From NCBI GenBank assembly GCA_001778375.1, contig MFGV01000028.1, positions 1 through 36,481 on the forward strand: DNA of 36,481 bases, in the 5' to 3' direction. The notes beneath the pieces were generated by a model. That model was not told where the DNA came from and made no database searches. It saw only the letters and a list, made by a program, of their open reading frames with translations. This document shows, piece after piece, positions 1 through 36,481 of this stretch; the first letter of the stretch is position 1; each line of letters starts with the position of its first letter. The DNA is from Candidatus Firestonebacteria bacterium RIFOXYD2_FULL_39_29 (GTDB lineage Bacteria > Oederibacteriota > D2-FULL-39-29). The translations under genes and the position numbers were made by a program.

Positions 1-257
1 AGTGCGATACATGGCTTGCTCCTTTGGAGTGAATATGCCATATTATATCATGTTAGTAATTTAATTGCGACACAGTCTGAATTACTAAGCACTAATAACT
101 AAACAATAACTAAGATCAAAATCATAAGAAATAAACGGAAGGAAACGTATTAAGATAATTACAATGATTTAGTTTAAGATTTAAATATTAAGTATTTGTT
201 CTTTGTTTAGAATTTAGTACTTAGATCTTAGTAATTGAATTTATGGAGGAGTTTTGT
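1..257. repeat. Leader region of the TolC gene with heptad-periodic inverted repeat
   Basis: No gene is seen here. At 11-41 an ATGGC/GCCAT stem encloses a CTCC-TTT-GGAG hairpin. From 85 the word CTAA recurs at 85, 92, 99 and 110. At 207, 214, 221 and 228 the complementary word TTAG recurs at an exact 7-nt spacing and ends about 15 nt before the ribosome binding site. The two arms are complementary and could form a long imperfect hairpin. The ~115-bp right half recurs before both downstream permease genes. The 17 bp at 63-79 recur inverted at 36425-36441. Confidence 0.7.
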
Positions 258-1550
258 ATGCGAACTATCTTAGTAATTTTATTTTTAACGGCCGGGGTTT
301 TGTATTCCGAACCTCTTACCCTTAATCAATGCATTGACCTTGCTCTGCAAAAGAGTCCGGATATTGTCTCATTGCAGAATGACTATGATTCAGGGAAGGC
401 AAAAGCCAGAGAGGTTAGAGCTGTTTTCTTTCCCCGTGTTTCTGCTTCTTTCACTGCAAATAAACAGGTAACCCCGACTTCTTCTCTTTTTGGATCTTCT
501 ATGGTTATTCCTGGACTGGGCAGTGAAATAGAAAATGTTTCTTATTCTCTTGGTGTCAGTGCTTCCCAGAATATCTGGGATTTTGGAAAATCCGTAGCGC
601 TTGAAAAACAGGTTTCTTTAAGTGAAGAACTTGCTTCTTTTCAACTGGAAAAGAAGAAAATAGAAGTAGCCTATAATGTAAAGAAAAGTTTTTATTCCTT
701 ATTGCAGGCTAAAGGAATGAGAGAAGCTTCTTTACTTACGGTAAACGATATGAAACATCTTTTGGAATCAGTCAGGGCCAGAAAAGAACAGGGTTTGGCT
801 ACACAGATAGATGTAATGAATGCTGAAGTAGAAGCTCTTAAATTTGAACTTGAAGCAAAAAAAGCGGTTAATCAGGTGGAGCTTGCAGCTTCTTCCCTGA
901 AAAACTTACTGGTAAAAAGTGATGAAGAAGAACTGGTGCTTTCCGAGGAAAAGTTGGTAGTTCCCGGTGAAGAACCCTTAGGGCTTAAATCTTATGAGGA
1001 AGCAAAAGCAAAATCAGTTGCTATGCGTATTGATTTTAAGGAGCTTAAGACCAGGGAAAAAATAGCCGAAGCTTCTGCAGGCGGCGCGTATGCGGAATTT
1101 TGGCCTTCTGTCTCAGGCCAGGCCGGCTATCAATATACCGGAACTGATTTGTCCCTCAAAGATAAAAGCTGGAATGTGGGTTTGAGCGTTTCTGTCCCGC
1201 TTTTTAGCGGTTTTTCAAGATTAGCCAAGGTTGATCAGGCAGAACTTGCTCTAAAAAGTATAGCTTCTGCGCAGAAACTTTTAGAACAGGCAATAATACT
1301 GCAAGTGAAAAATAACTATTTTAAAATTAGAGAAAATAAGCAGAATTATGAATTTGCTATAGCAAAGCTGGAATATCTGAAAAAGAATCTTGAAGCGGTT
1401 AATGCCAAGTATGAGCAAGGATTATCCACTTTAACTGATTTAATAGAAGCGCAGACGAAAAAGAACAGCGCTGAATTAGAAAATCTGCAAGCGCTTTATG
1501 CCTATCATACGGCATTAAATGAGCTTGAGTATTCCATTGGAGGAAAGTAA
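258..1550 (+). CDS. TolC-family outer membrane efflux protein
   Basis: Outer-membrane channel of a tripartite export system. The start at 258 has a GGAGGAG ribosome binding site at 245-251 with 6-nt spacing; an upstream in-frame ATG at 243 would overlap that site and is less likely. The N-terminus is a signal peptide (MRTILVILFLTAGVLYS). Two outer-membrane-efflux-protein repeats follow, roughly residues 20-215 and 220-425, both rich in long Ala/Glu/Lys coiled-coil helices, with the typical 'LTLNQCIDLALQKSPDI' opening. The length of about 430 aa is usual for the family. The adaptor gene starts at the very next base after the stop codon, so the two are surely co-translated. The substrate cannot be deduced. 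Confidence 0.93.
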   Translation: MRTILVILFLTAGVLYSEPLTLNQCIDLALQKSPDIVSLQNDYDSGKAKAREVRAVFFPRVSASFTANKQVTPTSSLFGSSMVIPGLGSEIENVSYSLGVSASQNIWDFGKSVALEKQVSLSEELASFQLEKKKIEVAYNVKKSFYSLLQAKGMREASLLTVNDMKHLLESVRARKEQGLATQIDVMNAEVEALKFELEAKKAVNQVELAASSLKNLLVKSDEEELVLSEEKLVVPGEEPLGLKSYEEAKAKSVAMRIDFKELKTREKIAEASAGGAYAEFWPSVSGQAGYQYTGTDLSLKDKSWNVGLSVSVPLFSGFSRLAKVDQAELALKSIASAQKLLEQAIILQVKNNYFKIRENKQNYEFAIAKLEYLKKNLEAVNAKYEQGLSTLTDLIEAQTKKNSAELENLQALYAYHTALNELEYSIGGK

Positions 1551-2483
1551 ATGAAAATCAGGATATTGGCAGGGCTTGTTTTATCTGCAGTGCTAATTAG
1601 CGGCTGCGGTATGAACGGAGGCACAGAAGTAAAGCTTGCAAAGGCCGTTAAGGGTGAGCTGGTGGTTAATGTTCAGGCTACCGGTACAGTAAGGTCAAAT
1701 AATGAAGCTAAACTTACGACCGTAGCCTCCGGCAGAGTAAGTAAAATATTTGCGGAAGAAAATCAATACGTGGAAAAAGAGAAGCTTTTGTTGGAACTGG
1801 ATTCTACGGCTCAAGCAGGTAAAGATTTCCAAAGAATGAACTCTCTTTCTGAAAAAGGTTTCCTGGCTCCCCAGCAGGCCGAACAGGCAAAAGAACAGTG
1901 GAAAAATACTTTTATCTCTGCACCTTTTGCGGGTACAATTGTAAAAAAATTCATCGAAGTTGGTGAAACTCTCTACGGCGGAACTCCGGCTTTAATGATG
2001 GCTGACTTAAATGACATGACCTTTGAGTCAAATATTGATGAAACAGATATCGGCCAGTTAAAAATAAACCAGAGAGCTGAAGTTGTTCTGGATGCCTATA
2101 AAGAAACAAGGCTTGCTGCAACGATAATATTTATTTCTAAAAGCAGTCTGGAAGTAAAAGAGAAAGGTATTACCTATCAGGTAAAAGCCCGTCTTGATAA
2201 ATCCTCCTTAACGCTGCGTCTCGGTATGACCGGTGATATTTACGTGAAAGTAGACAATAAAAGTAATGTCCTGATGGTCCCTTACACAGCTATAGGTGAT
2301 GACAAAGACGGAAAGTATGTTTTTATCGTAGAAAAAGACAAAGCAGTAAAGAAAAGTATTAAAACCGGCCTCGAAAGCTATGATAATACCGAAATAATTT
2401 CAGGTTTAAAAGAGGGCAACAGCGTTGTCGAAGCAAATATTTCAAAGATAAAAGACGGACAGAAAGTGAAAGTGACACAGTGA
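1551..2483 (+). CDS. HlyD/MacA-type periplasmic adaptor lipoprotein
   Basis: Membrane-fusion protein linking an inner-membrane ABC permease to the TolC-type channel. It begins with a lipoprotein signal peptide and lipobox (LISGC, Cys19). A biotinyl-lipoyl-like half-domain follows (ATGTVRSNNEAKLTTVASGRV), then a very short helical hairpin (about residues 90-115), the second lipoyl half (SAPFAGTIVKKFIEVGETL), a beta-barrel domain and a C-terminal membrane-proximal domain. At 310 aa it is shorter than MacA (about 370), mainly because the coiled-coil hairpin is reduced. It abuts the TolC gene with zero spacing. It is probably the adaptor for the two MacB-type permeases downstream. The family call is secure; the substrate is unknown. 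Confidence 0.9.
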   Translation: MKIRILAGLVLSAVLISGCGMNGGTEVKLAKAVKGELVVNVQATGTVRSNNEAKLTTVASGRVSKIFAEENQYVEKEKLLLELDSTAQAGKDFQRMNSLSEKGFLAPQQAEQAKEQWKNTFISAPFAGTIVKKFIEVGETLYGGTPALMMADLNDMTFESNIDETDIGQLKINQRAEVVLDAYKETRLAATIIFISKSSLEVKEKGITYQVKARLDKSSLTLRLGMTGDIYVKVDNKSNVLMVPYTAIGDDKDGKYVFIVEKDKAVKKSIKTGLESYDNTEIISGLKEGNSVVEANISKIKDGQKVKVTQ

Positions 2484-2649
2484 AGTGCAATTACTAAGAA
2501 TTAAGCACTAAACACTAAAAAGGAAGATATTTAATATAAGTACAATAATTTATTTTAGTATTTAGAATTTAGTTATTAGTATTTGCTCTAAGGTTTGTTT
2601 AGTGCTTAGAATTTAGATCTTAGTTATTGTCTTTAATTAAGGAGTTTTA
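2484..2649. repeat. Intergenic heptad repeat, copy B
   Basis: CTAA words at 2494, 2508 and 2515 (7-nt register) face TTAG words at 2599, 2606, 2613 and 2620, again exactly 7 nt apart. The core from about 2518 (AAAGGAAGATA...) to about 2628 is recognisably the same as the segment before the TolC gene and the one at 4018-4118. No open reading frame of note is present. The repeat ends directly at the AAGGAG ribosome binding site (2639-2644) of the permease gene. Confidence 0.8.
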
Positions 2650-3873
2650 TTGAACTTCAGTGAGAGTTTTTACATATCCCTGCGGAATTTAAGAACGAAT
2701 AAAGTCCGCTCGTTTCTTACTATGCTTGGCATAATTATCGGTGTGATGTCGATAGTTCTATTGATTTCTATAATCTCAGGTACTCAGGCAAAGATTGAGG
2801 GTGAGATTAATTCCATGGGGTCCAATGTTCTGCAGCTTGTTCCCGGCAACTCTGATGAAATGCACGGTCCTCCGGGTACATTTACTGTCAATAAATTAAA
2901 GCTGAGTCATGTTGATATGCTGGAAGCAAAAAGCAGTTACGCGATAAAAGCTTGTCCTATTTATTTGACCATGGGAACGACAGTTAAATATAAAAGAAAA
3001 AGCAGAAATACCACGGTGATTGCCGGCACCGGTTCCAGTTTTCCGTATGTCAGGAATTGGAATGTTTCTGAGGGTACGTATTTTAGAGATGAAGATGTTA
3101 AAGCTTCAAGAAAAGTTTGCGCGGTTGGAGATACCATTGTAAGGGATTTGTACGGCGGGAGCAGTCCGATAGGCAAAGAGATTTATGTAAACGGGAAGAA
3201 GCTCCTTATTATTGGAGTCACGGAAAAAAAAGGCAAAACCTTCGGGCAGGATAGTGATGATATTCTGGCAATGCCTATAACTACTGCTCAGGAGATCTTG
3301 GGCTCTTCGACAATAAATCAGATAATTATTAAAGTCCCTGATCCAAAAAATACGGCGAAGGCAATGAATGAAATAAAAAGACAGATGCTTGCACAAATGG
3401 ACAAAGAAGACTTCTCATTGAATAGTCAGAGTGAGTTGTTGAAAACTTTCGGCAGTTTTGCCGCTATTTTGAATGTAGTTATGGGCTGTGTAGCGAGTAT
3501 CTCTCTCTTTGTGGGAGGAATCGGTATTATGAATATTATGCTTGTGACCGTGAAAGAAAGGACCAGAGAGATAGGGATAAGAAAAGCCGTAGGAGCAAAA
3601 TCAAGGGACATCCTGGTTCAATTCATTACTGAAGCGGTATTTCTTGCAATTACCGGAGGAGTAATAGGTATTGTCTTAGCCGTATCTATAATAAATGCCG
3701 CAAACCCTCTGCAAAAAGTAATATTAGATTCTGTAGTCGTGCCGTTGAAGGCGAATACAACTTCAATTATTATAGCATTTGTATTTTCCAGTTTAGTAGG
3801 TATCTTTTTTGGAACCTATCCGGCCGTTAAAGCCGCTAAAACAGACCCTATTATCGCCCTAAGATACGAATAG
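2650..3873 (+). CDS. MacB-type ABC transporter permease (first paralogue)
   Basis: Inner-membrane permease of the MacB/FtsX superfamily. The TTG start at 2650 is supported by AAGGAG at 2639-2644 and by alignment with the ATG start of the second paralogue (MNFSESF versus MNLSENF). Topology is typical: one membrane segment near residues 22-43, a large periplasmic MacB_PCD domain (about 45-255), then three C-terminal membrane segments in the FtsX domain with 'GGIGIMNIMLVTVKERTREIG' and the terminal 'KTDPIIALRYE'. At 407 aa it lacks the N-terminal ATPase domain of true MacB, so it must use a separate ATP-binding subunit, which is not in this window. The next gene is a close paralogue, so the pair may be a heterodimer. 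Confidence 0.92.
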   Translation: MNFSESFYISLRNLRTNKVRSFLTMLGIIIGVMSIVLLISIISGTQAKIEGEINSMGSNVLQLVPGNSDEMHGPPGTFTVNKLKLSHVDMLEAKSSYAIKACPIYLTMGTTVKYKRKSRNTTVIAGTGSSFPYVRNWNVSEGTYFRDEDVKASRKVCAVGDTIVRDLYGGSSPIGKEIYVNGKKLLIIGVTEKKGKTFGQDSDDILAMPITTAQEILGSSTINQIIIKVPDPKNTAKAMNEIKRQMLAQMDKEDFSLNSQSELLKTFGSFAAILNVVMGCVASISLFVGGIGIMNIMLVTVKERTREIGIRKAVGAKSRDILVQFITEAVFLAITGGVIGIVLAVSIINAANPLQKVILDSVVVPLKANTTSIIIAFVFSSLVGIFFGTYPAVKAAKTDPIIALRYE

Positions 3874-4132
3874 GGCTAATAAGAAAAGTAATAACTAAGA
3901 TCAAAGCACTAAGCACTAAGAAAAACAATGACTAAGTAATAATTAATAAGCAAAGCTTTTCTCGAATGGTAGTATATTTAAGTGTCAATTAAATATTGAC
4001 ACAGCGAGATAAGCACTAAAAAGGAAGATAATTAATATAAGTACAATGATTTAGTTTAAGATTTAGTTATTAAGTATTTGTTGTTTGTTTAGAATTTAGT
4101 GCTTAAATCTTAGTGATTGATTTTAGGAGTTT
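3874..4132. repeat. Intergenic heptad repeat, copy C
   Basis: This 259-bp gap has no gene. CTAAG words fill its left part (3890-3935). A TGTCAATTAAATATTGACA inverted repeat lies at 3981-3999. The ~115-bp conserved core follows (about 4018-4118), with TTAG at 4089, 4096 and 4110 and TTAA at 4103, all in one 7-nt register. It ends just before the AGGAG ribosome binding site at 4125-4129. Copies A, B and C therefore precede three consecutive transport genes. Confidence 0.8.
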
Positions 4133-5335
4133 ATGAATCTCTCAGAGAATTTTAAAATATCATTCAGGAACCTCTGGACCGGTAAAATGAGGACTTTCCT
4201 AACTTTGCTTGGCATTATTATTGGGGTAATGTCAATTGTCCTGCTTGTTTCCGTGATCAATGGCTCTAAAACCCAGATTGAGGATGAAATTCTTGCAATG
4301 GGTTCAAATATGCTTATGGTTGTTCCCGGAAATAGTGAAGCGACTATGGGGCCGCCGGGCTCTTTCACCGTAAATAAACTTCGTCTAAGACATTTAGACC
4401 TGATTGAAGCAAGAAGCAGCTATGGTGCGGAGACCTGTCCGGAATATGACATGATGGGTATTATTGCAAAGTATAAAAATGAAAGCAGGAATATTTTAGG
4501 TGTTGCAGGCGTAGGTGCAAATTTTGAAAAAGTTTACACCTGGAAAGTTGAAACCGGAGCGTTTTTCCGCGAGGATGATGTGAAATCCGCCCGCCGAGTA
4601 TGCGTTGTGGGTGAGACTGTGGTAAAGAACCTCTTTCAAGGTTTAAATCCCATAGGGAAAGACCTTACCGTCAGAGGCATGAAATTTAGAGTAATCGGAA
4701 TAATAGAGCCAAAAGGAAAGATGTTCGGTATGGATATGGATAATGCCATCTACATGCCGATTACAACGGCGCATAATATGACCGGCTCAAGCGAAATCCA
4801 TCAGATAACCATCAGGATTCCGGATGCAAAAAATATTGATAAAGCCGTAGCTGAGACAAAAAGAACACTCTTAATGGATTTGGAGAAGACGGACTTTAGC
4901 GTCACCACGCAAGGCGAGTCTTTAGAAATGTTCAAAAGCATCATGTCCGCGATGGAGCTGATCACTTACGTTATCGCAAGTATATCTTTGCTGGTCGGTG
5001 GTATCGGAATCATGAACATAATGCTTGTCACCGTGACCGAAAGAACAAAAGAGATAGGTCTCCGTAAAGCCGTAGGCGCCTCGTCAAATAATATCTTGTT
5101 TCAGTTCCTTGTAGAAGCTATTATCGTGACAATTATGGGCGGAATAATCGGTATCCTTGCATCTATAGGAATTCTGGCTGCAATAGCTCCTTTTATCCCA
5201 TTCCCATTGAAGGCCTCTATGACTTCTATTATCATTTCCTTTACCTTCTCCAGTCTGATAGGAGTATTTTTCGGCACCTACCCCGCCCTAAAAGCCGCCA
5301 GAACCGACCCGATAGTTGCATTAAGATATGAGTAA
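4133..5335 (+). CDS. MacB-type ABC transporter permease (second paralogue)
   Basis: Second permease of the export system, collinear with the preceding one over its whole length: shared 'LTLLGIIIGVMSIVLL' first membrane segment, 'VPGNS..MGPPGSFTVNKL' periplasmic motif, 'GGIGIMNIMLVTVTERTKEIGLRKAVGAS' FtsX segment and 'DPIVALRYE' end. The ATG at 4133 is preceded by AGGAG (4125-4129). At 400 aa it too lacks an ATPase domain. It probably arose by tandem duplication that included the upstream repeat. It ends the transport cluster. A small TAACT-GAAA-AGTTA hairpin lies at 5361-5374, but no convincing T-tract terminator follows. Confidence 0.92.
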   Translation: MNLSENFKISFRNLWTGKMRTFLTLLGIIIGVMSIVLLVSVINGSKTQIEDEILAMGSNMLMVVPGNSEATMGPPGSFTVNKLRLRHLDLIEARSSYGAETCPEYDMMGIIAKYKNESRNILGVAGVGANFEKVYTWKVETGAFFREDDVKSARRVCVVGETVVKNLFQGLNPIGKDLTVRGMKFRVIGIIEPKGKMFGMDMDNAIYMPITTAHNMTGSSEIHQITIRIPDAKNIDKAVAETKRTLLMDLEKTDFSVTTQGESLEMFKSIMSAMELITYVIASISLLVGGIGIMNIMLVTVTERTKEIGLRKAVGASSNNILFQFLVEAIIVTIMGGIIGILASIGILAAIAPFIPFPLKASMTSIIISFTFSSLIGVFFGTYPALKAARTDPIVALRYE

Positions 5336-5376
5336 AAAAATTGTATTATATTAAAGACTTTAACTGAAAAGTTAGA

Positions 5377-5382
5377 TATAAT
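5377..5382 (+). promoter_or_regulatory. Possible -10 element (TATAAT) of the response-regulator gene
   Basis: A consensus TATAAT at 5377-5382 lies 38 nt upstream of the chosen start codon at 5420. No good -35 box is found at 16-18 nt upstream, so the call rests on the -10 hexamer and its position only. Confidence 0.35.
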
Positions 5383-5419
5383 ATTAATGAAGTAAAATAT
5401 AGAATACAAGGGGTTGATT

Positions 5420-6046
5420 ATGGCTGAAATGTTAATTGTTGATGACGAAAAAAATATTTTAGAAGCTTTGAATATATTATTTAAAGATCAACATAAGATA
5501 ACGTTATGCAGTACAGGTAGTGAAACATTAGATGTAATAAATAAGAAAAACTTTGACATTGTTTTGCTCGATCAATATTTGGGTGATATGAGAGGAAATG
5601 AAATACTAAAAGTAATAAAAGAAAGGAATGATAATACGAGCGTGGTAATGATATCAGGGTACAAAACAAAAGAGCTTGTTTTTGAAGCCGGAAAATTTGG
5701 TGCAGATGAATACGTAGTTAAACCTTTTGATAAAGATGAGCTGTTGAATATAATTGAACATTTGACGCAGAAAAACATGCCGAATACAAAAGAATTGCAG
5801 GGAAAACCGGCAGATGTAATATATGAGTCTAATGACATGGAAAGCGCCAAAGAATATATATTCTCAAATGAAGAAATTAGCATTATGAAACTTTTGTGCG
5901 AGGGGAAATCTAACAGAGAAACATCTTTACTTCTTAATAAAAAAGAGTCATTTGTGAAAAACGCTTTACATATAATATTCATAAAGCTAAGAGTGAAAAA
6001 TAGAGTTGAAGCGGTAAATAAAATTAAGGATATTCTTAAGATTTGA
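5420..6046 (+). CDS. Response regulator, REC domain plus LuxR-type HTH
   Basis: Two-component response regulator of the NarL/LuxR type. Counting from the ATG at 5420, the receiver domain (residues 1-120) has the acidic pair D8/D9, the phospho-acceptor D51 (LLDQ), S79 and K101 (VKPF). A C-terminal LuxR/GerE helix-turn-helix occupies about 148-208 (ISIMKLLCEGKSNRETSLLL ... VKNRVEAV). The linker is about 30 residues. The start was chosen because AAGGGG (5408-5413) has 6-nt spacing to this ATG; the TTG at 5414 is too close. No histidine kinase is adjacent, so the partner is unknown. The target may be the strong promoter at 6226-6255 or the palindrome before it; this is inference from proximity. 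Confidence 0.9.
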   Translation: MAEMLIVDDEKNILEALNILFKDQHKITLCSTGSETLDVINKKNFDIVLLDQYLGDMRGNEILKVIKERNDNTSVVMISGYKTKELVFEAGKFGADEYVVKPFDKDELLNIIEHLTQKNMPNTKELQGKPADVIYESNDMESAKEYIFSNEEISIMKLLCEGKSNRETSLLLNKKESFVKNALHIIFIKLRVKNRVEAVNKIKDILKI

Positions 6047-6138
6047 TTGTTTGATGAAAAATGATATACCTGACATTTAAGTTATCTTTTTTGGACGGTT
6101 GCATCGGGATAATCATGTATTGTAAGCGCCTGTCAAAA

Positions 6139-6176
6139 TAAACTTTAGTTTAAACGAAAGTTTAAACTAAAGTTTA
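6139..6176. promoter_or_regulatory. Perfect 17-bp palindrome with GAAA loop (operator or RNA hairpin)
   Basis: TAAACTTTAGTTTAAAC at 6139-6155 is exactly complementary to 6160-6176, with GAAA as the 4-nt loop. It sits about 50 bp upstream of the -35 box of the 6287 gene. As DNA it could be an operator. As RNA it would be a GNRA-capped hairpin. The A-run after it (6176-6184) would make it terminator-like only on the minus strand, where no gene ends. Confidence 0.75.
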
Positions 6177-6225
6177 AAAAAAAATACAAAAAAAGAAAAA
6201 TAAAGTATATATTTTTGTATTTATA

Positions 6226-6255
6226 TTGACATTAAAATAAAATATGTGGTATAAA
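6226..6255 (+). promoter_or_regulatory. Sigma70-type promoter of the secreted HxH protein gene
   Basis: TTGACA at 6226-6231 and TATAAA at 6250-6255 are separated by 18 nt, in a very AT-rich stretch, 31 nt before the start codon at 6287. It lies downstream of the palindrome at 6139-6176. Confidence 0.7.
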
Positions 6256-6286
6256 TTTATATTAAAAATTCAAGGGGAGAAATATT

Positions 6287-7291
6287 ATGAAAAGTTTCAA
6301 GATGTTTTTGGCTGTCGCAATTACAGCGGGAATTGTTTGTGCGGATGTTCCAATGCTGATAAACTATCCCGGAAAGTTGACAGAAAAAAATGGAAACCCG
6401 ATTACGGGTACTAAGAGTATCAAGTTTTCGCTCTATGATGCCGAGAGTTCCGGAACGGAAAAGTGGAACGGAACATATTCGGTAGAAGTGAATAAAGGAG
6501 TCTTTAACGTGCTTTTAGGTTCAGGAGCATCACCTTTTTCTTCAACTCTAGATTTTAGCACAAACTACTGGTTAGAAATATCGGTAAGCGGTGAAGTTAT
6601 GTCCCCTCGCCAAAGAATCTCAAGTGTCGGATATTCAATAAGGTCAGAATTTTCTAATAGAGCGGATGTTGTAAATACTCCATTGGTTTATGCTGGTTGT
6701 GGTGACATCGATTCCAGTGTGTCAGAAAAAATATATATTCATTTAGATAAAGTTCCGCGTTCTGTGAAGTTATACCTGTATGGCGAAAAAATGAGTACAC
6801 TGTTTTATTCGGAGATGGGGAGTCATAATCATACTGCATCTAGTGGAAATTCAGGAGATCATGGTCACAATATACTTACAGATAATACGAATACTTGGTT
6901 TGGCGCTTCTACATGCATAGGAACTGTGGATGACAGTGATTCTACTAGGGCTTGGAGATCTTGGCCGATTCAGAATTCAGGGAGCCATAATCATTCAATA
7001 GCTGTAAATAATAATGGCAACCCTTCTGTTAATGCAGGCAATAATAATAAAACATATCCTGATTCAGTTAGGGTGTTGATTGATGGATTGAATAAAACTG
7101 GTTTCATTGGGAATCCAAATGGTAAAAACTATTGGAACTCAATTAATAGCACTTGGGGGGATGGTTCTCACGAGTTTTCTTCTGGTGAGTTAAATTTAAC
7201 TTCATATCTATTAAGTACTGGTGAGCATAAAATAGAATTTACAGAAAGCTCAGGAGGAAGAATCAGATATAATCTTTATATATATTATTAA
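6287..7291 (+). CDS. Secreted protein with three HxH motifs, function unknown
   Basis: Exported protein of unknown function. A signal peptide (residues 1-19, MKSFKMFLAVAITAGIVCA) is followed by a beta-rich module (22-125) of the kind 'YPGKLTEKNGNPITGTKSI...F.LYDA...W...V.V..GVFNVLLGS', seen at the N-terminus of many large secreted proteins of candidate phyla. The middle (178-250) is Asn/Gly/Ser-rich and holds three HxH motifs (H180/H182, H192/H194, H234/H236), resembling the metal-binding HxH motifs of phage tail-fibre tips. The C-terminus (about 275-334) is again beta-rich. GGGGAG lies just before the start. It has its own promoter, and two methyltransferase genes follow directly. A surface or adhesin role is inference only. 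Confidence 0.75.
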   Translation: MKSFKMFLAVAITAGIVCADVPMLINYPGKLTEKNGNPITGTKSIKFSLYDAESSGTEKWNGTYSVEVNKGVFNVLLGSGASPFSSTLDFSTNYWLEISVSGEVMSPRQRISSVGYSIRSEFSNRADVVNTPLVYAGCGDIDSSVSEKIYIHLDKVPRSVKLYLYGEKMSTLFYSEMGSHNHTASSGNSGDHGHNILTDNTNTWFGASTCIGTVDDSDSTRAWRSWPIQNSGSHNHSIAVNNNGNPSVNAGNNNKTYPDSVRVLIDGLNKTGFIGNPNGKNYWNSINSTWGDGSHEFSSGELNLTSYLLSTGEHKIEFTESSGGRIRYNLYIYY

Positions 7292-7295
7292 TAAT

Positions 7296-8009
7296 ATGCG
7301 CAAAGAAAATAGAAGAATTAAGACATATTATAAAAGCAGAAATCAAGATACGAATAATGTGAAATATTCATATCTTGATACAGGTAATTTGTATATTATT
7401 CAATCAAGAGAAAGAAAGTTATTGAGAATTATTAATGAGATTGGAGTTAAAGACTTGTCAGCAAAAAATATTTTGGACATTGGATGCGGTTCAGGAAATG
7501 CCCTGCGTAATATGGTGCAGTATGGCGCAAAACCTAAACATCTATTTGGCTTAGATCTTTTTTCTGATAGGATAAAAAAAGCAAGAGAGTTATCTTCTGA
7601 TATTGATTTTGTAAAAGGTGATGCAATATCTCTTCCCTATAGGAGCAGATACTTTGATATAGTGACACAATTTACTGTATTCACGTCAATACTTGAAATG
7701 AAAGTAAAACAAGAGATTGCAAAAGAGATGGTTAGGGTCTTGAAAAAAGATGGTTATATATTTTGGTATGATATGCGTGTTACAAATCCTGCAGACAAAA
7801 ATCTTAAATCTATTGGCAAAAGAGAGATCAAAGACTTATTTGTTAGTTGTGACGTAAAGTTCTATTCTGTGACTTTAAACCCGTTTATATCCAGGCGATT
7901 AGCAAATATTTCAATAATATTATGCAATTTGCTAGAAAAGATTGGAGTATTTAATAGTCATTATTTTGCTGTAATTAAAAAAAGTAAACTACAGAAGCAG
8001 GGAGGCTGA
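7296..8009 (+). CDS. SAM-dependent methyltransferase (Methyltransf_11 type)
   Basis: Class I SAM-dependent methyltransferase of about 237 aa. Motif I is ILDIGCGSGN (about residues 59-68). An acidic strand-2 end follows (FGLDLFSDRI), then the 'GDAISLPY....FDIV' segment and the 'EMVRVLKKDGYIFWYDMR' strand typical of the UbiE/Methyltransf_11 fold. The ATG at 7296 is 4 nt after the previous stop and has no clear ribosome binding site, so translation is probably coupled. The substrate is unknown; the position after a secreted protein and before a second methyltransferase suggests modification of a surface glycan, lipid or protein. Confidence 0.82.
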   Translation: MRKENRRIKTYYKSRNQDTNNVKYSYLDTGNLYIIQSRERKLLRIINEIGVKDLSAKNILDIGCGSGNALRNMVQYGAKPKHLFGLDLFSDRIKKARELSSDIDFVKGDAISLPYRSRYFDIVTQFTVFTSILEMKVKQEIAKEMVRVLKKDGYIFWYDMRVTNPADKNLKSIGKREIKDLFVSCDVKFYSVTLNPFISRRLANISIILCNLLEKIGVFNSHYFAVIKKSKLQKQGG

Positions 8010-8021
8010 GATATTATTTTT

Positions 8022-8819
8022 ATGTCACCTATTAGGATAGAAAGAAAAATAATACAAAATATTGTAAAGGAGGTTCTTTTTGAATACTCTAAAGTTAGGG
8101 TATTTAAATATCCGTATCAGATTACTTCTGATAGTCCTGAGTATAAGGCAACATTTAGTGAGGATTACGAGAGATATCGTAAATTAATGTTATTCCTTCC
8201 AAGGCTAAAAACTAGTGCGAAAGTGTTGGAAGTGGGTACAGGAATTGGTTCCTTGGCTGTAATGATTAAGAGAATATTTGATTATCAAGTTACTACAATT
8301 GAGCACCCTAGCAGGGAAACATTTAAGAATGAAAAATTTCTTGGAAAAATGAAGAAAGAAGGCATTATCATGAAGCCGGTTGATCTTCTTGGCGAGATGA
8401 AAATCAAAAAAGAAAGTTTTGACATGGTTGTATTCTCTGAAGTACTTGAACATTTGTCTCCAACGCCCGATATTATAAAAAAGGTGTTTGATAATCTGAC
8501 GGGAATAATAAAGAAAGGCGGATATATTGTTATCACAACGCCAAATGTTGCTACTTTTGATTCCAGGTGGAGAGGGTTTAGAGGTGTGAGTGTTCAGCCT
8601 TTTCCGCTGCAAGGTATGTGTGATGACACATATGAACATATAAGAATATATAGTTTAAGCGAAATTAAGCAAATTCTTGAGAAGTACAAATTTTCGTTTG
8701 AAAAAGTCGGTTATAGCAACTATATCAAAGGAAAATATTTGTCTGACCTGAGAAGGATTATTTCTTGTGCGATATTTCCTTCTCTAAACGCTGATTTAAT
8801 GGTTCTGGGAAAAAAATAA
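8022..8819 (+). CDS. SAM-dependent methyltransferase (class I)
   Basis: Second class I methyltransferase, 265 aa. Motif I is VLEVGTGIGS (about residues 69-78), the acidic strand-2 residue lies in TTIEHPSRE, motif IV-like is 'FDMVVFSEVLEHL', and 'GGYIVITTPN' is the post-IV strand; the VLEHL and TTPN signatures are common in methyltransferases of glycan clusters. The N-terminus (1-60) has no motif I recognise. GGAGG at 8001-8005 is 16 nt from the ATG, which is far; no better start in frame is seen. The two methyltransferases form a pair but are not close paralogues, and they are the last genes before the hairpin-rich non-coding block. Confidence 0.8.
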   Translation: MSPIRIERKIIQNIVKEVLFEYSKVRVFKYPYQITSDSPEYKATFSEDYERYRKLMLFLPRLKTSAKVLEVGTGIGSLAVMIKRIFDYQVTTIEHPSRETFKNEKFLGKMKKEGIIMKPVDLLGEMKIKKESFDMVVFSEVLEHLSPTPDIIKKVFDNLTGIIKKGGYIVITTPNVATFDSRWRGFRGVSVQPFPLQGMCDDTYEHIRIYSLSEIKQILEKYKFSFEKVGYSNYIKGKYLSDLRRIISCAIFPSLNADLMVLGKK

Positions 8820-9467
8820 ACTTGTTTCTTGAAGTGGTCAAGGGGTGGAACGAATAGCTTTTGGATGCTCTTCATTCGATGAGGTCGGGCTTAATGCCTA
8901 AATTTAGCGAAAGCTAAATACTCAAGGGGTAGTGTTGAGCGGAGGATTCAGAGTGGTTTCATAAGAACCATTAGGGATCACAGAAAAGAGCGGACGGCAG
9001 AAATGTCGTCCGCATCGTTCCAAAAAAGAATAACAATGGGAAGAAGGTCATATTCAGTTCGTGTCCAAGGGGTGAAGTACGAAAAGTTTCGTAAATTAAT
9101 GGTATACGAACTTAATCTCCGGACCTTCTTCCTGTTTGATATATAAAGTTCTTTAAAATTAAAATGGGAGCTTTTCTGCTCTACCTTCAAAAAAGGTAAC
9201 CGGTAAAACAGGTTACTAAAAAAAGATAACTATGTTATCTGCTCAAGGGGGAAGGTTAAGCACAAAATATGTTAAGTTTCAATAGAAACTGACAGAATTG
9301 TTAAAAGAAATCCGGGCGGTAGCAATACCGCCCCTCCCATTTAAAAAAATAAACGTAGGGACAGTTCCGTTTGCAACGAGATCTCATCTGCTGATGGACA
9401 TGCCTGTCCGGGTGACTTATCCCCAAAATTAAATTGGATTAGTAAAATCAAAATCTCAGGGGGTATT
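8820..9467 (+). other. Gene-free, hairpin-dense region upstream of the OmpA-family gene
   Basis: No credible protein gene occurs in this 648-nt stretch. It is packed with short perfect hairpins: ATTTAGC-GAAA-GCTAAAT (8902-8919), CTCAA/TTGAG (8921-8939), TGGTT/AACCA (8954-8970), GCGGACG/CGTCCGC (8990-9013), GTAACC/GGTTAC (9196-9216), AGATAAC-TAT-GTTATCT (9224-9240), GGGCGGTA-GCAA-TACCGCCC (9314-9333) and GGACA-TGCC-TGTCC (9396-9409). It also holds the 94-nt repeat at 9039-9132. The word CAAGGGG occurs four times (about 8839, 8923, 9066, 9243). It could be one or several structured RNAs, or a patchwork of REP-like elements. I do not recognise a known RNA family. Confidence 0.55.
9039..9132 (+). 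repeat. 94-nt structured repeat, copy 1
   Basis: The outer stem is GGAAGAAGGTC (9039-9049) with GACCTTCTTCC (9122-9132), an 11-bp perfect match. An inner stem pairs AGTTCGT with ACGAACT (about 9056-9111). Inside is a TACGAA/TTCGTA hairpin preceded by the motif CCAAGGGGTGAAG. A second copy lies at 10499-10591, and the inner ~58 nt are identical between copies. The similarity runs about 13 nt past the right stem (TGTTTRATATAT). Confidence 0.9.
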
Positions 9468-10484
9468 ATGAATAAAATAGCAGTTATCTTGGTTGTTTTT
9501 CTTTCCTTTTCTGTTTACGCTCAAGAAGTGGATTGGAAAGATATCGAAGGAACATCTGATCATCAAATGATCTCCAGGTTTAAAGGCTCTGTTATTACCA
9601 GGCAGATGTTAAAAGATTATGATTCATTTGATTTTGTAACTAAAATAAAGACGGATGGAATTACTGCCAGCTTAGCAGAGTCAAAAAGAGAAGAAGGTCG
9701 GTATTTTAAAACATTCTACAAAGTGAAAAGTTCAACTTCACCTCTGGAAATTACGAAAAGCTATGAAAATGAATTAAAAAGAAAAGGCTTTAAGATATTA
9801 CTTAAGCAAGAGCTTGATGGTAATTGTGCGTTTATGTTCCTATATATGCATCTTAAATACGATACGCAAAATGCGGATGGGAAAGCCCTGCTTGGCGGCA
9901 TTTCTGCAAAAGAAAAGAAATTAATATTGATTAGCGGAGTGTTGGAAAAAAAAGATGGAGACGTTTTTGTTTCGGTAATGGCGCTTAGTGGTGATTATTC
10001 TGAATTTGAAAATAATAACGGGGTATATGGGTATAAAACTATCCCATTCTCCAATTACGTTCTCGATATAATCGAGTGCAAACCTCTTGAAACAGGGAAG
10101 GTGACTGTATCTGCAGCAAGTATTGAAAAAGACATAGAAAAAGACAGCCACTCTTCGGTTTACGGCATACTTTTTGATACCGGGAAGACTGATGTTAAAC
10201 CGGAATCTGCAGAAACCCTGTTAGAAATATCAAAAGTCCTTAGTAATAATCAAAAATTAAAGCTGTTTGTGGTCGGTCATACCGATAACGAAGGAACATA
10301 TGCTTACAATCTTGATCTCTCAAAGAAACGCGCTGAAGCTGTTGTAAATGAATTATCTGCAAAATACGGAGTTGCCGTAACCCGTTTGGTCCCTCAAGGT
10401 GTAGGACCGACATGTCCGTTAACATCAAACAAAACCGAAGACGGAAAAGCTCGAAACCGCCGTGTAGAGTTAGTTGAACAATAA
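9468..10484 (+). CDS. OmpA-family outer membrane protein
   Basis: Outer-membrane or peptidoglycan-associated protein of 338 aa. It has a signal peptide (MNKIAVILVVFLSFSVYA), an unrecognised N-terminal region (about 20-220) and a C-terminal OmpA domain (about 232-338) with 'GILFDTGKTDVKPES', 'VVGHTDNEGTYAYNLDLSKKRAEAV' and the closing 'ARNRRVEL'. That domain binds peptidoglycan in the family. AGGGGG (9458-9463) sits 4 nt before the ATG. The gene is isolated, with large non-coding blocks on both sides and a copy of the 94-nt structured repeat on each flank. The N-terminal region has the 'EGRYFKTFYKVKSSTSPLEITKSYENEL' pattern seen before OmpA domains in other species; its role is unknown to me. 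Confidence 0.88.
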   Translation: MNKIAVILVVFLSFSVYAQEVDWKDIEGTSDHQMISRFKGSVITRQMLKDYDSFDFVTKIKTDGITASLAESKREEGRYFKTFYKVKSSTSPLEITKSYENELKRKGFKILLKQELDGNCAFMFLYMHLKYDTQNADGKALLGGISAKEKKLILISGVLEKKDGDVFVSVMALSGDYSEFENNNGVYGYKTIPFSNYVLDIIECKPLETGKVTVSAASIEKDIEKDSHSSVYGILFDTGKTDVKPESAETLLEISKVLSNNQKLKLFVVGHTDNEGTYAYNLDLSKKRAEAVVNELSAKYGVAVTRLVPQGVGPTCPLTSNKTEDGKARNRRVELVEQ

Positions 10485-10498
10485 ATAATACATCCACA

Positions 10499-10591
10499 GA
10501 GGAAGGTCCAATTAAGTTCGTGTCCAAGGGGTGAAGTACGAAAAGTTTCGTAAATTAATGGTATACGAACTTGATCTCAGGACCTTCTTCC
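10499..10591 (+). repeat. Structured repeat, copy 2
   Basis: The left arm GAGGAAGGTCC (10499-10509) pairs with GGACCTTCTTC (10580-10590). Relative to copy 1 the left arm has an A-to-G change that keeps pairing as a G-T wobble, and an extra C-G pair at the inner end. The core is identical to copy 1 from AGTTCGTGTCC to ACGAACTT. It starts 14 nt after the stop codon of the OmpA-family gene, so it could also serve as its 3' end structure. Confidence 0.9.
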
Positions 10592-10846
10592 TGTTTAATA
10601 TATGTATTCGTGTGACAGCTCCGCCTGTATGCTTAACAGGGACAAGTCCATATAAAGACGAAATATCATCACGCAAGCGTGTGGACAAAGATGTTTCTGC
10701 GATGTTGTAAACATCAAATGATCAAAAAACAACTATACCCGAAATCCCCTCAAAACCTCAATACTGATATGGTGAAAATTATTCGTTTTCTACATTGGTA
10801 GAAAGCGGATATTCTTACTTTGGCTTGACAGGACTGTAAAACAGAC

Positions 10847-10875
10847 TTTACAAAAAGCCTTTTAAATGCTAGAAT
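10847..10875 (+). promoter_or_regulatory. Promoter of tRNA-Val
   Basis: TTTACA at 10847-10852 and an extended -10, TGC-TAGAAT, with the hexamer at 10870-10875, are 17 nt apart. Transcription would start within a few bases of the tRNA 5' end at 10885. A perfect TTGACA also occurs at 10825-10830 but lacks a matching -10 at the right distance. Confidence 0.65.
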
Positions 10876-10884
10876 AACTTAAAA

Positions 10885-10961
10885 GGGCGCTTAGCTCAGT
10901 TGGTTAGAGTATCAGCTCGACAAGCTGAGGGTCACAGGTTCGAGCCCTGTAGCGCCCACCA
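10885..10961 (+). tRNA. tRNA-Val (anticodon GAC), CCA encoded
   Basis: A complete cloverleaf can be drawn: acceptor GGGCGCT/AGCGCCC, D-stem GCTC/GAGT, anticodon stem TCAGC/GCTGA, T-stem ACAGG/CCTGT with loop TTCGAGC, discriminator A, then encoded CCA. The 7-nt anticodon loop reads TCGACAA, giving anticodon GAC (Val). Position 33, normally U, is C as read here. A GAAAATTTTGC/GCAAAATTTTC hairpin follows immediately. Confidence 0.95.
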
Positions 10962-11106
10962 GAAAATTTTGCTGGGCAAAATTTTCTAGAGCAATCGAAC
11001 AATAGATAATAGAAAATGGATAAAAAATTGAACGATTGCGGTCTATTTTCTATTGCTCTATTTTCGAAACCTTTAAAAGTTTGTTAAATGCACGAGAGGA
11101 ACAATC
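10961..11106 (+). repeat. Hairpin and heptad inverted repeats after tRNA-Val
   Basis: AGAAAATTTTGC-TGG-GCAAAATTTTCT (10961-10987) overlaps the last base of the tRNA and may act in 3' end formation, although no T-run follows. Then come three possible stems: AGAGCAAT (10988-10995) with ATTGCTCT (11052-11059), GCAATCG (10991-10997) with CGATTGC (11033-11039), and AATAGAAAAT (11008-11017) with ATTTTCTATT (11045-11054). They partly exclude each other. The AATAG words at 11001 and 11008 are 7 nt apart. Confidence 0.65.
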
Positions 11107-13050
11107 ATGCCTGATAACCCGTTAAGCAGTGAAGAAGCTAAAATAGTTAATCAAACTGCAAGAACTCTGAGGATACTTATAAGTAATTCCCAGCTCTACT
11201 CGCCAAAAAGCCAGCTTGTTAAAGATGGAATTACCGGGTTGATCAAGACTCTGGATCCTTACCTGTCGGCTAAAGGTAAAATGACCTTGAGTGAATCAGA
11301 GAAAAACCTTATTGTCGACGGACAAGTCTTAAAAACGGCCGATAAAAGCGGTGTTGCCTTTGTGGAAAACATGATCCAGTGCGAGCTTAGAAGTATTACT
11401 ATTAAAAACGGTATCACAGAAGAGGAACTCCTTGTTTTGGTCGAGAATATGAGCATCAAAAAGAAGGAGTTGCGTCCTGAAATTGACAAGTTGCTTTCGG
11501 AAAAGGGATATACTCATATAGAAGTTAATCAAAAAGTATATGTAGCTTTGAATGATGATCAGGAAATCAGACAGGAGTCAGGCAATAAGGACATTCAACC
11601 CTTAAATGAGACAGGCGGAGCAGCAGGAGTTTCTTCTGGAGGTAGCTCAGGTGGTACTGCTTCCGGAAATTTTAGCGGAGGTTTGCAAGCGACTCAGGCT
11701 GCTTCAGGCATGTCTGCGGTGGAAATCATAACAACTCAAGCGGAACAAGTTGTTTCCGGACAGAAGAAAGATCTTATAAAGAAAGAACGCAGGCAGGAAC
11801 TTCAGAAAATGTTGAAAGAACTTGACGGAATTAACAGGCCTGATCTTGCAGGTCAGGTGGTTGATAAGATTGCTGAGAATCTGGACGATAACGAGAGTAA
11901 TGTCAGATTGGAGACTGTACGTTCCTTTAAACATTTAAATCCTTCTATTCAGCAGTTAAGCGACAAGAAAATCATGTCCAACCTTGAGGAAAAGTTTCTG
12001 AATACAGAAGAAAGAGAGACGGAAGAGGATGTATATCGGGAGCTTGCGGATTTGCTGGAAGAGGCGGCGAACAGAAGTGCAGTGGAAGGTAATTATCAAA
12101 AAACGATACAGATAACAAGAATGTTCCGGCTTCATAAATATGCCAAAAATGAAGGTTTTGAAAGCCGTGCTCATAGTGCGGATCAAGTATTGAAGAAACT
12201 CTCAAATAGCGGTTTAGTCGATATTTTGGTCGCTGATTTAAGGTCTGAAGATGGAAAGAAAAAAGAAGAAGCTTACAAGGTTGTAGCCTCTCTTGACGAG
12301 TACGCTGTCTTTTACCTGATCAATACCCTGAAAAATATAGAAGACCTGCATCTAAGGCGTATAATAGGTTTTTTAATAAAGAATCTTGGAGAAAATGCGG
12401 TAAAACTACTCTGCGAGTCCATCACTCCGGATATTTCTACCGAAGAAGCTTTAAGGATTCTGGAAGTTATGGATAGTGTTGAGTTTTATGATGTTGTTTT
12501 TGATGAACTGAAAGGGATGTATTCTCACTATAATCCTGACATAAGAAGGGCCGTTCTGGATATTCTCGCGAAGATAAGACCTGACAGGGTGAAAGAAGTT
12601 CTGAGTTCGGCATTGGAAGATTTTGAACCGAAAATTGTTAAAGAAGCGATAAAGTTAGCAGGAAAGGTGAGAGCAAAAGAACTTGTTCCCAACCTCTTGA
12701 CCTTCCTTATTCCTGAAAGTGTCTTTTCAAAACAGAAACAAGATCCATCTTTGGAAGAAGAAGCTTGCTCTGCCCTTGGGAAGATAAAAGATTTGTCTGC
12801 TATTGAGCCTCTTGCAAAAATAGTGGCAGGAGGCGGATTTCTAAGTTTTACAAGAGAAAAACTTATGAATACCCGAGTGGCCGCTTTGTACTCTCTTGCA
12901 GCATATTCACAATCGGAAACAAAGGATGTGCTTTCCAGGTTTATTAATAATAGTGACAAAAACATTTCAAGAGCGGCAAGAGAATCCTTGAAAATGCAGG
13001 AAAAGACCGGTTCCAGAAAAGGTAATGCCGAGTCGTATCGTCTTTTGTAG
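11107..13050 (+). CDS. HEAT-repeat protein with an N-terminal signalling-type domain
   Basis: Large soluble protein (647 aa) of unknown function. Residues 1-155 form an alpha/beta domain ('L..FL..G..L.. .. GIT.EEL..LVENM ... GYTHIEVNQKVYVAL') of a type seen near c-di-GMP signalling and HEAT proteins. Residues about 158-205 are a Gly/Ser/Ala-rich linker. Residues about 215-640 are helical repeats of HEAT type (for example 'NPDIRRAVLDILAKIRPDRV' and 'ALGKIKDLSAIEPLAKIV'), probably a protein-binding scaffold. GAGAGGA lies 6 nt before the ATG. Its stop codon overlaps the ribosome binding site of the PilZ gene, so the two are co-translated and probably act together. There is no signal peptide or membrane segment. 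Confidence 0.82.
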   Translation: MPDNPLSSEEAKIVNQTARTLRILISNSQLYSPKSQLVKDGITGLIKTLDPYLSAKGKMTLSESEKNLIVDGQVLKTADKSGVAFVENMIQCELRSITIKNGITEEELLVLVENMSIKKKELRPEIDKLLSEKGYTHIEVNQKVYVALNDDQEIRQESGNKDIQPLNETGGAAGVSSGGSSGGTASGNFSGGLQATQAASGMSAVEIITTQAEQVVSGQKKDLIKKERRQELQKMLKELDGINRPDLAGQVVDKIAENLDDNESNVRLETVRSFKHLNPSIQQLSDKKIMSNLEEKFLNTEERETEEDVYRELADLLEEAANRSAVEGNYQKTIQITRMFRLHKYAKNEGFESRAHSADQVLKKLSNSGLVDILVADLRSEDGKKKEEAYKVVASLDEYAVFYLINTLKNIEDLHLRRIIGFLIKNLGENAVKLLCESITPDISTEEALRILEVMDSVEFYDVVFDELKGMYSHYNPDIRRAVLDILAKIRPDRVKEVLSSALEDFEPKIVKEAIKLAGKVRAKELVPNLLTFLIPESVFSKQKQDPSLEEEACSALGKIKDLSAIEPLAKIVAGGGFLSFTREKLMNTRVAALYSLAAYSQSETKDVLSRFINNSDKNISRAARESLKMQEKTGSRKGNAESYRLL

Positions 13051-13063
13051 GAAGGATAATAAA

Positions 13064-13606
13064 ATGAAATGTGTAAATCATAAAGATAAAGAAGCTGTTG
13101 CCATGTGTTCTATTTGCGGTATAGGAATGTGTGCTGACTGCGATATTCGCCTTGCCGGAAGGTTTTATTGTCAGAAATGCGCGGATGAGCTGGTGAAAGA
13201 GGGTGCTATTGTTGCAATTCGAAAGTTGTATGAGATTCTTGAAGAAAAGAGAAAACATCATAGGGTGTATTCCCTTGTCAACATAGAAATAACACCTTCC
13301 GGTTACGAAGGTATGTTTTTAAAAGGAATAATGCATAATATTAGTTCCGGAGGTATGGCAGTTTTATGTGATAAGCAGATTTCAATTAATGAAATGGTTT
13401 ACATCAGTTTTACTCTTCCAAACGGAGAAGTAATGGAAAATATTCAAGCGGGAGTTGTCAGGTCAGAGAAAATTGGGGAAAAATACAATTTGGGTCTTTT
13501 ATTCATGAATATGATGGAAAAACAAAGCTTAATAGATGAATTTATTTTTAATTCGAAAAAGAAGAAATATACTCAAGAAAGTGCTGATATTGCAAATTAC
13601 TTGTAG
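13064..13606 (+). CDS. Zinc-finger / PilZ (c-di-GMP-binding) protein
   Basis: Probable c-di-GMP effector of 180 aa. The N-terminus (1-40) is a B-box-like zinc-binding module with C3, H6, C15, C18, C23, C26, C36 and C39. After a short helix comes a PilZ domain (about 60-165) with both ligand motifs intact: RxxxR as R63-KHH-R67, and NxSxxG as N92-I-S94-S-G-G97. The start at 13064 has AGGAAGGA (13049-13056) with 7-nt spacing; a longer reading frame from 13025 would overlap the preceding gene and lacks such a site. It is translationally linked to the HEAT-repeat gene. Which process it controls is not shown by the neighbours. Confidence 0.88.
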   Translation: MKCVNHKDKEAVAMCSICGIGMCADCDIRLAGRFYCQKCADELVKEGAIVAIRKLYEILEEKRKHHRVYSLVNIEITPSGYEGMFLKGIMHNISSGGMAVLCDKQISINEMVYISFTLPNGEVMENIQAGVVRSEKIGEKYNLGLLFMNMMEKQSLIDEFIFNSKKKKYTQESADIANYL

Positions 13607-13693
13607 TAATGTAGTTTTCTTCAGGTATGGGAAAGTATAAAAGAGATTCTGCAAGATTTGTTTAATGCTTGAGACACCCGATAGACAAGACAC

Positions 13694-13731
13694 AATCAGT
13701 GGAATCTGAAAGCCTTGTAATCAGTGAGATC
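13694..13731. repeat. AATCAGTGGAATC dyad repeat, copy 1
   Basis: AATCAGTGGAATC (13694-13706) is followed 25 nt later by AATCAGTGAGATC (13719-13731). The same arrangement with the same 25-nt offset occurs at 28483-28520 upstream of pyrG, and a half-copy at 35513-35524 upstream of htpX. It lies about 20 bp before the promoter of the PorV-like gene. Confidence 0.7.
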
Positions 13732-13751
13732 TTTTGCAGGTTTTCGTTAAG

Positions 13752-13780
13752 TTGACAAAAAAAAGGTTCTATGATATACT
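13752..13780 (+). promoter_or_regulatory. Strong sigma70-type promoter of the PorV-like gene
   Basis: TTGACA at 13752-13757 and TATACT at 13775-13780 are 17 nt apart, with a TG dinucleotide at 13772-13773 in front of the -10. The predicted leader of about 80 nt contains alternating AACC and GGTT segments that can pair in two ways. Confidence 0.8.
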
Positions 13781-13870
13781 TCAGTAGATAAGTTAACCGG
13801 GTGAAAATCGGGAAAACTCTGGTTGAATAAGAATAACCGATTGTTTTGGTTATCTTAGGGGATGGTTTTT

Positions 13871-14935
13871 GTGAGAAGACTTATTTTATTTGCAGTAATA
13901 TTATTTGTTGCCGGTTTTATGTATGCAGGTGGAGCAGGGACTACGGCGGCTAACTTTCTTCGAATAGGTACAGGTGCCAAGGCCTCAGGTATGGGGGAAG
14001 CTCAAGTTGCAATTTCTGATAATGTAGATTCAGTGTATTGGAATCCGGCAGGGCTTGCTCTTGTGAAAAATACGGAGATCAGTCTTATGCATCTGATATA
14101 CTGGCAAGGGATAAGTTATGAATACGCTGCAATAGCTCTTCCTATAAAAAAGATCGGGACCTTTGGTATCTGTTTCGATTATCTAAGTAGCGGTCTTATA
14201 GATAAGACTACAGAAAACGCGACCGGGAGTGATTACACTCTGGATGGATCTTTTTCGTATTTGGCGTTTGCAGGGACTATTTCGTATGGCAATAAATTTG
14301 TTATAGAGAAGATGCCGATGAACCTTGGTGTCAGTATTAAGATTGTTGGCGATAAAATAGAAGATGATTTGGTGCTTGGCGCCGGTTTGGACATTGGTAT
14401 GACTTCAGAAATTATAAAAAACGGGTATTTTGGTGCAGCAATAAATAATATCGGAGTTACTTTTGCTAAGAGTGCCCTTCTTCCAATGCAGTTGAAAGTA
14501 GGCGGCGGGTATTTATTGGATATTTTTGGGAAGGATCATCTTGTCTTGGGAGCTGCGGATGCCGTTTTTCCTTTTGATTCGTCAATCAAGCTTAACGCGG
14601 GAGCAGAGTACAGTTTCCAAAAGACATTTTTCATTAGAGTCGGTTATAAAATAAATTATGATCTTGAAAATCTGACTGCCGGTGCAGGTTTCAGAATTAA
14701 TATCGAAAGAACACAATTTGAACTTAACTATTCCTATACTCCCGGTTTTGAAGACATCGGGACTTCACACAGAATAAGCCTGTTGGTACGGCTTGGATTG
14801 CCAAAGCCCGGAGATATTTCCGAACCTCAGGAATTAGAAGAGAAGGTTATTGAAAAGTTTGATGACGAGAATGTAAATACGAATAACAATAATAATTTGG
14901 ATCAGTATAAATATGTTAAACCAAAAAAAAAGTAA
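13871..14935 (+). CDS. PorV/PorQ-like outer membrane barrel protein (UPF0164 type)
   Basis: Outer-membrane beta-barrel of about 354 aa. A signal peptide (MRRLILFAVILFVAGFMYA) is followed by the family hallmark 'AANFLRIGTGAKASGMGEAQVAISDNVDSVYWNPAGLA', then many amphipathic strands and a C-terminal strand 'SHRISLLVRLGL'. The last ~40 residues are acidic and Asn-rich (NVNTNNNNNLDQ) and end in lysines. I chose the GTG at 13871 because AGGGG (13857-13861) has proper spacing to it; the ATG at 13862 directly abuts that site. PorV acts in type IX secretion in Bacteroidetes, but members occur in many phyla without that system, and no other secretion gene is seen here. The gene has its own strong promoter. 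Confidence 0.82.
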   Translation: MRRLILFAVILFVAGFMYAGGAGTTAANFLRIGTGAKASGMGEAQVAISDNVDSVYWNPAGLALVKNTEISLMHLIYWQGISYEYAAIALPIKKIGTFGICFDYLSSGLIDKTTENATGSDYTLDGSFSYLAFAGTISYGNKFVIEKMPMNLGVSIKIVGDKIEDDLVLGAGLDIGMTSEIIKNGYFGAAINNIGVTFAKSALLPMQLKVGGGYLLDIFGKDHLVLGAADAVFPFDSSIKLNAGAEYSFQKTFFIRVGYKINYDLENLTAGAGFRINIERTQFELNYSYTPGFEDIGTSHRISLLVRLGLPKPGDISEPQELEEKVIEKFDDENVNTNNNNNLDQYKYVKPKKK

Positions 14936-15081
14936 ATTGAGTATTAATCTAATATCCTTCCAGAGTTGATTTGTGGTCTATAGTCTCGGTTCGGTGAATG
15001 TCGTGTCCTATTTATTTATGTATAGCTTTGATTAAGGGTTGTTCTTGCTTTTTCTATATTTTTGTGGTATTTTAAGTCTCT

Positions 15082-16875
15082 ATGGATAATAATAAACTTC
15101 GAAATTTCTGCATAATTGCGCATATTGATCATGGAAAATCAACTCTTGCCGACCGGATTCTTGAGTTTACCGGAGCTATATCCTCACGTGACATGAAAGA
15201 GCAATTCCTCGATAAAATGGAGTTGGAGAGAGAACGTGGTATTACGATTAAAGCAAAAGCTGTAAGGCTGAATTATCATTCCAAAGACGGTCAGGATTAT
15301 ATTTTTAATCTTATAGATACCCCGGGCCATGTGGATTTCACATATGAAGTTTCGAAATCCCTTTTTGCCTGTGAGGGCGCGCTTTTGATTGTAGACGCTT
15401 CTCAGGGAGTAGAAGCTCAAACGATTGCTAATTTTCACCTGGCAAAAGATGCGGGGCTTCGTGTTATTCCCGTGATTAATAAGATAGATCTGCAAGGGGC
15501 TGAGCCGGAGAAAGTACTTCTTCAGCTTGAGGAATTGGGGCTGAATTCAGATGAGGCAATATTAGCCAGCGCTAAAGAAGGTATAGGTACAGAACAGATT
15601 CTTGAAGCTATTGTAAAATTAGTACCGCCGCCCAGAGGACACACGGAAAAACCCTTGAAAGCGCTTATATTTGATTCTCTCTATGATGTTTACAAGGGAG
15701 TGGTTGTCTTTTTTAGAATATTTGACGGAAGTATTAATGCCGGAGTAAAAGTTTTGATGATGCGGGCAAATAGCACCTTTGAAGTTACTGAAGTAGGGGT
15801 CTTTACTCCTACGATGAAGCAGATAGATAAACTTTCTACCGGTGAAGTCGGTTATTTTATAGCGAATATTAAAAATGTCTCAGATATTAAGGTGGGTGAT
15901 ACCATTACGGATGTCTTAAATCCGATTAAAAGTCCGCTTCCCGGTTACAAGGAAATCAAACCGATGGTTTTCTGTGGTTTCTATCCGATTAATCCTAATG
16001 AGTATAATCTTTTGAAAGATGCTCTGGAAAAATTAAAACTAAATGATTCTTCTCTGGCTTTTGAGCCTGAATCTTCCAGGGCTCTTGGTTTTGGTTTTCG
16101 CTGCGGATTTTTAGGTCTCCTTCATATGGAGATTGTTCAGGAACGGCTCGAGAGGGAGTATAATATAAATATGATAGCGACCTCTCCAAACGTAAGATAT
16201 AAAGTTATTACTAATGCAGGTAAAGAGGTGGAAATAGACAATCCGGCTAACTTGCCTCCGGCCGGGGAAATAAAAGAAGTAATGGAACCGTATATTATGA
16301 TGTCAATTATTACTCCTCCTGAATTTATGAGCAATATTATGGATCTCTGTAAGTCAAAACGCGGTGAGTATGTCGAAAACCAATATGTCACGACCACCAG
16401 GGTACAGATTCATTACGAAATGCCCATGTCTGAAGTTGTCTTTGATTTTTTTGATATTTTAAAGAGTGTTTCTAAAGGTTATGCTTCTATGGATTATGAA
16501 TATATAGATTTCAGAGAAGCAGACCTTGTTAAGCTGGATATAATGGTGGCAACAGAAGTGGTGGATGCGCTTTCTATTATTGTCCACAGGGATAAAGCTT
16601 ATTACAAGGGGAAAGAGCTTGCACTTCGCTTGAAAGAAATCATACCGCGGCAAATGTTTGAAGTAGCAATCCAGGCGGCAATTGGCAGTAAGATAATAGC
16701 AAGAGAGTCCATTCCCGCGCTAAGGAAAAATGTAATTGCAAAGTGCTATGGCGGGGATATTACCAGAAAAAGAAAGCTGCTGGAAAAACAAAAAGAGGGT
16801 AAAAAGCGTATGAAGCAGATAGGCCGCGTGGAAATCCCCCAGGAAGCGTTTTTGGCAGTACTAAAGATACAGTGA
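15082..16875 (+). CDS. lepA: Elongation factor 4 (LepA) GTPase
   Basis: Ribosome-associated translational GTPase that back-translocates or remodels stalled ribosomes. At 597 aa it has the normal length. G-motifs are intact: AHIDHGKST (G1), DTPGHVDF (G3) and NKID (G4), followed by EF-G-like domains II, III and V and the LepA-specific C-terminal domain ([24 protein letters not shown]). The ATG at 15082 has no Shine-Dalgarno-like sequence; a weak promoter-like pair (TTGCTT 15045-15050, TATTTT 15068-15073) would place the transcript start about 2 nt before it, so a leaderless message is possible. The function is certain; the start-site remark is inference. Confidence 0.97.
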
Positions 16876-17036
16876 AGAGAAGCAGGGGAAGCAAGGAAAG
16901 AAAAAGAAGCAAGAACAGTGAAAAAAGTGAGCAAAGTGGTATTAGTTGTTAATATAATAATAACACAGCTGAAAAAGACCTTGTAAACTTTAAAAACCTT
17001 AAGAACTTTATAAACTGAATTTTTCGGAGAAAAATT
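16876..17036. other. Intergenic spacer, purine-rich then AACTTTA words
   Basis: No gene or clear terminator is seen. A purine-rich stretch follows lepA. After it, words such as AAACTTT, AACCTTAAG and AACTTTATAAAC recur at about 9-nt spacing (16983-17016), a degenerate periodic pattern like that in other gaps of this window. Confidence 0.4.
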
Positions 17037-18107
17037 ATGAAGATTGCAATACTTGGTATGGCGCAGTCCGGGAAAAAGACTCTTTTTACTTTAATCGCCC
17101 GCAAAAAATTATCGGAGAATGAACTTGCTTCGGGGGCTGCGGTTGAGGGTATTACCGAAATAATTGACCCAAGATTTGAAAGGCTTGTGGAAATGTATAA
17201 TCCTGAGAGCGAGGCCAGAGCCAGGATAAATGTAACACTTCTGCCAAAAATAGATAAAGGGTTCTCGTCAAAATCTGATTTTATTAATGAGCTTGATACT
17301 TATGATGCTTTCTTGGTAGTGATCAGAGCTTTCAAAAATGATTCTGTTTATCATCCTTCAGGATCTGTGGATGCAGAAAGGGACCTGGAAGAAATTGAGA
17401 TGGAACTTACATTTAATGATCTCTCTTTTGTTGATAAACGTATTCAGCGTTTAAGTAATGAAAGAGGAGCCAAAACACCTCAAACCGAGAAGGAAAAAGA
17501 AATTCTGCCAAAATTAAAAGAGCATCTGGAGAAAGAACTTCCTCTTCGGACTCTCTCTCTCTTACCGGAAGAGTTAAAGCTGATTTCCAGCTATCCTCTG
17601 GTTACCTTTAAAGAGCTGATAATTGCATTTAATATCTCTGAGGACGAATTAAATAATACTGAATTGATTAAGAAATGCGAAACAAAATATAAAGACAGAA
17701 AGATCAATTTTATGGTGGTTTCGGCTAAGCTGGAAGCGGAGATTGCTGCGATAGAAAACAAGGAAGAACGCGAGGAGTTCTTAAAGTCTATGGGGATTAC
17801 AGAGCCGGTAATAGATGTGATCCGTCGCGCCTGTCTTGTTGCTATGGATCTGATCTCCTTCTTCGGGGTAGGAACGGACGAAGTAAAACAGTGGCTTGTT
17901 AAAAGAGCTTCTCTGGCTCCAAAAGCTGCGGGAGCTATACATTCTGACCTGGAAAAGGGCTTTATCCGGGCGGAAGTAATGAAATATGCGGAGCTTATCG
18001 CGGCTGGAAGCGAGAGTAAATTAAAAGAAACAGGAAAATATTATCTTAAAGGGAAAGACTATGTTGTGGAAGACGGCGACATCCTCAGCATATTGCATAG
18101 CGGCTGA
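17037..18107 (+). CDS. Divergent YchF/Obg-family GTPase-like protein
   Basis: Relative of the YchF/OLA1 P-loop NTPase with a degraded catalytic domain. G1 is GMAQSGKKT (residues 7-15). The expected G3 'DxAGL' and the Gly-rich switch are replaced by 'LLPKIDKGFSSKSDF' (about 68-82). The adenine-selective NxxE is kept as N199-I-S-E202, and 'VSAKLEAEIAAI' matches the family. The C-terminal TGS domain (about 275-356: FFGVGTDEVKQW, APKAAGAIHSDLEKGFIRAEVM, GKDYVVEDGDIL) is excellent. The length of 356 aa is close to YchF (about 363). The stop codon overlaps the start of the next gene by 1 nt. It may bind nucleotide and ribosomes but hydrolyse poorly; that is inference. Confidence 0.88.
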   Translation: MKIAILGMAQSGKKTLFTLIARKKLSENELASGAAVEGITEIIDPRFERLVEMYNPESEARARINVTLLPKIDKGFSSKSDFINELDTYDAFLVVIRAFKNDSVYHPSGSVDAERDLEEIEMELTFNDLSFVDKRIQRLSNERGAKTPQTEKEKEILPKLKEHLEKELPLRTLSLLPEELKLISSYPLVTFKELIIAFNISEDELNNTELIKKCETKYKDRKINFMVVSAKLEAEIAAIENKEEREEFLKSMGITEPVIDVIRRACLVAMDLISFFGVGTDEVKQWLVKRASLAPKAAGAIHSDLEKGFIRAEVMKYAELIAAGSESKLKETGKYYLKGKDYVVEDGDILSILHSG

Positions 18108-19246
18108 TGAAAACCGGCAATTCTGCAGGATTATATATCCATATACCTTTCTGCCGTTCAAAATGCAATTATTGTGATTTTAATTCATATCCTATTTCCG
18201 GTTTTCATGAGAAGGTTCCCTCCTATACTGATGCTTTGCTAAAGGAAATTCAAATTAAAGTCAAAGATATTTGCATTAAAACTGTCTTTGTAGGCGGCGG
18301 GACTCCTACGGTTCTGTCCGATGTTGAACTGGAAAAAGTCTTGAACGGAATATCTGAGTTCGCTCATGTTGAAAAATCTGCGGAATTTACAGTTGAAGCA
18401 AATCCGGGAACGCTTACAGTCTCAAATCTTAAAATGATGCGGAAGACCGGGGTTAATCGTCTGTCTATCGGTATGCAATCGACAGATGATAAGACACTCA
18501 AGCTCTTTGGGCGGTGTCACAGTTATGAGGAATTTCTGGAAAGCTATAAAAAATCAAAGGATGCCGGTTTTACAAATATTAATATAGATCTTATTTTTGG
18601 CGTACCGAATCAGGCACTTTCGGATGTTAAAAGGGATCTTGAACGGGTCGTGAGTCTTCAGCCTGAACATATTTCCATATATAACCTGATTTTAGAAGAA
18701 GGGACAATCCTTAATGATGAGGTAAAAAAAGGTGTTCTTAAACACCTGCCTGAAGAATTGGAATCTGATATGTATTATTTTATAAAGGATTATCTTGAAA
18801 AAGCCGATTATAATCATTATGAAATATCTAATTTTGCAAAGCCGGGGAAAGAATGTGAGCATAATAAAATATACTGGAAAAATGAGGATTATATAGGTGT
18901 TGGTGCCGGTGCTTCCGGAAAAATTGGCCTGAAGAGGAGTGAAAACCCGGATGATGTTAATAAATATATAGTATTGATAAAGTATATTAAAAATGATATA
19001 CTACATAATCAAAAAATAAGTAGAGAGACGGAAATATCGGAAACAGTGTTTCTCGGTCTCAGGATGCTGGAAGGATTAAACCTTACCAGGTTCAAAAATA
19101 GGTTTGGTAAGGATTTTTTTATTTTATTTAAAAAAGAGTATGGCAAGCTTTTAGATCTGAACCTTCTTGAAGAGGAAAATGGCTCAGTCAAGTTAACCCG
19201 GACGGCTCTATTCCTTTCAAATGAGGTTTTTGTGGAGTTTGTCTGA
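18107..19246 (+). CDS. hemW: HemW-like radical SAM protein (coproporphyrinogen-oxidase-related)
   Basis: Radical SAM enzyme of the HemW/HemN family, 379 aa. The cluster motif is C16-RSK-C20-NY-C23-DF, preceded by LYIHIPF. 'VFVGGGTPT' is the SAM-binding GGxTP region, 'TVEANPGTL' and 'RLSIGMQS' are family strands, and the HemN C-terminal domain is present (ETVFLGLRMLEGLNLTRF). HemW is thought to deliver heme; true HemN oxidises coproporphyrinogen III. The short length and the CxxxCxxC-DF motif without the extra HemN cysteine favour HemW. It overlaps the stop of the YchF-like gene by one base, so translation is coupled, and it ends 15 nt before rplM. Confidence 0.9.
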   Translation: MKTGNSAGLYIHIPFCRSKCNYCDFNSYPISGFHEKVPSYTDALLKEIQIKVKDICIKTVFVGGGTPTVLSDVELEKVLNGISEFAHVEKSAEFTVEANPGTLTVSNLKMMRKTGVNRLSIGMQSTDDKTLKLFGRCHSYEEFLESYKKSKDAGFTNINIDLIFGVPNQALSDVKRDLERVVSLQPEHISIYNLILEEGTILNDEVKKGVLKHLPEELESDMYYFIKDYLEKADYNHYEISNFAKPGKECEHNKIYWKNEDYIGVGAGASGKIGLKRSENPDDVNKYIVLIKYIKNDILHNQKISRETEISETVFLGLRMLEGLNLTRFKNRFGKDFFILFKKEYGKLLDLNLLEEENGSVKLTRTALFLSNEVFVEFV

Positions 19247-19261
19247 CAGGAGGAACGTAAA

Positions 19262-19690
19262 GTGAAGAGTTTTCAGATTAAGCCCGCGGATGTTGTGCGG
19301 AAATGGTACGTCATTGATGGTGCAAATAAAATTTTGGGAAGAATAGCTTCAAGAGCAGCTATGGCAATAATGGGAAAGAATAAACCCATCTATACGCCGA
19401 ATGTTGACTGCGGAGATTTTGTAATAGTCCTAAATGTTGACAAAATAAAACTTTCAGGGAAAAAACTGGAACAAAAGCTTGATTTTACTCATTCCGGCTA
19501 TCCTACCGGTGATAAATATACCCCTTATGGTATACTTATGAAGAAGAATCCCGAAAGAGCAATGATGCTTGCTGTTAAAGGCATGCTGCCAAAAAACAAA
19601 TTAAGAGACAGAATGATAAAAAGATTAAAAGCTTACCAGGGTGACAAGCATCCGCATGCCGGAGAAAAGCTTGGTACCATAAAAGTTTAA
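19262..19690 (+). CDS. rplM: 50S ribosomal protein L13
   Basis: Large-subunit ribosomal protein, 142 aa, with family segments '[20 protein letters not shown]', '[19 protein letters not shown]', 'HSGYPTG' and '[23 protein letters not shown]'. The start is GTG at 19262, with AGGAGG (19248-19253) 8 nt upstream. It forms the usual two-gene operon with rpsI. Confidence 0.98.
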
Positions 19691-19703
19691 GGAGGAGATT
19701 ACC

Positions 19704-20108
19704 TTGCAGGAAACTACGAAGAAAAAGAAAAAAATAGTAGTCGGCAGACGTAAAACGGCTACTGCAAAAGTGAAATTAATTGATGGCGATGGTAAAATAA
19801 CCGTTAATAAGAGGAAGTTTGAAGAGTATTTCCCGAGACCGGTTCATCAGATTTTCGTGAAGAAACCACTTGAGCTTCTTGGTTTGACCGCGAAGATGGA
19901 TGTGATAGCTCTTTTAAAGGGCGGAGGAATTACCGGACAGGCAGAAGCTTTAAAACTTGGTATTGCAAGAGCTTTAATACAGCATAATCCTGATTACAGA
20001 TCCTTACTTGCTCAGAATGGTTTGCTTACAAGAGATCCCAGAATGGTAGAAAGAAAGAAATACGGCAGAGCAGGAGCAAGAAAGAGATTCCAGTTCAGTA
20101 AACGTTAA
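19704..20108 (+). CDS. rpsI: 30S ribosomal protein S9
   Basis: Small-subunit ribosomal protein, 134 aa. It shows '[21 protein letters not shown]', '[33 protein letters not shown]' and the Arg/Lys-rich tail ending in KRFQFSKR, whose last residues reach the P-site tRNA. The start is TTG at 19704 with AAGGAGGAG (19689-19697) upstream, 13 nt after rplM. A strong intrinsic terminator follows. Confidence 0.98.
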
Positions 20109-20129
20109 TTTAACTTTAATTCGAGTGAT

Positions 20130-20170
20130 AAACCCGCTCTGTCAGAAACGGCAGGGCGGGTTTTTGTTTT
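20130..20170 (+). terminator. Rho-independent terminator after rpsI
   Basis: AAACCCGCTCTG (20130-20141) pairs over 12 bp (one G-T) with CAGGGCGGGTTT (20152-20163), followed by TTTTTGTTTT. It lies 21 nt after the rpsI stop codon. Confidence 0.93.
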
Positions 20171-20353
20171 AAAAACAGGCGCTGGGCCCTGGGTACTGGG
20201 AAAGAAAGAATAAAGGCAGACTCTAGGCGCTGGGTTCTGGGAATTGAAGGAGGCTCAGATGCTTGGATGCGCAGAGGATTGGCAGAGTGAAAAGCTGAAG
20301 GGGAATATAAAAGACGGAAGACAGGGGATTGATACGACTAAGAGGATTTCAAT
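20171..20353. repeat. Intergenic CTGGG heptad repeats before miaB
   Basis: CTGGG recurs at 20182, 20189 and 20196, and again at 20230 and 20237, always 7 nt apart within a cluster. The rest of the gap is purine-rich. No gene is present, and no convincing promoter was found. Confidence 0.65.
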
Positions 20354-21691
20354 TTGAAAAAAACATTTTTCATTCATACTTTTGGATGCCAGATGAACCA
20401 GTATGATTCCGAACTGGTAGATGGGATATTAAGCAAAGAAGGGATGGTTCGCGTAGATTCCTATGAAAAGGCGGATATCTGCCTGGTGAATTCCTGCTCG
20501 GTAAGAGAACTCGCGGCGCAAAAGGCCAGAAGCGAGCTTGGGATGTTCGCGGCATACAAAAGAAAAAGCAAAAAACCTGTTTACTACGGAATTATAGGAT
20601 GTTTAGCGGAGCAGGAAGGGAAACACTTTCTTGTTAAATTTCCTGATATTGATTTCATTATAGGTCCTGCTTATGAGCGTCAGATAGGTGCCTATGCGAA
20701 AAAGGTTCTTGCCGGAGGCGGCACTGCGGTTGTAACAGGACCGGGGAAAGAAGACTGGACAGCAGATGAACTTATAAAAAGAGAAAGCAAGAAAAATGCC
20801 TGGGTAACCGTAAGCAAAGGGTGTAATTCATTCTGCTCCTATTGCGTCGTGCCATATGTAAGGGGAAGAGAAACCAGCAGGCCTTTTGGAAGTATTATTT
20901 CCGAAGTTGAAAAACTGGTCGGGGAAGGTTATAAAGAGATAAATTTACTCGGTCAGAATGTGAATACTTACGGTAAGGATTTTTCCGCAATAGAAAAAAA
21001 GGATTTTTCGGAGCTTCTTAAAGCTGTTGATGATATCAAGGGAGAGTTCTGGGTACGTTTTTGGACCTCCCATCCTAAAGATATTCCTCTAAAGCTTATA
21101 GAAACCGTTGCTTCTTCAAAAAAGATCTGTCCTCATTTTCATCTTCCCATACAAAGCGGGTCCGATCGTATCTTAAAACTAATGAACAGGAATTATACAG
21201 CGGAATCATATCTTAGGATTATCGGAGAAATAAAAAAAAGAATAAAGAATGTCTCAGTTACCAGCGATATTATAGTCGGTTTTCCGGGTGAAACGGAAGC
21301 GGACTTTAGAAGGACATTGGAGCTTTATAAAAAAGCAGCCTTTGATGTTGCCTATACATATACTTACTCGGCGCGTAAAGGAACGAAAGCATTTGATATT
21401 AAAGAGACCGTGTCTGAAACAATGAAGAACGAACGGCTTCGGGAGTTGATGAATATACAGAGAGAGATAAGTCAGGAAGTAAATGATAAATACATCGGTC
21501 AGGTCTTACCGGTTTTGCTTGACGGCACGGTAGTCGAAGATAACCTCTTGAACGGCCGGACAAATAATAATAAGCCGATATTTGTGGAAGGCAACGCCTG
21601 TAAAGGCGGGTTTGTTCGGGTAAAGATAACAGAGACAAAGCCGTTTAGTTTGAAAGGTGTTTTAGCGCAGGATGTCCGTAAAGGTCTTTAA
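20354..21691 (+). CDS. miaB: tRNA-2-methylthio-N6-isopentenyladenosine synthase (MiaB)
   Basis: Radical SAM methylthiotransferase that adds the methylthio group to isopentenyl-A37 of tRNAs reading UNN codons. At 445 aa it has the family length. The N-terminal UPF0004 domain supplies C12, C48 and C83 for the auxiliary cluster. The radical-SAM motif is C157-NSF-C161-SY-C164. The TRAM domain is at the C-terminus (about 375-440). The TTG start at 20354 is supported by AGAGGA (20341-20346). MiaB rather than RimO or MtaB is favoured by 'TFGCQMNQYDSE' and 'SCSVRELAAQK'. The miaA gene, which makes its substrate, is not in this window. The 3' end forms one arm of a long inverted repeat. Confidence 0.96.
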   Translation: MKKTFFIHTFGCQMNQYDSELVDGILSKEGMVRVDSYEKADICLVNSCSVRELAAQKARSELGMFAAYKRKSKKPVYYGIIGCLAEQEGKHFLVKFPDIDFIIGPAYERQIGAYAKKVLAGGGTAVVTGPGKEDWTADELIKRESKKNAWVTVSKGCNSFCSYCVVPYVRGRETSRPFGSIISEVEKLVGEGYKEINLLGQNVNTYGKDFSAIEKKDFSELLKAVDDIKGEFWVRFWTSHPKDIPLKLIETVASSKKICPHFHLPIQSGSDRILKLMNRNYTAESYLRIIGEIKKRIKNVSVTSDIIVGFPGETEADFRRTLELYKKAAFDVAYTYTYSARKGTKAFDIKETVSETMKNERLRELMNIQREISQEVNDKYIGQVLPVLLDGTVVEDNLLNGRTNNNKPIFVEGNACKGGFVRVKITETKPFSLKGVLAQDVRKGL

Positions 21692-21836
21692 AAGTCCATA
21701 ACAGTCCGTAAAAGTAAGATCTGGAAAATATATTTTTAAAAGAATTGAAAAAATGTTATTTCCAATATTATAAACATTTCAAGATTTTACGTTATAGACC
21801 TTTACGGACTTTTATAGACTTTTATGGACATATTTT
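21672..21836. repeat. Long imperfect inverted repeat with 10-nt periodic words
   Basis: GTCCGTAAAGGTCT (21674-21687) and AGACCTTTACGGAC (21796-21809) are a perfect 14-bp inverted repeat. Around it, GTCC-type words recur in the left arm, and in the right arm GACCTTTACG, GACTTTTATA and GACTTTTATG follow at exactly 10 nt. Inside, AAATGTT pairs with AACATTT. The left arm includes the miaB stop codon and the right arm ends just before the next ribosome binding site. Confidence 0.75.
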
Positions 21837-21849
21837 GGAGGAGGCTCAT

Positions 21850-22530
21850 TTGGAAACCATAAAGATAGACGAGAAGCTTCTGAGTTCTCCCATGACTGTC
21901 CGGGAACTATTATCTTATTATTCCTGCGTTAAGGGTAAAATCAAAGGGAGAATTAAAGAGTTTGAGGCGGTATATAAGCAAAATGACAGGAAAATATTCG
22001 AAGAACTTTGCTTCTGTATTTTTACGGCAAATGCATCAGCTAAGATGGGGTATAACTGCATAGAGCGGATAAGGCCGATACTGCTTGACGGAAGTGTGAA
22101 GAAACTGCAGGAAGCGATAAAGGGGCATTACAGGTTCTGGAAGATACGGCCCGCCTATATTGTTCACACCCGGGAATTTTTGCGGGAGAACTATGGGCTA
22201 AAGATGAAAAAACTTATAGAGTCCTTTGAGAGCCGTGAGGTCCTCAGGGATTTCTTTGCCAAGAGTAAAGGTATCAAAGGTATCGGATATAAAGAAGCCA
22301 GTCATTTTCTGCGTAACATTGGTATAAAGGGTTATGGAATAATGGATAAGCACATTTTACGTTGTCTCTTTGAATTTGGTATAATAAAGGAAGTTGAACC
22401 GGTAAATACAAAGGAAAAATACATTGCAGCCGAAGAAAAGCTTAAAGTGTTTGCAAAGAAAATAAAAGTAGATTTTGACGAATTGGATTTGCTTTTATGG
22501 TCAAGTAAGACGGGAGAAATACTCAAGTAA
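21850..22530 (+). CDS. Ogg2-type N-glycosylase/DNA lyase (8-oxoguanine repair)
   Basis: Base-excision-repair glycosylase that removes 8-oxoguanine and nicks the abasic site. It is of the Ogg2 class best known from archaea. With the TTG start at 21850 it has 226 aa, a normal family length. The helix-hairpin-helix region has 'KGIGYKEASHFLRNIG' with catalytic Lys148, then 'YGIMDKHIL' with catalytic Asp166; 'FEELCFCIFTANASAKMG' and 'LDLLLWSSKTGEILK' are family ends. The start was chosen for GGAGGAGG (21837-21844). An in-frame ATG at 21745 would add 35 residues encoded by the inverted repeat and is unlikely. The name ogg fits, but I leave the symbol open. Confidence 0.92.
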   Translation: METIKIDEKLLSSPMTVRELLSYYSCVKGKIKGRIKEFEAVYKQNDRKIFEELCFCIFTANASAKMGYNCIERIRPILLDGSVKKLQEAIKGHYRFWKIRPAYIVHTREFLRENYGLKMKKLIESFESREVLRDFFAKSKGIKGIGYKEASHFLRNIGIKGYGIMDKHILRCLFEFGIIKEVEPVNTKEKYIAAEEKLKVFAKKIKVDFDELDLLLWSSKTGEILK

Positions 22531-22660
22531 AAAGTACTAATTGCAAATGACGAATGACAATTTAAGGTAAGCGGAGAAAAAACTCCGCTAGGATTAGTTA
22601 ATTTTATATGAAAATATAGGCGAGATCTTTTTTAGCCTTTATAAAACATCGCTATTGTTA
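22531..22660. repeat. Short intergenic repeats and hairpin
   Basis: AATGAC words at 22546 and 22553 are 7 nt apart. A perfect hairpin AGCGGAG-AAAAAA-CTCCGCT lies at 22570-22589 without a T-run. No gene is present. Confidence 0.55.
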
Positions 22661-22666
22661 TATAAT
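22638..22666 (+). promoter_or_regulatory. Possible promoter of the AlbA-domain regulator
   Basis: TTTATA (22638-22643) and a perfect TATAAT (22661-22666) are 17 nt apart. If used, transcription would start near 22673, downstream of the ATG at 22665, which supports the later start codon at 22731. Confidence 0.5.
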
Positions 22667-22730
22667 GAAGAAGATAATTGACGAGGGGCTGGAATATCAT
22701 TCACGCGGGTTTCGGCAATATGGAGTTACT

Positions 22731-24074
22731 ATGGATTGGAGAGAATCGGAGATTTTAGAGTTTAAAAAGTCCACTTCAGAACTAAAAGAAGCGGTTATAT
22801 CTATTTCGGCAATATTAAACAAGCATCAGGAAGGTGAGTTATATTTCGGTATCAAAAATGACGGCGAGATAGTTGGTCAGGCGATCGGTTCGGCTACAGC
22901 AAGAGATATTTCTCAGGCAATATCAAACCATATTGAACCCAAAATATATCCTTCAATAGAGACTGTAAATATAAAAGGCAAATCCTGCATTAAAATTGAG
23001 TTTAAGGGGGAGGATATTCCCTATCACGCTTATGGTCGTGTTTACATACGGGTCGCTGATGAGGATAAGCAGTTAAGCCCCGGTGAAATAAGAAAAGTAA
23101 TACTCAAAAAAAGCAGTGATAAGTTTAAATGGGAGTTTCAGTTTTCAGAATGCTCATCAAAAGAAATAAACGCTAAAATCGTAAGAGATTACTTAAAAAG
23201 AGCAAATCTTGCGGGCAGGATAAACTTCAAGTATGATAATGCCCCGAATGTATTAAAGAAACTGGGATTGGTAAAGGGTTCTAAAATATTAAACGCGGGC
23301 CAAGTATTGTTTAGTAAAGACAATTCTTTGGAATTGCAGGTTGCTGTATTCGCCGGTGTTGATAAGATAACATTCCTTGATATTAATCAATACAAGGATA
23401 ATATTTTCAATTTGCTCAAAAGATCAGAAGAGTATCTCAAAGAGAAAATGAATTGGCGCGCAAAAACAGAAGGACTGCAAAGACAGGAGATTCCTGAAGT
23501 TCCGATTGATGCAATAAGAGAAGCCCTGGTAAATTCATTTTGCCATAGAGACTATGTGGCGCCTGAAAGCAATAAAATAGCCATATTCAAAAACCGTATT
23601 GAAATATGGAATCCCGGTGATTTTCCTGAAGGCTTTACGCCAATGGATTTTATTAAGAAAGAAGAACAATCCATATTGAGAAATCCTTTAATCGCCGATA
23701 TCTTGTATAAATCAAAAGAAATTGAAAAATGGGGCTCCGGTTTAAAAAAGATCTATAATTTATGCAAAGAAAATAACATTAAAGTTGATTTTAAAATCCT
23801 TAAAGCAGGATTTATGGTAATTTTTTACAGACAGGGGTGGGAGAGTGAAAGAGATGTTTCTGGGCAGACTACCCAGAAAACTACCCAGAAAACTACCCAG
23901 AACATTTTAGCCTTCATCAGGCAGAATCCAACGGTTACCAGGAAAGAACTTGCAGCATTAGTTGGGAATATAACGGAGGATGGGATAAAATACCATCTTG
24001 CGGCTTTGATCAAGAATAAAACAATTAAAAGAGTTGGCGGAGACAAAGGCGGACACTGGGAAGTGTTATATTGA
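22731..24074 (+). CDS. AlbA_2-domain / divergent AAA-4 putative transcriptional regulator
   Basis: Probable DNA-binding regulator of about 447 aa. The N-terminus is an AlbA_2 (Schlafen-type) domain: 'WRESEILEFKKSTSELKEAVISISAILN', 'GELYFGIKNDGEIVGQ', 'RVYIRVADEDKQLS'. The centre has the HATPase_c_4 region ('IDAIREALVNSFCHRDY', 'IEIWNPGDFPEG', 'IEKWGSGLKKI'). The C-terminus is a winged helix ('TRKELAALVGNITEDGIKYHLAALIKNKTIKRVG'). GGAG (22722-22725) lies 5 nt before this ATG, and the family usually begins M-x-W-K/R-E-S-E. A hinge holds three tandem TTQ(K/N) units encoded by 12-nt repeats. The DNA target is unknown. It is the first gene of the accessory island, and the group II intron starts 26 nt after its stop. 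Confidence 0.87.
   Translation: MDWRESEILEFKKSTSELKEAVISISAILNKHQEGELYFGIKNDGEIVGQAIGSATARDISQAISNHIEPKIYPSIETVNIKGKSCIKIEFKGEDIPYHAYGRVYIRVADEDKQLSPGEIRKVILKKSSDKFKWEFQFSECSSKEINAKIVRDYLKRANLAGRINFKYDNAPNVLKKLGLVKGSKILNAGQVLFSKDNSLELQVAVFAGVDKITFLDINQYKDNIFNLLKRSEEYLKEKMNWRAKTEGLQRQEIPEVPIDAIREALVNSFCHRDYVAPESNKIAIFKNRIEIWNPGDFPEGFTPMDFIKKEEQSILRNPLIADILYKSKEIEKWGSGLKKIYNLCKENNIKVDFKILKAGFMVIFYRQGWESERDVSGQTTQKTTQKTTQNILAFIRQNPTVTRKELAALVGNITEDGIKYHLAALIKNKTIKRVGGDKGGHWEVLY
23868..23903 (+). repeat. Three tandem 12-nt repeats inside the AlbA-domain gene
   Basis: ACTACCCAGAAA is repeated at 23868, 23880 and 23892 (the last ending in C instead of A). It encodes the TTQK-TTQK-TTQN hinge between the ATPase-like region and the winged helix. 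Copy-number change by 12 nt would keep the frame. Confidence 0.95.
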
Positions 24075-24402
24075 AACAAATTCGAAACTCGAAACTCGAG
24101 TGCGCCAAGATAAGCGTATTAGTTAAAGCTGGTAAAAATCCAGCGCAGGCAAAGGGTAGCCACCAGCCTGGAATCAAACCTTGCATTTAACGAGGCAACG
24201 AGTTAAATGAAGCCAAGGTAAGAGGGTCATCGAGTCGTAACGCAAGTAAAGGGATTGAGCCCCGAAATAGAGTGTGTCGGAGGTCGAGACGGTTCGAATC
24301 GGAGCAGACAGAAGACCTGTAGCCGAAAAGGAAAAAAAAGAGGCAAGGATACGGGAACCCGACGGGGTCTGAGACCATGACGAGATGACAAAAGGAACGG
24401 AT

Positions 24403-25917
24403 ATGAACTTGGGAGAGCCAAAACATTCTCTGGAAAAAGAGAAAGCTTCAACAAGCGATAAAAAGCGAGAAGAAGCCGAAGATGTATTGGCAGTCGGACT
24501 AACCCATAGTACCGACGAGAAGCGGGAAACCGCGGGGAGGGAAGGGGTTAGCAGTCAAGCGATGGGTTTCGAGGAAACACCTGCTGTCGTAAAAGATGGG
24601 GCATGGGTGGAAACGAAATTGAAACACATAACACAACTTGCGAAAGAAGACCAAAAGTACAGGTACACGAGACTGATGCACCTGCTAAACGAGGGACATC
24701 TTGAGCAATGCTACTGGATGCTGAAGAAGGATAGAGCCAGTGGCATAGATGGAGTAAGTGTAGAAGAGTATGGAATCAATCTAAAAGAGAACCTGAAAGA
24801 TTTGTTGGAAAGGATGAAGGCATTGCACTATTATCCGCAAGCAGTAAGGCGGGTATATATACCAAAAGGTAACGGAAAAGTAAGAGGACTCGGAATACCT
24901 GCGGTAGAAGATAAAATAGTGCAGATGGGAATGAAAAGAATCCTTGAGGCAATCTATGAGGTTGATTTTAGTGATAGTTCGTACGGATTCAGACCCAAAA
25001 GAAGTTGCCATACAGCCTTGAACGAGTTGGACAAGACAATAATGACCAGACCCATAAATGCAGTGGCAGAAGTAGATATTGAGAAATTCTTTGACACTGT
25101 AGACCATAAGTGGTTAATGGAATGCCTGAAGCAAAGGATAAGCGACACGAGGTTTCTAAGGCTTATAGTAAGATTCTTGAAGGCAGGAGTAATAGAGGAA
25201 GGGGAATATATAGCGACAGACAAAGGGACGCCGCAGGGCGGAGTATTGAGCCCAATGTTAGCAAATATATACCTTCATTATATATTAGACCTGTGGTTTG
25301 AGAAAGTAGCCAAGAAAGAATTGAAAGGATATTCGAAGCTGATAAGGTATGCAGACGACTTTGTGGTGTGTTTTGAGGAAAAAGAATCAGCCATAAGGTT
25401 CATGGAGATGCTGAAGGAAAGGTTTGCGAAATTTGGGTTGAGAATATCTGAGGAAAAGAGCCGAGTCGTGGAGTTTGGGCGGAAGAACTGGGAAGACAAC
25501 AACGGTAAAGGCGGTAAAGGAACAACTTTTGATTTTCTGGGGTTTACGCATTTTGGAGATAAAACCAGAAAAGGCAAATTCAAAGTAGGGCGTAGGACTT
25601 CGAAGAAGAAATTTGTCCAGAAGATACGAGAGATGAACGAATGGTTGAGGAATGTGCGGAATCGTTACAAACTGAAAGAATGGTGGAAAGTTCTGGTAGT
25701 AAAGATGACAGGACACTACCGATATTTTGGAATGAGCGGGAACAGCCGCATGATGTACGAATACTATCAAAGTACATCAAGACTCATATTCAAATGGATA
25801 AACAAGCGAAGTCAGAAGAAGAGTTGCACACAAGTAGAATACGCCAGCTGGTTGAAAAGAAAGTTGCCGGTGCCGAGAATTTATCACAACATCTACACAT
25901 TATATCCGTCAGTATGA
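24403..25917 (+). CDS. ltrA: Group II intron reverse transcriptase/maturase
   Basis: Intron-encoded protein that reverse-transcribes the intron and helps it splice. The reverse-transcriptase domain (about residues 70-330) has 'KDRASGIDGVS', 'RRVYIPKGNGKVRGLGIPAVEDKI', 'SYGFRPKRSCHTAL', 'DIEKFFDTVDH', 'GTPQGGVLSPMLANIYL' and the catalytic YADDF. A maturase/thumb region follows ('FKVGRRTSKKKF', 'GMSGNSRMMYEYY'). The C-terminus ends without an HNH endonuclease domain. The start is unsure: AAAGGA (24391-24396) favours the ATG at 24403, while 24385 is an in-frame alternative without a good site. The ~70 residues before the RT core are low-complexity and overlap what should be ribozyme RNA. Confidence 0.94.
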   Translation: MNLGEPKHSLEKEKASTSDKKREEAEDVLAVGLTHSTDEKRETAGREGVSSQAMGFEETPAVVKDGAWVETKLKHITQLAKEDQKYRYTRLMHLLNEGHLEQCYWMLKKDRASGIDGVSVEEYGINLKENLKDLLERMKALHYYPQAVRRVYIPKGNGKVRGLGIPAVEDKIVQMGMKRILEAIYEVDFSDSSYGFRPKRSCHTALNELDKTIMTRPINAVAEVDIEKFFDTVDHKWLMECLKQRISDTRFLRLIVRFLKAGVIEEGEYIATDKGTPQGGVLSPMLANIYLHYILDLWFEKVAKKELKGYSKLIRYADDFVVCFEEKESAIRFMEMLKERFAKFGLRISEEKSRVVEFGRKNWEDNNGKGGKGTTFDFLGFTHFGDKTRKGKFKVGRRTSKKKFVQKIREMNEWLRNVRNRYKLKEWWKVLVVKMTGHYRYFGMSGNSRMMYEYYQSTSRLIFKWINKRSQKKSCTQVEYASWLKRKLPVPRIYHNIYTLYPSV

Positions 25918-25932
25918 GGATGCTTGAATGAA

Positions 25933-25965
25933 GAGCCGTATGAGGGAAAACTTCAAGTACGGTTC
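25933..25965 (+). ncRNA. Group II intron domain V
   Basis: A 33-nt hairpin with GAGCCGTA at the base pairing with TACGGTTC. It carries the catalytic AGC triad (25934-25936) and the conserved GTACGGTTC 3' strand. It lies 15 nt after the maturase stop codon, as expected. Confidence 0.93.
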
Positions 25966-25990
25966 TGTGAGGGGATGGAGGAAGTAGGAT

Positions 25991-26119
25991 ATGGCAAATC
26001 TAAACGGGCACGAAGTTGGAAACGACGGATACAGCCAAGAAGAGCCTGTAATCACTACGATGCCGTTCTACTCGACAACAATGTTAAAAGTAATAATCAT
26101 GAAAAGCGAGGTTAATTAA
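25991..26119 (+). CDS. Possible small ORF (42 aa) in domain VI, reading into the 3' exon
   Basis: An ATG at 25991, preceded by GGAGG (25977-25981, 9-nt spacing), opens a 42-codon frame: MANLNGHEVGNDGYSQEEP, then VITTMPFYSTTM and a short tail, with stop at 26117-26119. The first 86 nt lie inside domain VI of the intron and the rest lie in the 3' exon. No membrane segment or motif is recognised. It may be only a by-product of an enlarged domain VI loop, so confidence is low. Confidence 0.25.
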   Translation: MANLNGHEVGNDGYSQEEPVITTMPFYSTTMLKVIIMKSEVN

Positions 26120-26176
26120 AAAGGCAAAGAGGGTGCTTGTACAAGTTTTAGAATGGGTAATGTTGGAGAAAAATTG

Positions 26177-26923
26177 ATGGTTGAAGAAATTTCATTCAGT
26201 ATGATAGAAAATGCGGAAGATTCGCTGGCTCATGCTATATTTCATTTGACTGGCGAGAAATCTCCTACAAAAAAAGATTTTAAAAGAGCAATATTGGACA
26301 CATCACATGCAGTGGAATTGCTTCTAAAAGAACGTCTTAAAGTAATACATCCTGCATTTGTTTTAGAAGATATTGACAAATATCCTTCTAAAGAAGCTTC
26401 TACCGTTAATGTTGATTTAGCAATAAAAAGGATTAAAAACATATGTAATTTAAGTATTCCTGAAGATATGATTAAAATAGTTAAGAGATGCCGAAAAATA
26501 AGAAATGAAATAGAGCACTATGAAGTAAATATAACAAAAAAAGAAGCGGAAGCAGTAATTGGAAATATGTTGTCGTTTATTTTTGATTTTGCTGAAAAAT
26601 ATTTGGGATTAAATCTTGAAAAGAAATTTAAAAAAGATGAAGATATGTGGGAGAAGTTGATTGTTATACATGAGTTTTGTGAGAAGCATGTTAGAATATG
26701 TGAAGGTAAATTATTTGATAAAAAGATATTGGTAGACTATTGTCCATATTGTGGTCGCCAAACATTTAATGTAGATTCTGAGAAATGTGAGTTTTGCGGA
26801 CATGAAGAAGAAATGTTTGAATGTGCGTCCTGTGGCGGAAAATACTTTATGGAAGAAAAAAGCGAAAAGAATGAAGAAGGTGATCCTTTGTGTTCAGAAT
26901 GTGCGTCCAAGCACGGCGATTAA
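26177..26923 (+). CDS. HEPN-domain protein with C-terminal zinc ribbons
   Basis: Soluble protein of 248 aa. The N-terminal ~140 residues are an all-helical HEPN-like domain with the RNase-type motif R109-NEIE-H114 (Rx4H) in 'RCRKIRNEIEHYE'. HEPN proteins with this motif are usually metal-independent RNases in toxin-antitoxin, abortive-infection or other defence systems. The C-terminus has two zinc-ribbon units, C189/C192-C204/C207 and C216/C219-C239/C242, which might bind nucleic acid. GGAG (26165-26168) supports the ATG at 26177; an upstream ATG at 26153 lacks a site. It follows the group II intron and is 37 nt from the next gene. Its base composition looks more AT-rich than the flanking housekeeping genes. 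The exact function is unknown. Confidence 0.72.
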   Translation: MVEEISFSMIENAEDSLAHAIFHLTGEKSPTKKDFKRAILDTSHAVELLLKERLKVIHPAFVLEDIDKYPSKEASTVNVDLAIKRIKNICNLSIPEDMIKIVKRCRKIRNEIEHYEVNITKKEAEAVIGNMLSFIFDFAEKYLGLNLEKKFKKDEDMWEKLIVIHEFCEKHVRICEGKLFDKKILVDYCPYCGRQTFNVDSEKCEFCGHEEEMFECASCGGKYFMEEKSEKNEEGDPLCSECASKHGD

Positions 26924-26960
26924 TTAGAAGTAGAAGCTGATCTCTTTTGCGGAGGTAAAT

Positions 26961-27497
26961 TTGTCAAAAAAAACTGAAGAATTAAGGAGCTGTATATATT
27001 TAGTTATTTCATTCTTAATTGTGGTCGTAGTGGTTCCAGGTGTTTCAATTAAGCTTTTAAATATTCTAGGCGAGCTACTGTTTGGTGGTAAAATTGGTCA
27101 ATTTGAAACAGGGCTGTATTATGGCATGGCAATTGTAGGGATGTGTTATCTGTGGTTTAAGTATATATTTAATTATAGAGAAGAAATAAAAAAAAGATGT
27201 TTTAGTAAGTTAGCAGTTAATATTATTAATAGTGACTCAACAAAGGAGATTAAAAAAAATCAATTAGTATTGGCAGAATCAATGCTTATGCTTTACGAAG
27301 ATAAAGATATAAATAAGGCGAGCCAAATTGTAGAAAGTGAGCTAAATCTAGAGCAGAAACTGAAAGAAATCTCTTCTGGACCAAGATATATTTTTAATGA
27401 AGCGCTGGAAGAGAAATATATGAAGCAAATAGGTTATTATTTATATCAAATAGAGTATAATTATGGCTTTCCATACAGGAGAGACCGAAATAAATAA
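26961..27497 (+). CDS. Small membrane protein of unknown function
   Basis: A 178-aa protein I do not recognise. Two membrane segments are evident, about residues 11-35 (IYLVISFLIVVVVVPGVSI) and 50-67 (TGLYYGMAIVGMCYLWF), followed by a charged, mainly helical cytoplasmic region of about 110 residues. The start is TTG at 26961 with GGAGG (26951-26955) 5 nt upstream. It is probably co-transcribed with the HEPN gene 37 nt before it. A soluble nuclease-like protein next to a small membrane protein is a common layout in defence systems, but nothing in this sequence proves that role. Confidence 0.65.
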   Translation: MSKKTEELRSCIYLVISFLIVVVVVPGVSIKLLNILGELLFGGKIGQFETGLYYGMAIVGMCYLWFKYIFNYREEIKKRCFSKLAVNIINSDSTKEIKKNQLVLAESMLMLYEDKDINKASQIVESELNLEQKLKEISSGPRYIFNEALEEKYMKQIGYYLYQIEYNYGFPYRRDRNK

Positions 27498-27637
27498 TGA
27501 GGTGTAGTTATTATATGAATATGAAAAAGAATTTGCGTTAAAGTTAATTTAAACTTTAAGGCAGAAATGACTTCACTCGGTGCTTTGTGGCGGATCTTCA
27601 ATAAATCACAATCGTCAATATTTTTCAAAGGAGCTCT
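27498..27637. promoter_or_regulatory. Spacer before kdsB with perfect 8-bp palindrome
   Basis: TTAAAGTT (27538-27545) and AACTTTAA (27552-27559) form a perfect inverted repeat around AATTTA. It resembles the AACTTTAGTTTAAAC palindrome at 6139-6176. No terminator or clear promoter is seen. Confidence 0.4.
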
Positions 27638-28372
27638 ATGAAAATAATCGGTGTTATTCCGGCCCGGCTTGGGTCTACTCGTTTTCCTGAAAAAGTTATT
27701 GCGGATATTATGGGTAAGCCCATGATCTGGTGGGTCTGGAAGCAGGCGAAAAAGGCTAAGCTTATCTCCGAGTTTTTCATTGCGACGGATGATAAAAGAA
27801 TTTACGATATCGTGAAAAGTTTCGGCGGTAACCCGTTGATGACCTCGAAAAAACATAAGAGCGGGACGGATAGGATTGCTGAGGCTGTGAAAAATATTAA
27901 GGCGGATATAGTGGTAAATATCCAGGGGGATGAGCCTTTAATACGTCCGGATATGCTTGATAAGGCGGTCGAACCGCTTATAATGGATAAAAAACTTGTT
28001 ATGAGTACGCTCGTTTGTAAAGTTTCGGATAAAAAGTTGATGTTGGACCCTAATATAGTGAAGGTTACGGTTGATAAAGATGGGTATGCGCTATATTTTT
28101 CCAGGTCTGCTATTCCCTCTCAGGCAAGAGCGGAGAGTTTCGAGTATTTTTTAAAACATATAGGGGTTTATGTCTATAGAAAGGATTTCCTCTTAAAATA
28201 TGTCCAAATGAAACAGTCAAGTCTGGAGAAAACAGAAAAACTTGAGCAGCTCAGAGTTCTGGAAAATGGGTATAAAATCAAGACGATACAGACAAAGTTT
28301 GACACCGTTCCCGTAGATACGGAAGCGGATTTGAAGAAAGTTGTGGAGATTTTAAGGAAAAACGGCAAGTAA
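27638..28372 (+). CDS. kdsB: 3-deoxy-manno-octulosonate cytidylyltransferase (CMP-Kdo synthetase)
   Basis: Activates Kdo with CTP to CMP-Kdo for lipid A glycosylation. At 244 aa it has the normal length. Motifs: 'IPARLGSTRFPEKV' (nucleotide-binding loop near residues 8-20), 'GKPMIWWV', 'SGTDRIAEA', 'VNIQGDEPLI' with the metal-binding Asp, and 'HIGVYVYRKDFLLKY'. AAAGGAG precedes the ATG. It lies apart from the other Kdo genes, separated by 169 nt with repeats and a promoter, and marks the return from the accessory island to core genes. Confidence 0.96.
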   Translation: MKIIGVIPARLGSTRFPEKVIADIMGKPMIWWVWKQAKKAKLISEFFIATDDKRIYDIVKSFGGNPLMTSKKHKSGTDRIAEAVKNIKADIVVNIQGDEPLIRPDMLDKAVEPLIMDKKLVMSTLVCKVSDKKLMLDPNIVKVTVDKDGYALYFSRSAIPSQARAESFEYFLKHIGVYVYRKDFLLKYVQMKQSSLEKTEKLEQLRVLENGYKIKTIQTKFDTVPVDTEADLKKVVEILRKNGK

Positions 28373-28394
28373 TAATCAACATCAAAGACACTGG

Positions 28395-28415
28395 ATCCTG
28401 AATCGAGTTCAGGAT
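28395..28415. repeat. Palindromic element ATCCTGAA-TCGAG-TTCAGGAT
   Basis: A perfect 8-bp stem with a 5-nt loop, in the context CTGGATCCTGAATCGAG / TTCAGGATGACAG. Elements of this look (GGATCCTGAA...TTCAGGATGAC) are scattered repeats in many bacterial genomes. Confidence 0.7.
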
Positions 28416-28457
28416 GACAGAATAAGCATAAATTTATACAAGAGTGATTATTGTTTA

Positions 28458-28466
28458 TGATATAAT
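28458..28466 (+). promoter_or_regulatory. Extended -10 promoter upstream of pyrG
   Basis: TG-A-TATAAT at 28458-28466 is a full extended -10. No good -35 is seen, which is usual for this class. It lies 76 nt before the pyrG start and just before the AATCAGTGGAATC repeat. Confidence 0.55.
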
Positions 28467-28482
28467 ACTTAATCATAGTAGA

Positions 28483-28520
28483 AATCAGTGGAATCCGGTA
28501 GTTTTGTAATCGGTGAAATC
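28483..28520. repeat. AATCAGTGGAATC dyad repeat, copy 2
   Basis: AATCAGTGGAATC (28483-28495) and AATCGGTGAAATC (28508-28520) are offset by 25 nt, exactly as in copy 1 at 13694-13731. It lies in the predicted pyrG leader. Confidence 0.7.
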
Positions 28521-28541
28521 TTTTTGACAAAGGAGAAGGAA

Positions 28542-30170
28542 ATGGCAAAATACATTTTTGTAACCGGAGGGGTTGTATCATCTCTTGGAAAGGGTATTAC
28601 CAGTTCATCCATAGGATGTTTACTTGAGTCAAGAGGTCTGAAAGTCACTCTCCAGAAATTTGACCCCTACATAAATGTTGATCCCGGAACGATGAATCCC
28701 TACCAGCACGGTGAGGTATTTGTGACAGATGACGGAGCCGAAACTGACCTTGACCTTGGGCACTATGAAAGATTTACAAGTGCCAATATGACAAAAGACA
28801 ATAATGTAACCACAGGTCAGATATATTTCTCGGTTATTACTAAAGAAAGGAAAGGCGAGTATCTCGGGAAAACTATTCAAGTCATTCCTCATATAACCAA
28901 CGAAATCAAAGAACGAATTCATAAAGTTACAAAAGATAAAGACGTTGATGTTGCAATAATTGAAATAGGCGGCACCGTAGGAGATATAGAATCCCTCCCT
29001 TTTATGGAAGCTATCAGACAGTTTAGAAAAGATGTTGGCAAAGAAAATGTTGCATATGTTCATGTTACTTTAGTTCCTCATATAAGTACAGCGGGTGAAC
29101 TTAAAACGAAACCCACCCAGCATTCAGTGGCGCAACTAAGAAGCATCGGTATTCAGCCTGATATTTTGATTTGCAGGTCTTCCAGGCCACTTACAAAAGA
29201 TGTCAGGAGTAAACTTTCACTGTTTTGTAATGTCGAAGAAGAAGCTGTTATCCAGAATCTTGACGCGCATTCGGTTTACGAATTACCACTCAGGTTAAAA
29301 GAAGATGGGTTGGATATAATTCTTATGAAAATACTTAACCTTAGATACGGAAAACAAAATATTTCCACCTGGGAGAAAGCAGTTGATAAGGTTATTAATC
29401 CGGCGAAAGCTGTTAATATAGGTATAGTAGGAAAATATGTTGAGCTGCTGGATGCGTATAAAAGTATTATTGAGGCTTTTGTCCACGCCGGAATACCGAA
29501 TGATGCCAGGGTTAACCTTCACTGGATAGAGGCGGATTCAATTATGAAAAATGGCGCTAAAGCAGCTCTCAAAGATGTAACCGGAATTCTCGTTCCCGGA
29601 GGTTTTGGCGGAAGAGGTATAGAAGGAAAGATAGAAGCTATAAGGTACGCGAGAGAAGAAAAACTTCCGTTTTTTGGTATCTGCCTGGGGATGCAATGCG
29701 CAGTTATAGAATACGCAAGAAATGTCCTCGGTTTAAAAGGTTCTAACAGTACAGAATTTGATCAAAACACCAAGTATAAAGTAATATCTCTGTTGGACAG
29801 TCAGCGTAATGTGACGGATATGGGCGGGACCATGCGTCTTGGAGCCTGGGATTGCAAACTTTCCAAAGGCTCAAAAGCATACGAAGCCTATTGCAAGGAA
29901 GCCATTTCTGAACGGCACAGACACAGATATGAGTTTAATAATGAATATAGAGCGGCCATGAAAGCCAAAGGTTTAAAACTTACCGGCACCACAATGGACG
30001 GAGGCTTGGTGGAGATTGTTGAAATAGCCGAGCATCCCTGGTTTGTAGGCGTTCAGTTCCATCCGGAATTTAAGTCCAGACCTTTATCTCCGCACCCGCT
30101 TTTTGCGGATTTTGTAAAGGCCTCTCTTCATAAAAAAGAAAAGCCTCAATCTAAAAAGAGGAAAAAATAA
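28542..30170 (+). CDS. pyrG: CTP synthase
   Basis: Makes CTP from UTP, ATP and glutamine. It has 542 aa from the ATG at 28542, which follows AAAGGAGAAGG; the in-frame ATG at 28488 would add 18 residues not found in the family. The synthase domain begins '[17 protein letters not shown]' and contains '[21 protein letters not shown]' and '[11 protein letters not shown]'. The C-terminal class I glutamine amidotransferase domain has '[11 protein letters not shown]', the nucleophile Cys in 'FGICLGMQ' and '[10 protein letters not shown]'. The next gene starts directly after the stop. Placement before Kdo genes fits the CTP need of KdsB. Confidence 0.98.
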
Positions 30171-30983
30171 ATGACAGGTTTTGACTATAAAGCAAATAAA
30201 GGGAAGTTTATCCTGATATCAGGGCCTTGCGTTATTGAATCGGAAGAGATGTGTATTTCTATTGCTAGAAAGATTAAAGAGATCGCTACCGGGTTGAAGA
30301 TCCCTTTTATATTTAAAGCGTCTTATGATAAGAGCAACCGGACGGCTGTGGAAAATTACAGGGGTCCTGGAATTAAAGAGGGGCTTAGAATACTTCAAAA
30401 AGTAAAAGAGAAGGTAGGAGTTCCTATCCTTACTGACGTTCATTGCTGCAGTGAAGTTGATGCCGTTGCAGAAGTTGCAGATATTATTCAAATTCCTGCG
30501 TACCTTTGTCAGCAGACTACGCTGACTTTGAAGGTGGCAAATACCGGTCGAGTTGTAAACATAAAAAAAGCTCAGTTTTTGTCTCCGTGGGATATGAAAA
30601 AGATTATCACTAAAATAGAATCTACAGGAAACAAGAAGATAATTATTACCGAACGCGGTTCTATATTCGGCTATAGCACGCTGATTACCGATATGAGGGC
30701 GTTTACAATTATGAAGAGTTACGGTTATCCTGTAATATTTGATGTCACTCATGCCGTTCGAGTTCCGGGTTTTACCAGTAAGGATAAAAGAGGCGGGACC
30801 CCTGAGATGATAATGCCTATGGCGCTTTCCGGAATTGCTGCGGGTAGTTCCGGTCTTTTCATTGAGACACATCCGAATTGCAGAAATGCCCTGTGTGATG
30901 CATCTTCCATGCTGCCGCTTAATGAGTTAAAAGAACTTCTTAATAGGGCAAAAAAAATATATAATATTGTAAAGGATCGGTGA
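30171..30983 (+). CDS. kdsA: 3-deoxy-D-manno-octulosonate-8-phosphate synthase
   Basis: Condenses arabinose-5-phosphate with phosphoenolpyruvate to Kdo-8-phosphate. It has 270 aa with 'ISGPCVIESEE' (PEP-binding), 'FKASYDKSNRTA', 'GPGIKEGLRILQKVK', 'TDVH', 'QIPAYLCQQT', 'TERGSIFGY' and 'FDVTHAV..PG'. The PCVIES cysteine region and 'LFIETHPNC..ALCDA' suggest a metal-dependent or mixed class, which I did not resolve. It begins immediately after pyrG and ends 1 nt before kdsD. Confidence 0.97.
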   Translation: MTGFDYKANKGKFILISGPCVIESEEMCISIARKIKEIATGLKIPFIFKASYDKSNRTAVENYRGPGIKEGLRILQKVKEKVGVPILTDVHCCSEVDAVAEVADIIQIPAYLCQQTTLTLKVANTGRVVNIKKAQFLSPWDMKKIITKIESTGNKKIIITERGSIFGYSTLITDMRAFTIMKSYGYPVIFDVTHAVRVPGFTSKDKRGGTPEMIMPMALSGIAAGSSGLFIETHPNCRNALCDASSMLPLNELKELLNRAKKIYNIVKDR

Positions 30984-30984
30984 A

Positions 30985-31953
30985 ATGGTCAACAATAAAT
31001 ATCTGATTAAGAAAGCAAAAGAAGTTTTAAGAATAGAGTCCGGATCGGTTTTGGCTCTTACAAAAAGTATAGATAAGAACTTTATAAAGGCGGTTGACCT
31101 CCTTTATAAATGCAGGGGAAGGGTTATTGTGACCGGTATCGGGAAATCCGGTATTATAGCCAGAAAGATTTCAGCGACAATGGCTTCTACCGGTACGCCG
31201 GCTTTGTTCCTTCATTCAGCTGAGGGTCTTCATGGCGATTTGGGGACAGTTTTAAGTTCTGATGTTGTTATAGCTTTATCACAGAGCGGGGAGTCAAAAG
31301 AGTTGTTGGAAATACTGCCTGCAATTAAAAAAATTGGTGCAAAATTGATAGCCTTGACAGGAGACATGGAATCTGAATTGGCGAAAAGCAGTAATATTAG
31401 TTTAAATGTAGAAGTAAAGGAAGAGGCCTGTCCTCTTGGCTTGGCTCCAACTGCTTCTTCTATGGCCCAGCTTGCTATGGGAGACGCCCTGGCGGTGGTA
31501 CTTTTGATCAAAAGGGGTTTCAATAAACAGGATTATGCTCTCCTCCATCCAGGAGGCAGTTTAGGGCGGAAATTAAAAAAAGTTGAAGATATTATGCGTA
31601 AAGGAAATGAACTCCCGGTTGTTTGTGAAAATGTTAATATGAGAAAAGTTATATATGAAATGACCTCAAAAAAAATGGGTTGTACCTCGGTTGTAGATAA
31701 AAGAGGAAGATTGACCGGTATAATAACCGATCAAAATCTCAGAACACATCTTACTTTAGACAGGAATATTATGCAGAAAAAAGCGCGGGATATCATGACT
31801 AAAAATCCTCGAACTATCTGTAAAGATGCTCTGGTGGATGAGGCCGTAAGGATGACAGAAGTAAAGTCGATAAGTACACTGTTGGTAACGGGAAAGACTG
31901 ATCGGCTTGTTGGAATTATCCATCTTCATGATCTTTTAAAATTAAGCAGGTAG
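30985..31953 (+). CDS. kdsD: Arabinose-5-phosphate isomerase (KdsD/KpsF family)
   Basis: Interconverts ribulose-5-phosphate and arabinose-5-phosphate, supplying KdsA. It has 322 aa. The SIS domain (about 35-190) has 'VTGIGKSGIIARKISATMASTGTPALFLH', 'GDLGTVLSSDVVIALSQSGES' and 'CPLGLAPTASS'. Two CBS domains fill the C-terminus (about 205-322; 'DIMRKGNELPVV', 'ARDIMTKNPRTI'). It sits directly after kdsA. A kdsC phosphatase gene, common at this point in other genomes, is absent: the next gene is lptC. Confidence 0.95.
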   Translation: MVNNKYLIKKAKEVLRIESGSVLALTKSIDKNFIKAVDLLYKCRGRVIVTGIGKSGIIARKISATMASTGTPALFLHSAEGLHGDLGTVLSSDVVIALSQSGESKELLEILPAIKKIGAKLIALTGDMESELAKSSNISLNVEVKEEACPLGLAPTASSMAQLAMGDALAVVLLIKRGFNKQDYALLHPGGSLGRKLKKVEDIMRKGNELPVVCENVNMRKVIYEMTSKKMGCTSVVDKRGRLTGIITDQNLRTHLTLDRNIMQKKARDIMTKNPRTICKDALVDEAVRMTEVKSISTLLVTGKTDRLVGIIHLHDLLKLSR

Positions 31954-31960
31954 AATAACT

Positions 31961-32503
31961 TTGAAAAAATCGGTGTTCATAGTTGTTTTAATCCTCTTTT
32001 TTTGCGGTTGCAGTGAATCCGGGAGAAAAGCCTCCCTTTCCGATAAGACAAGGGATGTGGTAACAATGAGGGGCTTTCATATGGTGCAGACTGAACTGGG
32101 AATAAAAAAATATGAGATAGATGCTGCTGAGGCCTCAATTAATCCCAGGGCAAAAAGAATCAGGTTTTTTAATGTAAAAACCAGGTACTATGATAAGGAT
32201 AAAGAAGTCGCAAATCTAAAGTCTGAAACAGGTGTTGTTAGAACTGATACTAATGATATAGATGTTAAGGGTAATGTAGTACTTACTACAATGGATGGCT
32301 CCAGACTTGAAACCTCAAGTCTTACCTGGTATAGCGTAAAAAACAAGCTTCAAACAAATGAATATGTAAAAGTTGTGAAGGGTGATAATACGATGGAAGG
32401 CGTGGGAATGGAGTCAGATCTTATGCTGGAAAATATTACCCTAAAGAAAGTAAGTACTAAAATATCGGATCCGGATGCCTTTAAGGAAAAGAAAAAGAAA
32501 TGA
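31961..32503 (+). CDS. lptC: LPS export protein LptC
   Basis: Inner-membrane-anchored periplasmic part of the LPS-transport bridge. It has 180 aa. The TTG start at 31961 comes 7 nt after the kdsD stop with only a weak AGG site. The N-terminus is a membrane segment with two cysteines (C15, C17 in FFCGC), possibly a lipoprotein signal. The rest is the LptC beta-jellyroll pattern ('[23 protein letters not shown]', '[24 protein letters not shown]'). The call rests on the domain pattern and the lptC-lptA-lptB order. It overlaps lptA by 4 nt (ATGA). Confidence 0.88.
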
Positions 32504-33159
32504 AAAGTATTATTGCGATTTTAATAGTATTCTCCGGTTTTCTTCCTCTTTTTGCAGAAGAGATGAAAATCAGTAAAGAGAATCCTTTGACTATTACCGC
32601 AAAGTCCTGGACAATCAACAGCAAGACAAAAGAAGTTACGTACAATGGAGATGTTGTTCTTAAACATTCAGGAAATGTATTGAAAGCAGAAAAACTTGTT
32701 CTTTTGCCCGGAGGAAATAAAGTAGTTGCAGAGCAGGATGTTTCTTTCTGGAGTGAGAGTAGACAACTGGAAATAACAGGGGGTTATACAGAATATTTGA
32801 AAGATACGGGACAGCTTCTGATGAAAAAAGATGCTGTTTTGTTCTTGACTGAGAAGGATGGAATGAAGACGGATATAAGAGGAGATTCCGTAGATGTTCT
32901 TAACGGGGGAGAAAGAGCCATGGTGTCCGGTTCGGTGATTATAACGCGTGATGATATTTTGATTAATTGCGGTAGTGCCGATTATGATAAGATTCAAGAC
33001 ACTATTATTCTGGAAGGCAAACCTGAAGTGAAAAAAGGAAGTAATACTTACAAGGGAGAAAAGATTTCTATTTTTATTAAACAAAGAAAGCTTATAGCTG
33101 ACAAAAATGTTACGGCCAGGATCTATCCTGAAGAGAAAAAAAATGCTGATAAGAACTGA
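32500..33159 (+). CDS. lptA: LPS transport periplasmic protein LptA/OstA-like
   Basis: Periplasmic bridge protein of LPS transport, 219 aa. A signal peptide ([19 protein letters not shown]) is followed by OstA-type beta repeats ('[50 protein letters not shown]', '[23 protein letters not shown]', '[25 protein letters not shown]'). The start overlaps lptC by 4 nt, and the end overlaps lptB by 17 nt. Confidence 0.92.
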
Positions 33160-33862
33160 AGGGCTTACAAAAAAATATAAAAAACGCTACGTTGTTAACG
33201 GAGTAAATATTGAAGTTAACAAAGGTGAAATTGTCGGATTACTGGGACCAAATGGCGCAGGTAAAAGCACAACCTTTTACATGATCGTTGGTCTTATAAA
33301 GCCGGAAGCGGGAAAAGTCTATATTGGTTCAACAGATGTGACAAAATGTCCCACTTATGAAAGGGCGAAATACGGAGTGGGGTATCTGCCTCAGGAGCCT
33401 TCAATATTTAGGAAACTTTCGGTGGAAGATAATATAATGGCAATACTGGAAACGATGGATTTGACCGATTTGGAAAGAAAAAAGCATTTAGACCGCTTGC
33501 TTGATGAATTTAGTATTACAAAGCTGCGAAAGAGTATGGCATATACACTTTCCGGCGGGGAAAGAAGAAGAGTGGAGATTGCACGAGCACTTGTAACTAA
33601 TCCGTCATTTTTGCTTTTGGACGAACCTTTTGTAGGTATTGATCCTATTACGGTTGCTGACATCCAGCAGGTAATTTCTCAATTAAAAAAGAAAGGGCTT
33701 GGTATTCTTATTACCGATCACAATGTAAGGGAAACTCTCTCGGTTACAGACAGGGCCTATATAATGTATGAAGGTAAAATTCTTCTTTCAGGGGATGCTA
33801 AAAAGCTTTCAACCGATAAGAAAGCAAAAGAATTTTACCTTGGAGAGAAATTTACACTCTAA
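33143..33862 (+). CDS. lptB: LPS export ABC transporter ATP-binding protein
   Basis: ATPase that powers LPS extraction from the inner membrane. It has 239 aa. Walker A is GPNGAGKST (35-43), the Q-loop is at Q84 ([17 protein letters not shown]), the signature is LSGGERRR (136-143), Walker B is LLLDEPF (157-163), and the switch His lies in ITDHNVRET. The length and N-terminus ([15 protein letters not shown]) match LptB; an in-frame ATG at 33107 inside lptA would add 12 residues and is unlikely. The permeases LptF and LptG are not in this window. Confidence 0.96.
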
Positions 33863-33903
33863 GATGACAAAAATCATAATACAAAAAAACAAAAATATAT
33901 TAT

Positions 33904-34013
33904 GGCGAGTATGCCGCAGAAAACCACGGAGGTAACTCCGTGGATGAATGCGGCATGAATAATAAATTGAATTCCACTCGCCGAAACTCCGGACGTAAGT
34001 CCGCAGAGGTTCA
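33904..34013 (+). other. Nested hairpin element with two GUAA loops before def
   Basis: Three stems nest: GGCGAGT (33904-33910) with ACTCGCC (33976-33982); ATGCCGCA (33911-33918) with TGCGGCAT (33949-33956); and CCACGGAG-GTAA-CTCCGTGG (33924-33943). A further hairpin CGGAC-GTAA-GTCCG (33990-34003) follows. All stems are perfect, and both loops are GNRA type. It lies in the lptB-def gap and ends about 20 nt before the def start. It may be a structured leader RNA or a REP-like repeat; I do not recognise a family. Confidence 0.8.
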
Positions 34014-34031
34014 TAATACAGGTGAAAGATC

Positions 34032-34538
34032 ATGAAAATAGTAAAATATGGAACTCCAATACTTAGAAAGAAAGCTGTAAAGATAATAAAGATCGATGAG
34101 CGTATTTTAAAGCTGGCTGAATCTATGATTTCGACATTGAATGCGGCAAAAGGAGTAGGGCTTGCCGCAAATCAGGTCGGAATACAGGAAAGAATTTGTG
34201 TTATTGATGCCGGAAGGGGAGATAAAAAAGGCGAGGTTCTATGCCTTATTAATCCTGAGATTACAGCTTCGGAAGGCAGTATAAAATTTGAAGAGGGCTG
34301 TCTTTCTTTCCCTGAAATATTTGCTGAGATAGAGCGTCCGTCAAAGGTAATTGTGTCTTATAAGGATTTGAAAGGCAAGGATAAAGAAATAACAGCCGAA
34401 GGAATACTGGCAAGGGTAATGCAGCACGAGATAGATCATTTAAATGGTGTGCTTTTTGTGGATCATATGAGTAAGATTAAGTATATACTTTTAAGTAAGA
34501 GGCTTAAAGCACTCGAAAAAGAAACCAAGGGAAAATGA
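34032..34538 (+). CDS. def: Peptide deformylase
   Basis: Removes the formyl group from nascent N-termini. It has 168 aa with all three motifs: GVGLAANQVG (41-50), EGCLSFP (88-94, metal ligand C90) and QHEIDHLNG (131-139, H132, E133, H136). AGGTGA precedes the ATG. It overlaps fmt by 4 nt, the classical def-fmt operon. The nested hairpin element lies just upstream and could affect its expression. Confidence 0.98.
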   Translation: MKIVKYGTPILRKKAVKIIKIDERILKLAESMISTLNAAKGVGLAANQVGIQERICVIDAGRGDKKGEVLCLINPEITASEGSIKFEEGCLSFPEIFAEIERPSKVIVSYKDLKGKDKEITAEGILARVMQHEIDHLNGVLFVDHMSKIKYILLSKRLKALEKETKGK

Positions 34539-35470
34539 AGATATTATTTTACGGTACAGCGGATATATCGGCAAGAGTGTTGAAAAAGCTCTTTGATACG
34601 AAAAGACATGAGATTGAAGTAGTAACCTCCTGTGACAAACCAAGAGGCCGTGGGTTGAACGTAAAGGCTTGCGAAGTAAAGGGTCTTGCAGGGCTGCTCG
34701 GGCTTAAAACTTATCAGCCGGAGAAGATAAAAGACGATATATTCTTTGAAAGCATAAAGAATAACAGTTATGACCTCGGTGTTGTTGTGGCTTATGGTCA
34801 GATATTGAGCCGGGAGATTATAGATTTGCCCGCAAAGGGAACGATTAATCTTCATTTCTCACTTCTGCCGAAATACCGTGGGGCAGCACCATATAACTGG
34901 GCTTTGATAAATGGGGAGAAGGTAACCGGTGTTACCATAATGTATGTTAAGAAAGAACTGGATGAAGGGGATATTATAGCGCAAAAAGAAGTTAAAATAG
35001 AGAAAGATGATAATGCTAAAACCCTTCTGGAAAAACTTATTATAGCAGGGGAAGAACTCCTGATAAAGGCGATAGATGACCTCGAAGCAGAAAAAGCTGA
35101 AAGAAAGGAACAAAAAAAAGAAGATGCGACTTACTTTGGTAAATTGCCTGATGATATTGGCAATATTGACTGGGCAAAAAACGCTGTTGAGATACATAAC
35201 CTGGTTCGTGGACTTGCACCGCTACTAAGTGCTTACTCTAAATTGAACGGTAAATTGATAAAAATTCTCAAGACTGAAATAGTAAATTTCAAAGAAACAG
35301 GCAAAGCAGGTGAGATTATCGGCGCCGAGAAAGGAAAAGGTTTAATAGTTAAAGCGGGAATCGGAGCGCTCCTTGTAAAATGCGTTAAGCCTGAAGGAAA
35401 AAAAGAAATGAGTTTTGAAGACTACGCACGCGGGAATAAAGTTGGACCCGGTATGCATTTTTCGAAATAG
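34535..35470 (+). CDS. fmt: Methionyl-tRNA formyltransferase
   Basis: Formylates initiator Met-tRNA using 10-formyl-tetrahydrofolate. It has 311 aa. The catalytic triad is visible as N105 and H107 in NLHFSLLPKYRGAAPYNW and D143 in ELDEGDI. The C-terminal Fmt domain starts near residue 205. It begins inside the def stop (ATGA overlap). Its product's substrate use is completed by Def, so the pair acts in sequence on the same methionine. Confidence 0.97.
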   Translation: MKILFYGTADISARVLKKLFDTKRHEIEVVTSCDKPRGRGLNVKACEVKGLAGLLGLKTYQPEKIKDDIFFESIKNNSYDLGVVVAYGQILSREIIDLPAKGTINLHFSLLPKYRGAAPYNWALINGEKVTGVTIMYVKKELDEGDIIAQKEVKIEKDDNAKTLLEKLIIAGEELLIKAIDDLEAEKAERKEQKKEDATYFGKLPDDIGNIDWAKNAVEIHNLVRGLAPLLSAYSKLNGKLIKILKTEIVNFKETGKAGEIIGAEKGKGLIVKAGIGALLVKCVKPEGKKEMSFEDYARGNKVGPGMHFSK

Positions 35471-35512
35471 TCATAAGCCAAATATTTAAACAGTAAACTA
35501 CTTTTAACTTGT

Positions 35513-35524
35513 ATCAGTGGAATC
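35513..35524. repeat. ATCAGTGGAATC half-repeat upstream of htpX
   Basis: A single ATCAGTGGAATC matching the first half of the dyads at 13694 and 28483. It lies 24 nt before the htpX start, just ahead of AAGGAGG. Confidence 0.6.
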
Positions 35525-35548
35525 ATCTTAAAAAGGAGGAAAAATAGA

Positions 35549-36409
35549 ATGAATGCAATAAAAACAACAGTATTACTGGCAGCTCTTTTAGGGTTGTTTA
35601 TGTTCTTTGGCGGTTTGTTTGGAGGAAAGACCGGAGTAATCATTGCGTTTGTGTTCGGAATGCTTATGAATTTGGTAATGTACTGGTTTTCGGATAAGAT
35701 AGTTCTTTCCATGTACGGGGCAAAGCCTGTGGAAGCAAAAGATGCACCCGAACTTTATGGGATGGTACAGAATCTCGCTTCAAGGATGGATATTCCGATG
35801 CCAAAAGTTTATATTATTGCGATGGCTGCGCCAAATGCGTTTGCTACAGGCCGGGATCCGGCTCACTCGGCAGTTGCTGTCAGTCCTTCAATAATGAGTT
35901 TACTTTCAAAGCATGAGCTTGAAGCTGTACTTGCGCATGAACTCTCACATGTAAAACACCGTGATACTCTGATTGCCACTTTGGCAGCGGGTATTGCTTC
36001 GGCAATATCAATGCTTGCCAATCTGTCTTATTTCGCTTCTATGTTTAGCGGCAGAAGCGGAGATAATGAAGACCGGAATCCTATTGTTTTATTGGTACTC
36101 GCAATCTTGACACCGATAATAGCAATGTTTATCCAGATGGCTATAAGCAGAGCCAGGGAATATGAAGCCGATAGCGGCGCTGCGACTGTTACAAATAGGC
36201 CGAGCAGTATGAGAACTGCGCTTGAAAAAATACACAGTTATGCGAAGAAAGCTCCGATAGAAGGCGGTTCACCTTCGACAGCGAGCTTATTTATTGTAAA
36301 CCCGTTTAAAGAAAGCTGGATGATTAATATGCTGAGCACACACCCGACTTTATCTAGACGGCTAAAGAACCTCGAGAAGACCGCGGATAAACTGGGACTA
36401 CCCTATTAA
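35549..36409 (+). CDS. htpX: HtpX-type M48 zinc metalloprotease
   Basis: Inner-membrane zinc protease that degrades damaged membrane proteins. It has 286 aa. Two N-terminal membrane segments (about 8-25 and 28-48) are followed by the catalytic HELSH (H130, E131, H134), two further hydrophobic segments (about 143-165 and 178-198) and the third-ligand region REYEAD (about 203-208). AAGGAGG gives a strong ribosome binding site. The gene looks complete and is the last in the window. Confidence 0.96.
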   Translation: MNAIKTTVLLAALLGLFMFFGGLFGGKTGVIIAFVFGMLMNLVMYWFSDKIVLSMYGAKPVEAKDAPELYGMVQNLASRMDIPMPKVYIIAMAAPNAFATGRDPAHSAVAVSPSIMSLLSKHELEAVLAHELSHVKHRDTLIATLAAGIASAISMLANLSYFASMFSGRSGDNEDRNPIVLLVLAILTPIIAMFIQMAISRAREYEADSGAATVTNRPSSMRTALEKIHSYAKKAPIEGGSPSTASLFIVNPFKESWMINMLSTHPTLSRRLKNLEKTADKLGLPY

Positions 36410-36481
36410 TAATAATTACTAATGCAGACTGTGTCGCAATTATTTCTAGAAACACCGTTCTTTGACAACTGGAACCAAGAA
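36410..36481. other. Window end with inverted copy of the window-start 17-mer
   Basis: Non-coding. CAGACTGTGTCGCAATT (36425-36441) is the exact reverse complement of AATTGCGACACAGTCTG at 63-79. TTACTAATG near 36416 also mirrors the CTAA-rich start. Nothing else is identified. Confidence 0.7.

Follow-up and report, generated by a model that had tools for sequence, protein, structure and literature searches.

A HEPN-zinc-ribbon gene of a phage-defence candidate family in an ogg-kdsB insert of a Candidatus Firestonebacteria genome

Between two housekeeping genes of Candidatus Firestonebacteria bacterium RIFOXYD2_FULL_39_29, a gene for a HEPN protein is followed on the same strand by one for a small membrane protein. 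A preliminary description read the surrounding block as a candidate defence island with these two genes as a possible system, which raises the question of whether the pair belongs together and whether either gene serves in defence against phage. The stretch of DNA that we analysed, hereafter the window, is 36,481 nucleotides long and is one of the 93 contigs of the 3.0 Mb source genome. Its features relevant here are the following.

20354-21691, miaB-like gene, named from its own sequence
21745-22530, ogg, gene for an Ogg-type glycosylase (PF22175)
22531-27637 (approximate limits), no strand assigned, insert in the ogg-kdsB interval, 5.1 kb; ogg and kdsB are adjacent in genomes G007 and G008
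22665-24074, + strand, regulator-like protein of 469 aa with SLFN_AlbA_2, HATPase_c_4 and a C-terminal wHTH (Pfam)
24100-26076, + strand, group II intron (Rfam), with ends GTGCG...AC read from the sequence and copies elsewhere in the genome
24385-25917, + strand, intron-encoded reverse transcriptase of 510 aa, PF00078 (RVT_1) E 1.5e-40
26177-26923, + strand, HEPN-zinc-ribbon protein of 248 aa (PADLOC PDC-S64, DUF3644; AlphaFold2)
26501-26518, + strand, Rx4H predicted RNase motif R109-N-E-I-E-H114 (RNEIEH), invariant in 22 of 22 relatives
26741-26797, + strand, zinc ribbon 1 from its cysteine pairs, C189-x2-C192 ... C204-x2-C207 (CPYC/CEFC)
26822-26902, + strand, zinc ribbon 2 from its cysteine pairs, C216-x2-C219 ... 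C239-x2-C242 (CASC/CSEC)
26961-27497, + strand, small membrane protein of 178 aa (ORF and hydropathy; no homologue found)
from 27638, kdsB, named from its own sequence
from 28488, pyrG, named from its own sequence

The block lies between housekeeping genes as described, with ogg on one side and kdsB on the other. In two genomes of a sister genus these genes are direct neighbours, with a gap of 172 bp in G008 (ogg ending at 1803, kdsB starting at 1976) and of 53 bp in G007 (34524 and 34578). Because the site is empty in both, we conclude that the block in the window, which comprises the AlbA-type regulator gene, the group II intron with its reverse transcriptase, the HEPN-zinc-ribbon gene and the membrane-protein gene, is an insert; an intact ogg-kdsB site was not seen in the same-genus genomes examined. 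The block had also been called AT-rich. As a whole it is not, since the GC content of positions 22731-27497 is 38.1% compared with 38.3% for the window, and only two of its genes are low: the HEPN gene (GC 31.6%, GC3 22.9%) and the membrane gene (GC 30.0%, GC3 25.7%), against 38.6 ± 3.1% and 35.6 ± 4.9%, respectively, for housekeeping genes. The AlbA-type gene has a GC3 of 36%. This difference in GC3 between parts of the block suggests that the HEPN and membrane genes were probably acquired jointly and separately from the AlbA-type gene. A scan for promoters and terminators gave signals no more frequent than in shuffled sequences.

Both the AlbA-type regulator and the mobile intron named in the preliminary description were recovered. 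The former matches PF04326 (SLFN_AlbA_2; E 9e-20) and PF13749 (HATPase_c_4; E 4e-18), with a weak winged-HTH match. It is one of eight PF04326 proteins in the genome and its GC3 is unlike that of the HEPN gene, and it was therefore rejected as a system-specific regulator; its argonaute-associated matches in PADLOC were read as shared-domain matches. In the intron, Rfam families RF02005 (24135-24377) and RF00029 (25931-26076) lie on either side of the reverse transcriptase gene. The other copies in the genome share the same 3' end base, and further copies are partial, many of them at contig ends; because of these partial copies we regard the intron as an independent mobile element. The AlbA-type gene and the intron are thus most likely insertions independent of the HEPN gene. 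PADLOC gave no credible defence match among the 29 other genes of the window, where matches to mad3 and CARF-LolE-TM are most likely false positives. With one of eight paralogues, a multicopy intron and no further credible defence gene, a defence island is not supported at this locus.

The HEPN protein itself agrees with its first description: the Rx4H motif is intact and there are two zinc ribbons. We number it from the start at 26177, which is preceded by a Shine-Dalgarno-like GGAG and places the catalytic pair at R109/H114; the longest ORF, from 26153, encodes 256 aa and would make these residues R117/H122. Seven positions are invariant in the 22 aligned relatives (K36, E47, L48, K51, T76, R109 and H114). 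In zinc ribbon 1, C189, C192 and C207 are at least 90% conserved. Zinc ribbon 2 occurs in the protein from the window and in relatives closer to it, and is missing from the short proteobacterial members. No Pfam family matched the protein above cut-off. PADLOC, however, assigned residues 5-210 to PDC-S64 (PDLC05059; E 1e-28) and also matched the DUF3644 model (E 1e-8). AlphaFold2 predicted a confident HEPN fold (pLDDT 92.2), whose six best PDB matches, for the most part RNases or toxins, are without exception HEPN proteins, at Foldseek E-values that are weak (best 0.011). The profile match and the fold show that the HEPN assignment is not a chance one. The best structures include Csm6 (5yjc), SO_3166 (5yep), AF_0298 (2hsb; TM-score by target 0.71) and HepT, and toxins from HEPN-MNT pairs rank with the closest.

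Relatives of the protein are widely and patchily distributed. Among 84,980 species genomes scanned, 26 loci held relatives, in Omnitrophota, Elusimicrobiota, Aminicenantes, Pseudomonadota, Bacillota, Cyanobacteriota and other phyla, and tblastn added relatives on 17 plasmids of Streptomyces, E. coli, Serratia and Enterococcus. In its own phylum, a model of the family found it in two of 45 genomes. The phyla are intermixed in a tree of the relatives, in which the window protein has no supported sister. PDC-S64 is matched by every one of the 22 aligned relatives, DUF3644 by 20 and HEC-08 by 14; Pfam PF12358 itself matches three of them and not the window protein. We conclude that the HEPN gene is laterally acquired and is a member of a catalogued family of defence candidates, PDC-S64/DUF3644-like.

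The preliminary description had proposed enrichment near defence genes as a check. For 25 relatives we took the large ORFs lying closest by, 136 proteins in all, and compared them with 136 control ORFs drawn from arbitrary regions of mostly the same genomes, each set being scored with PADLOC at E ≤ 1e-15. The neighbours matched 137 models and the controls five; since PADLOC models are redundant, these counts exceed the true number of genes. Even so, the contrast in the kind of match is clear. Neighbours included a type I restriction-modification (R-M) set, a type II R-M system with XhoI (also seen by Pfam), DRT3a/b, PD-Lambda-3_B twice and NsnA, and the control matches were mainly mad3 and PDC-S31. 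One relative, L040, sits inside a type I R-M operon. The placing of the HEPN protein among phage-defence types is therefore supported at the level of the family, whereas a setting of defence genes, which holds for the relatives, is absent at the window locus. The case-control comparison gives the family's link to defence independent support.

Several described systems resemble the window protein in part. PDC-S64 (PDLC05059/PDLC05058) is a single-gene phage-defence candidate in PADLOC; PDC families derive from guilt-by-embedding and are mostly unvalidated (PMC12988326), and the literature searched contained no paper that names PDC-S64. The match of the window protein stops at position 226 of the 339 in the PDC-S64 profile, indicating a zinc-ribbon region at the C-terminus that is shortened or has diverged. 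The HEPN family EC042_2821 has an active motif, fusions to wHTH, REase and ZnR domains, members in R-M operons and an overlap with DUF3644 (Anantharaman et al., 2013; PMC3710099). Our family shares with it the active HEPN domain, the zinc-ribbon fusion, the R-M operon setting (in L040) and the DUF3644 overlap, but the window protein lacks both the wHTH and the REase domain. Tha, a single-gene HEPN RNase of Staphylococcus aureus prophages, acts in an Abi-like manner and is triggered by phage tail proteins (PMC11087260). Compared by description only, its motif (R265NSIMH270) is of the same Rx4H kind, but its HEPN domain is C-terminal and zinc ribbons are not mentioned. HEC-08, an embedded candidate in PADLOC, matches 14 of the 22 relatives at a best E of 6.6e-16 but does not match the window protein at E ≤ 0.001.

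Taken with the fold, the conserved R/H pair and ribbon cysteines, the patchy spread over many phyla and the empty sister site, the defence neighbourhoods of the relatives suggest that the protein is probably a stand-alone, laterally spread RNase and a predicted effector of abortive infection. The explanation that we favour, and consider fairly probable, is that the window holds a single laterally acquired HEPN-zinc-ribbon gene of PDC-S64/DUF3644-like type encoding a triggered RNase of abortive infection, with the membrane gene as a passenger or accessory and the AlbA-type gene and intron independent of it. By analogy with other HEPN proteins, it would be a homodimeric RNase that needs no metal and has R109 and H114 in the cleft of the dimer, and it would be kept inactive until engaged by a cue from the phage. 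Once activated, it may cut both host and phage RNA and so bring growth to a stop. The zinc ribbons, or the segment between, would probably sense the cue, although assigning recognition to the ribbons is a guess. Should they prove to be a phage sensor the family would matter more, because it is widespread and needs a single gene. The papers searched contained no experimental test of a member of exactly this family. The present locus places this family of candidate defence RNases in a small candidate phylum, and natural relatives (WP_086217972 family) occur in E. coli.

Does the membrane gene belong with the HEPN gene? Its ORF has a TTG start after a GGAGG and lies 37 nt downstream of the HEPN stop codon, as reported. 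It was also said to encode a two-pass protein. Hydropathy analysis shows one strong segment at residues 12-30 and a weaker one at about residues 50-68, below the cut-off, and because of the weakness of the second segment we regard two membrane passes as plausible only. Single-sequence structure prediction gave a pLDDT of 47, too low to be informative, and the RNA fold of the intergenic gap was unremarkable (z 0.55). A true two-gene system, in which the downstream protein would anchor, inhibit or trigger the HEPN RNase, is the alternative that survives best, and we judge it unlikely. The shared strand, short gap, good Shine-Dalgarno sequence and equally low GC3 do suggest joint acquisition. There is also a precedent in HEPN-TM, a defence system cited from phage-inducible chromosomal islands (Fillol-Salom et al., 2022, cited in PMC11087260; also PMC12948488), so that a HEPN/membrane pairing is not a new idea; as far as these citing accounts describe it, the likeness to the window, where the HEPN gene adjoins the membrane gene, is one of layout only.

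However, the pair is not conserved, contrary to what the proposal of a system would lead one to expect. Searches found no homologue of the membrane protein in 45 genomes of the same phylum, in plasmids, in phages or, at the level of close relatives, in IMG/VR, and the gene is absent from all 26 other HEPN-carrying genomes; a lone match at E 0.08 was dismissed as noise. None of the relatives has such a membrane gene directly downstream of its HEPN gene, where the next genes are variable and often convergent or distant. Small proteins with one to three hydrophobic segments were equally frequent among the neighbours of relatives and the controls (19/136 in each). We therefore take the membrane gene to be, most likely, a passenger or accessory gene specific to this lineage.

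A further argument for a two-gene system might be drawn from E. coli, where a HEPN-zinc-ribbon relative lies beside a convergent 167-aa two-TM gene in 24 of 5426 genomes. The two genes form a 2.05-kb segment that occurs both at a prophage cargo site and in a tRNA-Ser island. Yet this two-TM gene is unrelated in sequence to the membrane gene of the window, and it is present in 68 genomes, compared with 24 for the HEPN gene. The examples inspected lack the HEPN gene: one adjoins a NERD gene, and others are carried by an IncI plasmid, a further prophage and phage Ayreon. It was therefore rejected as an obligate partner of the HEPN gene and is an optional associate at most. One could still picture the orphan membrane protein as a fast-evolving, lineage-specific sensor or anchor, with HEPN-zinc-ribbon proteins repeatedly recruiting unrelated two-TM partners, as in the window and the E. 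coli prophage cassettes, to give a modular, membrane-coupled RNase defence; we consider this a long shot.

The favoured reading of a single-gene defence RNase must also be weighed against a role outside defence, with the protein acting in RNA processing or regulation, or being inactive, as an ordinary accessory gene. In its favour, the window locus has no other credible defence gene, and several relatives (for example L027 and L028) stand alone amid housekeeping genes. Against it, the catalytic pair is strictly conserved, defence genes are enriched around the relatives, and members of the family occur in prophage cargo, on plasmids and in R-M operons. We therefore hold such a role to be improbable. 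A toxin-antitoxin-like module that serves element maintenance or stress and not phage defence, the antitoxin being the membrane protein or an unseen factor, is likewise improbable, for although HEPN-MNT toxins are among the nearest structures and the two genes are closely spaced on a mobile insert, neither a minimal nucleotidyltransferase (MNT) nor another known antitoxin adjoins the HEPN gene, and most of its relatives are solo genes, a poor fit to an obligate antitoxin. A fold search of BFVD returned a sole result, one weak match to a siphovirus.

The HEPN-zinc-ribbon (HEPN-ZnR) gene together with a PD-Lambda-3_B-like gene is a better candidate pair than the proposed combination of the window's own HEPN-ZnR gene and the membrane-protein gene downstream of it. 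The loci considered, with coordinates within each locus unless the window is named, are:

L016:2734-4484, HEPN-ZnR and PD-Lambda-3_B-like genes, immediate neighbours
L019:4684-6311, the same two genes, immediate neighbours
L049:11897-13947 and L050:11897-13947, 2.05-kb E. coli cassette, HEPN-ZnR gene and convergent two-TM gene
L006:5517-9014 and L008:3401-6987, HEPN-ZnR relative on conjugative plasmids (E. coli and Serratia)
L040:183-7026, HEPN-ZnR gene within an apparent type I restriction operon, Verrucomicrobiales genome
L003:500-1819, relative from the window organism's own phylum (genome G024)
Window 24100-26076, group II intron

The PD-Lambda-3_B-like neighbour carries a Hypoth_Ymh domain; its copy in L016 gives E 7e-147. 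The gene order is reversed between L016 and L019, and there is a 4-nt overlap between the ORFs of the L019 pair. The hosts are an Omnitrophota and an Elusimicrobia genome.

The two copies of the E. coli cassette are 99.6% identical, one at a prophage cargo site and the other in a tRNA-Ser island. The plasmid-borne relative, shared by both plasmids at 97-99% DNA identity, adjoins a recombinase and a DUF6530 gene, and the Verrucomicrobiales gene has HsdM-, HsdS- and HsdR-like neighbours. In the same-phylum relative the zinc ribbons are replaced by a longer, different C-terminal region; judged by sequence, the gene downstream of it appears to encode a C5 DNA methyltransferase.

The window's group II intron is inserted within a AATTCGAAACTCGAAACTCGA repeat immediately past the AlbA stop codon. 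Several partial copies occur elsewhere in the genome and, since many of these sit at contig ends, they suggest that intron copies have broken the assembly.
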